From positions 6,721,814 through 6,785,813 of the forward strand of contig NZ_CP118164.1 of the NCBI RefSeq assembly GCF_028748185.1: 64,000 bases of DNA, written 5' to 3'. Every line of letters starts with the position of its first letter. Positions within the stretch are counted from its first letter, which is position 1. Under the pieces are notes generated by a model. It did not search any database, had not been told where the DNA came from, and saw only the letters and a program-made list of their open reading frames with translations. Shown here piece after piece: positions 1 through 64,000 of this stretch. The position numbers and the translations under genes are program-made. The stretch is from Bremerella sp. P1 (GTDB taxonomy: Bacteria > Planctomycetota > Planctomycetia > Pirellulales > Pirellulaceae).

Positions 1-1607
1 AAGTGGATGCCGACCAGGCAAATCGAGCGAAGAGCGATTTCCTGGCAAACATGAGCCATGAGATCCGGACGCCACTGACGGCGATTCTTGGATACGCCAA
101 TGAACTCGCGATGACTCTGACCGAAGGTCCCGATGCACAAGCCGTGGAGATCATTAAACGCAACGGCGAACACTTGCTGGAGATCATGAATGACATTCTC
201 GACATCTCGAAGATCGAGTCGGGAAACCTTGAGATCGAACGCGTCTCCACTTGTCCGGGCAAAGTCGTTTCGGAAGTGATTACGCTCCTTCAAGTCCGCG
301 CCAAACAAAAGGGAATTCGGCTCTACCTAACCTACGCCGGAAAGATTCCTCGCTACATTGAAGGATCTCCTGTCCACTTAAGACAGGTCCTGCTGAATCT
401 GATTGGTAACGCGGTCAAATTCACCCAAGAAGGGAAGGTCGAAGTTCGCCTTCACTTCGAAGAAAGTAGTGACAACGGCCATGTGCTGCGTTTTGATGTG
501 CTCGACTCGGGGATCGGCATTCCGCCGGAACACATCGACCGGTTGTTCAAACCATTTTCGCAAGCGGACTCTTCCGTGGGACGATCGTTTGGAGGCACTG
601 GCCTGGGCCTGGCGATCTCGAAGCGGCTCGTAGAACTCATGGGAGGCAACATCTCCGTAACAAGTACTCCTGATGTTGGTTCAACGTTCACCTTTAGCAT
701 TCCACCAGGCAAGTGGAGCCGCGATCAAATGCTGAGTGACCCGGCCGAAATCGAGTCGGAGACTCAAACGACAACCACTCGCGTGCAGGAAGTAATCGAT
801 TTAACGGGCGGAAGAATCTTGGTTGCCGAGGACGGCAAAGACAATCAAAAACTAATCTCCCACTACCTGGTAAAAGCCGGCGCGGAAGTCGAGATCGCCG
901 ACAATGGGCGTTTAGCCCTGGAAGCGATCGCTCGGGCATCCGCTCAAGGTAAGTCGTTCGATCTTATCGTGACCGATATCCAAATGCCGGAAATGGATGG
1001 CTATACGCTGGCCCGCACGTTGCGTGCCCGCGGCAGCGACGTCCCGATCGTTGCCTTGACCGCACACGCCATGGAAGAAGCACGCGTGAAATGCTTGGAA
1101 GCAGGCTGCAGCGAGTATACGAGCAAGCCGATCGAGAAGACTGCTTTCTTAACGATTTGTCGCCGTTGGCTTGATCGAAAGGGTCAGCATCCGATCCAGT
1201 TATTGACTCAGGGCCCCACTCCGATCGAAATCGTCGAGCAACCCGAACCTCAAACCAACGCCATTTGGAGCGAACTGGCAGACCATCATGAATTTGCCCC
1301 GATGATCGATGCTTTCCTGGATAGCTTGTCAGCGAAGATCGATCAAATTGAAGAGTTTATGTCGGAAGCAAGATTTGATGAGCTGACCACGCTGGCCAAA
1401 CAGCTCAAAGGATCAGGCGGCGGCTATGGCTTTCAAGAGATTACCGACGCCGCTGTCCAAGTCGAACAACTCGCCCAGACCCTCGACGATCAAGCCTCAC
1501 TCTACGAAGCCGTAGAGCACCTTCAAGAGATTTGCCAGCTCGCGATCAATGGCAAAACTCTACGCCCATCCAATCCCCAAACCCCTGGCATCCAGCCGGG
1601 GAAATAA
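1..1607 (+). CDS. Hybrid sensor histidine kinase, 5' end outside window
   Basis: Two-component phosphorelay kinase; the reading frame is open at the left edge, so the sensor part is missing. Residues are counted from the GTG at base 3. HisKA has the H-box [10 protein letters not shown] with the phospho-acceptor His19. The HATPase_c domain shows [12 protein letters not shown] (N box), DSGIGIP (G1) and [10 protein letters not shown] (G2). A receiver follows at about 270-390 with [10 protein letters not shown], the acceptor Asp325 in [11 protein letters not shown] and the conserved Lys in TSKPIEK. The last ~110 residues look like an Hpt four-helix domain, but the usual His of HxLKG is Lys466 (AKQLKGSGG), so this Hpt cannot be phosphorylated in the normal way. 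No response regulator gene is adjacent in the window. Kinase and receiver identity are certain; the pseudo-Hpt reading is an inference from motif spacing. Confidence 0.93.
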
Positions 1608-1661
1608 GCCTTCCCAGTCCATCCGCTCAGCCAACACGTGAAATCGTTAGACAGAACTCCC

Positions 1662-1696
1662 GCACGTCGTCTATCAGGAGAAGATAGACGACGTGC
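1662..1696. terminator. Perfect 14-bp inverted repeat between convergent genes
   Basis: Arms 1662-1675 (GCACGTCGTCTATC) and 1683-1696 are exact reverse complements with a 7-nt loop. It sits between the stop codons of two convergent genes (1607 and 1752), which is where a bidirectional terminator is expected. No run of T follows on either strand, so it may act as an mRNA 3'-end stabiliser or be a protein-binding site instead. Confidence 0.5.
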
Positions 1697-1751
1697 TGAA
1701 AAGTTCGGGCTCGTATGGTCAACACCAGCAGTCGCAGGTTAAAGCAAGATT

Positions 1752-2996
1752 CTAATTCAGGCCATACGGCACTTCGTGCGTATTGCCATCTCCGGTATCA
1801 ATGCGAATGATGCACGGATCAAGCTGCGGCAGCAAGAACGACTGCGTTTCTCGAATCAGACCATCGCATGCGTCGTCGTTGGCATTGTGAATCAGTCGCA
1901 TGCGTACCTGCGGTGGATTCGACTCCAAATAGGTTCCATCCCAGGAAAGCTGAAAGTCGTGTTCGGTGCAACCTCCGGAATAGAGTGTCTTGATCTTGAC
2001 AATGTTCCCGTCAATCGAAACGTCGTTCACCGCGACGTGATCCATCGGTTTAGGTGCCTCCGGAATGGTTGGCACAAATCGCAGCAGCATCTCACCCTGC
2101 TGAGCCGTAACACGCACGCCTTTCATCTTCTTGTGAAGATTGATCGAAACCTCCGGCGTCGTGAGTTTTGTAATCACTGGGTTTGTAATCGAACCACCCG
2201 GCGACTCGGCCACAAATTGATACTCCCAAATCCCGTTTTTAGGTTCTACTACGTAAATGACCGGTGATAGTGTCGGATTCGACCAGCCTGAGGTTGTCAC
2301 CGTTCCGGTTGCCTGAATGACGGCCTTGCCTTCCTTCTGCCGGCCTTCAAGCTGATCGACCGTATAAACTTGCTCGAAGTTAGTCATCGAGTTTCGCGAT
2401 CGAAGGATCGAAGAAATAATCGCAGTTCCATTATTGGGCGTGGCACCATCGCTGCCAGCCTCAGTGGCCGTCGACATGGCAAGCGGTTGATCCGCGGTAA
2501 GGATGGGTACTGTATTGTTACCCAGCAAGGCAATTTCGGGATCAATTTTGAACAACGGAACGACCCGGCGTCGGCTCTCGGCCGTTTCCGAATCGATGAC
2601 CAGACGCGTCGGGATACCACTTTCAGTACCAGTGACCAATGACATACGACCAGGCAGGGCGAAATCGTTCGAGATCACCTCGAACACGGTCCGATCTAAT
2701 TCCAGCGGATCGGCCAACTTTTTTGCCTTCAATTCACAATCGATCACCTGAGGCGCCATCAACGTGCAGAACGTCGTATCTCCGAATTGGTTAAGCCCGC
2801 ATCCGTTTGGATCAAGTACAAGCTTTGCGCTTCCATCCTGAAGTTTCTCACTCTCTTGGAATACCGTCACACGATGTCCGTCGCCAACAGGATCAGAAAG
2901 GTATTCCGACGTATAAATCAGTACGCCGTCTTCCGCCAACAGGGGCGATACCGCAAAGACACTGAGAAGCGTCAAAGTGCCAATAATACTTTTCAT
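1752..2996 (-). CDS. Exported protein of unknown function
   Basis: The start is placed at ATG 2996 because MKSIIGTLTLLSVFAVSPLLAED is a clear Sec signal peptide and GAGAAG stands about 8 bases before it; a longer GTG start at 3032 would put a polar stretch in front of the signal. The mature protein of about 390 residues is rich in beta-type sequence and has several Cys (CGLN, TFC, CELK, GGCTEHD, DDACDG, DPCII) that could form disulfides. I recognise no domain. It lies 43 bases after the stop of the 3039-3740 gene and probably shares its transcript; together with the protease further upstream it may form a secreted-protein cluster. Confidence 0.75.
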   Translation of the reverse strand: MKSIIGTLTLLSVFAVSPLLAEDGVLIYTSEYLSDPVGDGHRVTVFQESEKLQDGSAKLVLDPNGCGLNQFGDTTFCTLMAPQVIDCELKAKKLADPLELDRTVFEVISNDFALPGRMSLVTGTESGIPTRLVIDSETAESRRRVVPLFKIDPEIALLGNNTVPILTADQPLAMSTATEAGSDGATPNNGTAIISSILRSRNSMTNFEQVYTVDQLEGRQKEGKAVIQATGTVTTSGWSNPTLSPVIYVVEPKNGIWEYQFVAESPGGSITNPVITKLTTPEVSINLHKKMKGVRVTAQQGEMLLRFVPTIPEAPKPMDHVAVNDVSIDGNIVKIKTLYSGGCTEHDFQLSWDGTYLESNPPQVRMRLIHNANDDACDGLIRETQSFLLPQLDPCIIRIDTGDGNTHEVPYGLN

Positions 2997-3038
2997 TACA
3001 ATCTTCTCACAAAATGGGGATATGTTTGTCACAATTCT

Positions 3039-3740
3039 TTAGTGCACTGTGTCTACAGGAACAGTTTGAAAACTGGTTTGATCCCAGAAGAGCTCAACCG
3101 AATCGAATGAGGAGTCTACCAAGACCTTGTCGTAGCGAACTTCCTGCCAAGTCATAACTTGTGGCCAAATACCAGGTCTTTGTGTGCAAGTCAGGGTAAG
3201 TTGCAGAATCTGCGGATTGATGCCTTGTGGCTCTCGGCGGTGCAACGCGACTTCAACGCCCGGATTGGCAACAAGTACCTCACCCTCGATATGAAAGTCG
3301 TCAGGCCTTGGCGGCATCTTGTTGTTCCACGCATACCAGCCGCGGGTTTGCGGAGCACTGGTCGTTGGCGTCGGACCTCCTCCTGCCGCATGCGTCGTCG
3401 CGACCAGATCGCACTGCTGCAATTCCGCCGATAGCTCTCCCAGTCGAAAGCAAACCACGCCGTTGAAGCGAGGATACGAATTGATGATTGCCGTGACTCT
3501 GTCGTTAGGTTGAACCTCAGCCTGGAGCGAGTTTTGAACACCGGTGATGTCACCATGGGCGACGGACTGATCATTGACCATGATTTGGCCAGCCGCTCCC
3601 GTATTGGGGCAAAGACTCGATTGAGTGGTCACCAGCTTGATGATCTTAGACGTTTGACCGGTGACCATATGGCTTAACACCTGAAAACTACCGGATTCCC
3701 CGACGCCGCCGCTACCGACCGTCGTACATGCGTTGCTCAT
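3039..3740 (-). CDS. Hypothetical protein, 233 aa
   Basis: Not recognised. No signal peptide or membrane segment is visible. The N-terminus is Ser/Gly-rich, there is a Pro/Thr linker (GGGPTPTTSAP) around residue 125, and the rest alternates hydrophobic and polar residues as in beta-sandwich proteins, with Trp-rich parts (GWYAWNNK). A usable ribosome site (AGAAAGG) precedes the ATG. It lies between a subtilisin-like protease gene (144 bases upstream) and an exported protein gene (43 bases downstream), all on the same strand, so co-expression is likely. Confidence 0.65.
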   Translation of the reverse strand: MSNACTTVGSGGVGESGSFQVLSHMVTGQTSKIIKLVTTQSSLCPNTGAAGQIMVNDQSVAHGDITGVQNSLQAEVQPNDRVTAIINSYPRFNGVVCFRLGELSAELQQCDLVATTHAAGGGPTPTTSAPQTRGWYAWNNKMPPRPDDFHIEGEVLVANPGVEVALHRREPQGINPQILQLTLTCTQRPGIWPQVMTWQEVRYDKVLVDSSFDSVELFWDQTSFQTVPVDTVH

Positions 3741-3884
3741 AGAATGCCTTTCTAGGTTTTGCTCTCACCGAGTCGATCGTGGCAGACCGTAATGACACTA
3801 ACGAAGTGATCTCAAGGGGGTCATTACGAACACTCGGAAGGATACATGGAACAGAGACATGGTGATTAGTACGAGGCTATGCCC

Positions 3885-5465
3885 TCAGTGTGTCTTCTTT
3901 CGATCGATCGCCTCTTGAACCGCGGCACGAGCGTTCACTCGACCAAAACCGACCTGATTGTTCCGGCCATCTTGATACGGGTCACCGGTGTCGACCTTGT
4001 CGGCAGTATGGCAAAGGACTTCGCGAACCTCTGCTTCGCTTAGTTCGGGATTTGCGCTGAGAACCAGTGCTGCAACGCCAGCAACAATGGGGGCAGCGGC
4101 AGAGGTTCCATTGAATCGAAAGTAGTCGCTATCGCCCGGCACCAGATTGGGCACAACGCCCCCATCGCCATGAATATCCGTCGTATAGATTTCGACGCCG
4201 GGTGCCGTGATATCAACTTCCGGGCCGGAACTGGAACCCCACTGGGTTCCGGTGCTGGTGGTATGTGTGGTGAATTGATCGTCGCGATTGACGGCGCTTA
4301 CCGTTAAGATGCCCGCTAGATTCGCCGGATACGTAACATCCGACTCCGTCGCACCTCCGGAATAGTTGCCGGCGGAGAAGACCACCACGCAACCTTTTCC
4401 ACCTCGTCCCTCCGCTCGCGCTCGCTCAATTTCGCGATTAACCGCATTGGAAGGAAGATCGCCATCCCAGCTTGCTTCCCACGAGCAACTGATAACATCG
4501 ACACCCGACTTCCATGCCCACTCAAATGCCTTGCCCGCGCTCTCAAATGACCAAAGCCACTGCGGGGAGTCCTCGGCTTGATCGGCGACCTTGATCGCGA
4601 CTAGTCGGCATCCACCTGCGACACCCCGCATGCCTCTTTCGTTGTTGGGCGTTGCCCCACTGATCCCAGCACAGAGTGTACCGTGAAATTCCCATGCGGC
4701 TGGAGTGAAACCTCCTCCTTCTGAACTCGTGTTGATTCCATCCGCGATGTCTAGGTCGGGGTGATCCGCGTCAACGCCAACATCGACAATCGCAATTGAT
4801 ATCTTCGAACTCGGTGCAGCTAACGCCCAAGCTTCGGGAGCATGAATCTTCGCCAGTGACCATTGCTCCGAAAAGAGAGGGTCACTCAGGATTGAAGCGT
4901 CACTAAAGAGCGGAGGCGGCGCGGTCGATAGCATCAATAGATCACGTTCGACGAACTCGAGTTCGTCTGGGCTTACGTGTTCCTCCAGTCGCGATAGCCA
5001 ATTCGATGCCATCGGTGAATCAAAACGCACTAGAAATTCGCGATCTGTGATCCGCGATACCTGCCGAACCCCGTCAATCCCTTGCAATCGCGTGATGTCC
5101 GCTGGCAAGTGAAATCCGAGAAATACCTGATCGGTCTCGGCGCACAAATGTCCATTCGACGTTTTAAACACAGGGCGAACAGATTCCGTCGACTGGTCGT
5201 CTCTTGCAAGAAGTTCGAGCGCCTGATCATCCTGCGGGCTTTCTACTTCTACCAAACCAAAGTTGACACCGCGTTTTCCACCGAAGTACTGCACCACCTT
5301 CACAGGACTTGGCAGCGGGACATCGCGAACATCCGCTCCGCTGACCGACGCTAATAGCCGGGCATTTGTTTTCTCCATTAAAACTGGTCTTCCACTATGG
5401 TTTACGGTATCTTCATACATGCCATTACTCACATATGTATATGTCACATATTTATATTTGTACAT
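3885..5465 (-). CDS. Subtilisin-like S8 serine protease
   Basis: Peptidase S8 catalytic domain in residues ~205-520. The triad is Asp228 (IAIVDVGVDADHPDL), His261 (FHGTLCAGI) and Ser455 (NGTSAAAP), with the oxyanion Asn367 in SAGN. The ~200 N-terminal residues resemble the propeptide-like region of bacterial S8 enzymes that ends in DPLFSEQWSL just before the catalytic domain. No Sec signal peptide is visible. The first ATG (5465) is used because AAGGTG lies nine bases before it; ATGs at 5420 and 5378 are possible alternatives, and the first codons are AT-rich and odd-looking. Upstream partner of the two unknown proteins at 3740-1752. Confidence 0.9.
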   Translation of the reverse strand: MYKYKYVTYTYVSNGMYEDTVNHSGRPVLMEKTNARLLASVSGADVRDVPLPSPVKVVQYFGGKRGVNFGLVEVESPQDDQALELLARDDQSTESVRPVFKTSNGHLCAETDQVFLGFHLPADITRLQGIDGVRQVSRITDREFLVRFDSPMASNWLSRLEEHVSPDELEFVERDLLMLSTAPPPLFSDASILSDPLFSEQWSLAKIHAPEAWALAAPSSKISIAIVDVGVDADHPDLDIADGINTSSEGGGFTPAAWEFHGTLCAGISGATPNNERGMRGVAGGCRLVAIKVADQAEDSPQWLWSFESAGKAFEWAWKSGVDVISCSWEASWDGDLPSNAVNREIERARAEGRGGKGCVVVFSAGNYSGGATESDVTYPANLAGILTVSAVNRDDQFTTHTTSTGTQWGSSSGPEVDITAPGVEIYTTDIHGDGGVVPNLVPGDSDYFRFNGTSAAAPIVAGVAALVLSANPELSEAEVREVLCHTADKVDTGDPYQDGRNNQVGFGRVNARAAVQEAIDRKKTH

Positions 5466-5935
5466 TTGCTATGACACCTTACCGATGTCTGAGGTGACAT
5501 GAAAGACAATTCCAGCTAATTATTTGAAAATTAAGATATCGAGTATTACTCGGCACGTACGCAATCAAGACATGCGTTTCTGTTGACGACATGAAAACCC
5601 TTGTTCAACATATCGCGATTGATCTTTACTGAGTCACCTTCTTCTCGGCGCCCCTGTTGAAATTCCAGGCTCACACCCTTTTTCATTAAACAAGCGAAGC
5701 AGAGGTGCCATTTGAGGCAAAAGAGGTGTCGCTCAAAGATGCTCGACGCTTGGCACTCAAAGAATCAAACGCAACTGACTCCGGCGTTTAGAACTTCATC
5801 AGTTGCGCGAGGCGTAATTGGCAAGATACTAGAATAGCGGTGGCACCAGTCGCTCCATTGAGCTTATTGCGTTGAATGCGAGAAGGATTGGCTATGCGAT
5901 CCGTGTTTGGGACACGTAACGAACTACGAAAGCTC
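5466..5935. other. Intergenic stretch, nothing recognised
   Basis: About 470 bases between the protease start and the sulfatase stop. It is AT-richer next to the protease (5440-5560), where the protease promoter must lie. I saw no ORF with coding character, no strong hairpin and no repeat. Confidence 0.5.
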
Positions 5936-7348
5936 CTAACTCGCGTCTGCATTCTTCCGCTGCCGCTTCGGCTTCTTGCGTTGGTTTGGCGACGGCTTCT
6001 CGGCGTCGACCGATTCCAGGTACCCCAGCAGTTGTGCTTCTAAAGCAGCGACCTTCTTGGGGTGCTGTTCCGCGATGTTGTGGCCTTCTTCCGTTGGATT
6101 GGCATCGACCTGGTAAAGCTCGCGGGTAGCGATCTTTCCTTGCGGGGTCCATTTGACGAACAGTTTCAAGTCGCCGACGCGGATGGCCGACTCCCGGCGA
6201 CCGGGGCGGTGGAAGAAGAGAGCACCCTCTGGACGATCGAGCGACTTCGCATCCGCTTCCTTCAGCAGCGGGCGGAAGCTGACGCCGTCGACCTCTGCGC
6301 CCAGCGAGGCCGTACCGCCGGCCAGGTCGAAAAATGTGGGTAGAAAATCGTAGCCTGCGACCGGGACGTGACATGTCGAACCGGCAGACACCCCGGGGCC
6401 ACGTACAATTAAAGGAACGCGAATGCCTCCTTCGTACAAACTGTGCTTGGCACCCGTCAGTGGATGGTTGGTTGCCAGGCGGTTGGTGTCGCCGCCTGGG
6501 ACCGTTCCGCGACCGCCGTTATCTGCCGTGAAAACAACGTACGTGTTGTCCGCGATTCCGAGGTCGTCGAGAGACGCGAGTAGTCGCCCGATGCCGGCGT
6601 CCAGTTCTTGCATCATCGCCGCCCAGGCTGGTGGATAACCGCGATCCGGCGTCCCTTTCTTCTGATACTTGGCAAGCGTCTCTTCACTGCACACAACCGA
6701 CAAATGCTGAGCGTAATAGCTGGCCTGCACGTAGAATGGCTTTCCGTCCCGCGTTTGCTGGCGGATAAACTCGATGGTCCGGTCGGTCACCGAACGAGTA
6801 CGCTTCGGGTCCTTATTATCAATGAAGTGGGGCGGCCCATCTGCGTGGCCACCTTTGACGCCCAGCGAGTTGGGCATACCGCCGGTCACATTGCCGGTCA
6901 AGCCGTCGCTGGCATGGTAACCGCACTGCTCGGGCGTCGAGATCATCTGCTCGCCCCACTTGCCGAAGTGCGCACAGCGGTAGTCTTCACTGGCCAGCTT
7001 CAGGGCCTTGGGAATCGTCATATGCTCGGCCGGCACCCAGGTGCTTTTGAATTCCGTCCCACTGCGAGCCGTTGTCGTGCCGCAAAGAATGCTTCGCCGC
7101 GTGGGCGTGCAGAGCGGAGCAGGGGAGTAACCACTGGTAAAACGCATCCCTTCGCGGATGATCCGATTGATGTTGGGCGTTTCCAGGTAGTCTGACTTCG
7201 ACTCCGGCACGCGCGGATCAATCGCCTCCGACAGCTGGCTCCAACCCTGATCGTCGGTGAGGATCAGAATGATGTTCGGGGGACTATCGGCCGTGGCAAC
7301 CGCGGAGAGCCCGCACACGATGACAACCGCGAGAACGAATCGGAACAT
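5936..7348 (-). CDS. Sulfatase (alkaline phosphatase superfamily), exported
   Basis: Type I sulfatase. A Sec signal peptide (residues 1-20, MFRFVLAVVIVCGLSAVATA) is followed by NIILILTDDQG with metal-binding Asp32 and Asp33. The formylglycine site is Cys80 in LCTPTR. Further conserved parts are HFGKW and FTADNGGRG. The protein is 470 residues, normal for planctomycete sulfatases, and ends in a very basic tail (KKPKRQRKN). It needs a formylglycine-generating enzyme, which is not in this window. It is the last gene of a leftward run with DUF1549, DUF1501 and WD40 genes; the substrate, probably a sulfated polysaccharide, cannot be read from sequence. AGGAT precedes the ATG. Confidence 0.93.
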   Translation of the reverse strand: MFRFVLAVVIVCGLSAVATADSPPNIILILTDDQGWSQLSEAIDPRVPESKSDYLETPNINRIIREGMRFTSGYSPAPLCTPTRRSILCGTTTARSGTEFKSTWVPAEHMTIPKALKLASEDYRCAHFGKWGEQMISTPEQCGYHASDGLTGNVTGGMPNSLGVKGGHADGPPHFIDNKDPKRTRSVTDRTIEFIRQQTRDGKPFYVQASYYAQHLSVVCSEETLAKYQKKGTPDRGYPPAWAAMMQELDAGIGRLLASLDDLGIADNTYVVFTADNGGRGTVPGGDTNRLATNHPLTGAKHSLYEGGIRVPLIVRGPGVSAGSTCHVPVAGYDFLPTFFDLAGGTASLGAEVDGVSFRPLLKEADAKSLDRPEGALFFHRPGRRESAIRVGDLKLFVKWTPQGKIATRELYQVDANPTEEGHNIAEQHPKKVAALEAQLLGYLESVDAEKPSPNQRKKPKRQRKNADAS

Positions 7349-7484
7349 AGAACTTCGATCCTGACCAGAAGTGGGAGAGGGCGATAGCGTGGAGGCAACG
7401 GCGTAACAATTGTATTACGCGATGCATGCATATCGCAAACTGCAAGCAGATCAGACGAGAACAAGCCAATACTTAAGCGGCAAC

Positions 7485-8693
7485 TTACGACTCAAGCTGC
7501 CAGACATGGACCATGCCGGCGATGTCCGCCGTAGCGACCGTCTTTTGGTCCGGCGAGATCGTGATCGCGTGGATCCAATCCTTGAATTGGCCGCCACGTT
7601 CTTTGCCCAGCGTCGCGACTTCTTTGCCATCGGATACCTGGCAGATCCGCACGGTCGTATCGCGTCCACTGGAAAGAACGTACTTGCCATCGGCCGAGAA
7701 CTTCACGTCGCACGTGCCGTAGCGATGCCCCGAGACAGTCCGGGTGATCTCGCCGGTTGCCGTATCGACCAGGTGGATCTGACCATTGTCGGTTTCGCCC
7801 CCTTGGCCCACCGCCAGCAGCTTGCCATCCGGCGAGAACTCGGCGCACACCAGGCCGCGCTTGACCAGTTTGGTCCAGGCCTGACGGTATCCGTACGAGT
7901 CGACGCGGTCTTTGTCTTTGACCTTGGGGGTCCATACCTTCAGCAGGTCGAGCTTTATCGAGCCGTCGTCCGCATTCCAGAGCCTGGCCTGGGCGGCAGG
8001 TGCATCGAAGTTACTGCGACGATCCGCGAATTCGCCGGTGAACGCGGTCTTGCCATCCGCGGTAAGAGCAGCCGATCGCACCCAGACGCGGTCGTACCCG
8101 TGCCAACTGGCAATCTGCTTACGCTCGTTCAAATCCCACACGATGCTCAGGCACTTATCGTCACCGCTAATCAACCGCTTGCCATCGGCACTAATACCCA
8201 GCCCCAGGACCCAACCAGTATGGCCTTCAAGCACATGGTTGGCTTCGGCGGTCGCGACCTTGACGCCAGGGGCATTGAGAATGGCGTCTTTTTCTTCCCC
8301 CTTTTTGTACTTGGTGTTCTTCTCGCGCGTCTTCATATCGAGCACGACTTCGGCTTCGCCACTGGGAGCCGAGTCGACATCCCAGAGGCGAAGCGTATGA
8401 TCCCAACTGGCAGAGATCAATGTTTTGCCGTCAGGCGAGGTCCGCAAATGGGTAATCCCATTGGTGTGACCGTCGAGCCGACGAGCAGGCGCGAAGTCGG
8501 GCGCGTTATCTTCCTTGTCTTTCTCTTTGGATGGTTTCGCTTCCGGCGGCGTCTCTGGCAAATCCCAAACGAAGATCTGTCCGCCGCGGTTGCCAGCCGC
8601 GAGACGTTGGCCCGATCCCAGAAAGGCAACCGATGTGGGCCAGTCCCCTTCAAATGACAGTTGCCACTTGTGAATGGGTTTGTTGATTTGCAT
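7485..8693 (-). CDS. WD40 repeat protein
   Basis: 402 residues of WD40 beta-propeller. At least six repeats are visible through their ends, for example GQIFVWDL, HTLRLWDV, KCLSIVWDL, GQIHLVDT, TTVRICQV and GMVHVWQL, together with LDGHTNGITHL and LEGHTGWVLGL starts. An insert rich in Lys/Glu (EKDKEDN) lies between blades 1 and 2. There is no signal peptide, so it may stay in the cytoplasm although its operon neighbours are exported; planctomycete WD40 proteins are often found next to DUF1549/DUF1501 genes. GGAGA is five bases before the ATG. Role unknown, probably a protein-interaction scaffold. Confidence 0.9.
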   Translation of the reverse strand: MQINKPIHKWQLSFEGDWPTSVAFLGSGQRLAAGNRGGQIFVWDLPETPPEAKPSKEKDKEDNAPDFAPARRLDGHTNGITHLRTSPDGKTLISASWDHTLRLWDVDSAPSGEAEVVLDMKTREKNTKYKKGEEKDAILNAPGVKVATAEANHVLEGHTGWVLGLGISADGKRLISGDDKCLSIVWDLNERKQIASWHGYDRVWVRSAALTADGKTAFTGEFADRRSNFDAPAAQARLWNADDGSIKLDLLKVWTPKVKDKDRVDSYGYRQAWTKLVKRGLVCAEFSPDGKLLAVGQGGETDNGQIHLVDTATGEITRTVSGHRYGTCDVKFSADGKYVLSSGRDTTVRICQVSDGKEVATLGKERGGQFKDWIHAITISPDQKTVATADIAGMVHVWQLES

Positions 8694-8738
8694 GAGATTC
8701 TCCGACGGCGTTCGATGTGTTGGACGAGTGAAAGGAGA

Positions 8739-10010
8739 TCAGATCAGGATTTCCTTCACGACTCGATGCTCGAACTGGGCCAAAGGAATGGGACGAACGC
8801 CTGAGTAGTTCTCGGTTGTGGGGTCGATTCCCAGCGCGGTGTAGATGGTGGCAAAGAAGTCTGCCTCGGTCACCTTGTCGGAGATGACGTCGACGCCGTC
8901 TTCATCCGACTCGCCGTAGACCAGGCCTCCCTTGACCCCGCCACCAGCCAGCGCGGTCGACCAACTACGGACGTAATGGTCTCGACCGCTACGATTATTG
9001 ATCCTGGGCGTGCGGCCGATCTCTCCCATCCACACAACCAGCGTATCGTCGAGCAGGCCGCGATCCTCCAGGTCGTCGAGCATGGCCGCCCAGCCATGTT
9101 CCATGGGAGGAATCAGCGACTTGTGCCCCTCGAAGTTGTCGGCATGTGTGTCGTAGCCGCTCTGTCCCACCTCGACGAATGCCACGCCAGCTTCGACCAG
9201 GCGAGCCGCGATCATCATCCGGCGTCCGATGTTCGAGTTGCCGTACTTATCGCGGTACTTTTCCCACTCTTCTTCCAGCTCAAATGCGCTGAGCACGTTG
9301 TTCAAGCGACGAGCTCGATCATACGCTTCGCGATGCATTCGCACCGGTTCCGCGAGATGATTCTCGGCGTAGGTCGACTCGACAAAGTCTCGCAAGCTGT
9401 GGCGTCGGCTTTCCAGTTCTGGGGTTAGGCGAGACTTCGAGAAGGTCGGCAGATCGCCATCGCGTCCGAGATTGAAGGGCTGATACTGTGGCCCCAGAAT
9501 GCCGGAGCCGGCGTTTCCCTGCGAAGAAATCTTGACGAAGTTCGGCAGGTCCGATTCCGCCGACCCGCAATACTTCGCGACGATCGCGCCGATCTCGGGA
9601 AATCGTGTGTCGGCCGATTTTGACCACCCGGTGTGCATCGAGTAGATCCCTTGCGGGTGATCAATCTCAGTGGTCCTCATCGATCGAATGACGGTGAGCT
9701 TGTCCATCCGCTGCGAGATCTGCGGCATCAGTTCGCAGACGCGGGTACCAGCCACGTTGGTCGAGATCTCACGAAACGGTCCGCCGGTCGAGCGGCCGAC
9801 CTTCATATCGAACGTCTCGAACTGGCTGCATCCCCCGTTAAGCCAAATCAAGATGCAACGCTTGTTGTTCTTCTTGGCTTCGCTGGCAAACGCGTCGGAG
9901 TTGAACAGACCACCCCAGTTCATCACCGTTCCGCCACCGACGGTGGCCAAGGACCCTTTCAGAAGCGAACGTCGACTCAAGTGCTCGTGACTTGAACATG
10001 GTTTGGGCAT
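8739..10010 (-). CDS. DUF1501 domain protein, Tat-exported
   Basis: DUF1501 family, a branch of the alkaline phosphatase/sulfatase-like fold that is greatly expanded in planctomycetes. The N-terminus carries a twin-arginine signal (SRRSLLKGSLA), indicating folded export. Typical family parts are CILIWLNGGCSQFETFD, SMHTGW, GYDTHADN, LVVWMGEIGRTPRIN and GRDHY. The last part ends with a strand found in full-length members, so the 423-residue protein seems complete. GGAG stands before the ATG. It lies directly downstream of the DUF1549/DUF1553 gene, the usual pairing, and the biochemical role of the pair is not established. Confidence 0.93.
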   Translation of the reverse strand: MPKPCSSHEHLSRRSLLKGSLATVGGGTVMNWGGLFNSDAFASEAKKNNKRCILIWLNGGCSQFETFDMKVGRSTGGPFREISTNVAGTRVCELMPQISQRMDKLTVIRSMRTTEIDHPQGIYSMHTGWSKSADTRFPEIGAIVAKYCGSAESDLPNFVKISSQGNAGSGILGPQYQPFNLGRDGDLPTFSKSRLTPELESRRHSLRDFVESTYAENHLAEPVRMHREAYDRARRLNNVLSAFELEEEWEKYRDKYGNSNIGRRMMIAARLVEAGVAFVEVGQSGYDTHADNFEGHKSLIPPMEHGWAAMLDDLEDRGLLDDTLVVWMGEIGRTPRINNRSGRDHYVRSWSTALAGGGVKGGLVYGESDEDGVDVISDKVTEADFFATIYTALGIDPTTENYSGVRPIPLAQFEHRVVKEILI

Positions 10011-10061
10011 TGTCCGTCTCCTCGCTGGTCACAGACTGAGCCTGGCAACTGGCCGCCAGGC

Positions 10062-11696
10062 TCAGTGGTTGAAACGAAATTCACTACAGGTCATCAAGGT
10101 CCAAATCGCGTCGGTCAGGCGACGGCTCTGGTCGTCGTCTACGGAAAGGTATTCAACAAACTTCTGGGTCTCTTCAGCAGTCGGACGCCGCGACAGGATC
10201 TGCAGATAAAGCCGATCAACCCGCTCTTCCCAGGGGGCCTCCGACTTGGAGATTGCCTCGTGCAAGCTTCCCGCGCGGTCGGAAATCAATGTATAGACTT
10301 GTCCGTTGTTCAGGTACAAGTGTTCGCTGAGTCCGCCTTGAAATACGCCTTCGCCATCGCCAGGGGCGCCAAAGAACTGAATCATGTAGTTCCAGGTAAC
10401 ACCGCGGAAGTCGAGACGTTTGTCCGTTGTCTGCTTGCTGGCTTCCAGCACCTTGTCGTATCCGCTGGCAAGCACCCAAGATTCGAGCAACTCCTCGGCG
10501 GACAGGGGACGATAGCGGGCGCGCTGGTACCACATCGGTTTTGCCGCCTCGGAGCTACCACGGGAAGATAGCTGATACGTCTTGCTATTGAGAATCTCGC
10601 CGATGAACCACTTCAAGTCGAAGTTATGATCGACCAATGCCTCGGTGAGTTCATCCAGCAGTTCCGGATGACTCGGCGGGTTGTTGGAACTGAGGTTGTC
10701 GATCGGATGGACAATGCCCATCCCCATGAATTGAGCCCAGACTCGGTTGGCGGCGGCTTTGGCGAAGTAGGGATTATCACGCTGAGTGATCCAATCGGCC
10801 AGGGCATCCTTGCGCGAGAACTTCGGCTTTGGTGGCATCTGTCCCGTTTTGAAGTTGCGATCTTCCTTGAAGTCCTCGGGAAGGGTTGGCTCAGTCAGCG
10901 AGTCGCCACTGAGGAACTTCGGCTTGACCCGTTCCCCCTTCTTGCCGACCTCGTCTGACTGGACTGGACCGGTGAACATGACGTCGCCCAGGTTCTTCTC
11001 ACCGATGGCATACGCCTTTTCGTCTTTCTTCTTTCCAATGTCGACGACCTGCAGCCGGGCGAGAAAAGCGGCCGTTCCGTAGAAGTCTAGCTGTGACCAC
11101 TCGTCGAACGGATGATCGTGGCACCGGGCACATTGCAGCTGCACGCCGAGAAACTGCTGGGTGATCGCCTGCGTGGCATCTTCCGGAGCATTCTTGTACT
11201 GCACGTAGTACATCGGAGCGCCTTGCTCGACGGTATTCCCCTCGGCACGCAGAATCTTCCGAACCCACTGGTCGTACGGGACGTTTTTATCGAACTGCTC
11301 GGCCAGCCAATCTTTGAAGCCTTCTCGTTTGTCGGTACCGAACCCAGGCGGGTTGCGACCAAAATAGACCATATCCCACACATCGGCCTGATGAAGGCTA
11401 TACCGCGGATGATCCAGCAGGCGGGCAATCAACTTGGCTCGCTTGTCAGACGACGGATCGTCCAGAAACTGCTTTGCTTCTTCGTGCGTGGGAATGATCC
11501 CCAGCAAATCAAGATAAACCCGGCGGAGAAACTCGGCATCGCTGGCAGGCTCGGCCGGTGTGATGTCATTCGCTTTCCAGGCATTGGCCACATGGCGGTC
11601 GATGACGTCGCGCAGACGTTCTTCACTCAATGCGATGCCTGGGGTCAAACAAGCAATGAGCAAGACCAGGGTGACCAGGGAACAGGAACGCGTCAT
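10062..11696 (-). CDS. DUF1549/DUF1553 domain protein (planctomycete cytochrome C-like), exported
   Basis: The start is placed at ATG 11696, because MTRSCSLVTLVLLIACLTPGIAL is a Sec signal; the frame is open further upstream but those codons do not look like protein. DUF1549 covers residues ~30-250 with the family motif QCARCHDHPFDEW, which contains a CxxCH haem-binding-like motif. DUF1553 covers ~290-540 with YFAKAAANRVWAQFMGMGIV, RPLSAEELLESW and YLQILSRRPTAEE. 544 residues is at the short end for the family because no N-terminal PSCyt1 domain is present. First gene of the leftward sulfatase run and divergent from a GntR/LacI-type regulator, so this cluster is probably regulated by carbohydrate. 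Confidence 0.92.
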   Translation of the reverse strand: MTRSCSLVTLVLLIACLTPGIALSEERLRDVIDRHVANAWKANDITPAEPASDAEFLRRVYLDLLGIIPTHEEAKQFLDDPSSDKRAKLIARLLDHPRYSLHQADVWDMVYFGRNPPGFGTDKREGFKDWLAEQFDKNVPYDQWVRKILRAEGNTVEQGAPMYYVQYKNAPEDATQAITQQFLGVQLQCARCHDHPFDEWSQLDFYGTAAFLARLQVVDIGKKKDEKAYAIGEKNLGDVMFTGPVQSDEVGKKGERVKPKFLSGDSLTEPTLPEDFKEDRNFKTGQMPPKPKFSRKDALADWITQRDNPYFAKAAANRVWAQFMGMGIVHPIDNLSSNNPPSHPELLDELTEALVDHNFDLKWFIGEILNSKTYQLSSRGSSEAAKPMWYQRARYRPLSAEELLESWVLASGYDKVLEASKQTTDKRLDFRGVTWNYMIQFFGAPGDGEGVFQGGLSEHLYLNNGQVYTLISDRAGSLHEAISKSEAPWEERVDRLYLQILSRRPTAEETQKFVEYLSVDDDQSRRLTDAIWTLMTCSEFRFNH

Positions 11697-11908
11697 GGCA
11701 GGGGCTCCGTACTCGCAGCACTGGGAGAGGAGAAGCCGGTTGGCTTGGCCGGGAGGAGTCTCAGCAGACCAACGCTTGGGGCAGCACCGATCTACTGTCC
11801 TGCATTCTAGCAAGGTTGGTCCGCATAGTCGCAATGGATTACACTATTACAGAACATTTGTATTTGTGTCATTCATCACAGACTTGCGCGACAACGGCAA
11901 TTTAGAGT
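11697..11908. promoter_or_regulatory. Divergent promoter region between sulfatase cluster and its regulator
   Basis: This is the 212-base gap between two divergent starts. The AT-rich part at 11835-11895 is the only plausible place for both promoters and for an operator of the neighbouring regulator. I see no strong palindrome there, only weak ACA/TGT half-sites, so no operator is claimed. Confidence 0.45.
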
Positions 11909-13069
11909 ATGAACGCGAAACGAAAGCGTCGCTCCGACGCCAAGGCCGATCCGCAGCAGCACGAACCGGACGGCCTCGACCGTATTGATCGGCCACTCTC
12001 GCTGACGGCGCAAGTGGAACGAACGCTGCGTGCGGCGATCAACGACGGCATCTTTACCGGCAATCGCTTGCCGACCAGCTTGGAACTGGCCGAACAGCTA
12101 GGCGTCAGCCGAGAGACGGTACGGCTCGCTCTGGAATCGCTGCAGCAGGAAGGCTTGCTCGTAAAGCACCGTCGCCGAGGCACGTTCCTGAATCCGCCTG
12201 AGGTTCCCCAGCGTCTGCCTGTAGCCTCGCGGACGATTGGCTATCTGCAAGGAGATTTCAGCAACGAACGAGGCGAGTCGGAGGCAATCATCCAAGGCGT
12301 CAGCGGCGCCATGTTTGAAGGGGCGCTCGGCAGGGCAAGTGAAGCCGGCTACCACGTGCTGGCCAAGAGCGCTCGCATCGCCAATCTCAACGATTCCCTT
12401 CTCGACTTACTCGCCCACGGCCAATTGCGCGGCGTCATCTTTGCTTCGATCGCCGAGCAAAAGATCTTGAAGCGACTAACCGGCATGAACATTCCGGCCG
12501 TTCTGCTGGATCACGATCTCCACCTGCCCAAGTTCAGTTCCGTCCGGCCTGATACGTACGGCGGAACGCAGTTGGCCGTTGAGCACCTGGCCCAGCTAGG
12601 GCATCGCCGGATTGCCGTTGCCCAGTGGCATCAGGAAGACCTAAACCCCTGGCAAGTTCGCGGCTACCGAGAAGGGATGCGCAGCGCCGGCCTCCGTTGC
12701 CGCCGAGCATGGGAACTATCGGTTGCCGTCAATCGAGCTGGGGCAGCAAGCGTTGTTCAATCGATCCTCGATACCTCGCCCCGACCAACCGCCGTCATCT
12801 GCTTCAACAATGCCCTGGCTAACTTTGTCCTGGAAGAGGCCATCAACCGCCAATTGCGTGTCCCAGAGGATCTGAGCATCGTCGGAGGCGGTGGAAGCAA
12901 CGTGATTGGCCTCACCTGCGTTCAACTCGACTGGCAAGCGATGGGCCGCCGAGCCATGGAACTACTGCTGGGTGCCATCGACTCAGAGGAGGTCCATACC
13001 CCGGCACACGAAATCGTCTCTTACACTCTGCAACCTGGGAAAACGACTGGGGGGCCCGAGGCATCTTGA
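11909..13069 (+). CDS. GntR-type winged-helix regulator with LacI-type sugar-binding domain
   Basis: The N-terminal winged helix of the GntR family spans residues ~30-95, with PTSLELAEQLGVSRETVRLALESLQQEGLL and the wing RRRGTF. From ~110 on it follows the periplasmic-binding-protein fold of LacI/GalR regulators: HLAQLGHRRIAVAQW, RGYREGMRSAG, PTAVICFNNALANFVLEEA, VPEDLSIVGGGGS and MGRRAMELLL. This AraR-like hybrid architecture normally senses a sugar. The gene is divergent from the DUF1549-DUF1501-WD40-sulfatase run, so the likely job is control of that polysaccharide-linked cluster; the ligand is unknown. The N-terminus before the HTH is basic (MNAKRKRRSDAK). Confidence 0.9.
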   Translation: MNAKRKRRSDAKADPQQHEPDGLDRIDRPLSLTAQVERTLRAAINDGIFTGNRLPTSLELAEQLGVSRETVRLALESLQQEGLLVKHRRRGTFLNPPEVPQRLPVASRTIGYLQGDFSNERGESEAIIQGVSGAMFEGALGRASEAGYHVLAKSARIANLNDSLLDLLAHGQLRGVIFASIAEQKILKRLTGMNIPAVLLDHDLHLPKFSSVRPDTYGGTQLAVEHLAQLGHRRIAVAQWHQEDLNPWQVRGYREGMRSAGLRCRRAWELSVAVNRAGAASVVQSILDTSPRPTAVICFNNALANFVLEEAINRQLRVPEDLSIVGGGGSNVIGLTCVQLDWQAMGRRAMELLLGAIDSEEVHTPAHEIVSYTLQPGKTTGGPEAS

Positions 13070-13227
13070 TCGCGAAAGCAATCGTTCTGCATGGGGAAGA
13101 CCGCGCATCGAAACACCGAATTCGAGACTAACTTCGTCGCCTGCGATGCGGTAGCATGAAAGAACCGGAGTGCCAGCTATTTACCTGAAGGCACAGGCAG
13201 TTCACATCGACCCCGTAAAGCTTAACC

Positions 13228-13740
13228 ATGGCGACGTACAACGGAATTGGCACCGTTCGATACGATTGGCAGCGGCGTGACGACACCACGGCCAACGCGA
13301 CCGTTTGGTTTGTCATCTTCTTCCTGCCCATCTACCCTTTGCGGCGCGAACACGTTCGCGTTCATGGCTCTGGCATTCGCAAGGGAACCCCGATGGAAAC
13401 AATCGCTGCGATGTTCGGATTCGGCCAAGGCTTTCATTCGGAAATCGAAGTCTTAGGACCGACGTCCAATGCGCTGTGGCGGATCGCCCGCACGTATCTG
13501 TTAGGCTGGATCGTCGTCCCGCTGCTGGGCTTGATGGGGCCGGTGCTCCTTTTTACCGTGATGATCAACATCACCCAGGCCATCGGCTACGACATGAAAT
13601 CGGACGGTGCCTGGCTACCGATGATTACGGGGATCTTGGGGCTTCTCTGGATCGGCTGCCTGGTGGCGTACATCCTCGACCGATCCGCAGGTCGGCATCA
13701 TATCTATGATCCGACCAAAGAGCCTTCTTCCGATTCCTGA
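13228..13740 (+). CDS. Small membrane protein of unknown function
   Basis: 170 residues with three hydrophobic segments: WFVIFFLPIYPL (~27-38), a long one at ~88-115 (YLLGWIVVPLLGLMGPVLLFTVMI) and MITGILGLLWIGCLVAYIL (~132-150). The N-terminal part, MATYNGIGTVRY followed by FFLPIYPLRREHVRV, resembles planctomycete proteins of this size that lack a named domain. A weak ribosome site precedes the ATG. It stands alone between the GntR/LacI regulator and a convergent LamG gene, so context gives no function. Confidence 0.75.
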   Translation: MATYNGIGTVRYDWQRRDDTTANATVWFVIFFLPIYPLRREHVRVHGSGIRKGTPMETIAAMFGFGQGFHSEIEVLGPTSNALWRIARTYLLGWIVVPLLGLMGPVLLFTVMINITQAIGYDMKSDGAWLPMITGILGLLWIGCLVAYILDRSAGRHHIYDPTKEPSSDS

Positions 13741-13808
13741 TCGGTGATACGGCGAAGACGGCCCGGCGTCCAACAATGCCAGTCGCGGCTCCACAGCTTG
13801 ATGCCAAA

Positions 13809-14798
13809 CTACTCGGTGAACTCCATCAAGTGTCGAATCTCTTCTACCGAGAGTGCTTTGCGAAAGATGCAGAACTCATCGATAGATCCATGAAAATTGT
13901 ACATGTGATCGCTTCCGGGCGCGTTGTTCCAAAAGTCGCCGATGTACACGTCATCGCGAACGTACTCAGTTCGGTTGGTGTTCTGCAACACGCGCGACCG
14001 CTTCTCGCAGAGTTGCTCTCCATTGACAAAGAGCTTCATCCGCCCCTTCTGAAAGGTCGCCGCCACATGCGACCACTGATTCGTGGCGATCTCCTCCTCG
14101 GCCACAATGCTGTCCGAAATGAAGACCTGATTACGATCGGCTACCCCCAGGGCAAGAGATCCTGACGGAGTGATGGCGAAGATGTAGTCTCCATTGCTTC
14201 CCTGACTATCCCATTTGCAGCAAATAAAGTGACCTGCCCAAGAAGCGTCATGCTTTCCCCAAGGATAAACAGGTTGGTCCTCTCTTCCCTCATGTCCCTT
14301 CCAAGGAGTGTACTGGATTTTGGTCGGATAGATCCAAGCGGCCAGCGTGAATTGATAATCGGTATCGAGCGCTGGATGATCCTTAAGAACGAGATATCCC
14401 TTGCCCGGAAAATGAATAGCCTGACCGGGTCGGCCCTGGCGATCCTCAACACTGGACGGAAATCGCGTGTGCCGATGCCGTAGCTGAGTGGCATCCATCG
14501 GAAGATAAACAACTAGGCCAGGCCCAAACATCCGCAGGTAAATGGCCTTGGCTCGCGCACGCACTTCGGCGGATTCGCTCGACATCGCAGCCTGAACCGC
14601 TCCCATCGCTGGCTTGCCGATCTGAACCAATCGGTGGTGCGCTACCCCACGCTTAGAGAACGTATCGGCATCAAGCTGCTGCACCAACTCTTGAATGTCC
14701 GCGTCTGAGACTTGTTCGGCAACTTCCTGCTGAGCAAGACCGACTTCGACCGCCATCAAGAGAATGACGGGAACCATGGCAAGAAGCTTAGATCGCAC
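13809..14798 (-). CDS. Exported LamG/concanavalin-like domain protein
   Basis: The GTG start at 14798 has GGAA seven bases before it and opens a Sec signal (LLAMVPVILLMAVEVGLAQ). Residues ~30-95 are a short alpha-helical HEAT-like part (LVQQLDADTFSKRGVAHHRLVQIG, EVRARAKAIYLRMFG). Residues ~95-329 are a LamG_3 jelly roll with FTLAAWIYPT, WSHVAATFQKGRMKLFVNGEQL, VYIGDFWN and the usual end FHGSIDEFCIFRKALSVEEIRHLM. Such domains bind carbohydrates or proteins outside the cytoplasm. It is followed after 124 bases by another HEAT-type exported protein on the same strand upstream (14923-15810). Confidence 0.85.
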   Translation of the reverse strand: MRSKLLAMVPVILLMAVEVGLAQQEVAEQVSDADIQELVQQLDADTFSKRGVAHHRLVQIGKPAMGAVQAAMSSESAEVRARAKAIYLRMFGPGLVVYLPMDATQLRHRHTRFPSSVEDRQGRPGQAIHFPGKGYLVLKDHPALDTDYQFTLAAWIYPTKIQYTPWKGHEGREDQPVYPWGKHDASWAGHFICCKWDSQGSNGDYIFAITPSGSLALGVADRNQVFISDSIVAEEEIATNQWSHVAATFQKGRMKLFVNGEQLCEKRSRVLQNTNRTEYVRDDVYIGDFWNNAPGSDHMYNFHGSIDEFCIFRKALSVEEIRHLMEFTE

Positions 14799-14922
14799 CG
14801 TGTCGTTCCTCGTGCGTCGAAACTAGCTAGATCAACAGACAGCCGCGAGGACAACACCTCAAGCGGCTCGTGCACATCGCCTCTCTTATTAATACCGATC
14901 TTCCCCTGGAGTGACAAATAGA

Positions 14923-15810
14923 TTACGTCCCAGGATCTTCATCTTCCGAACCGTTCACCTCTTCTCGTATCACTGGCTTTTCCACTTCGACTCCCCAAGA
15001 CTTCAGCGTCTGATAGGCCGCGTTTCGGATGCCGTAATAGCGGACCTCGATCCCGTTGTTGTTCAGCGGATGGCGCAAGTAGGCCCATCCTGGATCACCC
15101 AGCAGCGATTTAACGCGGGCGATGTTCTCTTCCGATTTGAAATATCGCAGTGCGCGAGCGGCTTGCTCTCGCTCCTGGTAGTTCTCCGAACCAAGGAACT
15201 GGATTGCCCGCTGTTCGAGCTGCTTGTCGACCGGCACATTCAGAATGAGCCCGTGATACTTGTCCCACTGGGTATCCGCGATCCGCTTGCGGGGGACATG
15301 CAGTCCGAATGTGTGGATCCGCTTAATCGCCGGCGACGCCTGATCGAGTGCTTCTTTGGCAGCCGCAATGACAGCCTCCGGTTCACGAAGCAATGTGAAG
15401 TCTGCTTTCATGACTTCCTGCTTGCCGGACTCAAGTTCGATCACCTTCGTCTCGTACGGGGCGTTGTCATCGTAAAGAACCAACAAGCGGCACGATCGCT
15501 CCATCCAATCCTTCAGCACGGACAGGTCGCGTGGAATGTCCGCTTGAACCCGATCGTACGGAACGTCGTTAAACACTTCCCGTTTCAAGTTCTGCTCGAC
15601 TTCGATCGACGTGTGGTAAACCTCTCGACCGTCGACTTGCTTCGCGTCACCAATCTTGATGAGCTTGGCCACAAAGACCAGATCGGCATTCCGGACGGTA
15701 CTTTCGATACTCTCGGCCTGGGCGACCAGTGGTTGCCCGTGGGCTTCGCTGGAGACAAACAGAAACAACCCAAACGTGATGAGCGACTTCAAGCAAACAC
15801 TTCCCATCAT
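14923..15810 (-). CDS. Exported HEAT-repeat-like protein
   Basis: A signal peptide (LKSLITFGLFLFVSSEAHG) is followed by a region of unknown fold up to ~190 and then HEAT-like helices, EREQAARALRYF and EVRYYGIRNAAYQTLKSWGVEVEKPV, an ending seen in many planctomycete proteins. Two adjacent ATGs are possible; the second (15807) is better spaced from GGAGG. The gene follows a strong intrinsic terminator (15863-15911), so it has its own promoter in the 15811-15860 gap or depends on read-through. Function unknown. Confidence 0.8.
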   Translation of the reverse strand: MMGSVCLKSLITFGLFLFVSSEAHGQPLVAQAESIESTVRNADLVFVAKLIKIGDAKQVDGREVYHTSIEVEQNLKREVFNDVPYDRVQADIPRDLSVLKDWMERSCRLLVLYDDNAPYETKVIELESGKQEVMKADFTLLREPEAVIAAAKEALDQASPAIKRIHTFGLHVPRKRIADTQWDKYHGLILNVPVDKQLEQRAIQFLGSENYQEREQAARALRYFKSEENIARVKSLLGDPGWAYLRHPLNNNGIEVRYYGIRNAAYQTLKSWGVEVEKPVIREEVNGSEDEDPGT

Positions 15811-15862
15811 CGCCTCCCAGGTTCAACAAATGCTGCCCAGCCGATGCATACCGAATTCGAAA

Positions 15863-15911
15863 TAAAAAAAGGCCTTGAAATGGTTCGCTTGTGGCAAACC
15901 ACTCCAAGGCC
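15863..15911 (-). terminator. Rho-independent terminator of the large arylsulfatase gene
   Basis: Read on the minus strand, arms 15911-15894 and 15888-15871 pair at 15 of 18 positions, starting with a perfect GGCCTTG/CAAGGCC, and are followed by a T-rich tract (CCTTTTTTTATTT). It begins 13 bases after the sulfatase stop codon at 15925. Confidence 0.92.
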
Positions 15912-15924
15912 ACATGCTCAGGGC

Positions 15925-18354
15925 TTAATGCGTATTCATGATAGCCCGTGCCATTTCTTTACGTAGACGCTCCTTCTCTTCGGGGCTGAGGCTCTCGGGG
16001 TCGAGGACCACAGCAAACCGCTTCAGAGTACCGGAGAATTCATACGGCATCTTGTCCGCATAGTCTTCGACGACCGGCGTGCCCGTATCTTCACCGACAT
16101 CGAACGTTTCATCCAGAGAGAACCGTACGCCGATGGTATTGGGGATTTCATCCTTGGCAACTTCCTTCTCATTGACCAACAAGGTGCCGGTCGCTGCCTT
16201 GCCGATACCTCCGCCCTGGTAGTCAAACTTAAACCGCAGGACGTGATCACCCGGTGGAAGAGCCTGATCCGAGGCGACACGATACTTGTGCTGCGGCTGA
16301 TTCGACAGGGCATACACAAACTCTGGCTTGCCATCTTGCAACATCAGCGCCCAGCCGCCGAAGCGCCCGCCTATCGTGGCAAGAACTCCACTGGCACCTT
16401 TCTGCGGAACCGTAATTTCCGCGGCGACGTTCCACGACTTGTTCTTGAAGTCAGGAGCCGAGCCTTCAGGAATACGGATCATGCCCGGGTAATAAACAAA
16501 CTCCGAACGTCCCGTTGTCAGGCTGGGTCGAATCGACGGATCGGCCCGCGAAGCGAAGCTGGAATCGAGTGGGTAAACGTTGTACTTTTTCGCCTCCGAT
16601 GCGAAGACATCCTGAAGTTCCTTCAGCTTTTCAGGGTGCTGAGAAGCAAGGTTATTGGACTGGCTGAAGTCCTTGTCAACGTTGTAAAGCTCCCACTGAT
16701 AGTCATCGGGGTTTGGCTCGTCGCCGATAGTGATCCACGGCAGACGAAGCGGAGTCGTACAAGCGACCCAGCCATCCTTATAGATAGCGCGGTTTCCGAC
16801 CAGCTCGAAGTACTGCGTGGAATGCTCGGTGGGAACCTTCGCATCGTCAAACGTGTAGACAAGGCTCGTCCCGTCGATGGGCTTCTGTTTGACACCATTG
16901 ACCGATTCAGGCGGAGTAATGCCGGCTGCTTCATAGATCGTGGGAACAATGTCGATCACATGACAGAACTGGTTTCGAACTCCACCCTGATCCTTGATTC
17001 GGTCGGGCCACGAGATCACCAGGCCGTTGCGCGTGCCGCCAAAGTGAGATGCAACCTGCTTGGTCCACTGCATGGGCGAATCCATTGCATGTGCCCAACC
17101 AACCGGGTAATGGTTGTAGGTCAGCGGGCCGCCCAACTCATCGATCATCGAGAGCAGGAACGGCAGGTCTTCGGTCACGCCGTTACCGGCGGTCGCAACT
17201 TCGTTAGTGGTGCCTTGCAGCGTGCCTTCGGGGCTGGCTCCGTTGTCGCCCTGAATGTAAATCACGATAGTATTTTCGAGTTGGCCCGATTCCTCGATGG
17301 CATCGATCACGCGACCGATATGGTGATCGGCATGACTCAACGCGCCGGCGTAAACCTCCATCATTCGCGAGAACAGTCGCTTCTGATCATCCGACAAGGA
17401 ATCCCACGAGGCAATCTCCTCGGGACGTTTGGTCAGTTGCGTATCGTTTGGTACGACACCTAATTCTTTCTGCCGAGCGAGGGTTTCCTCGCGAACCTTA
17501 TCCCACCCCTGATCGAATTTTCCCTTGTACTTTTCAATCCATTCCTTCGGTGCATGGTGAGGCGCATGAGCGGTACCGGTTGCATAGTACAACAGCCACG
17601 GCTTATCAGGAGCGAGTGCGTTTTGTGTTCGCATCCAGGCAATGGCCTTGTCGGCCATATCGCGGTCGAAGATATAATCATCAACGCCCAGGTAAGGTTC
17701 GATTGGTCGAGTATTTTCATACAACGCAGGGTGCCACTGGTCGGAGTCGCCGCCAATGAATCCGTAGAAGTATTCGAAGCCCAAGCCAACCGGCCATAGG
17801 TCGAAAGGCCCTGCCTGACTCGACATCCAGTCCGGCACGTTGTGCATCTTGCCGTACCACGAGGTGTTGTAGCCATTTTGCTTCAGCACTTCTCCCACCG
17901 ATGCCGCACTCTTGGGCACCAGCGAGTTGTAGCCTGGGTAACCGGTGGCAAATTCCGTGATCACGCCACTGGCAACCGAATGGTGGTTCCGCCCGGTGAT
18001 CAATGCGGCGCGCGTGGGAGAACAAAGGGCCGTGGTGTGAAACATGTTGTACCGCAGGCCACGTTCGGCAAGCCGGTCGAAGTTCGGTGTCTGAACCGGG
18101 CCGCCAAACGTGCTACTCGCGCCAAAGCCAACGTCATCCGTAAGAATCAGGAGAACGTTGGGAGCGCCCTTCGGGGCCTGAATGTCTTGGGGGAAGTCCG
18201 GCGTCGAATCGGTCGCCAGGCGTTCGACCTTACCTTTAAAAGGTGCTTGAGGAATCGGTAGCTGCGACCGATCCAAATCTTGTGCGACAGCGCTGTGGCC
18301 TGCGATGGCAACGATAAGCATGCTTATCGTGAGGAAACCCAACCTGCATCTCAT
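15925..18354 (-). CDS. Arylsulfatase, AtsA-like, exported
   Basis: 809 residues, much longer than the sulfatase at 5936. A Sec signal occupies residues 1-24. The catalytic domain has NVLLILTDDVGFG with Asp73/Asp74 and the formylglycine site Cys111 in LCSPTRAALITGRNHH, followed by GVITEFATGYPGY, WYGKMHN, YIQGDNGAS and HVIDIVPTIYEAAGI. These match the Pseudomonas AtsA type of arylsulfatase. Residues ~640-800 form an additional beta-rich domain (MIRIPEGSAPDFKNKSWNV..., KFDYQGGGIGKAATGTL). GGAGA precedes the ATG. It is a single-gene unit ending in a strong terminator. Substrate unknown; maturation of Cys111 needs a formylglycine-generating enzyme encoded elsewhere. Confidence 0.95.
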   Translation of the reverse strand: MRCRLGFLTISMLIVAIAGHSAVAQDLDRSQLPIPQAPFKGKVERLATDSTPDFPQDIQAPKGAPNVLLILTDDVGFGASSTFGGPVQTPNFDRLAERGLRYNMFHTTALCSPTRAALITGRNHHSVASGVITEFATGYPGYNSLVPKSAASVGEVLKQNGYNTSWYGKMHNVPDWMSSQAGPFDLWPVGLGFEYFYGFIGGDSDQWHPALYENTRPIEPYLGVDDYIFDRDMADKAIAWMRTQNALAPDKPWLLYYATGTAHAPHHAPKEWIEKYKGKFDQGWDKVREETLARQKELGVVPNDTQLTKRPEEIASWDSLSDDQKRLFSRMMEVYAGALSHADHHIGRVIDAIEESGQLENTIVIYIQGDNGASPEGTLQGTTNEVATAGNGVTEDLPFLLSMIDELGGPLTYNHYPVGWAHAMDSPMQWTKQVASHFGGTRNGLVISWPDRIKDQGGVRNQFCHVIDIVPTIYEAAGITPPESVNGVKQKPIDGTSLVYTFDDAKVPTEHSTQYFELVGNRAIYKDGWVACTTPLRLPWITIGDEPNPDDYQWELYNVDKDFSQSNNLASQHPEKLKELQDVFASEAKKYNVYPLDSSFASRADPSIRPSLTTGRSEFVYYPGMIRIPEGSAPDFKNKSWNVAAEITVPQKGASGVLATIGGRFGGWALMLQDGKPEFVYALSNQPQHKYRVASDQALPPGDHVLRFKFDYQGGGIGKAATGTLLVNEKEVAKDEIPNTIGVRFSLDETFDVGEDTGTPVVEDYADKMPYEFSGTLKRFAVVLDPESLSPEEKERLRKEMARAIMNTH

Positions 18355-18453
18355 GATTGTTTTCTCCGTGGTAGGGTGAAACCCGCTTCAGAATTCCGAA
18401 GGCAACCTCGCATGGCTGCCGGGGCTATCGATGAACAACTAGTCACACTTCTA

Positions 18454-18573
18454 TTACCTCTGAGCTCCGTTAGTCTCCTTCAACAAGAATAGCGGCAGCA
18501 TGAGGCCGGCAAAGTAAGACATAATCACGATCGACAAGAGTTCGATCGCATGGTCGGGCAGAAAATCGGCCAC
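18454..18573 (-). CDS. Possible small membrane protein, 39 aa
   Basis: A GTG at 18573 with GAGGAT five bases before it opens 39 codons. The product starts VADFLPDHAIELL, continues with one hydrophobic helix (LLSIVIMSYFAGLMLPLFLL) and ends KETNGAQR. The combination of a good ribosome site, a single transmembrane segment and a charged tail makes it a plausible small protein, but it could equally be a relic of a larger membrane protein. It is on the same strand as, and upstream of, the AtsA-like sulfatase. Confidence 0.35.
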   Translation of the reverse strand: MADFLPDHAIELLSIVIMSYFAGLMLPLFLLKETNGAQR

Positions 18574-19262
18574 GGATGATCCTCAGCGTATTGCCGAGGC
18601 CATGTAAGGCCGTCGCTCCCATGACTTGCAACATCGGACGTCCTCCCGACTAGGACGTATCTCAAGTTGACGCGGCATCCGGCAATCCGTTGGGCGGAAA
18701 GAGCGCTTGATCGTGATCTCGCTACGAATCGTGTTACGCCTGTCAGGTTGCCTGTTCAAACCATGAACCAGCATCCGAAAGACGTCTCGCTACCGCGTTG
18801 TCTTAGCGATCAGCAAGCTAGGTGAACGTCAATCTCACGGAAGAGAAGTAGAGGGACCGTTCGTGACTTCCGCATCTGCGACGGAAACAACGCAATGGTT
18901 TCCTTCCAAGGTACGAAACAACGAATCGACAACCAACCAAATTCGTCGATTCTTATTCGATTTTTCAAAGCCTCGTACGTTGATCTAGCATTTTACGCAA
19001 CCCATCGGAAATGATAGTTCTATCCGTGGAATGTCATCTAAATCGACCGCATAATCGAATGAAATGCGCCGCATTAACATCCTTTTTGGAGATTTCGACA
19101 GCATAGGCCTAAAAAGTTTCGCTGGGCGACGGTCGCTAGACCGAAGACGGTTATCCTTCCCGCACAAACATGTAGAACGTGGTGCCACTATTCAGATCCT
19201 TTTTGCACGAGGCCCCAGCACTCTTCCGGCGCGAGCAGCGACTTCAAGCAAACGCTTCGCAC

Positions 19263-19398
19263 GTGTGCCACTGCCGCCCTCGGCAGTGCGACTGGGGACA
19301 CGCCCGTTCCAGGAGAAAACCACTAGATAACGGACAACCTGATTTCGAATAGCAACTCCGACAGACACAAGACACTGCCGAGGGCGGCAGTGGCACAC
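19263..19398. repeat. REPIN-like pair of inverted hairpin repeats
   Basis: 19263-19288 (GTGTGCCACTGCCGCCCTCG plus GCAGTG) is itself a hairpin, CACTGCCG/CGGCAGTG with a CCCT loop. An exact inverted copy stands at 19373-19398. The whole unit of 136 bases could form a long cruciform. The same 26-base element recurs elsewhere in the window (27832), and variants at 21958, 22028, 50803 and 58292. Confidence 0.85.
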
Positions 19399-19612
19399 AA
19401 AGACATTGCCGCTGGCGGGTGCCACCCAGCCGCAAGCTTGAACGGTCCGCCTAACGATTCGCTACAGTTGACCCTGCAGGCCGACGCGCGTTTGGTTAAT
19501 TCCCTTCATTCACGGTAGAATCGGATTGGAGCCTTGTTCACTTCGAGCAGGGCAACTTAGCTTTAACATTATCTGGCTGAATTGGTCGCACCAATCGCTC
19601 TACTGACTTCAA

Positions 19613-20038
19613 ATGCCTCGCAGCAACTTCTCCGCAACACACGCACTCGCTTTACGAGGACTCATTGTCGTCGAGAACTACGATGACAATTCGTTGACCG
19701 TAGCGCGCCCATGGTCTGTGGCTGGCACAGAGTTCCCTGACCACGCCGACAATGCAGAGTTGGTATGCGGCATCTCTAATACTTGCTTTATCACGAACGC
19801 ACCGATGGCGACGATATCGCCACGACGACGGCCCAAACGATGGGTTGTAGACATGTCCGAGGCGGCCGCACCTGGTCCCGGCCCGGTATACTTTCGTGAG
19901 ACGTTTGAATCTCTGGAAGACGCGACGAATGCGTTGCTTGACTGCTATTTTGGCAACCGTGTAGATTTCAACAATGACTCACTGCAGGCTTGGGGATTGT
20001 CCCCTGCCGGCAACCGATCTGCTCAAAACGGCAGGTAA
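19613..20038 (+). CDS. Hypothetical protein, 141 aa, possible cassette gene
   Basis: Not recognised. MPRSNFSATHALALRGLIVVENYDDNSLTV starts a soluble protein without signal or membrane segment; the middle has RRRPKRWVV and the end is low complexity. Coding character is moderate. Its stop codon lies inside the left core of an attC-like site (20033-20121), which is the normal arrangement of an integron cassette. No ribosome site is obvious. Confidence 0.5.
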   Translation: MPRSNFSATHALALRGLIVVENYDDNSLTVARPWSVAGTEFPDHADNAELVCGISNTCFITNAPMATISPRRRPKRWVVDMSEAAAPGPGPVYFRETFESLEDATNALLDCYFGNRVDFNNDSLQAWGLSPAGNRSAQNGR

Positions 20039-20121
20039 CAACCGGTTGCAATGGAGGCCGCGAGTTGACGTTTTGAAGTGGTGAGTCGTTCGCGCGGCCC
20101 CGCTTAACCGTACCGTTAAAC
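20033..20121 (+). other. attC-like recombination site
   Basis: Left core AGGTAAC overlaps the stop codon of the preceding gene; right core CGTTAAAC closes the site. Inside, CGGTT...GGCCGCG (20043-20062) pairs with CGCGGCC...AACCG (20093-20110), giving an imperfect stem with unpaired bases as in integron attC sites. Identification is structural; no integrase is adjacent. Confidence 0.5.
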
Positions 20122-20141
20122 TTTAAGAGCTTCTGAATCCC

Positions 20142-20909
20142 ATGAATGCTATTCGAGTCGCTGCAATTTGCGTTCTCGTTGCCGTCGGTTGCACGCGTTC
20201 GCCGAAAACCGAAGACAACACTGGGGTGCGGCCTAAACAAAACTTGACTCGGTTGGAAACTGGTGTGAACCCCGAGTCACTTCCACCTCAAATCACGAAC
20301 CAGTTCGGGATGACGTTCCGCCTTGTCACCATCGACACCTCGCGTGTTGACCACCAACAATCGTTTCCCAGAAAATCTTATTACCTGCAGGAATCGAGAT
20401 TGTCGGAGGAGCAACATTCCGCGTTTCGTGAAGCGGCGTTCGGTGATGGAACGTACGAAACGATCAACTGGCATTACAATGGTGGGCATCCGTCCGAATG
20501 GCGTGAGTGGTACCAGTACGCTCAGGCGTTGTCGAAGTTCGACGCTCAGTATGACTACCGTTTGCCGACGCGGTCACAGTGGACCTTTGCCTGCATGAGC
20601 GGCTACGACCAAAGTTGCGACAAGACCAAGCCAAACGCATATGGCATCACTGGGTTGATGGACACCAATGGATTTGCCGAGGCAGTGGACGAACTCATGC
20701 TCCACAACGGCCATGAATTTGGTGTGCTGATGGGCTATTGGTCAAACAATTGGGGAGCGTACGAAGGGAAAACAAAACCGGATTACTCGTGTGAATACTG
20801 GACGATATGCAATCCGGATGCTGATGACAGCCTGAACGAGTCAATCAATGGCAGGTTCATTTTGCTGCCGAAAGAAACGGCTCATTCCTCTCATGGTAGT
20901 GGCGGATAA
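20142..20909 (+). CDS. Exported lipoprotein with formylglycine-generating-enzyme-like fold
   Basis: 255 residues. The start MNAIRVAAICVLVAVGCTRS contains a lipobox (VAVGC), so Cys17 is probably lipidated. The mature part shows features of the SUMF1/FGE-sulfatase fold: QFGMTFRLV near the start, FPRKSYYLQESRLSEEQHSAFREAAFG, YAQALSKFDAQYDYRLPTRSQWTFACMSG and YGITGLMDTNGFAEAVDEL. It lacks the long insertions of true formylglycine-generating enzymes, and their active-site Cys pair is not visible, so a catalytic role is unlikely. The stop overlaps another attC-like site. Members of this fold are common as single-gene cassettes. Confidence 0.7.
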   Translation: MNAIRVAAICVLVAVGCTRSPKTEDNTGVRPKQNLTRLETGVNPESLPPQITNQFGMTFRLVTIDTSRVDHQQSFPRKSYYLQESRLSEEQHSAFREAAFGDGTYETINWHYNGGHPSEWREWYQYAQALSKFDAQYDYRLPTRSQWTFACMSGYDQSCDKTKPNAYGITGLMDTNGFAEAVDELMLHNGHEFGVLMGYWSNNWGAYEGKTKPDYSCEYWTICNPDADDSLNESINGRFILLPKETAHSSHGSGG

Positions 20910-20994
20910 CAAATCTATGCACCGGAGTCGCTGGTCCGGCTGCATCTGAGATCTACGTCGCTGGTAACAACCGGGCTACCCTGGTCGTTATGCC
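20904..20994 (+). other. attC-like site, weak
   Basis: The left core GGATAAC overlaps the stop of the preceding gene, and a right core GTTATGCC (20987-20994) overlaps the start of the next. ATGCACCGG follows the left core as in other planctomycete attC sites. The inner arms pair poorly (ACCGG with CCGGG), so this is a low-confidence call. Confidence 0.35.
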
Positions 20995-21580
20995 GTTTGA
21001 TCATTCGGCTGCTTACACGAATCAACCTGAAGTTCACTCCCCGGGGCAGATGTACGTGAACGAGTTCTCTTCGGAAAACAGACACGAAAGACCTCAATTC
21101 AGCATCCGTTCAATGCTGCTATTGTCGCTCGGTGTCGCCTTGTACGTGCTGATGGCTATGGTAGTGGTGCATCACCATGGCAAGTTGCTTGATGTCGTGA
21201 CTGACTGGGCGGGCATCTTCGCGCTCGGCTGCGGGCTTCTCGCGGTCGCCGGATTAACAATGATGGTCGTCGATCTGGCCCACGGCCGTTTTGGGTATCT
21301 TTGGCCCACCGTGGTGCTTTCGGCTGCGCTGATCTATGCCCCCGCTAACGTCGTCTTGTTCATTGCGACGCTGATGGTGGACAGGTTTGCCGTCTTCGGC
21401 GAACCGTATTTGGTTTCGGCAGTGCTATTGGCACCGGCTGTGATGTTGTTCGCGCTCGTCATCGTGGCTGGCTTTCTTAGCAGGCTCGGCTGGTTCACTT
21501 TGCTGGGATTCATCATATGGATCGAAAGCGTCGCTCTTGCGCACCTGTGGGTCATCGCAGCCGCCTCCGCTAGTATCTAA
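20990..21580 (+). CDS. Membrane protein of unknown function
   Basis: 196 residues. A polar N-terminus of ~40 residues is followed by five hydrophobic segments: ~40-60 (MLLLSLGVALYVLMAMVVV), ~75-95, ~102-125 (YLWPTVVLSAALIYAPANVVLFIATLMV), ~140-165 (AVLLAPAVMLFALVIVAGFL) and ~168-192. ATG 20990 overlaps the attC-like site; ATG at 21050 (MYVNEF) is an alternative start. No family recognised. Confidence 0.65.
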   Translation: MPFDHSAAYTNQPEVHSPGQMYVNEFSSENRHERPQFSIRSMLLLSLGVALYVLMAMVVVHHHGKLLDVVTDWAGIFALGCGLLAVAGLTMMVVDLAHGRFGYLWPTVVLSAALIYAPANVVLFIATLMVDRFAVFGEPYLVSAVLLAPAVMLFALVIVAGFLSRLGWFTLLGFIIWIESVALAHLWVIAAASASI

Positions 21581-21657
21581 ACGCATCGCCCCCCCGAAAC
21601 AGTGTCCCCTCTAAAAATTTGGCACGCAACCGTTTCGGGGCACACCCAACACCCCCT

Positions 21658-21686
21658 TTGACAAGAGTACGCCTTGCCGGTAGCAT
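21658..21686 (+). promoter_or_regulatory. Sigma-70-type promoter of the SRP RNA genes
   Basis: TTGACA (21658-21663) and TAGCAT (21681-21686) are separated by exactly 17 bases. The expected transcript start, about 7 bases later, coincides with the 5' end predicted from folding the first SRP RNA (21693). No equivalent promoter precedes the second copy. Confidence 0.8.
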
Positions 21687-21692
21687 AACCTG

Positions 21693-21816
21693 TTTCCACT
21701 GACTGTCTTAGAGCGACCCTCGCAAGGGGAAATCCGGCAACCTGGTCAGGCCTTAACTGGAGCAGCCAAACCCGGAGGACTCTTGTGCGAGGGTCACTCC
21801 AAGATAGTTGGGGAAA
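21693..21816 (+). ncRNA. ffs: Signal recognition particle RNA, small bacterial type, copy 1
   Basis: RNA scaffold of the signal recognition particle that binds Ffh. The conserved helix 8 core is at 21744-21767: GGTCAGG, an apical loop, then GCAGCC, the same 24-nt spacing as in E. coli 4.5S RNA (5' side GGUCAGG, 3' side GCAGCC). The apical tetraloop reads UAAC, the URRC class, instead of GGAA. Flanking arms pair: TCCGG/CCGGA next to the core, GACCCTCGC (21715-21723) with GCGAGGGTC (21787-21795), and GACTGTCTT (21701-21709) with AAGATAGTT (21801-21809). It lies upstream of dnaX, as scr does in Bacillus. The exact ends are estimates. Confidence 0.88.
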
Positions 21817-21829
21817 GAACGAACAACTC

Positions 21830-21948
21830 AAAAGACTGCTTTCGAGCAATCCCCGCGATGGGAAGTTTGGTTATCTGGTCAGGCCTTAACTGGAGCAGCC
21901 AAAACTTTGCGACTCTTGTGCGGGGGTTCCTCCAGGGCAGTCTTTTTT
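21830..21948 (+). ncRNA. ffs: Signal recognition particle RNA, small bacterial type, copy 2
   Basis: Second copy 14 bases after the first. The core at 21877-21900 is identical to copy 1, but the helices differ and still pair: AAGTTT/AAACTT beside the core, AATCCCCGC (21848-21856) with GCGGGGGTT (21920-21928), and GACTGCTTT with AGGGCAGTC outside. These are compensatory changes, which argue that both copies are selected as folded RNA. The outer stem runs straight into TTTTTTT (21943-21949), so the end doubles as a rho-independent terminator for the tandem transcript. No own promoter is visible. Confidence 0.87.
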
Positions 21949-21949
21949 T
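21937..21949 (+). terminator. T-tract ending the SRP RNA transcript
   Basis: GCAGTC closes the outer stem with GACTGC at 21834-21839 and is followed by seven T. This is the terminator part of SRP RNA copy 2. Confidence 0.75.
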
Positions 21950-21957
21950 GTTCGTTT

Positions 21958-22052
21958 CTGTGTGCCACTGGCATCCTGCCAGTGTCTTTTTGTGCCTGAG
22001 CTGCGTGGCAACCGGGTACCTGATTCGCACTGGCCAGAGGCCAGTGGCACAC
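21958..22052. repeat. REPIN-like pair of inverted hairpin repeats, GGCC variant
   Basis: 21958-21984 (TGTGTGCCACTGGCATCCTG then CCAGTG) and 22028-22052 (CACTGGCCAGAGGCCAGTGG then CACAC) are inverted relative to each other; each is a small hairpin with the outer GTGCCACTG motif shared with the element at 19263. It fills the gap between the SRP RNA genes and dnaX. Confidence 0.8.
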
Positions 22053-22221
22053 GCCGAGAGAGCATTGGCCCACTCAACCCAGGCCCTTGGGACGGTTGAT
22101 TTGAGAACGGTTGTGCGTCAAACTGCATCGTTGCCCAAATGTGGGCGGCCGTTTATCTGACGAGACCGAGATTCTTCGGCTCGCATTCTCGCGAAAAGTC
22201 CTTAGCCGGTTGAGAGGGATC

Positions 22222-23994
22222 GTGGCTGAGCAAAATAGTTCTCCCGACTACCTGGTCGTTGCCAGGCGTTACCGGCCTCAATCGTTCGGCGAATTGGTCG
22301 GCCAGCAGCGTGTTGCGACCGCGCTGGGCAATGCCATTTCGCGAAACAGGGTAGGGCACGCTTACCTATTCACCGGGGCTCGCGGGGTCGGCAAGACTTC
22401 CTCGGCGCGAATCTTCGCCAAGGCGCTTAACTGCGTGAAGGGTCCGACCGCCACGCCATGCAACGAGTGCGAGATCTGCGAAAGCGTCACCGCCGGCGAA
22501 GATGTCGACGTGCTGGAAATCGACGGTGCATCGAATCGCGGGATTGAAGAGATTCGCCAGCTACGGGCCAACATCAACGTCCGCCCGAGCCGTGCTCGTT
22601 TCAAGATCTACATCATCGACGAAGTCCACATGTTCACCAAGGAAGCGTTCAACGCGCTGCTCAAGACCTTGGAAGAACCGCCGGACCACGCCAAGTTCAT
22701 CTTCTGCACGACCGACCCGGAACGCATTCCGATCACGGTCCTGTCGCGGTGCCAGCGATTCGATTTCGGCGGCATTCTGCCTGAAGACATCGTCGGGCGG
22801 CTGCGTCATATCGTCGACACCGAGAAGGTGCCTGCCGATGAAGAAGCGCTCAAGCTGATTGCCCGTCGAGCGAACGGCTCGATGCGCGATAGCCAGTCGC
22901 TGCTGGAACAGATCCTGGCGTTCGGCGATTCGCAGATCTCCGTCGAATCGGTCCATCGCCTGTTGGGCACCGCCGACAATCAGCAGATTGTGGACCTGGC
23001 GGCCCAGGTACTTTCGTCCGACGCAGCCGGCGCGCTGCAAACAACGCACGCGGTCTTCACCGAAGGGGTCGACCCTGGGCAACTGCTCGAGCAACTGCTG
23101 CGGTTGTTCCGCGACCTGATGGTGCTCGGCTCAGGCGGCTCGCCAGATTTGCTGCAATCGATTTCGCCTGGGGCGGTCGACGAGGCGAAGGCCATGGCCA
23201 GCCAGGCCGGTTTGGCCAAGCTGCTGGCCGCCGTACAGTGCCTGGACGAGACGTTGGTTCGTTTGCACCGCAGCACGTACGGTCAGGTTCTGGCCGAAGC
23301 GGCTGTGATTCGCATTTGCCAGCTGGAAGATCTGGAAAGCCTGGGCTCGCTGATTGCCACGCTCAAAGAAGGTGGCCTCCCGGCGAAATCGGCCCCGGCA
23401 GCTGCCCGGCCGGCGGCACCTCAAAAAAAAACGGTTGAGCACCCCGTAGAACCGACGCCCACGCCCGATACGATTCCGATCCGTCCGGTGGAACCACCGG
23501 CACCAGCCGTGGTCGCCGAGCCGCCAGTTGCGCCCACTCCACCGGTAGAAAAGGCGCCCAACGAGGCCCCCAAACTGGTTATTACCGAGAAAAACGCGTT
23601 CTCGGTGTGGAAAAAGATCGTGGAAGATTTGCCGGGCCTTATCGGTGATTACGCTCGTCAGGGACACGCGGTAGCAATTTCTGGGCCAAATCGGCTAGTC
23701 GTTGATTTTTTCTCGACGTATAATTCGGCTGTCGAAGCTTTACGACGGCCTAGAAGTCAGGAAGTGCTGGAAAAGGCGTTTCTTGATATGTGTGGAGGCA
23801 GTTACACGGTCGAGTTTCGGGTATTGGATGACCCCAATGCCGGTCGCAAACCCGATCAACACATGTCTCCCGAGCGATCGGCTCAAGAGGGTCGTCTCAA
23901 AGCTCGACTACTTGCCGAACAGGAACCGTTCGTCCAAAAGGCGATGGATCTGTTCGATGCGGAAGTGACCGGAGTCCGCGATTCGGAATCCTAA
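22222..23994 (+). CDS. dnaX: DNA polymerase III subunit tau/gamma
   Basis: Clamp-loader ATPase. The start is set to GTG 22222, preceded by GAGAGGG, which gives 590 residues beginning AEQNSSPDYLVVARRYRPQSF; the frame is open further upstream through non-protein-like codons. It shows Walker A GARGVGKTS (~52-60), a zinc finger C-x8-C-x2-C-x2-C ending PCNECEICE, Walker B IIDEVHM, the sensor FIFCTTDPERIP and the SRC motif VLSRCQRFDF. Domain III ends near residue 390. Then comes a Pro/Ala/Val linker and a C-terminal tau-like domain from ~450. An A9 run at 23423-23431 (codons 401-404) offers a -1 shift into an immediate TGA. Followed by ybaB and recR, the classic order. Confidence 0.95.
   Translation: MAEQNSSPDYLVVARRYRPQSFGELVGQQRVATALGNAISRNRVGHAYLFTGARGVGKTSSARIFAKALNCVKGPTATPCNECEICESVTAGEDVDVLEIDGASNRGIEEIRQLRANINVRPSRARFKIYIIDEVHMFTKEAFNALLKTLEEPPDHAKFIFCTTDPERIPITVLSRCQRFDFGGILPEDIVGRLRHIVDTEKVPADEEALKLIARRANGSMRDSQSLLEQILAFGDSQISVESVHRLLGTADNQQIVDLAAQVLSSDAAGALQTTHAVFTEGVDPGQLLEQLLRLFRDLMVLGSGGSPDLLQSISPGAVDEAKAMASQAGLAKLLAAVQCLDETLVRLHRSTYGQVLAEAAVIRICQLEDLESLGSLIATLKEGGLPAKSAPAAARPAAPQKKTVEHPVEPTPTPDTIPIRPVEPPAPAVVAEPPVAPTPPVEKAPNEAPKLVITEKNAFSVWKKIVEDLPGLIGDYARQGHAVAISGPNRLVVDFFSTYNSAVEALRRPRSQEVLEKAFLDMCGGSYTVEFRVLDDPNAGRKPDQHMSPERSAQEGRLKARLLAEQEPFVQKAMDLFDAEVTGVRDSES
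23423..23438 (+). promoter_or_regulatory. A9 slippery run in dnaX with immediate -1 stop
   Basis: Nine A (23423-23431) encode the end of Gln401 and Lys402-Lys403. In the -1 frame the codons become AAC, GGT and TGA (23436-23438), so slippage would release a ~404-residue gamma-like protein that ends just after domain III. A 7-bp inverted repeat (CCGGTGG/CCACCGG) lies about 50 bases downstream. Confidence 0.6.
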
Positions 23995-24177
23995 GGCATT
24001 TTCTGCAGAACTTGGCACGCTTTTCGCACGTAAGGGACGTTTTGGCCTCTGGCTGAGCTAAACTTTGCGCGGAAGTCATGCCGCCGGCATGCATAGAAAA
24101 GTTTGTTCTCCAGCATCGATCGCTGAGAACGAACAAGACTTAAATGTCGCATTGTTTCACTGAAAAAGGAGACGTCC

Positions 24178-24525
24178 GTGTTCAAGAACCTAGGCAACAT
24201 CGCCAGCATGATGCAGCAGGCCCAGCAAGTGGGTCAGGACATGAAGGCCATGCAGGAAGAACTTCGCAACAAGCGTGTGAAGGGAACTGCCGGTGCTGGC
24301 ATGGTCGAAGCGATCTGTACCGGACACGGCCAGGTGGTCAGCATCACCATCGATCCCAAATTGATCGCCGATGGCGACAAGGACTTGATCGAAGAACTCA
24401 TTCCTCAGGCCGTCAACGATGCCCAGGCCAAAGGCAAAGAGCTTCATCAAGAGATGATGCAATCGGTTACCAGCGGACTGAACGTCCCAGGCTTGGATCA
24501 AGCCCTGAGCCAGTTCGGTCAATAA
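24178..24525 (+). CDS. ybaB: YbaB/EbfC family nucleoid-associated protein
   Basis: 115 residues, standard for the family, which binds DNA as a dimer. The N-terminal Met-rich helix (NIASMMQQAQQVGQDMKAMQEEL) is followed by the beta-region AGAGMVEAICTGHGQVVSITIDPKLI and the C-terminal helix (EELIPQAVNDAQAKGKELHQEMM). The start is GTG 24178 with GGAG six bases before it. It stands between dnaX and recR, as in most bacteria, with 183 and 56 base gaps. Confidence 0.95.
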   Translation: MFKNLGNIASMMQQAQQVGQDMKAMQEELRNKRVKGTAGAGMVEAICTGHGQVVSITIDPKLIADGDKDLIEELIPQAVNDAQAKGKELHQEMMQSVTSGLNVPGLDQALSQFGQ

Positions 24526-24581
24526 GGTTTGCTTTCGGAAAGCAAGCCAAAATAACAACCCACAAAGAAGGAGCGAGGTGA

Positions 24582-25181
24582 ATGGCGCAGCTGACTGAAT
24601 CGGTGGTTCGATTGATCGACCAACTATCGAAGCTGCCAGGCATCGGCCGAAAAAGTGCCGAACGCGTTGCCTATCACCTCCTTCGCGTGAACAAAGAAGA
24701 AGCTCTCGGACTGGCAGACGCCATCCGCGACGTCAAAGAAAACGTCCGCTACTGCAGCCGATGCTTCAACCTGTCGGAAGGGGACCTCTGCACCATCTGC
24801 AAAGATCCCCAGCGCGATGCGTCCATCTTGTGCGTGGTCGAACAGCCACGCGACTTGATCGCGCTCGAGCAGTCTGGCGTTTTCCCAGGCCTCTACCATG
24901 TCCTCTTGGGGCGTATCGCTCCGCTGGAAGGTATCGGCCCGGACCAATTGACCATTGATGCCCTGGTCTCGCGAGTTTCCCAAGGAGAGATTCGCGAAGT
25001 GATCATGGCCACCAATCCAACGACCGAAGGGGACGGCACCGCGCTGCACATTTCCAGCTTGCTTGCCGAGTTCCCGGTCAAATTAACCCGTTTGGCACGA
25101 GGCGTTACCGCCGGTAGTGTTCTCGAATTCGCCAACAAGGAAGTGCTTGCCGACGCCATGACTGGCCGACAATCACTTTAA
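24582..25181 (+). CDS. recR: Recombination protein RecR
   Basis: 199 residues, full length. It contains a helix-hairpin-helix (LSKLPGIGRKSAERVAYHLL, ~16-35), a C4 zinc finger (CSRCFNLSEGDLCTIC, ~58-73), a Toprim domain (ILCVVEQPRDLIALEQSG onward) and ATNPTTEGDGTALHI, then LARGVTAGSVLEFANKEVL at the end. RecR loads RecA at gaps together with RecO and, where present, RecF. GGAG precedes the ATG. Part of the dnaX-ybaB-recR cluster. Confidence 0.97.
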   Translation: MAQLTESVVRLIDQLSKLPGIGRKSAERVAYHLLRVNKEEALGLADAIRDVKENVRYCSRCFNLSEGDLCTICKDPQRDASILCVVEQPRDLIALEQSGVFPGLYHVLLGRIAPLEGIGPDQLTIDALVSRVSQGEIREVIMATNPTTEGDGTALHISSLLAEFPVKLTRLARGVTAGSVLEFANKEVLADAMTGRQSL

Positions 25182-25294
25182 CCACATTTTGGGTGACCCC
25201 AGTTAGCAACCGGGACCATCCAATACCCGCTGAAAGCTAAAGACGCTGTCTTCGCATTCAGCACCCACTTCCCAACAGCTACGGAATCATTCCC

Positions 25295-26773
25295 ATGAGA
25301 ATGTCCTTCGGTCTCGAGCAGAAGATGGTCCAGAAGCAAGTTCTGGCCCCACGGATGATTCAATCCATGGAAATTCTGCAACTGCCCGTTCTTGCTCTGC
25401 AAGAGAAGATCGAGCAGGAAATGAACGAAAACCCGATGCTCGAAGTTCAGGAACAAGAAGCGAGCGATTCGGAAGATACCTCCAAAGACGAATACGATTC
25501 ACGCTCCGAGTCCGAAGAAGAATTCGTCGTCGAAGACGGCAAGGACAATGCCGACGACTTCGAACGCCTTCTGGAAATGGACCAGCAGTATCCCGACACC
25601 TTCGACGAACGCCCGCAACGTTCTTCCGGCCAAATGGAAGAAGACGCCGAGCGCCGCATGGACGCGTTGGCCAACGTTCAATCTCGACCGGAAACGCTGC
25701 AAGATCATCTCGATCATCAACTGTACGAACTCACCATCGAACCGCTGGTTCGCGAATGGGCCGAACGCATTATCTCGGCTCTCGATAGCAACGGTTACCT
25801 AACCACGAGCCTCGAAGACTTGCTCCCGGCCGATGCCGACGACGAACTAAAGGACACCGCTCAGGAAGCCCTGCACGTCGTTCAATCGCTCGACCCAGCC
25901 GGTGTTGGTGCGCGTGACCTGCGCGAATGCCTGCTCCTGCAAATCGATCCGTCGCGGATGTTCTACGACGAACTTCGCACGCTGATAATGAACCACCTGG
26001 AAGACCTTCGTGACAATCGTCTGCCACAAATTCAAAAGGCAACCGGCTTCTCGATCGAACGCATTCAGGCTGCCTGGAGCGAACTACGCCGCTTAGACCC
26101 GAAGCCAGGCTCGATCTACAACGACTCGCATGTCGCCAATGTCATCCCTGACCTGATGCTCGACGTCGACGAGGATGGCCGCTACGTCGTGCAGGCCGAA
26201 GACCGTGACATTCCTCAGCTGCGGATCAGCAACTACTATCGTGAACGTCTTTCCAGCCCCACGGCGACGCGGGAAGAGAAAGAGTTCATCAAGCGAAAGC
26301 TGAACGCCGCCCAGTGGCTGATCGACGCGATCATCCAGCGTCAAAACACGCTCAGCCGCGTTGCCCAGGCAATCGTCGACTATCAAAAGGACTTCATCGA
26401 CAACGGCCCCGAGCACATCACGCCGCTCAAGATGCAGCAGATCGCTGACCAGGTTGGCGTGCACGTGACGACCGTTAGCCGAGCTGTCGACGACAAGTAC
26501 ATTCAGACCCCGCGCGGTATCTTCCCGCTCAAAGCCTTCTTCGCCGGTGGTACGGTGAACGAAGCTGGCGAGGAAGTTACCTGGGATCAGATTCGTCTGC
26601 GTCTACAGGAAGTGATCGACAACGAAGACAAAGCCAAACCGCTGTCGGACGACGACCTGGTCAAGAAGCTCAAAGACGACGGCCTCAACGTTGCCCGCCG
26701 TACGGTCACCAAGTACCGCAAGAAAATGGGCATCCCCAGCTCGCGTCAACGACGTGACTGGTCGAAGAAGTAA
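25295..26773 (+). CDS. rpoN: RNA polymerase sigma-54 factor
   Basis: 492 residues. Region I is glutamine-rich and starts at the N-terminus (LEQKMVQKQVLAPRMIQSMEILQLP); region II is acidic (residues ~45-110, EEEFVVEDGKDNADD). The core-binding region contains NGYLTTSLEDLL and DPAGVGARDLRECLLLQ. The helix-turn-helix is MQQIADQVGVHVTTVSRAVDDKYIQTPRGIFPLK, and the RpoN box ARRTVTKYRK is at ~467-476. Sigma-54 needs AAA activators such as the one at 62692-64000. The gene follows recR by 113 bases. Confidence 0.97.
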   Translation: MRMSFGLEQKMVQKQVLAPRMIQSMEILQLPVLALQEKIEQEMNENPMLEVQEQEASDSEDTSKDEYDSRSESEEEFVVEDGKDNADDFERLLEMDQQYPDTFDERPQRSSGQMEEDAERRMDALANVQSRPETLQDHLDHQLYELTIEPLVREWAERIISALDSNGYLTTSLEDLLPADADDELKDTAQEALHVVQSLDPAGVGARDLRECLLLQIDPSRMFYDELRTLIMNHLEDLRDNRLPQIQKATGFSIERIQAAWSELRRLDPKPGSIYNDSHVANVIPDLMLDVDEDGRYVVQAEDRDIPQLRISNYYRERLSSPTATREEKEFIKRKLNAAQWLIDAIIQRQNTLSRVAQAIVDYQKDFIDNGPEHITPLKMQQIADQVGVHVTTVSRAVDDKYIQTPRGIFPLKAFFAGGTVNEAGEEVTWDQIRLRLQEVIDNEDKAKPLSDDDLVKKLKDDGLNVARRTVTKYRKKMGIPSSRQRRDWSKK

Positions 26774-26780
26774 AGCAATC

Positions 26781-26810
26781 CTCTCCGGTTGTCATCGCAC
26801 AGCCGGAGGG
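26781..26810 (+). terminator. Hairpin after rpoN
   Basis: CTCTCCGG (26781-26788) and CCGGAGGG (26803-26810) can pair around a 14-base loop, starting 8 bases after the rpoN stop. There is no T-tract, so it is a weak terminator call. Confidence 0.4.
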
Positions 26811-26887
26811 CCGTTGCCTTGCTTCGTCTCTAACGCGCATGCCAACCGCACGCCCAAGCAGACTTGGGCGTGGCACCCAACACATGA

Positions 26888-27805
26888 TCAGCGCGCATCC
26901 GCACTCTTGTCCCCTCGCCCCGATGGGGAGAGAGGACAAGATTTCCAGGGCGGACCGCGCTGGCTGGTTTCCATCGCTTCCTGTATGGTTCCCGTCGTCA
27001 CGACCTTGTCTGCGCGGACGTCATCCGGTGCCGTGGCCAAGTCTGCTGGGGCGTGTCTTTGAATCGCCTGACGCACCCGTTCCCGTCGCCGTGGTGTGAT
27101 GACCTTCTGCGTTTTGCAAACAGAAACAATCTTCCGCGGTGTGTTGCCTTGCGAAGGTTCTTCTTGCGATGGCCCTTCATCAAGCAGGTCGACGGTGTGT
27201 GACAGCGCAGCAACGACTTCCTGCTTTGCTGCGACCTCTTCGAGCAGTTGCAGGTTGAGTCGCTTCAGGCGATAGAAGAGCCACGCGTGAAGGCGAGCAC
27301 TCACGTACGTCAATGGCTCAGCGATGCGTCCGTTCGAGCGACGTGGTTTCGCGAGACGCACGAGCTTCCTCAGAAGGGAAGGCCGTTTGCGTCGCCGCTC
27401 CGCCGCAGAGGCCTGCGATGGCCGCTTCTGTTTGGGTGGGGCTTGATCGGGGAACTCGTACTGGGCGACCTTCGGGTCGATCGGTACGACCATGCCCTGG
27501 GCGAGCAAGCCGATGGGGCTGTCGCCAGGCAACCGCGATTCAGGCGACGACAGCCGCCGTTGTATCGCATCCTGCAACCTGGCCTCGGCTTGGGCCTGTT
27601 GTCGACGGATCGGTTCTTCCAGCATCGTACGAGGCCGCGTAGGCTTTTTGGCCGGCGGCTTGGCTGGCGTCTCCTGAAGCACCAGCAACACTTCGCCGCA
27701 GCAGGGGCACAATAGCCGGTTCCCATCGCGCACGGCAACCTGCGGGGCGTGGCCTGGTGAGCCAGCTCCGTGTGTTTCAGGTTGTGCAGCGTGGTGATGG
27801 GACAT
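26888..27805 (-). CDS. Basic zinc-ribbon-like protein of unknown function
   Basis: 305 residues, start with GGAGA upstream. The N-terminal half begins with His-rich sequence and has one CPCCGEVLLVLQE knuckle at ~34-44, only half of a zinc ribbon. The middle is basic and proline-rich (KPPAKKPTRPR, PPKQKRPSQASAAERRRKRPSLLRKL), then come an amphipathic helix region (ARLHAWLFYRLKRLNLQLLEEVAAKQEV) and another basic stretch. The last residues (CPLSPSGRGDKSADAR) are encoded by an inverted repeat (26906-26940), so the original 3' end may have been replaced by a repeat insertion. Function unknown, possibly nucleic-acid binding. Confidence 0.6.
   Translation of the reverse strand: MSHHHAAQPETHGAGSPGHAPQVAVRDGNRLLCPCCGEVLLVLQETPAKPPAKKPTRPRTMLEEPIRRQQAQAEARLQDAIQRRLSSPESRLPGDSPIGLLAQGMVVPIDPKVAQYEFPDQAPPKQKRPSQASAAERRRKRPSLLRKLVRLAKPRRSNGRIAEPLTYVSARLHAWLFYRLKRLNLQLLEEVAAKQEVVAALSHTVDLLDEGPSQEEPSQGNTPRKIVSVCKTQKVITPRRRERVRQAIQRHAPADLATAPDDVRADKVVTTGTIQEAMETSQRGPPWKSCPLSPSGRGDKSADAR
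26906..26940. repeat. Hairpin repeat inside a gene's 3' end
   Basis: CTTGTCC...CCCC and GGGG...GGACAAG pair around a GAT loop. The type CCCTCGCCCC/GGGGAGAGGG is similar to the stretch at 38186-38222 (CCCTCACCCTAGCCCTCT with GAGAGGG), suggesting a second dispersed hairpin family. Confidence 0.55.
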
Positions 27806-28364
27806 CGTGAAAACTCTCCGTCGGTTAAATCGTGTGCCACTGCCGCCCTCGGCAGTGGGAAGTTAGCAGGAGCTTATCCATCCCCAGTTGACCTTAAGAG
27901 CACTGGCGAGAGGCCAGAGGCATGCCGAGATTGGGATGGAGACTGCAAAGCATGCCCCCGAATTCGAGGACATGCCTTAGGTATACCAGCCTGTCGGTGC
28001 GGAAAGATAGTGCGCGCGGAATTTTGCTGCTGCGGCGAGACAAGTCGCATGATAACGCACTGCACAACTTCACCAGGCGTTGATTGGCTCCTGGGGGTTG
28101 TTCTAGCTATACCGGAAGGTGGGGTTAGTCCCGTGGCAGCGGTTGTCGGTGCTGGCAACATTCTGTTTATCGCGCCCCCCTCGAAAGCACGATGCCAGAG
28201 AACACGATTCTACCTGTTATGCCCGCTAGCACACCCGTGCCGCTAGCAACGCATGAGCGGGACGAATCGCCTGGTCCGTGTGGAACCTGGGCCGTTTAAC
28301 GAAGCATCCCTTCTGAGCATGGAAAAGCTCACCGGTTGTGGCGGTGGCTGAAAGGAATTCAGAA
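27806..28364. other. Intergenic region with repeat remnants
   Basis: About 560 bases between divergent genes. It holds a third inverted pair of the GTGCCACTG hairpin repeat (27832-27925). The rest (27930-28330) has no convincing gene; the promoter of the beta-barrel operon should lie in 28200-28350. Confidence 0.5.
27832..27925. repeat. REPIN-like pair, second arm degenerate
   Basis: 27832-27858 is identical to the element at 19263 over the hairpin CACTGCCG/CGGCAGTG. The inverted partner at 27901-27925 (CACTGGCGAGAGGCCAGAGG then CATGC) is diverged, carrying the GGCC loop type. Confidence 0.75.
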
Positions 28365-29504
28365 ATGAAAGTGCGTCACCTCCTTGTCGCGATGATTGCC
28401 TGGTTCATGGCGACATCCGTGCTGTTTGCCCAAGCGGATAATATCTTCCGTCCGGTCTATCTCGCCCAGGACCCGGTACTGGCGCCGATGTCGTTCGAGA
28501 AGCTCGACAACCTGACGACAGCCGAGCACTACCCGGTGGCCGCCAGCAGCGCGGCGTGTGGTCCGGCTTGTGGTTACTGCCGTGCCGGCTGGCGACTAGG
28601 GGTGGAAGCGACTTTCCTTGCCCCGATGGGCGGCAACCAGGCGGGTTGGACCTTCGACAACGTTACGACTTCGATCACCGATAGCTTTTCGACCGATGCC
28701 CACGGGATTGACGGGCTCGTTCCGGCCCCACGCCTGTGGGCCGCTTACGTCTGCGACAACGGCTGGGGCGTGCAATTTCGTTACTGGGAACTGAACACCA
28801 GCTCGAATTACGCGGACCCATACTTTCTGTCGGGCGATACCTTCGGTTTTGCCTCTGGCACGAATCTGGAAATGTTCGCGCTGGACCTGGAATTGGTCAA
28901 AGAGTTTTGCGTAGGTGACTGGAACATGGTCGGTACGTTCGGCTATCGACATGCTCAGCGCGACACGAATGAAACGATTGCTTTCAACGGTGCCATTGCC
29001 CGCCCAGGCGGCCTTGGCGGCGGGACCGATATCTTCGCCGGTACGGCTTCGGGGATTGCCGTGTTTGAAGGAGATGGCCTGACGTTCTCGCTTTCCGGTT
29101 ACCGCTGTGCGGACTGCTGCTGCGGGCTGCAATGGTTCTGGAACGCTCGCGGCTCGGTGTTGTTCGGCGATACGTATGCCGGGGCGCTAACGCATGCCCA
29201 ACTGATCAGCCCTGGCGGTGATGCCAACAACACTAACGGCGGCTACGCCGGCGACAGCGATACGATCTTTGTCGCCGAGTTCCAGCTGGGTGCCCAGTGG
29301 AGCACGGCGGTCAAGTGCATGGGTGGCCGATTCTTTGCTCGTGGTGCGTTTGAATACCAGCACTGGGGCGAAATGGGAGCGGCGGCCGGTGCCTCATCGA
29401 CCGCGGGCGAATTGAACGTGGGCGAGCTGACCATGAACGCATTGGCTCCGTCCGATTCGCTCGACCTGGTCGGTTTCGCCATCTCGGCGGGAATCGTTTG
29501 GTAA
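28365..29504 (+). CDS. Outer-membrane beta-barrel protein, Cys-containing
   Basis: The start is at ATG 28365 with GAAAGGA before it and a signal peptide after it (KVRHLLVAMIAWFMATSVLFAQ). About 360 mature residues are rich in alternating aromatic/polar strands (WRLGVEATFLAP, WGVQFRYWELNT, MVGTFGYRHAQRD, FAEFQLGAQWST) and the end FAISAGIVW has a terminal aromatic residue, as in outer-membrane barrels. It resembles planctomycete Lpg1974-type pore-forming proteins. Two Cys clusters (CGPACGYC at the mature N-terminus; CADCCCG mid-protein) are unusual for a barrel. It heads a run with a second barrel and a C39 peptidase and may be a partner porin. Confidence 0.75.
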   Translation: MKVRHLLVAMIAWFMATSVLFAQADNIFRPVYLAQDPVLAPMSFEKLDNLTTAEHYPVAASSAACGPACGYCRAGWRLGVEATFLAPMGGNQAGWTFDNVTTSITDSFSTDAHGIDGLVPAPRLWAAYVCDNGWGVQFRYWELNTSSNYADPYFLSGDTFGFASGTNLEMFALDLELVKEFCVGDWNMVGTFGYRHAQRDTNETIAFNGAIARPGGLGGGTDIFAGTASGIAVFEGDGLTFSLSGYRCADCCCGLQWFWNARGSVLFGDTYAGALTHAQLISPGGDANNTNGGYAGDSDTIFVAEFQLGAQWSTAVKCMGGRFFARGAFEYQHWGEMGAAAGASSTAGELNVGELTMNALAPSDSLDLVGFAISAGIVW

Positions 29505-29582
29505 CGCGGCACACTCGGCACACACAAGGTTCCAACCATGGAAGTTTCAAAGCCTGCAAAGCTCGCTTCCCGAAGGATCGAA

Positions 29583-30758
29583 ATGATGATGCGAACAAAC
29601 ACAACACGCCGCCGGCACAACTGGCTTGCCGATTGCCTTCGCTTGGCGATGATCGCAGGAGCCATCGTGCTCTGCGGGCAGGGTGGCTTTGCTGACGCGC
29701 AGTGGGAATATGGTTCGTCCAACAGTTTCCGCATCGACGAACCGCTGTTCGTTGCGTCCGACTTCGAGGATACGTCGCTCGTCTGGCGTTACGGCAACGC
29801 CTCGATCATGCCGGTTACCGCCATGCAGGAAGAGCCCAATCCACTGCCGCCACCGATGCCGCTGATTCCCGAAAACGGCAAGGTCGAACTGGTCGATCCG
29901 CCAGTGAGTCGTGACCAGGAATATGGCGAGCCGCTGGAAGACTTCAACGTTCAGTTTTTGCGGACGTCGAGCGTTCTGCTGGATCCGGGCCAGTGGCAGA
30001 TGGATGTCGGACTGGTGTATGCCAAAGCCGACTACGATTTCCCGATCTCGCTGACTCCGTCTGGCGTTGCTCGGGCCGACTTGAAACGTCGCTCGTTGTT
30101 CGTACCGTTCGCGCTAAGGTACGGTCTGACCGATCGCATTCAACTTTCGGGTAGCCTGCCAATCGGCTGGGCGCATCAGGAGTTCTCATCGCTGGGCCTG
30201 TTCGACCAAAACACCGACAACGGTGGCATCGGCGACCTGGAACTGGGCGTGAACCTGTTGTGTCGCGAAGGTTGCTACGGCTACTCGCCGGACGTCATCC
30301 TCAGCTTTGGTTTGACGGCCCCGACCGGCGATGCCGAGTACGCCATCAACGGGCTGACCCAGGCCACGCTGGCCAACGGCGTGTGGGCACCTTCAGTCCA
30401 GCTGCTGATGATTCAGCGTTATGATCCGATCATTTACTTTTATGGCTGCGGATATCGCTACCAGGCCAAGCGCCAGTTCAACGATCAGGACGTCTTCTAC
30501 GGTCACCAGTTTACGTACAACTTTGGCGTTGGCTTCGCCGTCAACGATCGCATCACGCTGAGCACCGCGTTCCTGGGTCTCTATCAAACGGAAACTCAGG
30601 TCGATGGTCTGGGAGTGCCGGGCTCGATGCGGGAACTGCTGCGGCTTCGTTTCGCTGCGACCACCTATCGCTGCGGTCGCATCATCGAACCATTTGCCGA
30701 AATCGGGATGACCGAAGACGCCGCGGACTCGGTGGTCGGTATCGTCTGGACGATGTAA
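29583..30758 (+). CDS. Outer-membrane beta-barrel transporter (phenol MetA-like family)
   Basis: ATG 29583 is preceded by AAGGAT; the frame is open to 29538. A basic N-terminus is followed by a signal-like segment (LRLAMIAGAIVLCGQGGFADA), then a Pro-rich periplasmic segment (PLPPPMPLIPENGKVELVDPP) and a barrel that begins FLRTSSVLLDPGQWQMDVGLVYAKADYDF, the pattern of the PF13557 family. Later strands include LRYGLTDRIQLSGSLPIGW and GGIGDLELGVNLL. The last residues VVGIVWTM fit a barrel end. It ends 21 bases before the C39 peptidase start, so the two are translated from one message. A similar pairing of a C39 peptidase with an outer-membrane barrel is known from the Fap amyloid operon (FapD and FapF). 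Confidence 0.8.
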   Translation: MMMRTNTTRRRHNWLADCLRLAMIAGAIVLCGQGGFADAQWEYGSSNSFRIDEPLFVASDFEDTSLVWRYGNASIMPVTAMQEEPNPLPPPMPLIPENGKVELVDPPVSRDQEYGEPLEDFNVQFLRTSSVLLDPGQWQMDVGLVYAKADYDFPISLTPSGVARADLKRRSLFVPFALRYGLTDRIQLSGSLPIGWAHQEFSSLGLFDQNTDNGGIGDLELGVNLLCREGCYGYSPDVILSFGLTAPTGDAEYAINGLTQATLANGVWAPSVQLLMIQRYDPIIYFYGCGYRYQAKRQFNDQDVFYGHQFTYNFGVGFAVNDRITLSTAFLGLYQTETQVDGLGVPGSMRELLRLRFAATTYRCGRIIEPFAEIGMTEDAADSVVGIVWTM

Positions 30759-30779
30759 CACCACCAGGGAGAAGCTCCT

Positions 30780-31511
30780 TTGAGTAGCCCAAGGATCAAA
30801 TCACTGATTGTGCCGGTCATTGCCATCGGTGTTGTCGTGGCGGCAGCTGCGACGGCCTCGGCTCAGACCCGGTCCCAGTTTGGGCCACCGGTACGGACGC
30901 GCGACCATAACATTCAGGCCTATGCCCGCACGTGGACCGCGATCCGCGACCAGAACATCGTCAAGCAGCAGCGTGACTATTCGTGTGGTGCCGCTGCGTT
31001 GGCAACCCTCTGTCGTTATTACTGGGGCGACCCAGTCACCGAGAACCAGGTGCTGGGCGTCATCGAGAAACAACTCACGAGGGAAGAACTGCAGGAACGT
31101 TTTCAGAACGGGCTGGCCATTTCCGACTTGCGTTTGACGGCGGTAAGGCTCGGTTATCTTTCGACGATCGGTCGCTTGAGCATGGAAGAACTGACCGATG
31201 TGAAGGTTCCGCTGATCGTGGCGATTCGCTTGGAGCAAACCAACCACTTTGTCGTGCTGCGGGGCATGGCCAACGGCTGGGTGTTTTTAGCGGACCCAGC
31301 CCGGGGCAACTTGCGGATTCCGCAATTCGAGTTCGAGCGAATTTGGATCGAAAACGCGGTGCTAGTTGTGGCGAAGAAGGGGAAGGCGAAGTCGGATGTC
31401 TCGCAATTGGGAGTGCGACACGAAGAGATGGCCCGCGGTTGGGTCGATGATCAGATCATCCGCACCTTCCCCGAGAAACCATTCCGGGTACCGTTTCCCG
31501 CCTTTCCGTAG
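30780..31511 (+). CDS. Periplasmic C39-family cysteine peptidase
   Basis: 243 residues, TTG start with GGAGAAG upstream. Signal peptide (residues ~8-28, LIVPVIAIGVVVAAAATASAQ). Peptidase C39 signature: Gln64 and Cys69 in QQRDYSCGAAALATLC, His156 in TNHFVVLRG and Asp172 in LADPARG. There is no ABC-transporter domain, so this is a free exported peptidase of the FapD type rather than a bacteriocin transporter. It shares a transcript with the two barrels and faces a convergent gene for a small Gly/Tyr-rich secreted protein with a leader-like motif, which is the obvious candidate substrate. The C-terminal 45 residues extend past the domain. Confidence 0.88.
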   Translation: MSSPRIKSLIVPVIAIGVVVAAAATASAQTRSQFGPPVRTRDHNIQAYARTWTAIRDQNIVKQQRDYSCGAAALATLCRYYWGDPVTENQVLGVIEKQLTREELQERFQNGLAISDLRLTAVRLGYLSTIGRLSMEELTDVKVPLIVAIRLEQTNHFVVLRGMANGWVFLADPARGNLRIPQFEFERIWIENAVLVVAKKGKAKSDVSQLGVRHEEMARGWVDDQIIRTFPEKPFRVPFPAFP

Positions 31512-31537
31512 TCCTTGGCGAGAACAGCAAGAAAGAG

Positions 31538-31576
31538 AAAACGGCCGCGTCGAGAGGTTTCGACGCGGCCGTTTTT
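31538..31576. terminator. Bidirectional rho-independent terminator
   Basis: A 16-bp perfect stem (AAAACGGCCGCGTCGA at 31538-31553 with 31560-31575) has a 6-nt spacer and A and T tracts on either side. It lies between the convergent C39 peptidase and small secreted protein genes and can terminate both. Confidence 0.95.
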
Positions 31577-31597
31577 GTTGGCTTGAAAGTGGTTCGC

Positions 31598-32005
31598 TTA
31601 TTTGCCAGCGAATGCCCACGAATAACCGGTGGCGTAGGTGCCGACGCTGACGGACTTTCCGCCGAAGACATAACCGCCTGGACCGTAGTAGGTCTTGTTG
31701 TAGACCAGACCGGTTTGGCTGCTGTTACCACCAGCGGCGAAGTCATAACCAGGACCGAAGTCACCGGCGGCGTAAACGGTGGTCTGGGTGCTACCCAAGA
31801 AGCGGGAAGTGCCGTAGCCGAAAGCGATGGCGAACGTACCACGTACGTTCTTGCCTTCTTCGTCGCTCATGACGCTCAGCCCTGAGAGGCCCATCGAAGC
31901 CAGCGTAGCTTGATCGACGTTACCGTTTGGGTCAGCGGCACGAACGTCCGAAACCAAAGCAAAAGAAGTGAAAGCTACCGCCAAGAGACATGCCAAAGAT
32001 TTCAT
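31598..32005 (-). CDS. Small secreted Gly/Tyr-rich protein, possible C39 substrate
   Basis: 135 residues, ATG with GGAGA seven bases upstream. A Sec signal (residues 1-24, ending VRAAD) is followed by a leader-like stretch at ~35-56, LASMGLSGLSVMSDEEGKNV then RG, reminiscent of the LSDEEL...GG leaders cut by C39 peptidases, though it ends in RG rather than GG. The remaining 79 residues contain 17 Gly and many Tyr, Ser, Asn and Phe in an alternating pattern (AFGYGTSRF, YDFAAGGNSSQTG, YYGPGGYVFGG), the composition of fibre or amyloid subunits. No Cys in the mature part. Pairing with the neighbouring peptidase is an inference from motif and position. Confidence 0.75.
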   Translation of the reverse strand: MKSLACLLAVAFTSFALVSDVRAADPNGNVDQATLASMGLSGLSVMSDEEGKNVRGTFAIAFGYGTSRFLGSTQTTVYAAGDFGPGYDFAAGGNSSQTGLVYNKTYYGPGGYVFGGKSVSVGTYATGYSWAFAGK

Positions 32006-32530
32006 CGAGATTCTCCATCGAAACGAATTGAGGCAGATTCAGGCACGATCCCACCGTTTGAGACCCCCCCTGAGTGACTGAAAAAGTTCTGCAATAGTCC
32101 CGATTGTAATTACGGGTATACATATCCCGATGAGTGAAAATGGAGCATTTACCCAGATTTTGGGGATTGCAAAGAAGTTAACGGCGGGGGAAGAAAGCGC
32201 CGCGCAACGAGACTAACTACCACCTAAAAACGCGTGGCATGTCGTGATCAGCACACGACTTAGGTCGCTTAATTCCGGACCGAAAAGGAAGAAATCGGTC
32301 GCCGAAAGCCGCAGGCGGAAGCAACTCGGCCGCCGCGTTAAGTCTTAGAGTAATTGCCAGCCGGCGTATCTCAAGAGTCGGCTGCCGAAAATTCGGTTCG
32401 TCCCACCAGGCCCCAAGGAAGTATTAGGAAGACTGATAGACGTAGGCGATGGATTCGTCCTTCCCTGGTCCCTTGATCGAGCACCACGTCCCAGGCCCGG
32501 TCTGCTTTCGAACTCTCGCTGAAAACCGGA
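32006..32530. other. Intergenic region, nothing recognised
   Basis: About 525 bases. The AT-rich part at 32085-32180 probably holds the promoter of the small secreted protein gene. The rest shows no coding character or repeat that I can identify. Confidence 0.45.
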
Positions 32531-33073
32531 TCACCTCGGTTCAAAATCAGAAATCTCTTCCAGCGGGCGGACCGCACGACGGACGGCGTGACCGTGTGCC
32601 GCGATCTCGTCCATGATTCGCTTGATCGTCGATTTTGTTTCCTGCGTCCAAGGCATCAGGTCGACATCGATCGCTCCGCCAGCGATGTTCGAATGGGGCT
32701 CTTCAAGATGCGCGTAGAGCGTATGCGATGCTCCCGCACCGCCACGATGGACGCACTCGAAATGAGCTACGCAATCCAAAGGGATATCCAAGAGCAGTTC
32801 GTCCTCGCCTACCGTGCCGGTTTTGACTCGTCGAGTGGAGAACGATATCTCAAGATAATTCGGAGGGCTGTTCCAGACCTGTTGGCACCAGTAAACAAAG
32901 ACAGCTCCGAAAGCCGCGGCAACGAGTGACGTAAGGAGACCATGTTCGCTCATTACGTACAGAACCAACGTGACCTTGGTCATGAGCAGAGCCAAAAGCA
33001 AAAGAAACATCACGCCGCCCAGCCCAAGACCTCGCTCAAACCGAACGTCGTTCAGGGTCGATGTAATCTTCAA
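32531..33073 (-). CDS. Membrane protein of unknown function, two helices
   Basis: 180 residues. Two adjacent transmembrane segments (GGVMFLLLLALLMTKVTLVLYV, ~20-40; LLTSLVAAAFGAVFVYWC, ~46-63) are followed by a soluble domain with beta-strands (LEISFSTRRVKTG, LLLDIPLDCVAHFECVH, HTLYAHLEEP) that may resemble a PH-like domain, and a helical end. No family is recognised. The next gene on the strand (33140) ends 67 bases upstream and encodes another small-domain membrane protein. Confidence 0.65.
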   Translation of the reverse strand: MKITSTLNDVRFERGLGLGGVMFLLLLALLMTKVTLVLYVMSEHGLLTSLVAAAFGAVFVYWCQQVWNSPPNYLEISFSTRRVKTGTVGEDELLLDIPLDCVAHFECVHRGGAGASHTLYAHLEEPHSNIAGGAIDVDLMPWTQETKSTIKRIMDEIAAHGHAVRRAVRPLEEISDFEPR

Positions 33074-33139
33074 CGGAGAATGCTCCAGTCCTACCGTCTT
33101 TGCACGAAATGAATTCGCTGTGTGCTACGCTACCCATCT

Positions 33140-34213
33140 CTATAGATACGTCCACCCGCACTTGGGGCACTTCGTCTGTGACTGCATGACCTCTCCACAG
33201 GCAAGACATCGGTCGAGTTCGTCACTTTGTTCGTCTGATTCCAACTCATCCAGTTCGTTGACCGACTGAGATTCTTCTCCATTCTTCTCGGCTGGCGACG
33301 CCGGAGATAATTCCTTGGCCTGGTTCCGTGTGGCTCGTAGCCCAACAAGCCCACCCAATCCACTACCCAATGCGCCAGCGCACATCGCACTAATCACGAC
33401 CCAAAGCGCATCCCCCTCGAATGCGCGACTCGGACCGAGGAGGAAAAGGAGCGGCAATGCCGATAGGATGGCTCCGGCTACGGCGCTCGTGATAGGGTGC
33501 GCCAAACTTCCTGCAAAGGCGCCCAAAAAGCCGCCGACAATCGTGATCGGTATACTCAGGATGACACCGTACGCAACACTTAATTCCGAAGGAGAGAACG
33601 ACGACTCCAACAGCATCAGCAACCAAAACACGCCGAGTTGGCTTACAGCACAAGCAACCCCGCCTACGTAGGAGCCACTCCACGGTTTCACGGACGAGTC
33701 GGAACGCTGATCGTCAGATGCCTCTTCAAGATCCGTATACCTGGACGCAATCAGCGCATATGAAGGATTCCGAGGGTCGATAATTAAGGTGACTTCTTCC
33801 CCATCATCGAGAGAGTCGTCTCTCCAAATCGTATTCTTGTTGCGGTAGGTTCTTCCATCGTATTCGTATTCAAAGTCGTACTTCTTTGGATCACTGCCAA
33901 CAAGACGCTGTTTCAATTCCGACACGTCGACGGTGATCACGCGTCCCTTGACCTGGTTACCGATGGCGATCACGCGTTTGATTCGGGAGACTCTTCTTAA
34001 GAAGAACCCTACCCACACCAACGTCAGGAGACTGCCGATGCCGATCATCTTTAAGTTCGTGGTGGAGGAATACTCCGTCGGCTGCCGGTAGCCAATTTCG
34101 CCAAAAATATTGCCATAGACGACCGTAAACCACCACAATCCCAAGAACCCCAGCAAGATGGGATAGCCTGGCTCACTTAGCAGGATTCGCAGGGTTGAAG
34201 TTTTTCGGTTCAA
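33140..34213 (-). CDS. Membrane protein with DUF3592-like domain and C-terminal zinc ribbon
   Basis: The start is uncertain: TTG 34213 has AAGG eight bases before it and avoids most overlap-like sequence; a longer frame reaches 34372 but would read through the end of the beta-lactamase-like gene. Two N-terminal helices (YPILLGFLGLWWFTVVYG; MIGIGSLLTLVWVGFFL) flank a DUF3592-like soluble domain (VKGRVITVDVS...YDFEYEYDGRTYRN...GEEVTLIIDPRNP). Three to four further helices follow (~200-320), then an acidic linker (NELDELESDEQSDELD) and a zinc ribbon CLACGE...CPKCGW at the C-terminus. Function unknown. Confidence 0.7.
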   Translation of the reverse strand: MNRKTSTLRILLSEPGYPILLGFLGLWWFTVVYGNIFGEIGYRQPTEYSSTTNLKMIGIGSLLTLVWVGFFLRRVSRIKRVIAIGNQVKGRVITVDVSELKQRLVGSDPKKYDFEYEYDGRTYRNKNTIWRDDSLDDGEEVTLIIDPRNPSYALIASRYTDLEEASDDQRSDSSVKPWSGSYVGGVACAVSQLGVFWLLMLLESSFSPSELSVAYGVILSIPITIVGGFLGAFAGSLAHPITSAVAGAILSALPLLFLLGPSRAFEGDALWVVISAMCAGALGSGLGGLVGLRATRNQAKELSPASPAEKNGEESQSVNELDELESDEQSDELDRCLACGEVMQSQTKCPKCGWTYL

Positions 34214-34284
34214 CGATCTTGCCTTGCTTGTGGAAACACTACGGGACGCAGGGCCTTGGGATCTTTCGTGTGCCACTGGGCCGA

Positions 34285-35379
34285 TCAACCTCGCGCGGCG
34301 ATCGGGGCCGAGGCCAATTCCCGGGGATGAGGATCTACCGCGCGGGCTGGTAGCGAAGTCAGCACGACGCAAATGGTCTCGGTGGCAGGGTCAGCCCAGG
34401 CCAACGTTCCGGTCGAGCCGGTATGGCCGAACGTTTCTTCTGAACAGCCGTCGCCTCCCAGTTGCGCGCCCACGTCAAACCCAATGCCGCGCGGCTTGAT
34501 GCCGGCCGGGTTCTGGTTCGAGCGCACCATCCTGGCGGTCTCTGGCTTGAGTACCGTTCCATTCAGAAAAAGGTACTCCGCCAGGAACTTCGCCACGTCA
34601 GGTGCCGAGCAATGGGTCGTTCCCCAAGGGGCACCCAGCTTGCGCCAGTAGAGGCTGTTCCAATCCCAGTTCTTGGCCGTCGGATCGCCGCTGCCTGCCT
34701 CCGGTGCGGCGAACTCGGTTTGGGCAGGCACCATGTCGTCGAGCGAGAATCGCCCCAGCCCTTGAGCCGAGTGTTCCATTTTCAGCGGCTTAAACACGGT
34801 CTCTTGAACCAGCGAAAGGATATCCTGGCCGGTCAGCAGCTCCGCGACGTGGGTCGCCAGCAGAATGCCCATGCTTGAGTATTGGTAGCGGGAGCCTGGC
34901 TTGAACGAAAGGGGCGCTTGCTGCGCGGTCTCGACGAACCTGGCAAGCTCCGCGTGGCTGCGACGCAGCTCGGCGTTGTTGGCCAGTTGATCCGGCAGCC
35001 CCGAGGTATGCGTCAGGATGTGACGCAGCGTGACGTTCTCTTTCCCTTGGCCGGTGAATTTCGGCAGGTACTTGCGCAACTTGTCGTCGAGCTTGAATTC
35101 ATTTTGATCGTACAGCCGCATCAGCGCGGTGACGCAAATCGGCTTCGAGATCGATCCTAGCAGGAACATCGAATCGGTCGTCGTGCCATCGCCATACGCG
35201 CGTGTTACGGCGTTTCCCTTTTTCAGGACATGCAGCGTCGCCGACTTCACCTGACCACTGGCGGTTGCCTGCTGTAGTACCTTGTCCGCTTGATCCAAAC
35301 CACTGGGCTGGTCCGCCGCGCAGACTCGTGTGCTTAATCCCACGGCAAGACTCCCTAAAAGAAAGTGACGACGATACAT
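34285..35379 (-). CDS. Serine hydrolase, class C beta-lactamase/PBP4* fold
   Basis: ATG 35379, preceded by AAGGG, opens MYRRHFLLGSLAVGLSTRVCAAD, an export signal with an RR pair. The protein has 364 residues. Beta-lactamase family motifs: SISK (Ser76, Lys79), Tyr167 in YQYSS (the YxN position has Ser instead of Asn), and HTGSTGT near the end in place of KTG. Typical parts are LLGSISKPICVTALMRLYD, LRHILTHTSGLPD and GIGFDVGAQLGG. Such proteins are esterases or D-aminopeptidases more often than antibiotic-hydrolysing enzymes. It stands alone. Confidence 0.9.
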   Translation of the reverse strand: MYRRHFLLGSLAVGLSTRVCAADQPSGLDQADKVLQQATASGQVKSATLHVLKKGNAVTRAYGDGTTTDSMFLLGSISKPICVTALMRLYDQNEFKLDDKLRKYLPKFTGQGKENVTLRHILTHTSGLPDQLANNAELRRSHAELARFVETAQQAPLSFKPGSRYQYSSMGILLATHVAELLTGQDILSLVQETVFKPLKMEHSAQGLGRFSLDDMVPAQTEFAAPEAGSGDPTAKNWDWNSLYWRKLGAPWGTTHCSAPDVAKFLAEYLFLNGTVLKPETARMVRSNQNPAGIKPRGIGFDVGAQLGGDGCSEETFGHTGSTGTLAWADPATETICVVLTSLPARAVDPHPRELASAPIAARG

Positions 35380-35537
35380 AAGGCAGGCCCTTTTAAAAGG
35401 GAACAGGAGAGACCGGAATCGGTCGAAAGGGGAGGGGACAGGCAAGTTCTACCATCCCAATAGCCGGGCTGCAATTCAGTAGAGTGCTATTCGGGGAGAC
35501 TCAAGTCGCCAAGACATCCGCCTCTATTTCCTTTCGT

Positions 35538-35951
35538 TTAAATGCTTAGCTCAAACGCGCCATACGCTCGATACAGCACGAAGAACCAAGCGATTGATGC
35601 AAAGAAGTCGATAAGAAGAAGAATCGAAAGAACCAGCAGAACAAAACCGTAGCGAGTTCCACAATAAATCGACCAGCAAGCGATCACGAACGACACGATT
35701 CCGAGAGCGGCCATGATCGACCTGATGACTACCGCGGCAAGCAAATACCAAGACTGAACATCTTCAACGGAAACCTTGTCGGCGTTGCTTTCTAAGAATT
35801 GATCTCGGATGGAACCAAGCGGAGAACACAGCGGAATAAGCAGTGCCACGGAGGCTACGAACAGGAATGCTCTGCAGAGCTGACCACTACTTTTTGCTTC
35901 GCCCTCGGTGTGGCTTATAGTGTTGAAAGGATAGATAGATCTCTCCTTCAC
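35538..35951 (-). CDS. Small membrane protein of unknown function
   Basis: 137 residues with hydrophobic segments at ~28-45 (AFLFVASVALLIPLCSPLG), ~68-95 (WYLLAAVVIRSIMAALGIVSFVIACW) and ~100-128 (RYGFVLLVLSILLLIDFFASIAWFFVLY). GTG start; the ribosome site is weak. No family recognised and no gene context. Confidence 0.55.
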   Translation of the reverse strand: MKERSIYPFNTISHTEGEAKSSGQLCRAFLFVASVALLIPLCSPLGSIRDQFLESNADKVSVEDVQSWYLLAAVVIRSIMAALGIVSFVIACWSIYCGTRYGFVLLVLSILLLIDFFASIAWFFVLYRAYGAFELSI

Positions 35952-36038
35952 GGGTAGATAACTCGGAGAAGAACGAGGGACTGGAAGGTCTTTTGGATCT
36001 TCAGTATCACTTGGGGGAGAATGAACCTTACCCGACTT

Positions 36039-38057
36039 CTACAGAACCTTCGCCACTACAAACGTAAGATCATCATCCTGCGAGCCAGCTCCGCGGTACC
36101 CCACCAGTGCCTGGCGGATGATTTGGCTGATTTCTTCGGAGGTCTTCTCGGCATTGTCGCGGATCAACTCTTGCAGGCGTTCTTTGCCGAACTGCTCGCC
36201 TGCTTCGTTCATCGTTTCTTCCAGGCCGTCGGTGGTGGCCAGAATGACGGTGCCGGCGTGGATATTGGGCTGCCAGTATTCGGCGTACTCTTCTCCCTCC
36301 ATCAGCCCCAGCGGCAAGCCGCCGCCGTCGAGTTCCGGGAACCGACCGTCCTTGGGGGTATAGATGATCGGAGGCCCGTGTCCGGCCGATGCCCAGCGGA
36401 TGGTATCCTTCTTCGCCGAAAGGGTAAGCAACAGCATCGTCATAAAACGCTCGCCGTTGGTATCGATCACCAGCATCTCGTTCAGGTGATTTAGGAAGTC
36501 AGCCAGTGAGCCTGGCACCGCGCAGCGGCTTCGCAAAATGCCGCGGGCCGTGGCCATCAGCAGGGCCGCGGCCACGCCGTGTCCCATCACGTCGCCGATC
36601 ACCAGCACGGCGGTATCTTCGTCGGTCCCGCCGACGTCGAGGAAGTCGTAATAGTCGCCGCCGGTCTCATCGCAGTACGTGCTGTGGCCGGCAATGTCGA
36701 GCCCTTTGATCTGCGGCGACTCCGAAGGCAACAAGTTTCGCTGCACTTCCATGGCGAGCGAAAGAGACTTTTGCATGCGGAGGCGATCTTGCAGACCCTC
36801 GGCCATCTTGTTGATCTCGGCAGCCAGGTGCGTGTACTCCGGGGCGTGCTGAATATCGAGCCGCGTCTCCAGGTCGCCTTGGCCGATACGCCGGACCGAA
36901 TCCCCGATGTTCGTCAACGGCCGAACCAGCCACTGGGCCGCGATCAGCCCCAGGCCGACCGCCAACACGACGGCCACCAGGCTGATGATCCAGCTACGGG
37001 CAAACTCGGCGTTGATGTCCCCCACAAAGTCGTCTTCCGGCACGATGGTCAGCAGTTGCCAATCAAGACCGACCTCGCGACCTACCTGCGACGCATGCAA
37101 GTAGAAAACCTCGCCGTCGACATTGATATTGGTGCTGACATCGTACTGCGAGTCCTGACTTTCCAGGAAACGGGCCGCGGCCTGAATCTTGGGATTGTCC
37201 GACTCGGTGGCAGGCAGTTGATTTCCTTCGAGCGAAATGATCTTCGTTCCGTCGGAAGTGGCCAGCAGCTTGCGGTCCGAGGTAAGCATGAAGGCCATCC
37301 CGGTCTTACCGATCTTCAACTCGCCCAGGTAACGGGAGAGATCATTCAGCGAGTAATCGGCATCGACGATCCCCATCAACGAGCGATCGGCATGGTAGAG
37401 GGGAATCCCGTACGAAATGCCCAGCGTTGTTTCGACATCGCTGCCGCCACCGACCCATACATACGGATCACTCCAGGTCGGCCGCTTCGCGTCACGCGGC
37501 GTTTCGAACCAGGGACGCGTTTGCAGGCGAAACTCAAACTGGTTGCGCGTGTCTTGCAGGACCTCGCCGTCGCTGTTGAGCTGCCACTCTTCCATCAGTT
37601 CGGAAGACGAGTCGCTCTTGATCGCCCAGTACGTGCTTCCGTCGGCGTAACGGCTAACCCAAACGGTTCGCCCGTCGGCACCACCCCACGAAACCGCGCT
37701 GAGCATATCGAATGTCTTCGACTCGTGCACAAAGGTAGGTCGCCACGCGGCAAGGTCATCCAGCGGCAGGGCCTTCGAGGTGACCAGGTGCTTATTGACC
37801 TGGCAAACCTGAACCGGAATCGAAAGTACGTCGGCGATCTTGTCCGACGTCGTACGATGGATCTCGTCGATGCTTTGCTCGGCCAGCTGCGTGACAGCCT
37901 TTTGCGATTGGCGATTCCACGTCATCGACAACCACACCCCGACAATCAGCACGGGGATGCCGAACAGCAGCGGAGCGAGAACTCGAATAGGAAGACGTTT
38001 AACAGACAAGATCTCTATTCCATCAGAGGAAGTAAAGCAGCGAACCGCAGCTTTCAT
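36039..38057 (-). CDS. SpoIIE-type serine phosphatase with Cache sensor and HAMP
   Basis: About 672 residues from ATG 38057 (a GTG at 38087 is possible). A transmembrane helix (LAPLLFGIPVLIVGVWLSM, ~25-43) is followed by a ~290-residue periplasmic Cache-type sensor (PLYHADRSLMGIVDADYSLNDLSRYL, KTGMAFMLTSDRKLLA). A second helix (WIISLVAVVLAVGLGLIAAQW) leads into a HAMP domain (RPLTNIGDSVRRIGQGDLETRL). The PP2C/SpoIIE domain shows the metal-binding GGDYYDFLDV, GDVMGHGVAAALLM, TTDGLEETMN and DDLTFVVAKV. It dephosphorylates an anti-anti-sigma factor or similar protein in response to an external ligand; no partner is encoded next to it. Confidence 0.93.
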   Translation of the reverse strand: MKAAVRCFTSSDGIEILSVKRLPIRVLAPLLFGIPVLIVGVWLSMTWNRQSQKAVTQLAEQSIDEIHRTTSDKIADVLSIPVQVCQVNKHLVTSKALPLDDLAAWRPTFVHESKTFDMLSAVSWGGADGRTVWVSRYADGSTYWAIKSDSSSELMEEWQLNSDGEVLQDTRNQFEFRLQTRPWFETPRDAKRPTWSDPYVWVGGGSDVETTLGISYGIPLYHADRSLMGIVDADYSLNDLSRYLGELKIGKTGMAFMLTSDRKLLATSDGTKIISLEGNQLPATESDNPKIQAAARFLESQDSQYDVSTNINVDGEVFYLHASQVGREVGLDWQLLTIVPEDDFVGDINAEFARSWIISLVAVVLAVGLGLIAAQWLVRPLTNIGDSVRRIGQGDLETRLDIQHAPEYTHLAAEINKMAEGLQDRLRMQKSLSLAMEVQRNLLPSESPQIKGLDIAGHSTYCDETGGDYYDFLDVGGTDEDTAVLVIGDVMGHGVAAALLMATARGILRSRCAVPGSLADFLNHLNEMLVIDTNGERFMTMLLLTLSAKKDTIRWASAGHGPPIIYTPKDGRFPELDGGGLPLGLMEGEEYAEYWQPNIHAGTVILATTDGLEETMNEAGEQFGKERLQELIRDNAEKTSEEISQIIRQALVGYRGAGSQDDDLTFVVAKVL

Positions 38058-38249
38058 GATAACGCATCCGATGGGCCCACGCGCCACCTGTCAGCATACG
38101 TACCGAAAGTCGATGTAAAAGAAGGGGAGGGGGCGACCACGGATGTTCACAAATTGGCAAATGCCAGCGTTCGCAGCTGGCGAAACCCTCACCCTAGCCC
38201 TCTTCCTGCGAAGGAGAGGGAATAAGAGAAGTGAATTACTCGACTTTGT

Positions 38250-39776
38250 TTACATCACCGCGAAGTAGTTATCGACCGCGCCGTCGAAGTGTTCCCTGGT
38301 TAGTTCCAGCGGGGCATTCTCGTAGAGACACATATTGCGAACCTGCATCAGAAGGTCGCGCGGCTGGCAACAGCGGAACGGACGATTGACCTTTTTGTAG
38401 TGCGTTTCGATCAAGTAATCGATTGCCGGCTCGTTGATGGTGAAGCCCATCAGCGGACACATGATGTCGAACAACTGGCGGAACTCTTGTTCCGTCGGGT
38501 CGATCACTTCGATCTTGTACGGAATACGACGCAGAAACGCGTCGTCGCACAGGTCGCGTGGTTCAAGGTTGGTCGAGAACACAATCAGCTGATCGAACGG
38601 CACTTGAATCTTCTTACCGCCCCGCATGTTCAAAAAGTCGTATCGCTTTTCCAGGGGCACGATCCAGCGGTTGAGTAGCTCGTCGGTGCTCATACGTTGA
38701 CGACCAAAGTCGTCGATCACCAGCGTGCCGCAGTTGCTTTTGAGCTGCAACGGAGCTTCGCTGACACCGGTCGCTTGAATGGTGCTGATTTCCAGGTTGT
38801 CCATGGTGAGTTCACCACCGACGATAATCGTGGGACGCTTGATCCGCACCCAGCGGCGATCGATACGATGCTGCTGCATGATGCCTGGCCCATCTTCCAG
38901 CGGCACTTCGTCATGCACGGCCGGATCGAACACGCGGAGGATCTCGCCATCGATCCCGATCGCGCGAGGAACCCAGATGTACTTACCAAACGCACGAGTA
39001 ACGCGTTCGGCAATACTCGTCTTACCGTTACCCGGGGCACCGAACAGGAACAGACCGCGACCACTGTTAATCGCCGGACCAAGCCGACGGAACATGGCCT
39101 TGTTGATCAACAGATCCTCAAAGGCGGTCTCGAGCGCTTCAACACTGGGGGACTGGCCTTCCAGCGACTGGGCACGGACACTGGCCACATAATCGTTGAG
39201 CGAGACCGGGGCCGAGCCGTAGTAAGTGCAATGTTCGTTGTAACGACGAGCCCGTTCGCGACCGAGATCGGTCAGAAAGTAAACGTAGTCGCCGGCTTGA
39301 GCGGTGTCTTTGTAGACGACCAATTGGTCGTACTTCATCTTTCGCAGCGATTCGTCCATCAGCAAAAACGGAATGGACAGCTGGCCGGCGATCACGCGAC
39401 CTGATGCTTCACCGGCGGTCAGCAGGTACTTCAGGCACAGCGCTTCGACGTCGGTTGCGGTTAGATGCGCTTCGCGGAGCGACTCGGGCTCGCGCGGGTA
39501 GAACGGCATGTCGCCATCCTCTTGCAGTTCGAACGAACTCTCTTTCGACGTTTCAGCATCCTGGGCAGCTTCGGCGAACGCACCTTCGTCGTCCGAACCC
39601 TGGGTGGTCATGCTGTTGATTCGAGAGATCATCTCTTCGAGAGACTTATCACTGGAATCTTGCAGGTCTTCCTCAGGCGAAGCGGCTTCTACCAATTGCC
39701 AGGGATCAACGTCCCCGGATTCTGCCGCATCGTTACCAGCCAGTTGGGACAACAGATCTTTGAGCGGGTCGGACAT
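38250..39776 (-). CDS. AAA family ATPase
   Basis: 508 residues from ATG 39776; the longer frame to 39863 lacks a good start. Residues 1-100 are acidic and low-complexity ([19 protein letters not shown]). A winged-helix-like part follows at ~110-200 ([43 protein letters not shown]). The ATPase has Walker [12 protein letters not shown], Walker [10 protein letters not shown], a sensor-like [12 protein letters not shown] and an arginine finger candidate in [12 protein letters not shown]. The type is common in planctomycetes and resembles MoxR-like ATPases with a DNA-binding-like N-terminus. It is divergent from the aconitase gene. Confidence 0.88.
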
Positions 39777-40053
39777 AGGTAACTTCTTCGTCGCGCGAGC
39801 ACTGCCAGAGAGGTAGGGAAAAGACGTTCGAGAAAAGCCTAGGTCACGTACGGAAAGAATCAACTTCCTTTGTCGTCAAGGTCCGTCCAGACCTCATAAT
39901 CCCACCTACGGTTACCGTTTTGCCGCAGATCGGTGTTCAAAGACCCCCAAAACGCCACAAAGTTCCCTGGAAGACAACGCCCCGACGTTTCGCTAAAATT
40001 GTGAGCATCTACCGATATGCCTCTATAGATACGCTTTAGAAAGAACGAGTACG

Positions 40054-42765
40054 ATGACCGCAAAGTTCGATCCGTTCGGCGCTCGCGACGTGTTTTCTAC
40101 CTCGGAAGGGGACCTGGGGATCTACCGGATTCGCAAGCTTCAGGAAGCCGGCCTGGGAGACATTGATAAGCTTCCTTTCTCGATCCGCGTTCTACTGGAA
40201 TCCGTGCTGCGTAATTGCGACGGCTATATCGTCTCGGAAGACGACGTGAAGACGCTGGCCGGTTGGAAGGCTGAGAGCCCAGCTCCGAGCGAAATCCCGT
40301 TTATGCCAGCTCGCGTGGTCCTGCAGGACTTCACCGGCGTGCCGTGCGTGGTCGATCTGGCCGCCATGCGAAGCGCCATGCAACGTCTGGGCGGCGACCC
40401 TGCCAAAATCAATCCCCTCATTCCGGTCGACCTGGTGATCGACCACTCGGTGCAGGTCGATAAGTTCGGCACCGAGCAGGCCCTCGACGAGAACGTGGCC
40501 CTCGAATTCAAGCGAAACAAAGAACGCTACGAATTTCTGCGTTGGGGTCAGAAGTCGCTGAAGAACTTCCAAGCCATTCCACCGAACGTCGGGATCGTCC
40601 ACCAGGTGAACCTCGAGTACCTGGCAAAGGGCGTCTTCGTTCGTGAAGACGAAAAGGGTAAGGTCTGCCTGCCAGACTCGCTGGTGGGTACCGATAGCCA
40701 TACCACCATGATCAACGGCCTGGGCGTTGTTGGTTGGGGTGTGGGTGGTATCGAGGCCGAAGCGGTCATGCTGGGTCAGCCGATCTACATGCTCACGCCG
40801 CAGGTGGTTGGCTTCGAGCTGACCGGCAAGCTCGGCCCTGGCGTCACCGCGACCGACATGGTGCTGACCATTACCGAGATCCTGCGTAAGCAAGGGGTCG
40901 TCGGTAAGTTCGTCGAATTCTTCGGTCCTGGCGTCTCGCACATGAGCCTGGCCGACCGAGCGACCATCGCTAATATGGCTCCTGAATATGGTGCCACAAT
41001 GGGCTTCTTCCCGGTCGACTCCGAAACGCTGAACTACATGCGTCGTACCGGCCGTACCGATGCCGAAGTCGAACGCGTGGAACGTTACACGAAGGAACAA
41101 GGCCTGTTCCGTACCGACGACATGACGCCTAGCTACACGTCGCTGGTTCGCCTGGACCTGTCGACCGTCGAGCCATCGCTGGCCGGTCCGAAGCGTCCGC
41201 AAGACCGCGTGCCGCTGGCGAGCATGCAGTCCGAATTCAAGAAGTCGCTGGTCACTTCCCCCAACGAACGTGGTTTCGGCCTCGGCGAAGGGGACCTGGC
41301 TCGCACGGCCACTGTCGAAGACAACGGCAAGTCGGCCGACATCGGTCACGGTGCCGTCGTCATTGCGGCCATCACCAGTTGCACCAACACCAGCAACCCT
41401 AGCGTGATGCTGGCCGCTGGCCTCTTGGCGAAGAAGGCCGTCGAAAAGGGTCTGGCGGTTAAGCCATACGTGAAGACCAGCCTCGCGCCTGGTTCCCGCG
41501 TGGTGACCGACTACCTGAACAAAGCCGAACTGATGGACGACCTCGAGAAGCTCGGCTTCAACCTGGTTGGCTACGGCTGCACCACGTGCATCGGTAACAG
41601 CGGTCCGCTGCCGGAACCGGTTGCCGCTGCCGTCACCAAGGGCTCGCTCGTGGCTTCCGCCGTGCTCAGCGGTAACCGTAACTTCGAAGGTCGTGTGAAC
41701 CCGCACGTCAAAGCGAACTACCTGGCCAGCCCACCGCTGGTCGTGGCGTACGCGTTGGCCGGCACGGTCGACATCGACCTGGACAACGACCCGATCGGCA
41801 CCACCGCCGACGGAGAAGCGGTCTACCTGAAGGACATCTGGCCATCCAACGAAGAGATTGCCGAAACGGTCGAAAAGGCGATCACGCCAGAGATGTTCCG
41901 CGAACGTTACAACAGCGCTTACGAGTCGAATCCAAACTGGAACGCGATCAGCGTGGCCGACTCGGAACTGTACACGTGGGACGGCAGCAGCACCTACATT
42001 CAAGAGCCACCTTTCCTGGACGACGTCAAGGAATCGGTCGACCCAATCGAGTCGATCACCGGTGCTCGCGTGTTGGCGCTCTTGGGTGATTCGGTCACGA
42101 CCGACCACATCTCGCCTGCAGGTGCAATCGCCAAGGACAGCCCAGCTGGCAAGTACCTGATGGAAAATGGCGTCGACCCGGTCGACTTCAACAGCTATGG
42201 TTCCCGCCGTGGTAACGACCGCGTTATGCATCGTGGTACGTTCGCCAACATTCGTATCCGTAACCGCCTGACTCCTGAAAAGGAAGGTGGCTGGACGAAG
42301 TGCTTCAAGACCGGTGAAACGATGCCGATCTTCGATGCTGCCGAGATCTACAAGGAAGATGCCACGCCGCTGGTAGTGATCGCCGGTAAAGAATACGGCA
42401 CCGGCAGCTCGCGTGACTGGGCCGCCAAGGGCACGTTCATGCTGGGCGTCAAAGCGGTCATCGCTTCCAGCTTCGAACGTATCCACCGCAGCAACCTGAT
42501 CGGGATGGGCGTGTTGCCGCTGGAATTCCCCAACGACGCTTCGTGGGAATCGCTCGGCCTGACCGGCGAAGAGACCTACGACATTTACCTGCCGGAAGAT
42601 CTCAAGCCGCTGCAGAAGGTCACCGTTTCGGCCAAGAGCGCTGACGGCGAAGTCACCACCTTCGACGCCACGGTCCGCATCGACACGCCAGTGGAACTCG
42701 ATTACTACCGCAACGGTGGTATCCTCCAAACGGTGCTGTTGAAGCTGCTGCAGGAATCGAAGTAA
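40054..42765 (+). CDS. acnA: Aconitate hydratase
   Basis: 903 residues, AcnA/IRP1 type. Interconverts citrate and isocitrate in the TCA cycle. The [4Fe-4S] ligands are Cys443 (SCTNTSNPS), Cys509 and Cys512 ([11 protein letters not shown]). Other signatures are [56 protein letters not shown], and in the swivelling domain [21 protein letters not shown] and [16 protein letters not shown], which holds the substrate-binding Ser-Arg pair. The codon use is strongly biased, as expected of a highly expressed gene. Followed by an intrinsic terminator. Confidence 0.98.
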
Positions 42766-42794
42766 AGCCGAGTTGTCTCGGACGAAATAAGTTC

Positions 42795-42830
42795 ACGCCC
42801 TGGAAGAACGCTTCCAGGGCGTTTTCTTTT
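42795..42830 (+). terminator. Rho-independent terminator after acnA
   Basis: ACGCCCTGGAAG and CTTCCAGGGCGT pair perfectly over 12 bp around an AACG tetraloop, followed by TTTCTTTT. It begins 30 bases after the aconitase stop codon. Confidence 0.96.
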
Positions 42831-43066
42831 CTTGCCGATGCAGGGGCTATCCGCGCTCGATCAACCTGGTTCCGCGCATATCTGTATACACGACGATCAA
42901 ATTCTCTTCTCTTCGTGCTACTGGGGCTTCTTTCTCATCCGTTCTTCTGGAAAACAGCCAGCCGGAAGATTATCGTGATACCAATTCATCCCTAAGTCTT
43001 GGCTGCCTGAATTGTCGAGCGACCATTCCCCACCAGGGCAGCGTTCCTTCTGCCAAAGGAAACCTC
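42831..43066. promoter_or_regulatory. Promoter region of the FAD-dependent oxidoreductase gene
   Basis: About 235 bases between the acnA terminator and the next start. AGGAAA precedes the ATG at 43067. No -35/-10 pair stands out, and no repeat is seen. Confidence 0.35.
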
Positions 43067-44962
43067 ATGCGACGTGTTGTTTGTACTCTTGCCCTTCTGC
43101 TTGTCGCCGCCGCTGGTGCGACTTCTCAGGCCGAAACGATCGAGACCGACGTTTGCGTTTACACCGCAACCCCGTCCGGTATCCTGGCGGCCATCGCGGT
43201 GAAGAAGGCCGGCAAAGACGTCGTGATCGTCGAGCCAGGCCGCTGGGTTGGTGGCATGCTTGGGGCAGGCCTCAAGCCGATGCAGGACTGCCCGAACTAC
43301 AACGCCACCGGCGGCATGACCAAACCGCTGCTGAAAAGCTTGGGACATGGACCTGGCATCCCCGATGGCATGGTGATCGTCCCGGCCATTCGCCAGGACT
43401 TTCAGCATCTATTGGACGAGCACGAGATTAAGGTTATCCACGAACACCGCGTCGCCTCGTGCACAACAAGCGATTCCGCAATTCAGTCTGCTACGTTCGA
43501 CCTGGCGCCTTTCGATAAGCTGGGCTGCCCACCGGTCGAGCCAACCAAGCCAGGCAACCTGCAGGTCAGCGCCCAGATCTTCATCGATGCCAGCTACGAA
43601 GGGGATCTCCTCGCGGCGGCTGGGTGCTCGTATCGCACCGGCCGTGAGTCGGTTGAGCAGTTCGACGAAGAGGCCGCTGGCGTGCGGGTGCCGGTCGTGA
43701 AGACGCCCATCGATCCCTACGTGACGCCAGGTGATCCCAACAGTGGCCTATTGAATTTGCTGCAAGTCGATCATGGCAAACCGGTCGGCTCGGCAGACGA
43801 GTACACCCAGGCCTACAACTACCGCTACTACACGACCAACAAACCCGAGCATCGCCTGCCGATCGAAGCCCCGGAAGGGTACTCAGCCCAAGACTACGAA
43901 CTGGTCGGGCGTTACGTCGCCTACCTGACCGAAACGATCGAAGACCAGGAAGCCCTTCGCAAGAAGCTGATTGGAATCTGTCCTGGGTGGAAGAACTCTG
44001 GCGAATGGAACTACCAGCGTGACTCGCTGATCACCATGGCTCCGCTGGGCATCAGCCAAGACTATGCCAGCGGCGATGCCGCCACCAAGGCCCGCGTCTG
44101 GAAGGCCCATCAGAATTACCTGCGTGGGCTGTACCAGTTCATGCGAACCGACGAGCGCATTCCCGATTGGTACCGAGAAGAAGTCGGTCAGCTCGGTCTC
44201 GATGGTCGCTATCATGAAGAGACCGGCGGCTGGCCGCATCAACTCTACATTCGCGTCTCGCGCCGCCTGAAAGCGGAATACACGATCACCGCCCACGATG
44301 TCTACAACCGCACCCAGGTAGACGTACCGGTGGGCCTCGCCCAGTACGGGATCGACACTTATCCCTCGCGGCGGATCGTGATTCAGGAAGAGGGCAAGAC
44401 CTTGGTCGCCAACGAAGGAAACATGTTCGTCGGCGGCAACCGCGGCCCGACCAACGTTCCCTACGCCGTCCCTTATGCAGCGATCACGCCCAAACAGGCC
44501 GAGTGCACGAACCTGCTGGTGCCGGTTTGCTTTTCCGCAACCCACTTAGGCTACGCATCGGCACGCATGGAGCCGGTCTTCATGATCTGCGGCGAGTCCG
44601 CCGGTATCGCCGCCGTGCAGGCCATCGAGGAGAACGTCCCTGTCCAGGACATCAACAAGCCGAAGTACTTGGCCGCCTTGGAAAGGGCAGGGCAGAAGCT
44701 TACCTGGGACCCAGCCGTCGACACCCCAACCCGCCCGGCCGCGAACCGGCTCGACTACGCCCGCCTCTTGAAAGAGTGCGACGAGAACAACGACAAGCTG
44801 GTCAGCCAGGCCGAATGGAACGCCGGCAAGAGCGGCTGGGAGTTCCTCTTCCTGTTCATCGACAACGACAAGAACGGGCAGATCGACGAGAAGGAATACG
44901 ACCAGTTCCAGCAGTTCAAGAAACAGCACCCCGACTGGGCCGAGCGGGTCCGAAAGTCGTAG
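43067..44962 (+). CDS. Exported FAD-dependent oxidoreductase with C-terminal EF-hands
   Basis: 631 residues. Signal peptide MRRVVCTLALLLVAAAGATSQA, then an FAD-binding fold (PF12831 type): TDVCVYTATPSGILAAIAVKKAGKDVVIVEP in place of the classic GxGxxG, GRWVGGMLGAG, IFIDASYEGDLLAAAGCSY with the family's ASYEGDL motif, and LVPVCFSATHLGYASARMEP near the end. The last ~70 residues hold two EF-hand loops (DENNDKLVSQAE and DNDKNGQIDEKE), a calcium-binding addition. Role: probably oxidation of a sugar or related polymer component outside the cytoplasm. The stop is only 28 bases from the integrase remnant. Confidence 0.9.
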   Translation: MRRVVCTLALLLVAAAGATSQAETIETDVCVYTATPSGILAAIAVKKAGKDVVIVEPGRWVGGMLGAGLKPMQDCPNYNATGGMTKPLLKSLGHGPGIPDGMVIVPAIRQDFQHLLDEHEIKVIHEHRVASCTTSDSAIQSATFDLAPFDKLGCPPVEPTKPGNLQVSAQIFIDASYEGDLLAAAGCSYRTGRESVEQFDEEAAGVRVPVVKTPIDPYVTPGDPNSGLLNLLQVDHGKPVGSADEYTQAYNYRYYTTNKPEHRLPIEAPEGYSAQDYELVGRYVAYLTETIEDQEALRKKLIGICPGWKNSGEWNYQRDSLITMAPLGISQDYASGDAATKARVWKAHQNYLRGLYQFMRTDERIPDWYREEVGQLGLDGRYHEETGGWPHQLYIRVSRRLKAEYTITAHDVYNRTQVDVPVGLAQYGIDTYPSRRIVIQEEGKTLVANEGNMFVGGNRGPTNVPYAVPYAAITPKQAECTNLLVPVCFSATHLGYASARMEPVFMICGESAGIAAVQAIEENVPVQDINKPKYLAALERAGQKLTWDPAVDTPTRPAANRLDYARLLKECDENNDKLVSQAEWNAGKSGWEFLFLFIDNDKNGQIDEKEYDQFQQFKKQHPDWAERVRKS

Positions 44963-44990
44963 CATCTACCTTGTCTCCGGGTCTGTTAAC

Positions 44991-45179
44991 GAGACGAAGA
45001 CACTGTGTCACTTGTTCGCAACCCCTCTGATCGAGGCGGGCTAAGACATCCGCACGGTACAGGAACTCCTTGGTCACAGAGACGTTCGCACGACAATGAT
45101 CTACACACACGTCTTGAACCGAGGCGGCCGTGGCGTCCGCAGCCCGGCTGACGGTCTGACTCGTGGTCACGGTGAGTGA
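44991..45179 (+). pseudogene. intI: Remnant of integron integrase (tyrosine recombinase), C-terminus only
   Basis: No start codon; the frame reads ETKTLCHLFATPLIEAG, stop (TAA 45042-45044), then [20 protein letters not shown] and [18 protein letters not shown]. This is the C-terminal end of integron integrases (the family pattern is [48 protein letters not shown]). The box II His of LLGH and the catalytic Tyr of TTMIYTHVL are present, but everything before the box II arginine is missing and the in-frame stop breaks the rest. It is oriented toward the cassette genes that follow, the arrangement known from planctomycete and Treponema integrons. The call rests on the motif and is strong despite the shortness. 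Confidence 0.9.
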
Positions 45180-45266
45180 TATGATGAAACATCCTATCAC
45201 GCAGCGAACGTCTTGAAAAAGATGCAACCACCGAGTACGAATAGACTTGCAACGATTGGCGTCCCG

Positions 45267-45329
45267 CAAGTTAGGCTGACAAGGTTGCAGCCTACACGTG
45301 ATACGCTGATCATCCTATAAACAAGTTAT
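45267..45329 (+). repeat. Leader repeat copy A (attI-like or cassette leader)
   Basis: Between the integrase remnant and the first cassette gene. It contains TAGGCTG...CAGCCTA as a 7-bp hairpin and ends CTATAAACAAGTTA, 22 bases before the ATG at 45351. A diverged copy stands at 48828-48890 before another cassette gene. GTTAGGC and GTTATGCC inside resemble recombination core sites. Confidence 0.6.
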
Positions 45330-45350
45330 GCCGTAACTATCGATGCCGCT

Positions 45351-46322
45351 ATGAGCACTCCCTCGAAGAATTACTCCGGCACGTGGACGACTAATTACCC
45401 AAGCGGGCGCGTTGCGGAGGAAACAGAGTATCGACGAGGGAAGTGGCACGGATCTCGGATCACACGATATGACAACTCCGAAAACTCGCTGAAGGCCGAA
45501 GAGTATTGGAACAGCAATAAGCGAAGCGGTGATTGGAAGACTTGGTTCGAAACACCGCCCAACCAACTCCGCTCCACAGCATCATGGAAAAACGGTTTGC
45601 CCAATGGCACAACCACTCACTGGCACGCAAACGGCAAGAAGAAAAGTGAATGCCAGTATTCGAACGGGATCCATGTCGGTGATCACCAGCATTGGAATGA
45701 TGCAGGGCTGATCATAAAGATTGAGCACTGGCAGTCTGGCAACATCACATCCGTAGAGCACTTCCAGAACGAAGAGGTCACTCAAGTCGACATTTACAAG
45801 CACAACGAAGTCGTAAAGGTCCAACACTTGAAAGATGGAGTCGTGTGTCAAGAGGAAGATCCGCGGCAACGAGATGAACTGGCGTGCCAACTGACAATTG
45901 TCGGTGTCTATCCGGTGGTCCCAACGGCGGAGTCCATCGCACAGGCAGCCCAATACCACAAGTATGAGCACCTTCTTGACGCGAATGGATCGTTCCAAGA
46001 ACCCATCGTATGGGCCAATAACAATGATCTATGTTTGGTCGAAGTTCAGATCGACGGCGATTTTTCGCCAAGGGCTTTGATCCGTTCAATCGGTGCAAAT
46101 GATCAAGCGCCGTATCTGGAGTTTTACATTGATGCGGCTGGCACAACGCTCATTTCAGAGTCTGTGGCGGTCTCGACACCGAAACGCCGCGTCTGTTTTT
46201 TCCTTCACTTCTTGGCGGACAACGTAGTCATCAAGTCAGGAAACGATTCGTTGAATACTCCCGCTCGTGGTCCGGTTCCCGAGCGTCTAGCTTCGTTCGT
46301 ACATTATGTGCCTGTAGACTGA
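45351..46322 (+). CDS. YwqK/MORN-like repeat protein, cassette gene
   Basis: 323 residues, soluble. Residues ~10-165 are six to seven repeats of the type W..NG...G....W...G (TWTTNYPSGRVAEETEYRRGKWHG, ASWKNGLPNGTTTHWHANGKKKSEC, YSNGIHVGDHQHW), as in MORN and YwqK-type proteins. The C-terminal half (~175-320) is a separate domain of unknown function (LTIVGVYPVVPTAESIAQAAQ). No signal peptide. The first gene after the integrase remnant, followed by an attC-like site. Confidence 0.75.
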   Translation: MSTPSKNYSGTWTTNYPSGRVAEETEYRRGKWHGSRITRYDNSENSLKAEEYWNSNKRSGDWKTWFETPPNQLRSTASWKNGLPNGTTTHWHANGKKKSECQYSNGIHVGDHQHWNDAGLIIKIEHWQSGNITSVEHFQNEEVTQVDIYKHNEVVKVQHLKDGVVCQEEDPRQRDELACQLTIVGVYPVVPTAESIAQAAQYHKYEHLLDANGSFQEPIVWANNNDLCLVEVQIDGDFSPRALIRSIGANDQAPYLEFYIDAAGTTLISESVAVSTPKRRVCFFLHFLADNVVIKSGNDSLNTPARGPVPERLASFVHYVPVD

Positions 46323-46345
46323 TGGTGCCGTGCACCCAATTCACG

Positions 46346-46436
46346 GCATAACTAGTGGCTGAACCGGAGCGGCCGGTCCGGCGGAGTCAAGTGGAAAGCT
46401 GATCGGCGGCCGCCCGGTTAGCCTGATCGTTATCCC
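46346..46436 (+). other. attC site
   Basis: Left core GGCATAAC (46346-46353) and right core CGTTATCC close the site. The inner arms GGCTGAACCGG and CCGGTTAGCC pair perfectly except for one extrahelical G in the left arm, the hallmark of attC folding. The site is 91 bases and lies between two cassette genes. Confidence 0.82.
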
Positions 46437-46453
46437 ACATAGGAGCTGCCGCC

Positions 46454-46909
46454 ATCACCATCGTCTACGTTGACATGGACGACGTCTTGTGTGCTTACAC
46501 ACCCGCACATTCCCGTGCGCTAGACGATCAGCCCGGCGTTCAATTCCCGCAGTCCGTACCGGGGTTCTTCCGATCACTCGCTCCTATTGATGGCGCGATT
46601 GCTTCACTAAACGAACTGCGTGACCTGTTTGACGTTTACGTTCTAACTGCACCTTCCACACGCAATCCGCATTCATACTCTGAAAAACGTATCTGGATCG
46701 AAGAGCACTTTGACTACCCGTTCACCAAGAAACTGATTCTTTGTCCAAACAAGGGCTTACTCAAGGGTGACTACCTGGTTGACGACCACGTCACGGGCAA
46801 AGGCCAGGATGCGTTCGAAGGAACGTTGATAGAATTTGGTTCGAACGATTTCCCTGATTGGCATGCCGTTTTGACATTCCTAAAGAAGCGTGGGATAACC
46901 AACGGATGA
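46454..46909 (+). CDS. 5'(3')-deoxyribonucleotidase-like HAD protein, cassette gene
   Basis: HAD-superfamily NT5C type. The expected N-terminus ITIVYVDMDDVLCAY contains the DxD nucleophile pair (Asp7, Asp9), but the first ATG (46475) lies inside DMDD and would remove Asp7. An AGGAG (46441-46445) stands eight bases before an ATC codon at 46454, so translation may begin at ATC, or the original ATG has mutated. Later motifs: VYVLTAPSTRNPHSYSEKRIWIEEHF with the motif II Thr, KKLILCPNKGLLKGDYLVDDHV with motif III Lys and motif IV DD. The product removes phosphate from deoxynucleotides in known members. Stop overlaps an attC-like site. Confidence 0.8.
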   Translation: MTIVYVDMDDVLCAYTPAHSRALDDQPGVQFPQSVPGFFRSLAPIDGAIASLNELRDLFDVYVLTAPSTRNPHSYSEKRIWIEEHFDYPFTKKLILCPNKGLLKGDYLVDDHVTGKGQDAFEGTLIEFGSNDFPDWHAVLTFLKKRGITNG

Positions 46910-46982
46910 ACCGGAGTCCTCGCGTTCATCTTGGGCAGTAGTTGCCTTTCCCCTCGGACCCGGTGATTGCGGGACTTTAGGC
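46893..46982 (+). other. attC-like site, degenerate right core
   Basis: Left core GGATAAC overlaps the stop codon region of the HAD gene. ACCGGAGTCC and GGACCCGGT form the stem with mismatched bulges. The right core has decayed to CTTTAGGC (46974-46982) where GTTAGGC is expected. Confidence 0.6.
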
Positions 46983-46988
46983 GGTCAC

Positions 46989-47534
46989 GTGGAATCTGAG
47001 GAAATCATTAAGGAATGGATTAGCAGCGATCCTATTCGCATGCGCGCTCTTCGCCTGGCATCAGAATTAAATCTTTCTGACTGGTGCATCGCGGCAGGCT
47101 TCGTTGGAAATCTTGTATGGGACAAGCTTCATAAAAAAGAAACATCGACACCGCTCAATGATTTCGATCTTATCTATTTCGATCCACAAAATATTGCGTC
47201 AATGAACGATAGGCAGCTCGAGCTGCGACTCAAGAATCTGACGAACCAGCCTTGGTCCGTTAAAAATCAGGCACGCATGCACATTCGAAACAAAGATAGA
47301 CCCTATACGTCTACCAGCAATGCGATGAGTTACTGGGTCGAAATAGAAACTGCCGTCGGAGTAAAATTGTCCGAAACAGGCGAAATTGAGTTAGTCGCAC
47401 CATTCGGAATTGAAAACTTGTTTCGAAACACAATCACAATCAATCGAAAGAGAATAAAACCTGCCGACTTCTATAAAAGAATCGAAAGCAAGAATTGGTT
47501 AACCCAATGGCCAAAATTGAAAGTGATCGCCTAA
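46989..47534 (+). CDS. Nucleotidyltransferase family protein (NTP_transf_6), cassette gene
   Basis: 181 residues, GTG start. It matches the family of small nucleotidyltransferases PF06042: DWCIAAGFVGNLVWDKLHKKE, then PLNDFDLIYFDP with the DxD metal site, WSVKNQARMHIRNKDRPY, and the end FYKRIESKNWLTQWPKL. AT-richer than the surrounding genome, in keeping with acquisition by a cassette. The stop TAA is inside the left core of a canonical attC site. Confidence 0.85.
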   Translation: MESEEIIKEWISSDPIRMRALRLASELNLSDWCIAAGFVGNLVWDKLHKKETSTPLNDFDLIYFDPQNIASMNDRQLELRLKNLTNQPWSVKNQARMHIRNKDRPYTSTSNAMSYWVEIETAVGVKLSETGEIELVAPFGIENLFRNTITINRKRIKPADFYKRIESKNWLTQWPKLKVIA

Positions 47535-47603
47535 CAAGCCCATGCAGTCGGACCAAATTGCCGGCTGCTCCGTCAATATGGCCGCTGATGCGGGGCGTTA
47601 GGC
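47529..47603 (+). other. attC site, canonical cores
   Basis: Left core GCCTAAC (47529-47535) and right core GTTAGGC (47597-47603) are exact complements. Inner arms CAG-T-CGG and CCGCTG pair with one extrahelical T. 75 bases long, directly between two cassette genes. This is the clearest attC in the window. Confidence 0.9.
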
Positions 47604-47712
47604 CACTCGAAAACCCTTTCTGTACCACCGGACACTTGATGTGCGGCCCTGAACGGTCGGCGCTCGTAGCGTGTCGTATCACAATTCTCCATTCATATGA
47701 GGCGGTCAAGCA

Positions 47713-48246
47713 ATGTTAACCTTACGTGTCGTCGTGCTGTGTCTTACGCTCTGTGTGGTCCTGAAGTGTCAATCACAGGTGCTAGCCGCGAACCCCCGCG
47801 CGGAAGCGGCGGAGGCCGCATACAAGAAGGCGATAGACGACGCTCGGAATATCTACATTGGTGAACTCGACGCGGCCATCAAGGAGGAAGGGGCTGACGG
47901 AAACCTTGAAGAAGCCAACAAGTTGGCGGACATGAAGGAATCGCTTCTACTGGAAGCGAAGCTCGGGGACAGCGATCCTGCATTCGTAACGTCAAAGCGA
48001 CTCGAGAACACAAGGTGGGGCACCCGAGCGAACCCCAAGGGTTTCATCAAGTTCCTTTCCAACAACAAGACACAGAATCACCTGAAAACTGGGGGAGTGT
48101 GGATCGCCTCCGACGAATCTACCGTGATCACTCAGAGCCGGAACAGTGGTCATATTTACTTGTTTCAATTCTCGAAGGACCTCAAGACGGCAACAGTGCA
48201 TCGATTCGAGAACGCGAAGCAACCGGAGGCATATTTCAGAAAGTAA
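47713..48246 (+). CDS. Exported protein of unknown function, cassette gene
   Basis: 177 residues. Signal peptide MLTLRVVVLCLTLCVVLKCQSQVLA; then a charged helical segment (AEAAEAAYKKAIDDARNIYIGELDAAIKEEGADGNLEEANKLADMKESLL), a pattern widespread in planctomycete secreted proteins, and a C-terminal beta-rich half (KRLENTRWGTRANPKGFIKF, SGHIYLFQFSKDLKTATVHRF). The half resembles small domains that follow such helices, but I cannot name it. Flanked by attC-like sites. Confidence 0.7.
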   Translation: MLTLRVVVLCLTLCVVLKCQSQVLAANPRAEAAEAAYKKAIDDARNIYIGELDAAIKEEGADGNLEEANKLADMKESLLLEAKLGDSDPAFVTSKRLENTRWGTRANPKGFIKFLSNNKTQNHLKTGGVWIASDESTVITQSRNSGHIYLFQFSKDLKTATVHRFENAKQPEAYFRK

Positions 48247-48248
48247 AA

Positions 48249-48366
48249 TGCTAAGGGAACGCGAGGTGGTGGCCGAACGAGTCGTCGAACGGGAACAGGG
48301 ATGGCGACGGGCGATCTCTTGAACTCTTCGAGGCATCACCCACCGCAATCCCGCCCCGTTAACTCA
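48249..48366 (+). other. attC-like site, degenerate
   Basis: GCTAAGG and CGTTAAC are decayed cores. Inner arms GCG-A-GGTGG and CCACCGC pair with an extrahelical A. 118 bases, longer than the others, which is within the range of attC sites. Confidence 0.55.
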
Positions 48367-48377
48367 GTCAATATGCC

Positions 48378-48668
48378 ATGAATAATCCAGTGCATCGACA
48401 ACGTCTCAACGATGCGTTTTGCTCTACGAATCCGTCAGATGAGCTTTTCCATTTGGCAATTTCATTGCGGGACGAAGGAGTCCAGCAGATCACGCTCTAT
48501 TCGTTGTTCTCAAGCCTTCAGGTCGCGACCCCAGGAGACGATCCTCGATATGATGCGATCGTGGATACGATGGACTTGATTTATGGGGGACCTTGGGCGA
48601 AGGGCAACGCTCTTTTCCCGACGGAGCTTACGGATGACCAAATCCGCGAGCTTAGGAAAGAGGCATGA
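48378..48668 (+). CDS. Small hypothetical protein, cassette gene
   Basis: 96 residues, soluble and mostly helical. MNNPVHRQRLNDAFCSTNPSDELFHLAISLRDEGVQQITLYSLFSS begins it; the end is LTDDQIRELRKEA. It resembles short cassette proteins without a named domain. No ribosome site is visible; cassettes often rely on weak initiation. Confidence 0.6.
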   Translation: MNNPVHRQRLNDAFCSTNPSDELFHLAISLRDEGVQQITLYSLFSSLQVATPGDDPRYDAIVDTMDLIYGGPWAKGNALFPTELTDDQIRELRKEA

Positions 48669-48746
48669 CAAGGCGTCGTACACGGAACCGCGGTCCGCGC
48701 GGGTTCTGAAATTAAAGTCGTTCGCCGCGCCCCAAGAGCGTTAGAC
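48664..48746 (+). other. attC-like site, weak
   Basis: The left side CATGACAAGG is degenerate, the right core GCGTTAGAC (48738-48746) is good. GGAACCGCGG and CGCGGGTTC form an inner hairpin. Placed after the 96-residue cassette gene. Confidence 0.45.
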
Positions 48747-48827
48747 AGGAGCCGCCTATCACGCACGAACAAGCGTGACAATTGAGCAACCTACAGCTAG
48801 AATTCGACGTAGGAGAATCAACTGCCT

Positions 48828-48890
48828 GCGTGCTAGGCCGCACATTTGCAGCCTACAGGTAATAGGCAGAAACTTTCTATGAACAAGTTA
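48828..48890 (+). repeat. Leader repeat copy B
   Basis: Diverged copy of the sequence at 45267-45329: GCGTGCTAGGC, TTTGCAGCCTACAGGTAATA and CTATGAACAAGTTA align with it. It ends 19 bases before the ATG at 48910. Only these two of the six cassette genes carry the leader. Confidence 0.6.
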
Positions 48891-48909
48891 GCAATCAGCA
48901 CCATCGCCT

Positions 48910-49596
48910 ATGTCTACTAAATCAGCCGCCACAATTCTCATCGTCCTGTCCTGTTTCACGGTCGTGAATGCTGTCGCAGCGCAAGACAAGGCAACAACCA
49001 TCGGATTGATAGGTGACTCCACCGTTGCGACGACCTATGGATGGGGCCCTGCCTTTGCGGAGAGATTCAACGACTCTGTGACGGTGCTGAACTATGCGAA
49101 GAACGGGGCGACGCTGGATTCTCTTTCCGGGAAACTGGACCGGCTCATCGAGCAGAAGCCAGACTATGTGCTGATTCAATTCGGGCACAACGACATGAAA
49201 CGATACGACGCCGAAGCCTACGGCACAAAACTCACCGACTATATCCAGCGAGTTACACGCGGTGGCAGCCAAGCCATTGTTCTCAGTTCCGTAACCCGTC
49301 GAACCTTCAATGAGGACGGTAAGATCGTGCCTCGGATTGTCAACGGGAACCGGACCTTGCCTGAATTTGCTCAAGTGGCGAAGGCCGTTGCTCATGAAAA
49401 CAAGGTCCCGTTCATCGATCTGAATGCGATCAGCATCGAGCACCACAACAAAATTGGCCCGGCAGCGAGTGCGGCTTACAACTTCAACGAAACCGATAGA
49501 ACTCATTTCAGCAAGAAAGGAGCCGCCGCGACTGCTGATCTGATCCTGTCGGAACTCACGACTGTCGTCCCCGAGTTCTCAAACTATCTCAAGTGA
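48910..49596 (+). CDS. Exported SGNH/GDSL hydrolase (acetylesterase-like), cassette gene
   Basis: 228 residues with a signal peptide (ILIVLSCFTVVNAVAAQ). SGNH blocks: TIGLIGDSTVATTYGWGPAFAERF (block I, Ser38), NGATLDSLSGKLDRL (block II), IQFGHNDMKRYD (block III, GxND) and NETDRTHFSKKGAAATADLI (block V, DxxH). The type is that of rhamnogalacturonan acetylesterases. It removes acetyl groups from polysaccharides in known members. Preceded by leader repeat B. Confidence 0.85.
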   Translation: MSTKSAATILIVLSCFTVVNAVAAQDKATTIGLIGDSTVATTYGWGPAFAERFNDSVTVLNYAKNGATLDSLSGKLDRLIEQKPDYVLIQFGHNDMKRYDAEAYGTKLTDYIQRVTRGGSQAIVLSSVTRRTFNEDGKIVPRIVNGNRTLPEFAQVAKAVAHENKVPFIDLNAISIEHHNKIGPAASAAYNFNETDRTHFSKKGAAATADLILSELTTVVPEFSNYLK

Positions 49597-49598
49597 CT

Positions 49599-49662
49599 GC
49601 TAACCACGCCGTGAATCCAGCGACAACGGAACTCCACGCGTAGCGTGACCGCCCTGTTACAC
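49599..49662 (+). other. Possible attC-like site
   Basis: GCTAAC (49599-49604) and GTTACAC (49656-49662) could be cores and CACGC/GCGTG inner arms, but the rest pairs poorly. Confidence 0.3.
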
Positions 49663-50091
49663 CAAACGCTGTCTTGCCAAGCAATTGGCTGATCGTATTG
49701 AGTCCCGCCCTTAAACAGCGTAAGGAGGGCGTGACATTGGCCGTCCTTAGCTCCAAACGTCCAACTAGATCAAGGTTGGGGTGATGGTCAAATTCACCAA
49801 AGACTAAATTGCCGAACGGACGCGGCTGGAGGGGACAGGTCAGAAGACGATGATGTTATTGGGGTGCGGTTTCTTGTTATTTATTACTTCGGTCACGATC
49901 GTCCACATCAAAGCAGGAACACGAACGCAGGCACGAATTCTCAGTGAGTTCTTGAAACGTTTGTGAAACGGCATCAGAAATAGAAGATCGTATTCTTACC
50001 AATGAAGTATTTCCCGCGGAACCTAAAACGATGCGAAAGTACAATGGTTGATTAACGGTTAAGAGTCGATCCAAAGATGGAGTCTTGATCC
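49663..50091. other. Intergenic region, nothing recognised
   Basis: About 430 bases with no convincing gene. It looks like decayed sequence at the end of the cassette block; no complete core sites are seen after 49662. Confidence 0.4.
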
Positions 50092-50613
50092 ATGTTGCCG
50101 CCACCCGTCGAAGGCCTTATCACACTATTCGTGATGATCGGCATCGCCTCTATCTACGCAGTTGTCGTCGTTATTTTCCTTCTCAATAGTTGCTACGCGT
50201 GGTGGGTGTCGTCACCCATGTCGGCAGTTTGGCTGGTCCGATTGGTCTGGTGTTTGGAATCACTTTTCTTTGCCATCATTGGCAGTGGCATTGCTACGCT
50301 ACCACTCATAATGCATCACGTACCTCACAACTTGTTTTATGTCCCCGCCGGATGTGCTGTGGGTGGAGTGTTTGGTTTTCTGGTGGGACGAGTTGATTGC
50401 CGAGGCGGCATACCAGGTGGAACGGCACTAGGCACAATTGCTGGTGCGATTGTTGGTTACCTCATCCTTCTGACGATAGTTTGGCTCGGGTGGATTCTTG
50501 GGCAAGACTGGACTCCGATTCCAATGGTCGTGTTTGTTCCAATCGCAAGCACACCAGTTATTGGCAGTATAACGATGTTCCTTCTCTCGGTACGAAGAAG
50601 CATTCATGAATGA
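50092..50613 (+). CDS. Membrane protein of unknown function, five helices
   Basis: 173 residues, almost entirely hydrophobic: segments at ~8-33 (ITLFVMIGIASIYAVVVVIFLL), ~45-75, ~80-100 (FYVPAGCAVGGVFGFLVGRV), ~108-130 (ALGTIAGAIVGYLILLTIVWLGW) and ~143-163. Cys/Gly-rich loops. Function unknown. Confidence 0.6.
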   Translation: MLPPPVEGLITLFVMIGIASIYAVVVVIFLLNSCYAWWVSSPMSAVWLVRLVWCLESLFFAIIGSGIATLPLIMHHVPHNLFYVPAGCAVGGVFGFLVGRVDCRGGIPGGTALGTIAGAIVGYLILLTIVWLGWILGQDWTPIPMVVFVPIASTPVIGSITMFLLSVRRSIHE

Positions 50614-50910
50614 GTAACCTTCGGACCAATTCCTCGCGACATACCCTAACAAATGAATGCATTCTTTAATTGATAGTTTCCAGAAACCTTCCACCTGCCC
50701 CCACGAATGAAAACCGTTTTAAGTGATAGTTTTCAAAGATTCCCCTGGAAGAATCGCCTCCGGTGCTCAAGAGACAGGTGGTTAACGATAGAGACCGCAT
50801 TGCACTGGCGAGACGCCCGTGGCACACGGAAGTCGGATCATTCACCAGCGCACCCGGCCGTATAATCGGTAACTCCCACATTCATTTGTTCGGCGTTCTC
50901 ACGAAATAGC
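50614..50910. other. Intergenic region with one hairpin repeat
   Basis: Holds a single GTGCCAC-type repeat at 50803-50827 and little else. The start codon at 50911 has no clear ribosome site. Confidence 0.4.
50803..50827. repeat. Single GTGCCAC hairpin repeat
   Basis: CACTGGCGAGACGCCCGTGG then CACAC; hairpin GGCG/CGCC. It belongs to the same family as the paired elements at 19263 and 21958, but stands alone. Confidence 0.65.
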
Positions 50911-51477
50911 ATGACAGGCAGACCCAATAAACCGAATTCTGACGAAAACTCTCTTCGCGCTGAATTGCCCGCCGAGTGGGAAGCTTTGATGGCAGGCGAT
51001 GGATCGCGGATTATTTCTTCCGCTCGCGTAGTCCGCATCGCAGACGGTGCCGCTTGGTTTGATATCGGGTCCAAGTTTGCGTCCCCCATTCCTCTGACCG
51101 ATTGGGACGGTGGCGATCCGCCAAAAGTCGGCGACGAATACCCCATCATGATCGACGATGATTGTGACGTCGCGGATCGCCCACTGAAGATTATTCGCCG
51201 TAGAGTTTGCATGCCAATCATGGGCGATTTGGAAAAGACTTTTGCCAGTCTTTCCGTTGGACAACATTGCACGGGGCGCGTGACGCGCCGAATTTGCGAT
51301 GGGTTTCTCATCGACGTTGGCGTCAATTCGTTTCTACCTGATGACTGCGTTTCCTCGGCGTTGCTTAACAACCCTGACACATTCATTGACCGGAAAGTCA
51401 CCTGTCGCATAATCTCAATAGACCGAGAGCGACGGATCATTTGCGTTGCGATCATCGCCGACTCAGTAGCCCCATGA
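50911..51477 (+). CDS. Protein with two S1-like domains
   Basis: 188 residues. Two S1-type OB folds: residues ~30-110 (diverged; SRIISSARVVRIADGAAWFDIGSKF) and ~112-185 (LSVGQHCTGRVTRRICDGFLIDVGVNSFLPDDCV, then TCRIISIDRERRIICVAI). The pattern matches the S1 repeats of ribosomal protein S1, but a stand-alone two-domain protein of this size is not a ribosomal protein. It probably binds RNA. No named family. Confidence 0.75.
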   Translation: MTGRPNKPNSDENSLRAELPAEWEALMAGDGSRIISSARVVRIADGAAWFDIGSKFASPIPLTDWDGGDPPKVGDEYPIMIDDDCDVADRPLKIIRRRVCMPIMGDLEKTFASLSVGQHCTGRVTRRICDGFLIDVGVNSFLPDDCVSSALLNNPDTFIDRKVTCRIISIDRERRIICVAIIADSVAP

Positions 51478-51496
51478 ATCTCAAGACACCAAACCA

Positions 51497-51925
51497 ATGC
51501 GAGAATACGACGAGCAGCGCGCGTTGATGACTTACGTGTGGCGCAACTATCCAGAACTTGTGCGCCCTCACCAGTGCCTGCCTTCTTCGGAAGCCATTCG
51601 CGATGCGCTGCCGGCCGATGCCCGAGATGCGTATTGGCAACACACACTTGAGTGCCGAAGAATTGTGGCCGATTCGATCGCCGAGGATGTGCGCGAGTCT
51701 CGTAACGGATACATCGTGCACATGACTCCCATGTTGCCGCAACTGAGCCCGGAGTTGCTCGAATTGGTAACACCCATAACAGAAAGGCTTGAGATCGAAG
51801 CATTCTGGGAGATGTTCCGTCCTCACCAAAGCCAAGTGTCGATTAATCGATGTCCCGAATGCAGCCGGATTCTCATCAACGAGAAGACACGTCAGTGCCT
51901 GTCATGCGGCCATGATTGGCATTAA
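51497..51925 (+). CDS. Small protein with C-terminal zinc ribbon
   Basis: 142 residues, soluble. ATG 51497 lies 19 bases after the S1-like gene, so the two may be co-transcribed. The body is helical and acidic; the C-terminus has CPECSRILINEKTRQCLSCGHDWH, a typical zinc ribbon (C-x2-C, C-x2-C). Function unknown. Confidence 0.65.
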   Translation: MREYDEQRALMTYVWRNYPELVRPHQCLPSSEAIRDALPADARDAYWQHTLECRRIVADSIAEDVRESRNGYIVHMTPMLPQLSPELLELVTPITERLEIEAFWEMFRPHQSQVSINRCPECSRILINEKTRQCLSCGHDWH

Positions 51926-51959
51926 CTAACCGGTGCATGAGCCGGAGCCACCGAAGCGG

Positions 51960-52403
51960 ATGAACAAGCACATCCATCCCGAAGTCCGCTTTCCGGAGTT
52001 GATTCGCGAGTCAACTCTGGAAATGCCCAACTACGTGATTGCGGGACTTATTGGCGCAATTCTCCTACCGTTCGCACGGATCATCGGACTGCTTTTCTTT
52101 GTGCCATTGATCTTCCATTTCATCTCCTCGGTCGTAACCTCTCTCTGGAACGCCAGGATACGATCACGCTGGGTGCGGTCATTCCCGTCGAAAATCAACT
52201 TCCGCAAGCTCAAACCTCTGATTCTTCAAGACCCACAGCGGTACACTCTGTACGTTCAGTATTACGGTGGTTTCGATGCGGTGCGATTACGCCCGGCGGC
52301 ATTACTTCACGACACACAAACAGGCGAGCTCATCGCAGTTCACCCGGCCAGCTATCGTGCGGTGCAATTCTGCGAAAGCCACGGCGTGCCGATCGTATCC
52401 TGA
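51960..52403 (+). CDS. Membrane-anchored protein of unknown function
   Basis: ATG 51960 (MNKHIHPEV) is preferred to ATG 51933, whose extra codons lie in a CCGGTGCATGAGCCGGAGCC segment that looks like noncoding spacer. 147 residues: two membrane segments (VIAGLIGAILLPFARIIGLLFFVPLIFHFISSVV, ~28-60) and a soluble C-terminal part (YTLYVQYYGGFDAVRLRPAALLHD). Not recognised. Confidence 0.55.
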   Translation: MNKHIHPEVRFPELIRESTLEMPNYVIAGLIGAILLPFARIIGLLFFVPLIFHFISSVVTSLWNARIRSRWVRSFPSKINFRKLKPLILQDPQRYTLYVQYYGGFDAVRLRPAALLHDTQTGELIAVHPASYRAVQFCESHGVPIVS

Positions 52404-52457
52404 CAATAGCAGGCGGCGCGGTAACCCCGCCTGCCTGGATCCCGTGGTGGATAAGGT

Positions 52458-53399
52458 CTATCCATACCTTTTCTTAAACACAATCCGTTTACCGGTCAGC
52501 TTCACCTGACTTCCCTTTTCAGTGGCCAGCTGGGACTTTCGGGTATCGGAGTCGTATTTCGTGATCAACTTCTCGTCTGGGTCGGAGTTGTTCCACTTGA
52601 TGTGCACGTGGAACATTCCCTTCGTGGAGAATGTCCCGACCGTCGCGTTTGAGTCCGGGGCGGACGCCGGGGACTTCGGCGGGCGGGAAGTACACGTCAC
52701 TTTGCCATTGGCTGCAAAGTAGTAGTAGTAGGTATCGTACGGTTCTTCGAACACCTCCCACCAACCTCCGAGCCAGTAGGGAAGCGGCTCGCCGCTATTG
52801 AGCAGCGCCTTGATGCTGACCCAGCCTTGCAGTCCGGCCGGCTTCCAGGGTCGCGTCTTCCTCATGAGCTTGTCATACCCGGTCCGGCGTCCTCCTTGCC
52901 CTGAATCGGCCGAATGGAGCGTGCCCCCTTCCACGTACAGCACCACACCCATGTGATTTTGCCGCAGGCCATTGGCATCAGGCTTAGCACTGAACAAGCG
53001 GAACATATCGCCATACTCTGGCAGGGCTCCGCTGCTAGCAGGAACCCAGCAATGGCCGAGCCCGCGGGTTGCCAGCCAGTCCTTGATATCGAATCGCCCG
53101 ACCGCCTTGTCGGCGCCTAGCCCCATTGCGGTTCCACACTTCGTGCAGAACTCGTTACAGGTCGTCGTCCCTTTGCGTAACCACGTCCTGAGCAACGATA
53201 GATGCTCCCATCCGGTGTACTTTTTGAAGATTTTATTGGTGACGCACTTCTTTTCGATGTCGTCGACATCGGTGCTTGTGAATGGATACTGCAAGATCGG
53301 TGTTCCCGATGGAACTTCCCTGCCGACCGGAGGAAACTCGCTGAAAAATGCGTGCAGTTTCCTCTGATAATCCTCGGTAATTTTTGCGCCTGCTCCCAT
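52458..53399 (-). CDS. Cys/His hydrolase-like protein (CHAP/NlpC-type amidase fold)
   Basis: 313 residues from ATG 53399, with GGAAAGG about 11 bases before it; two further ATGs upstream are possible. The centre has TTTCNEFCTKCGTAMGLG with a catalytic-type Cys81, then PEYGDMFRLF and QNHMGVVLYVEGGTLHSADSGQGG with His149, the layout of CHAP and NlpC/P60 amidases. No signal peptide is found. Such signal-less peptidoglycan amidases occur as toxins or effectors delivered by other secretion systems. The C-terminal ~100 residues are beta-rich (GKVTCTSRPPKSPA...). No immunity-type gene or secretion gene is next to it. Function inferred from motif only. Confidence 0.65.
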   Translation of the reverse strand: MGAGAKITEDYQRKLHAFFSEFPPVGREVPSGTPILQYPFTSTDVDDIEKKCVTNKIFKKYTGWEHLSLLRTWLRKGTTTCNEFCTKCGTAMGLGADKAVGRFDIKDWLATRGLGHCWVPASSGALPEYGDMFRLFSAKPDANGLRQNHMGVVLYVEGGTLHSADSGQGGRRTGYDKLMRKTRPWKPAGLQGWVSIKALLNSGEPLPYWLGGWWEVFEEPYDTYYYYFAANGKVTCTSRPPKSPASAPDSNATVGTFSTKGMFHVHIKWNNSDPDEKLITKYDSDTRKSQLATEKGSQVKLTGKRIVFKKRYG

Positions 53400-53796
53400 A
53401 GAAATAGAAACCTTTCCCATCAAATGAAAAATGGACCCAAGAGACGAGATGCGATCGGCAGCAGAATTCGTCAATCAGAACGAAGCGCCGAGCATTCGGA
53501 CAGTGACTTGCCACTCGCCGAAATGATGTTCGGCGTAGACTTGCTCGGAAACAACCGAGCACCGGTTGAGAAGCGACCTCAGAACGGCCCGCGTTTGCGG
53601 ACGGAAAACAAGTCAGTCATTAATGATTATCTTCCGTTTTCCCGAACGGTTGCGTGGATTCCGTCGCATTCAAGCAAGAATTGTGAGGACTCGTCTCAGA
53701 CTACGACGCTTGCGTGAAAACGTCTACAATCATCCACCGACGACTTCGATCCATAATTGCGCTGGCGATTCGAAACCAAACCCCGGGTTTTGTCGG
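53400..53796. promoter_or_regulatory. Divergent region between two genes
   Basis: About 400 bases between the amidase-like gene and the 53797 gene. It should contain both promoters; no motif stands out and no other gene is supported. The frame open from 53566 is noncoding-looking (arginine-rich, low complexity). Confidence 0.4.
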
Positions 53797-54576
53797 ATGA
53801 CCCTGAATCCCTATTCGTTGCCGAACCCGAAAGATCACGATCGGTACTTTACCGATGACATTACCTTGCTACCCGTCGGTATCATTTGGCAAAGCCTGCA
53901 AGGGCAGTCGATATTTCTGCGAACGCTTTTTTTTGTGTACTTCGTCGTTCGCAAACTGTTTCGCCAGCGCATGCCGGCCAGCTATGGTACCCACTATCCG
54001 CCAACGCTGACGGAAACTACAGAAGAGCATCTGCCTGACGACGCACGACAAGCACTCACGGCCTTCGACCACCAGTGCCAGGCCGCTGGCATGGAGCACG
54101 TCGGATACTTTCTGCCAAGTTGGATCGGTGGAAAAAGCGGAGTAGTGTCGATATCGCTCGATCATCAGCGAATGGTTTGGTGTACCGCCAATTGGCTTGA
54201 AATTCGAGTTGGCCAGTACGGCAACGCGCGGGTTGTCTTCGCGTGTCACTCCGAAACGGCCGACGGTACCGAACTGCATACATCGGTCGAAACGGCCGAG
54301 CTTTGGATTCCCCAGATGATTCCGTCCAACGTCCAAATCGATCGCATTCCTCGTGGCTCAACCGTTGCCGACATCATCGAGCATCACCAGACGTCGGTCG
54401 CCGACCGAACGGACCTTGTCGCGTTTGATAACGACTCGCTAATCGCACACATTCAGCGGCGAAGCCTGGAGCTCATCGACTTCATGGTATCCAAGGGCTT
54501 TTATGTAGAACTGACGGCTGACGAGATCGACCGGCTGCGACGGACATCTGTTGGGGGCGCCAGCCAGCGGGTATGA
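53797..54576 (+). CDS. Hypothetical protein, membrane-anchored
   Basis: 259 residues from ATG 53797 (MTLNPYSLPNPKDHDRYFTDD). One hydrophobic segment at ~45-60 (LRTLFFVYFVVRKLF) and a soluble domain from ~85 on, with FDHQCQAAGMEHVGYFLPSWIGGKSGVVSISLD and LWIPQMIPSNVQIDRIPRG. The end contains a charged helical part (LIAHIQRRSLELIDFMVSKGFYVELTADEIDRL). It overlaps, by frame only, the sequence just upstream of the glutamine synthetase start. No family recognised. Confidence 0.65.
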   Translation: MTLNPYSLPNPKDHDRYFTDDITLLPVGIIWQSLQGQSIFLRTLFFVYFVVRKLFRQRMPASYGTHYPPTLTETTEEHLPDDARQALTAFDHQCQAAGMEHVGYFLPSWIGGKSGVVSISLDHQRMVWCTANWLEIRVGQYGNARVVFACHSETADGTELHTSVETAELWIPQMIPSNVQIDRIPRGSTVADIIEHHQTSVADRTDLVAFDNDSLIAHIQRRSLELIDFMVSKGFYVELTADEIDRLRRTSVGGASQRV

Positions 54577-54619
54577 TGCAGGCAGTTTGCCGCGACTCCC
54601 CCAATCGATTGAGGTGCAT

Positions 54620-55954
54620 ATGGAAGGCGATTTCCTCAATAGCCTGGACGACGATATTCGCTTCGTCCGCGTTCTCTGGACCGACAACGCCAACGTCATT
54701 CGCGGCAAGGCCATCCACCGGCGTGCACTAGCCAACTATGCCGAGCACGGCGTGGGGATCACGGCTGCCTCGCAGGCCATGCCGGCTATGTACGATGCAG
54801 TCATTCCTGAAACCGGTTTGGGACCGATTGGTGAGATCCGGCTTGTCCCTGACTTCGCCACGTTCACGCCGCTGCCCTATTCTCCCGGTCACGCCCGGGT
54901 GATGGGCGACCTATTGCTTGACGGCGAGCCCTGGCCGCTGTGCCCGCGTGGCTTTCTAAAGCGGATCGCCGACGATGTAGCAAGTGAAGGTCTCGAGGTT
55001 ATGGCAGGCTTCGAGAACGAATTCTTTCTCATGAAGCCAACGCCTGATGGTCGTATCGCACCGGCCGATGAAACCGTCTTCGCGGCGACGCTGTCGATGG
55101 ACCTGGCCTGCACAGTGATCGATAACATTGTCGAAGCGCTGCTGGATCAGAGCATCCCCGTCGAGTTGTATTACCCCGAGTCGGGTCCCGGTCAGCACGA
55201 GCTTTCCGCGACCTACACAACGCTCACGCAAGCAGCCGACTGGCAAGTCGTCTTTCGCGAGACGGTTCACGCAGTCGCTGCCCGGCATGACCTCAAGGCA
55301 AGTTTCCTGCCCAAGGTCTACCCCGACAAAGCGGGCTGCGGCTGCCACCTTCACCTGAGTCTTTGGAAGGACGGCAAGAACATCTTCCCCGATGCGTCCG
55401 GCCCCGGTGGACTATCGGATACGGCTCTCTCGTTTCTTGCCGGCGTGCTGGAGCACCTGCCGGCACTGGCGGCCATCGTCGCGCCGAGCCCGAATTCCTA
55501 TCGCCGACTCCAGCCGCATTACTGGAGCGGGGCGTATCGCTGTTGGGGATTGGACAACCGCGAGGCGGCCGTCCGCGTGCCGAGCAGTCCCACCGGCGAC
55601 GGTTCGACCCATTTCGAATTGAAAACGGTCGATGCGACTTCCAACCCCTACCTGGCGGCCGGCTGCGTCGTTGCCGCAGGGCTCGATGGGATTCGGCGGA
55701 AGTTGAAGCCGGCACCACCGGTCCAGGTCGATCCAGGATCCTTGTCCGACGCGGAGCGGGCCGAACGTAACATCGATGCGTTGCCGGCGAACCTAGGTGA
55801 TGCCATCAAGCAGCTGGCCGCCAACAAGGTGCTAACCGACGCACTTGGACCAGGCCTGGCGAAGTCGTTCCTGGCGGTTCGGCAAGCCGAGTGGGACGCG
55901 ATGAAGGACTTCCAACTCGAAGACGAAGTGAGCCTGCTACTGGAGCGGTACTGA
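54620..55954 (+). CDS. Glutamine synthetase-like protein (FluG/PuuA branch)
   Basis: 444 residues from ATG 54620; GAGGTG lies just before. GS fold with N-terminal beta-grasp (VRVLWTDNANVIRGKAIHR) and catalytic domain: VMAGFENEFFLMKP with the metal-binding Glu, ESGPGQHELSATY, KVYPDKAGCGCHLHLSLWKDG, ALAAIVAPSPNSYRRLQPHYWSGAYRCWGLDNREAAVRVP and FELKTVDATSNPYLAAGCVVAAGL. It lacks the adenylylation loop of GlnA type I. This branch includes gamma-glutamylpolyamine synthetases and the GS half of fungal FluG. The stop overlaps the ATG of the next gene (TGATG). Confidence 0.88.
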   Translation: MEGDFLNSLDDDIRFVRVLWTDNANVIRGKAIHRRALANYAEHGVGITAASQAMPAMYDAVIPETGLGPIGEIRLVPDFATFTPLPYSPGHARVMGDLLLDGEPWPLCPRGFLKRIADDVASEGLEVMAGFENEFFLMKPTPDGRIAPADETVFAATLSMDLACTVIDNIVEALLDQSIPVELYYPESGPGQHELSATYTTLTQAADWQVVFRETVHAVAARHDLKASFLPKVYPDKAGCGCHLHLSLWKDGKNIFPDASGPGGLSDTALSFLAGVLEHLPALAAIVAPSPNSYRRLQPHYWSGAYRCWGLDNREAAVRVPSSPTGDGSTHFELKTVDATSNPYLAAGCVVAAGLDGIRRKLKPAPPVQVDPGSLSDAERAERNIDALPANLGDAIKQLAANKVLTDALGPGLAKSFLAVRQAEWDAMKDFQLEDEVSLLLERY

Positions 55955-57078
55955 TGGACCTGACGGCGATCCCGGTTTTGGACCAGCACGCCCACAACCT
56001 CATCAAGCCTGAGGTAGCGAGCCGGACCCCATTCCGGGCTGCCTTCACCGAAGGTTACGACCCCGACGTTATCGCCCATCACGCTCAGCACACACTCTTC
56101 TACCGCCGCAGTATCCGCGAGATTGCCCAGTTGCTTGGCTGTGATCCCAACGAAGAGGCCGTTCTCGCACGGCGGGACGCGCTGGGGCTAGAGCAGTTAA
56201 CATCTCGGTGCTTCGAGGCCGCGAATCTGGAGGGGGTTCTGATCGACGATGGGCTGATGCCCGACGAAATCTTGCCGTTGGATTGGCACCGCCCGTTTGT
56301 GCCTGTTCATCGTCTGCTTCGCATTGAAACCCTGGCCGAAGAACTCGTCGGTGAAGCGGATTCGTTCGATGACTTCCTCGCCCAGTTCCGCGCAGCCATC
56401 GATCCACCGCCTGCGGAAGTGGTGGGCCTGAAAAGCATCATCGCCTATCGGACGGGCCTCGATGTTCGTCCGACTTCCATCGACGACGCACGGGCGAAGT
56501 TTGCCGCCTGGCAAGGCAGCAGTCAAACCCGTCGACCGCGACTGGTGGACAAGACACTGCTCGATTTTCTATTGCTGCAGGCGCTCGCAATTGCGAGTCG
56601 GCATCAGTTGCCGATTCAGCTGCACACGGGCTTCGGCGATCCCGATCTCGATCTGCGTCTGGCCAACCCATTGCACCTGCGTCCTTTGCTAGAGGATCGA
56701 CGATACCGCGGGGCACCGATCGTACTGCTTCATGCATCCTATCCCTTCGCGCGTGAGGCAGGCTTCCTAGCTTCCGTCTACCCCCATGTCTACGTCGACA
56801 TGGGGCTGGCGGTGCCGCTGCTGAGCGTGTCCGGCATGGGTCGTACCGTACGCGAACTGCTGGAGCTGGCCCCGTTTAGCAAGCTGATGTACTCCTCGGA
56901 TGCCCACCTGATACCCGAGCTGTACTATCTCGCAGCAAAGTGGGGACGAACTGTCCTCGGAGAGATCCTCGACCAGGCAGTGCGGGACACCGATCTGACA
57001 ACAGCGGAAGCGGATGAGGTCGCCGAGGCCGTCCTGCGGGGCAATGCTCGGAATCTGTACGGCCTGAGCAATTCTTGA
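55954..57078 (+). CDS. Amidohydrolase, FluG N-terminal-type
   Basis: 374 residues. ATG 55954 overlaps the GS stop. Metal-dependent hydrolase fold: VLDQHAHNLI near the N-terminus with the HxH site, RHQLPIQLHTGFGDPDLDL in the middle, VLLHASYPFAREAGFLASVYPHVYVDMGLA, and FSKLMYSSDAHLIPELYYLAAKWGR with the active-site Asp. In fungal FluG an equivalent amidohydrolase is fused in front of the GS-like half; here it is a separate gene behind it. Likely the two act in one pathway on a gamma-glutamyl or similar amide compound. Confidence 0.88.
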   Translation: MDLTAIPVLDQHAHNLIKPEVASRTPFRAAFTEGYDPDVIAHHAQHTLFYRRSIREIAQLLGCDPNEEAVLARRDALGLEQLTSRCFEAANLEGVLIDDGLMPDEILPLDWHRPFVPVHRLLRIETLAEELVGEADSFDDFLAQFRAAIDPPPAEVVGLKSIIAYRTGLDVRPTSIDDARAKFAAWQGSSQTRRPRLVDKTLLDFLLLQALAIASRHQLPIQLHTGFGDPDLDLRLANPLHLRPLLEDRRYRGAPIVLLHASYPFAREAGFLASVYPHVYVDMGLAVPLLSVSGMGRTVRELLELAPFSKLMYSSDAHLIPELYYLAAKWGRTVLGEILDQAVRDTDLTTAEADEVAEAVLRGNARNLYGLSNS

Positions 57079-57279
57079 GTGGGTCGGCTTGGCGCTTATC
57101 GCTTGAGCCGCCCCCTGAAATAGGTAGGTAAGGCAATCCATCACTACAACCACCCTAAGACCACCCATGCCCCCCTTATGGCCCAGCGACCCTTGTTATA
57201 TCGTGACCTCCTGATATAATTGATTGTCTGAGATTCCTCTCCTCTTCTTACACCTCATTTCTATTTTGGAGAACTTGGA

Positions 57280-58248
57280 ATGGTCCGCACTATTCGAAGA
57301 AGGGCATTCACACTCGTTGAATTGCTGGTCGTCATTGCCATCATTGGCGTTCTCATCGCTCTTTTGCTGCCGGCGGTGCAACAGGCTCGCGAAGCGGCTC
57401 GACGCATGCAGTGCACCAACAACCTCAAACAGTTGGCTCTATCGCTGCACAACTTTCACGATACCTACGGAAACTTTCCGGTCGGGGAGCAAGACGACGA
57501 CAATGGCCAATGGGGCTGGGGCGTTGCTGTTCTTCCATACATCGAACAGAACAATATCTACGATCTGTTGACCGCCGATACGGCTAACTTTCTGTACCCA
57601 ATTCCCGGAGGCGGCGACAATCCGTTTGGAACCACCGATGGCGGCAACAACAACGCCACGACCGTTCGGACGGCAGCTGGTGGTGGAGCAGCCACCAACG
57701 TGATCGACGCATTCGTTTGTCCCAGCGACATCTGGCCGGAACGAAATAGTGGTGGCTTTGGTAAGACGAACTATCTCGGCTGCATGGGTAGCGATACCAG
57801 CGGCGGCAACTGGGCGAGTTGGAGCAATCCCAACGGCGGCACGGAGAATGGCATTCTGCTACAGGCCAACAACAACAACAAAACTTGGGTGACCAACATG
57901 GCCGCGATCACTGACGGCACCAGCAACACGGTCGCCATCGGCGAAGCAACTCCAGACAACCAGGATTACACGATCGATCAGACTGCCCGAGTTCCGAACT
58001 GGGCTGGCGGCAACGCTGGTTACGCTGGCCAAGGACGTCAGCACAACTACCTTCGCATCATGGACCAAGCCTACCCGCTGAACTTGAAAGTCGGTTCCAA
58101 CGCCAATCGCTGCTTCGGCAGTCAGCATCCTGGCGGTGGGAACTTCGCTCTGTGCGATGGTTCGGTTCGCTTCCTGGCTGAAACGATGGACGGGCTCGCG
58201 TACCAAGCGTTGGGCACCCGAAACGGCGGTGAGGTCGTGAGCCCCTAG
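57280..58248 (+). CDS. DUF1559 protein with type IV pilin-like N-terminus
   Basis: 322 residues, with GGAG before the ATG. The prepilin peptidase site and N-terminal helix read [37 protein letters not shown], followed by [24 protein letters not shown], the DUF1559 signature. Inside are [30 protein letters not shown] and the C-terminal [22 protein letters not shown] (H-x-GGxNxxxxDGSVRF). The family is greatly expanded in planctomycetes, is processed like pseudopilins, and its function is not settled. It is followed by a lipoprotein gene, the usual partner. Confidence 0.95.
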
Positions 58249-58291
58249 TGGCTTCGACGATCCTCCTACGTCACTTCAAATGTTAATTGCA

Positions 58292-58323
58292 GTGCCGCTG
58301 CCGACTCGTTTTGGCAGTGGCAC
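58292..58323 (+). terminator. Hairpin between DUF1559 and lipoprotein genes
   Basis: GTGCCGCTGCC and GGCAGTGGCAC pair with one G:U-type change around a 10-base loop and are followed by CTTTTCC. The arms match the GTGCCACTGCC repeat family, so a dispersed repeat may have been reused as a terminator. Confidence 0.65.
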
Positions 58324-58414
58324 CTTTTCCACGCGAATACATCGAACTTTTCATCATTCTACGAGCGGAACGGCGAACTCGATTCGCCATTCATCTACGG
58401 AAACGAGGCTAATC

Positions 58415-58840
58415 ATGAAAGACCGCCGTTTTCGATTGGGCCAGTGGTTTAGCGCCGTCTTGGTCCTATCACTACCGCTACTGGTCGTCGGCTGCACAGC
58501 CAACACAGGCATCGAACTCAAGGGGCATGTGAAAACATCCACCGGAGAGCCGGTTAAAGGGGGAACGCTAGTCTTCTCGCCGATTGGTGACGGGGGTGGC
58601 AAAGCGGCGAGTGCTGAAGTCCAGCAAGATGGCAACTACGCGGTATCGCCCGGCATCACCACCGGTAAGTACCGAATTGTCTATTCGCCGCCGGAGCCGG
58701 AACTGACCGAAGAGCAGCGGCACGACCCGACGTACACCGCACCGAAGCCGCCGTACATGGGCATGATCCCCAAAACGGATCAAGCGGAAATCAACGCGCA
58801 AACTACGACGATCGACGTCGAGCTTGTAAAAAGGCGTTAG
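58415..58840 (+). CDS. Small lipoprotein, carboxypeptidase-regulatory-like fold
   Basis: 141 residues from ATG 58415 with GAGG upstream. The signal peptide ends in a lipobox (LPLLVVGC, Cys27). The mature domain has the transthyretin-like/carboxypeptidase regulatory pattern: IELKGHVKTSTGEPVKGGTLVFSPIG, VQQDGNYAVSPGITTGKYRIVYSP. The pair of DUF1559 protein and this kind of lipoprotein recurs in planctomycete genomes. Probably anchored to a membrane and facing the periplasm. Confidence 0.9.
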   Translation: MKDRRFRLGQWFSAVLVLSLPLLVVGCTANTGIELKGHVKTSTGEPVKGGTLVFSPIGDGGGKAASAEVQQDGNYAVSPGITTGKYRIVYSPPEPELTEEQRHDPTYTAPKPPYMGMIPKTDQAEINAQTTTIDVELVKRR

Positions 58841-59152
58841 ATCACTAGGAGAAACGCTGGGGCTGAAAGTATTGCGTTTTCAGTCCTGACGGAATTCACT
58901 CGATCGCCCCCGTCGATTGGATCTTTGAACTGATCACCAGCAAGCAACGCCCGCTCAACTGTGTGTTGACCTACAACATGGTAGAAGCCGGCCGCCTCCC
59001 GCCATCTCGGCCCAGTGCGTATCGGCGAATCGGATAGCAGGTCACTCTATCGCTTTCGATATGCCGGCAAGCAGTCCGACTCTTGTTGGATGAGCGAACC
59101 TCTAGCATCAACGCGTGTCTCTTGAGAAATTGCCCTGCCTACGAGCCCTCTC
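58841..59152. other. Intergenic region, nothing recognised
   Basis: 312 bases. No repeat and no convincing short gene. Confidence 0.4.
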
Positions 59153-59746
59153 ATGACACAAGAACGCGAAATACGCGCTCAATACGATCGCGACACCATC
59201 GTCATCTATCAGGCGTACTCGCCGCAGATCGCTGATCCAGCGATTGCCCAGCAGCGATTTGTGCCGCCATTTTCATTCCACCGGATGACTTGGATTAAGC
59301 CGTCCTTTCTTTGGTTGATGCATCGCAGTAACTGGGGGCAAAAGAGCAATCAGCAACGTACGCTGGCTGTCCATATCTCACGCGCCGGATGGGACAAGGC
59401 ATTGTCTTTGGGCGTACTCACCCACCCGGAGCCATCGATCTATCCAAACCCAGACCAGTGGAATACGGAGTTCCAGGAAGCGGCCGTCCATATCCAATGG
59501 GACACAGAGCGATCCCTGCGCGGGGCTGCCCAGAATCATTTCAGTATTCAGGTTGGTATCAGTCGCCACTTGATCGGCGAGTTTGTCGACCAATGGATCG
59601 TCAAGATCGTGGACTTTTCACCAACTGTTGCCAAGATTCGCGATTGCCTAAAATCAGGCAAAGAGAAGCACGCCAAAAGACTGCTTCCGCAGGAGCGGGT
59701 TTACCCGGTTGATCCCGCGGTTGCCAAGCGGATCCACATGGCGTAG
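59153..59746 (+). CDS. DUF4291 family protein
   Basis: 197 residues, cytoplasmic. Family signatures: [26 protein letters not shown] near the N-terminus, [23 protein letters not shown], then [34 protein letters not shown], and the end [20 protein letters not shown]. Homologues occur in bacteria and eukaryotes. The biochemical function is unknown to me. No operon partner. Confidence 0.9.
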
Positions 59747-59792
59747 CACGGCCGAAAGCTCGTCGACAACTCCGAAGGAAGGGTTCCCTACC

Positions 59793-60272
59793 ATGTCACG
59801 AATCGCTCGCATCCTCTTAGGCATCGTTGTCCTTTTCGTTATTCCTGCCAGTGTTGCTTGGGCGTTGGGATTTGAACTGGGTCAGTCGAAAGATGAGCTC
59901 AAGCTCAAGTACGACGTTTCGATCTACGACCACGATACCGGACGCGTGACGGTGAAGTTCACGCTCGAAGATGAAGGGCGGCTCAAGCCCATCTCGTCCA
60001 TTGATTTTCACATCCCGAGCGATGAAAAACATGACAGTGGTGGATACAAATCCGATCTCACCCTTTCCATGTCTACTCGAAATGAAGAAACCAAGCAGGT
60101 TGCGCGGATCCACATCCGCAAGGACTGGGCCGCACGAGCCGAAATCCAGATCAAGACCAGCCACCTCGACGGCAAACAGGAACCACTAACCTGGTACTAC
60201 CACGCGATACCGCTCAAAGAGCTTGTCGCCAAGGCGAAACCCCACGAAACGGTCCACTTGGATTCTCCTTGA
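59793..60272 (+). CDS. Small exported protein of unknown function
   Basis: 159 residues. ATG 59793 has GGAAGGG ten bases before it. Signal peptide (RIARILLGIVVLFVIPASVAWA) followed by a compact beta-rich domain (YDVSIYDHDTGRVTVKFTLEDEGRL, KSDLTLSMSTRNEETKQVARIHIRKDW, EIQIKTSHLDGKQEPLTWYYHAIPL). No Cys in the mature part. No family recognised. Confidence 0.75.
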   Translation: MSRIARILLGIVVLFVIPASVAWALGFELGQSKDELKLKYDVSIYDHDTGRVTVKFTLEDEGRLKPISSIDFHIPSDEKHDSGGYKSDLTLSMSTRNEETKQVARIHIRKDWAARAEIQIKTSHLDGKQEPLTWYYHAIPLKELVAKAKPHETVHLDSP

Positions 60273-60322
60273 GGACCTAATCGCGGCACCGTACTTCTAA
60301 GATAGCCACAAAGCGAGTGTCG

Positions 60323-62521
60323 TTAGTCCACCCATCCCAGCACGTTCCGCAGCACTGACCAGCGAGGCTGTCGGGGTCGCTTTTCCTCGCCCAGAATCCA
60401 GTAGTCGTACAGCAGCTGATACGTTCCATCGGCGCGTTTGAGTCGCAGCCAGTCTTCCAGGAACTGGTCGAACTCGGTGTCGTTATTGCTCAGGTAATAC
60501 AGGGGCACCCGGTTGCGGCCATTCAGCGGATTGGTCACGGCAAAATGAGGATAAAGCAAGGTCCAGGTCGAGCCTGACTCGGCGCTGATGACCAGTGCGT
60601 CGACCTCCTTGTACCGACCATCGAAGTACTCGTTCACCGTCTCGATTTCGACGACCTCGATGTTCTTGGGAAAGTCTTTCTTGGCCAGCTCCGCGAAGTA
60701 GCTATTCTTGACGGCGGCCAGCGTTACCTTGGGCATCTTGAGCATTGTTTCCACGTCGCGGAATTGACGCTCCCGGTGATCCGGCACCACCAGCGACATC
60801 GTCACCTCCATGTAGGGATCGCTCTCAGGAAAGTAGATCGCCTTGGTGACACTTCCCTCGACGGCCGACATAGCGAGATCGAAATGATCGCTGCGCAGTT
60901 GTTCCAGCACGTTACTTCGATCGATCGGGACAAACTCGATATCGACATCCAGATCTCTGGCCAGGATGTAGGCCATTTGAATATCGAAACCGATCAGTTC
61001 CCGTTCACCGTTGAAGTAGGCGAACGGCATCCGGTCGGGGCTGAAGCCGACGCGGAGGATCCCCCGCTCTTGAATGCGTTCGATCCGCGTTTGCCCCGGC
61101 TTGATCGGCTGAGGATTTGGCTCAGAGGTTTCCAGAATCGTATGCTTCGTCGCCTCGAACGTATCGGTGCGCCGAATCGGAACCATCGTACGCTCGGTAA
61201 GCAGGTCTTCGCGCGAGTAGTGATCCTGAAACTCGGCAATTAAGTAGCTGCGTGTCCCGATCGAAGTCACCAAGAGCAGCAACAGCGAACCGACAAAACC
61301 AATGACCATTTTCGTGGGCTTGAAGCGGGTTGTCCCACTGAGCACACAAAAAGTCAGCAGGGTGAACGAGATCAAGTGCATCGTTTTCATCAGGTCGCCA
61401 AACCGCGCGGCCGCCACCCCTGAGATCAGATACAAATTGAACAGGTCGCTGGGCAACTCGGCCAGGTTCAACATCAAGGGAATGGTCACCACCGGCTTAC
61501 CAAACGCCCCCAGAAAGCCGACGCCCATCAGCGGCGGATACTTGTCGAGCGAAATCGCGGTACCAGAAAACCAGGCCGCAAACGGAATGAACACCAAGGC
61601 CACAATTCGCCCGATATCTGGCATGGGATACGCTAGCGGCACCAAAGACTCGGGCTTGTTTCCGTGCTGATTGTCGCCCAGGCCTGTCTCCGCTTGCAGC
61701 CGCTTCACGCTTTCGATGATCATCGGCAGAACGACAAACGAATTGCCGATCACGAAGGCCGTGATCAGTGGGTCACGCGAAGCCCGGAGAATATCCCAGT
61801 AGCCCAGCGGTGTGAACGCCGCCACAAACGCCGGCAATACGACCAATGCGATGATGACCGCCGGCAGGCAGTACGCCAGCAGGTAGCCTTGCAGCAAGCT
61901 CAACTGCCCCAGCTCAATCGTGCCGGCCGTATGGGCAGCAATGGCGAACAGGCCGATCGGTGTCAGCTGAACCACCATGCGGTTCACCTTCGACAGCGCA
62001 TCGATCAACACCTGTAAAGGTTCCAGCAACTTCTCTTTGCCCGGCAGCTTCATCAACGCGAATCCGAGCCCAATCGCAAAGACCACTACCGCCGGGACCG
62101 CATTTTCCGCGAGCGACTCGAACGGATTCGAGGGGATGAACAAACTCTTCCAATCGTATGCCGGCGGGGGATCGGTGAAGCGGCTGCTATAAAACGAACC
62201 GGTTTCCCAGCGAGGAAACGCCAAAGCACTGACGGCCAGCGTCACCAAGCCAATCACCCACAGCACCAACAAGACCAAGAAGCTGATCCGCAACAGCCGA
62301 ATACCGGACTCCCGCGTCAGTTGACCGATGTTGGTCATCAGCGAGACCAACACGTACGGCAAGACGGCCATCTGCAACAGGCCGACATACACATCACTGA
62401 CCCAGCGAATCGACTCGGCGTACTCACCGAGAAACAGGCCGCAACCGATCCCCAACACCAGGGAAATCAAGACCCAAGTGGAGAAGCTAGGGTGTCGCTT
62501 GCGAGAAGTGGAATCTGCCAT
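60323..62521 (-). CDS. Dicarboxylate/amino acid:cation symporter fused to a solute-binding domain
   Basis: 732 residues from ATG 62521 (GTG 62551 is possible). Residues ~15-430 form the SDF symporter: VLISLVLGIGCGLFLGEY, LLQMAVLPYVLVSLM, VFAIGLGFAL, SFVVLPMIIESV with the hairpin region, and GVGFLGAFGKPVVTIPLMLNLAELPSDLFNLYLISGV. After a further helix near 430, residues ~480-720 form an SBP_bac_3 domain (GILRVGFSPDRMPFAYFNGERELIGFDIQMAYILARDLDVDIEFVPID, HFDLAMSAVEGS, YFPESDPYMEVTMSLV). The usual order is a separate binding protein; here a periplasmic receptor is attached to a secondary transporter. The substrate is probably an amino acid or dicarboxylate. Confidence 0.9.
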   Translation of the reverse strand: MADSTSRKRHPSFSTWVLISLVLGIGCGLFLGEYAESIRWVSDVYVGLLQMAVLPYVLVSLMTNIGQLTRESGIRLLRISFLVLLVLWVIGLVTLAVSALAFPRWETGSFYSSRFTDPPPAYDWKSLFIPSNPFESLAENAVPAVVVFAIGLGFALMKLPGKEKLLEPLQVLIDALSKVNRMVVQLTPIGLFAIAAHTAGTIELGQLSLLQGYLLAYCLPAVIIALVVLPAFVAAFTPLGYWDILRASRDPLITAFVIGNSFVVLPMIIESVKRLQAETGLGDNQHGNKPESLVPLAYPMPDIGRIVALVFIPFAAWFSGTAISLDKYPPLMGVGFLGAFGKPVVTIPLMLNLAELPSDLFNLYLISGVAAARFGDLMKTMHLISFTLLTFCVLSGTTRFKPTKMVIGFVGSLLLLLVTSIGTRSYLIAEFQDHYSREDLLTERTMVPIRRTDTFEATKHTILETSEPNPQPIKPGQTRIERIQERGILRVGFSPDRMPFAYFNGERELIGFDIQMAYILARDLDVDIEFVPIDRSNVLEQLRSDHFDLAMSAVEGSVTKAIYFPESDPYMEVTMSLVVPDHRERQFRDVETMLKMPKVTLAAVKNSYFAELAKKDFPKNIEVVEIETVNEYFDGRYKEVDALVISAESGSTWTLLYPHFAVTNPLNGRNRVPLYYLSNNDTEFDQFLEDWLRLKRADGTYQLLYDYWILGEEKRPRQPRWSVLRNVLGWVD

Positions 62522-62691
62522 CGAACGCGGGGCCAGATAGAAGAGAAGCACATGATCAAGTCAAAGATGTCTCTCAAACGTAGTCCATGCGACTGCTGAA
62601 TTCAATCAGCAGCGATTCCCAAGCCGACGTTTCGACGCCTGCCGTGCAAAAACTTCACAATGGGAACTCTCGGCCAATGTTATCGATTCCG

Positions 62692-64000
62692 CTACTGCGA
62701 ATCTTCACCCAGGTACTTGGCGTAGTAATAACGAAACTGGTGGTAACTCAGCCCCAACTGCCGGGCCGCGGCGGCCTGGTTGTCGCCGCACTGGTTCATC
62801 GCTTCGCTGAGCATCAAGCGGCAAAAGTTATCCAGCCGCTGCTTGAAGCTCGTCCCGGCGACATCCAGCGGCCCGTTACTTAGCATGCCGATGTCTTCCG
62901 GCGTGATCTCGTCGGTCGTGTCGCGGTAGGCGGCGCGCTCAATAATGTTCTTCAGCTCTCGCACATTGCCAGGAAAGCGATACCGCCGCAGCACGTTGAT
63001 CGCCGACTTCGACAGCTGCTTTCCAGCAAAGCGAGGAATCTCCTGGGCGAACTGATCGAGGAAGTGCTGCGCCAGTACTTCAATATCTCCTTCGCGATCT
63101 CGCAGCGTAGGAACTTCGATCACCTCGAACGCCAGCCGATCGTACAGGTCACTCAAAAACTCGCCTTCGCGAATCCGCTGCCGCAGGTCGACGTTGGTGG
63201 CGGCAATAATCCGGGCAGACGTACGCAGTTCCGCATGGCCGCCGACGCGGTTATATGTGCCGTACTCCACTACCCGCAGAATCTTCCGCTGGAACGGTAA
63301 CGACATGTGACCGATCTCGTCCAGAAACAGCGTGCCACCATGCGCCAAGCCAAACTTACCATCGCGGGTTTCGTCCGCGCCGGTAAACGCTCCTTTTTCA
63401 TGACCGAACAGTTCGCTCTCGAGCAGCGCCGTCGTAAACGCGGCGCAGTTGACCGTGACCATCGGCCGCGCATGATCGTCTTGGGCCTGGTGAATTGCCC
63501 GAGCAATAACCTCCTTACCGGTACCGCGCTCGCCGACAATCAATACCGGCCGCGGCACGCGAGCCACCAGCTGGACACGCTCGACAATCGAATGCATCTG
63601 CGGTGAGTTGCCGATGATCTGCCCGCGAAACTGAAGAACTTTCTGCAGCTGCGTGTTCTGGGCATCGAGCTCCCGTGCCTCGTGCAGCACTTCCAGCAAG
63701 TAGCCCATCTTCCCCAACAGTGTTGCCACTCGGGCAGCCAGCTGCGGCCCGCGGACCAGGAAGTCGTTCGCCCCCATGGCAATCGCCGAGGCGGCTGTTT
63801 CGACGCTCCCTTGATCGGCAGCAATCACGATGAGCGCGGTTGGCGACAGCTGACGCATCGCTCCAATCAGCTGGGAATTCGCATGCGGGCCATGAATGAC
63901 AAACAAGCGATCGTCGGCCTGGGTGCGGACCTCACGCAGCAGTTCCTGCTCTTCCTGCACAACATGTACGTCACAACCTGGCGCAGCATCGCGAAACGCC
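62692..64000 (-). CDS. Sigma-54-dependent transcriptional activator, 5' end outside window
   Basis: The frame is open beyond base 64000, so the start is missing; at least 436 residues are present. The N-terminal ~130 residues look like a response-regulator receiver ([51 protein letters not shown]), but with no clear acceptor Asp in the usual place. The AAA domain has Walker [22 protein letters not shown] (the GAFTGA loop that contacts sigma-54), Walker [12 protein letters not shown] and [16 protein letters not shown]. The C-terminus is a Fis-type HTH ([24 protein letters not shown]). It works with the RpoN encoded at 25295. No kinase gene is adjacent in the window. Confidence 0.94.

Follow-up and report, generated by a model that had tools for sequence, protein, structure and literature searches.

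The window, the whole stretch of 64 kb from Bremerella sp. P1 that was analysed, contains six same-strand genes (45351-49596) lying behind the tail of an integron integrase gene (intI). The tail, two attI sites, the cassettes and a right end common to arrays were delineated as follows:

44994-45158, + strand: intI tail, the last ~55 codons of an integron integrase (TIGR02249 positions 261-315)
45149-45327, + strand: attI type B, crossover G^TT with the G at 45325
45326-46429, + strand: cassette 1, MORN_2-like protein (CDS 45351-46322; attC 46345-46436)
46430-46976, + strand: cassette 2, NT5C-like nucleotidase, NT5C 49.1 bits (CDS 46475-46909; attC 46892-46983)
46977-47597, + strand: cassette 3, NTP_transf_6 nucleotidyltransferase, 199.5 bits (CDS 46989-47534; attC 47528-47604)
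47598-48358, + strand: cassette 4, exported-looking protein without family (CDS 47713-48246; degenerate attC from ~48269)
48359-48740, + strand: cassette 5, 96-aa protein without family (CDS 48378-48668; partial attC 48684-48733)
48740-48889, + strand: attI of type C, the second in the array, with no intI tail; the G of G^TT is at 48887
48888-49666, + strand: cassette 6, SGNH/GDSL hydrolase, Lipase_GDSL_2 68.5 bits (CDS 48910-49596; attC from ~49594)
49667-49744, + strand: X, the right end common to arrays, 79% identical to the L048 copy

Integrase remnant and orientation

The tail follows a FAD_oxidored gene with its stop at 44962, in keeping with the spacing of about 28 bases given in the first-pass annotation of this DNA, and its frame, read from 44994, contains a single in-frame stop, a TAA at 45042-45044. 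With the letter X placed at this stop, the tail scored 85.3 bits to TIGR02249 versus 52.7 to XerC and 51.7 to XerD. Because of this 32-bit margin it is assigned to an integron integrase, as the first-pass annotation had read the broken frame, and the XerC/XerD or phage recombinase remnant considered in its place is rejected on the scores. At the DNA level the tail is 89% identical, over 145 bp, to the intact intI of a sister genome (G001). We take the integron-specific patch of IntI to lie upstream of the surviving piece and hence to be absent from the remnant; it is presumably present in the intact sister gene, as implied by the full-length TIGR02249 match. The integrase gene of an integron is therefore present in the window only as a remnant, and the same genome has no integron integrase above the TIGR02249 cut-off of 265 bits (0 of 1 matches pass), so that a functional integrase is lacking and the claim of a dead integrase holds.

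The intI tail and the cassettes are on one strand with the tail directed at attI, and the intact sister copy of G001 (L041) has this arrangement too, with three attC sites downstream on that strand. The window array is an inverted integron, the reverse type proposed for it at the outset. Among 16 other integron loci searched with the same attC model, the order was conventional in 7 and inverted in 1, and 8 gave no match.

Cassettes and recombination sites

All six genes run in the direction of the intI tail, as had been described. Pfam gave families for four of them, NT5C, NTP_transf_6, Lipase_GDSL_2 and a sub-threshold MORN_2 (27.8 bits, under the cut-off of 29.6), and none for the proteins of cassettes 4 and 5. 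In the window as a whole, Rfam at gathering thresholds found nothing beyond one SRP RNA, and ARAGORN no tRNA.

The attC covariance model, which had been suggested as a check, was built from 21 training sites, none from the window (20 from sister genomes and 1 from another locus of the same genome). A script requiring paired L boxes proposed candidates, from which the sites were picked by hand; the covariation in the model is therefore not independent evidence. Its consensus is a hairpin with one unpaired base on the L'' side. Searched against the 64-kb window with E up to 10, the model gave 6 matches, all on the + strand, of which two fall in a second small attC array at 20032-20994 and four in the array described here. 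The latter belong to cassette 1 (68.2 bits, E 8.6e-18, the best), cassette 2 (25.3 bits, E 6e-5), cassette 3 (22.8 bits, E 3.4e-4) and cassette 5 (19.0 bits, E 0.0047, model positions 22-72 only); those of cassettes 1 and 3 recover the attC-like sites first noticed at 46346-46436 and 47529-47603. Cassettes 4 and 6 had no model match at their sites, and their attC were assigned by pairing of cassette start and R'' only. Across the collected loci there were 51 matches, 21 of these being the training sites. Of 24 loci selected by their tail, attI or right end, three had none (L057, L058, L063), nor had eight sister stretches of the same chromosomal neighbourhood (L071-L078).

A second line of evidence comes from the cassette starts, which pair with their own R'' at 225 of 276 outer positions in 46 cassettes, where 20,000 shuffles gave a mean of 121 (SD 7.3) and a maximum of 151. 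This test used 48 of the 51 locus matches and 5 of the 6 window matches, with neighbours at most 2500 bases apart and attI places located through short motifs that have the core at their end. In the window, pairing reached at least 8/10 in five of the six cassettes: 10/10 for cassette 1 (R'' at 46343) and cassette 2, 8/10 for cassette 3, which is preceded by a core with an altered G, 9/10 for cassette 4 (48269-48278) and 10/11 for cassette 6 (49594-49604); no matching R'' was found for the start of cassette 5 (best 7/10). In 5000 trials with random 10-mers placed within 150 bp, a score of 8/10 came up 403 times, 9/10 34 times and 10/10 never. Chance hairpins are rejected on the model matches and this pairing together.

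Five other copies of attI-B are 91-94% identical to that of the window, and past G^TT the sequence switches to different cassettes. Relatives of attI-C were found in L062, L079, L042, L048 and, in the same genome, L063 (76-84% identity over 136-153 bp); it is also 71% identical to sequence directly downstream of an intI in L022, from another family. The query for X matched in all nine genomes of the genus, or X was absent with only the Y part of the query matching. The attI-C site before the SGNH gene, the shared right end, the second attC array and the genus-wide beheaded integrases were not part of the first-pass annotation.

In a DNA search of the genus, none of the matches listed for the six cassette genes lay in another genome, and in the same listing seven of eight sisters matched the aconitase-side flank, the eighth matching the opposite flank. 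In this comparison with sister genomes, of the kind that had been advised, no conserved order of the cassette genes in relatives was seen among the matches listed. None of the three outcomes that had been named beforehand as refuting the integron thus occurred. A plasmid search with the intact intI and attI of G001 (1080 bases) returned 236 records, 235 of them with 60-80% identity and none covering 80% of the query, so these records offer no close source.

Integrases and array ends in the genus

Nine genomes of the genus hold one intact intI (G001; 446 bits to TIGR02249), so that only 1 of 9 has an integrase over the cut-off, and 22 truncated copies. The first ~72% of the gene is missing in all 22, one of which keeps a 47-nt island, and 21 still run into attI, of which the genus has three types. 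The 5' region of intI (931 nt) matched upstream of tails only in G001; the 22 include neither a full-length gene carrying point mutations nor a fragment of the 5' part alone. Left out of this count were two 64-nt matches of 77% identity within open frames of 330 and 317 residues (G002 C12:16579, G006 5472237), opposite-strand matches of 29-31 nt to the attI-A palindrome, a 38-nt attI-only match in G000 and short matches of 29 and 58 nt (G008 2999292, G002 C7).

The tail and attI-A of G000 are 97% identical to those of G001 over 268 bp, versus 83% over 3972 bp for aconitase and the FAD gene, and some other tail pairs are only as alike as housekeeping genes (down to 73%, partly from gaps). A-type tails form a star-like pattern, their closest match, outright or in a tie, being the intact gene of G001. 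By eye, the deletion joints form at least four classes, the common joint having short matches such as CGAGG on both sides. In some cases unrelated loci have the same joint, and genome G007 carries one double deletion at two loci.

The arrays end in two unlike sequences, Y on the left and X on the right. For the count of X ends, three of 23 rows were set aside as not X (L059 7819, L060 10739 and 12117), and a short X-like piece of L052 was not included. A core, GACGGTTCGWCC, begins Y, and 11 of the 20 X ends are also followed by it, at a distance of 17-28 nt and with no more than 2 mismatches; 7 of these 11 continue into Y (both counts by eye).

Discussion

We interpret the locus as the remnant of an inverted chromosomal integron, with a beheaded intI, a second attI joined to it, cassettes fixed in cis and truncated units that were also copied, and give this whole explanation a probability of about 0.9. 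A functional IntI, encoded toward attI, would have used attI x attC recombination to bring circular cassettes into attI-B at its G^TT core, a step supported by the attC sites and by the cassette starts that pair with their own R''. The promoter-proximal four fifths of intI are gone, presumably lost later, leaving the ~55-codon tail, attI and the cassettes; attI-C and one further cassette, both present, would at some point have become joined to the array. As the genome itself has no integron integrase over the cut-off, only an integrase supplied in trans should be able to move the cassettes, which would otherwise stay fixed in cis; with a single genome per species compared, the array is probably frozen in cis. 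In the genus, a platform consisting of left end Y, intI, attI, cassettes and right end X would have been repeatedly reduced to truncated-intI units. Copying of such units is supported, because certain of them have deletion joints in common and a double deletion occurs twice in one genome.

With at least two attC sites and no usable intI the array is a CALIN, an attC cluster lacking an integron integrase; unlike a CALIN of the usual kind, it keeps an intI tail and an attI at its front, so that its origin is readable. In the inverted integrons of Treponema denticola and of the inverted IntI subclade, intI is transcribed toward attI and along the cassette direction (parts of PMC3607928 and PMC8352920), as in the window, whose intI, by contrast, is cut to a tail and whose array holds a second attI type. 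Genus-wide loss of intI with arrays kept is also described, in sections of PMC12444791, for Xanthomonas, where the integrons with inactivated intI mostly occupy one ancestral locus beside ilvD, whereas here many loci are involved, the type is inverted and every truncated copy has lost its 5' part.

That the tail stems instead from a XerC/XerD- or phage-type recombinase, and that the genes merely form a normal cluster in which hairpins arose by chance, deserves hardly any credence. Tyrosine recombinases widely have their C-terminal box in common, and TIGR02249 matches, all below its cut-off, occur in all 14 control genomes; however, the 32-bit preference for an integron integrase, the attC-model matches and the cassette-start pairing all argue against such an origin. 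The copying of truncated units is the part of our reading that meets a more serious challenge, since each locus might have suffered its own deletion, with joints recurring via short repeats and no unit ever copied. The CGAGG matches at the common joint, the several joint classes and the star-like pattern of A-type tails fit such independent decay, and intI pseudogenes are common elsewhere (according to part of PMC2426708). Nevertheless, the compound double deletion at two G007 loci, the lack among the 22 of point-mutated full-length copies and of 5'-only pieces, and the high similarity between species of the clearest tail pairs make it somewhat unlikely.

The array might, on the other hand, not be frozen, if attI sites without intI were served in trans by the integrase of a sister copy or of a visiting element. 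The perfect pairing that first cassettes behind dead tails can show (all 6 of 6 outer positions in the window, L015, L045, L046, L053 and L048 copy c) and the retention of attI in 21 of 22 truncated copies would suit this. Yet that pairing may reflect recent deletion alone, attI retention would follow if the cassettes beyond it are retained, and an integrase past the cut-off is absent from the same genome and present in only one of nine in the genus; we regard it as improbable. We find it still more doubtful that site-specific recombination at the core between X and Y mobilises the entire platform. The core-bearing X ends point that way, as does aguA, which is empty in 7 of 9 genomes and where the core stands on both sides of the element in G006 and, with one mismatch, in G001. 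Against this, 9 of the 20 X ends, that of the window included, have no core, 4 of the 11 with a core have only the right-hand piece of X, and the core 12-mer is not enriched in the nine genomes (76 versus 64 for its reversed control). The seven empty aguA sites also miss ~100 bp to the left and ~170 bp to the right of the element, so there is no clean empty site.

Returning to the reading of an inverted, beheaded integron, we tentatively raise one extension, which we think rather unlikely: perhaps the integrons of this genus multiply as beheaded, non-autonomous units of Y, tail, attI, cassettes and X, which move between loci and species via the Y/X-junction site and receive cassettes from an integrase acting in trans. 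A class 1 integron flanked by MITE-like structures, moved by short flanking elements, was reportedly described by Gillings in 2009; unlike there, the ends here are two unlike sequences and the mobility is putative. If the extension is true, a single intact integrase could act on a whole network of attI sites, and these units would be for integrons what MITEs are for transposons, giving "sedentary" integron platforms a concrete way to spread. The mechanism by which chromosomal integron platforms are gained and lost is called unknown in a part of the Treponema paper (PMC3607928).

With many beheaded arrays in sister species, gene capture seems to have been turned off repeatedly in this group. 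Since a single genus combines an unbroken intI with 22 beheaded ones whose joints can be read, and also has attI sites of three types and array ends that can be recognised, the origin of CALINs, the loss of integrases and the spread of platforms become directly testable in it, with attI sequences and a genus-specific attC model that can be reused.

Integrase remnant and attC sites

The window lies at positions 6,721,814–6,785,813 of a one-contig genome of 6.96 Mb, and in it an intI remnant frame comes directly after the stop of a FAD_oxidored gene at 44962. The frame encodes the C-terminal ~55 residues of an integron integrase and has a single TAA at 45042–45044. Its first-pass assignment to the integron type stands, as it scores 85.3 bits to the integron integrase profile TIGR02249 vs 52.7 to XerC and 51.7 to XerD. 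The own genome (G000) has no match above the TIGR02249 cut-off; a second intI tail, with one TAG, is found at 5,443,220.

The attC covariance model was built from 21 training sites, all outside the window (20 from sister genomes, 1 from the own genome's other locus), selected among candidates printed by a script. It gave six matches in the window, all on the + strand, four in the array, both sites previously proposed there among them, and the other two in a small second array.

Features of the window
46345–46436, +, attC, covariance model 68.2 bits
46892–46983, +, attC, covariance model 25.3 bits
47528–47604, +, attC, covariance model 22.8 bits
48684–48733, +, partial attC, covariance model 19.0 bits
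48740–48889, +, attI-C without intI tail, just 5′ of the SGNH cassette
49667–49744, X, the common right end of arrays
20032–20122, +, attC of the second array, covariance model 64.3 bits
20903–20994, +, attC of the second array, covariance model 32.8 bits

Across the nine genomes of the genus 66 attC matches were obtained (up to E 0.001), and the own genome has eight, spread over five places (E 1 or below). Matches occurred in 21 of 24 loci picked because they contain a tail, an attI or a right end (51 in total, training sites included), the three without a match being L057, L058 and L063; eight sister stretches from the same chromosomal neighbourhood gave none.

Since the two were neighbours in the circle, a cassette start and the R'' core of the attC belonging to it are expected to be complementary. 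In 46 cassettes, pairing was seen at 225 of 276 outer positions, vs a mean of 121 (SD 7.3, maximum 151) in 20,000 shuffles of the partners, and 34 cassettes have 5 or 6 of 6 outer positions paired. Window cassettes 1–4 pair at 10/10, 10/10, 8/10 and 9/10 and the SGNH cassette at 10/11; for cassette 5 the best pairing is only 7/10. The cassette array is real.

The second small array (19613–20994) has attC following a 141-aa and a 255-aa frame; its single tested pair gave 2/6, and searches beside it for an intI tail and attI A, B and C matched nothing. Elsewhere in the window, Rfam places an SRP RNA at 21709–21804, a second SRP-RNA-like copy, below the Rfam gathering threshold, was seen by eye at about 21850–21940, and ~170 bp at 57307–57480 recur very often in each of the nine genomes (77–85% identity among the matches listed).

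attI types and orientation

Three attI sequence classes were distinguished. Type B, the DNA from the tail to cassette 1 of the window, is 91–94% identical in five other copies, conserved through AAACAAG and switching abruptly to differing cassettes at G^TT. Type A adjoins the intact sister gene, where a perfect 30-bp palindrome spans the intI stop codon; in 3 of 15 truncated A copies the palindrome is missing but the core is kept. Type C has relatives at 76–84% in L062, L079, L042, L048 and, elsewhere in the own genome, L063; a 71% relative lies in L022, immediately 3′ of an intI from another family. With this second attI before the SGNH cassette, the window array looks like two units in tandem. 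The other own-genome array has a second attI-A (L015:7179–7216; 89%, 38 bp) without intI tail after its first cassette, which parallels the second attI of the window.

The reverse type suggested for the window is seen in the intact copy of sister genome G001, where intI and three attC lie on the same strand and intI is directed toward the attC. Among the matches listed, the named relatives nearest to this sister integrase come from two MAGs, one of Planctomycetota and one of Pirellula, making the source organism probably a Pirellula-related planctomycete. When 16 other integron loci were scanned with this attC model, seven had attC upstream of intI on the opposite strand (L017, L020, L021, L083, L106, L131, L148), one (L081, Pirellula sp.) was inverted in order and eight had no attC match. 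Inverted IntIs are described as a subclade, and planctomycete attC models already exist (PMC8352920).

The integrase tail, attC matches, start pairing and inverted order bear out the first-pass description of a decayed reverse-orientation integron with its cassette array. From the FAD gene stop onward the homology shared with G001 and G006 is lost; it restarts at 53796 and 54544 (G001) or 52729 and 54544 (G006). At this place G001 has other genes. G006 carries a sequence resembling attI-C (72.6% identity, 73 bp, E 0.002), followed by a short frame and one of 388 residues that resembles a transposase. The six cassette genes are without counterpart in another genome, among the matches listed in the genus DNA search. 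Judging from sequence, the array is likely frozen. On its own, the window locus is of an already-known kind, a decayed inverted integron. An early survey classed almost one third of intI genes as pseudogenes (PMC2426708), intI is reported inactivated genus-wide in Xanthomonas, mostly at one locus (PMC12444791), and Treponema has inverted integrons and one remnant without intI, the mechanism of integron gain and loss being termed unknown there (PMC3607928). Loss of intI has been proposed, among other routes, as an origin of CALINs (PMC8618304, PMC9024848).

Truncated integrases across the genus

What is unusual is that intI has been beheaded repeatedly, with attI retained, at many loci of one genus. 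Two DNA searches found 23 intI copies in the nine genomes, own genome included, of which one (G001) is intact and 22 are truncated (G000 2, G001 1, G002 2, G003 3, G004 2, G005 3, G006 2, G007 5, G008 2). The first nucleotide kept ranges from 748 to 937 of 1038; G005 C267 also retains a 47-nt island of the intI middle. The tail continues into attI in 21 of the 22 (15 A, 6 B), and in G005 C231 it ends short of attI, with attC next. Querying the nine genomes with the intI 5′ part and upstream region gave a full match in G001 only, the short matches in G003 and G007 falling in upstream sequence and at the beginning of the tails there; neither a 5′-only piece nor a full-length intI with point mutations was seen in these genomes. 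In other genera (40-genome search), C-terminal and N-terminal pieces both occur among the matches listed, mostly from many-contig assemblies. Among the literature titles and abstract openings listed, with subscription journals mostly outside coverage, none describes truncated-intI-plus-attI units. By eye, the tail of G007 copy c appears fused in frame to a cassette-gene start after attC (L048:8787–8990, minus strand).

Element ends and possible spread of the units

A common left end, Y, precedes many tails and lies 110–175 bp upstream of intI in G001. Its start, the core GACGGTTCGWCC, recurs (≤2 mismatches) 17–28 nt after X in 11 of 20 X ends, seven of which continue into Y and four have just the X right-hand piece (by eye). 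At aguA the core stands on both sides of the element in G006 and likewise in G001, where the right side has one mismatch. Counting against a general insertion site are the absence of the core at 9 of 20 X ends, the window's included, the lack of enrichment of the core 12-mer (76 vs 64 for the reversed control), and the situation at aguA, where the seven genomes that have no element are also missing some 100 and 170 bp adjoining it. Two by-eye observations concern other elements: an imperfect ~55-bp direct repeat of a gene end flanks that of G005 C231 (L055; left flank before 2810, right flank after 219, minus strand), and a tRNA-like gene end lies ~350 bp left of that of G006b (L050).

Several deletion joints are shared, as judged by eye. 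One Y-tail joint is common to five loci, each in a different genome (G001 C16, G002 C19, G005 C281, G006a, G008a), with two further joints nearby (G002 C21, G004 C7); another is common to G006b and G007a, and one near codon 250 to G003b and two G007 loci. These two G007 loci also have in common a second internal deletion, absent from all other loci compared. Among the flanks of 26 tail/attI places, long two-sided sharing between genomes was found only for the intact G001 copy and G006a, at aguA.

The intact gene is the nearest, or tied nearest, relative of every A tail. Tail and attI-A of the own genome are 97% identical to G001 over 268 bp, whereas the aconitase and FAD genes reach 83% over 3972 bp; other tail pairs fall as low as 73% (gaps included). 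From these comparisons, at least some units have spread after the species split, or else selection at the DNA level holds them.
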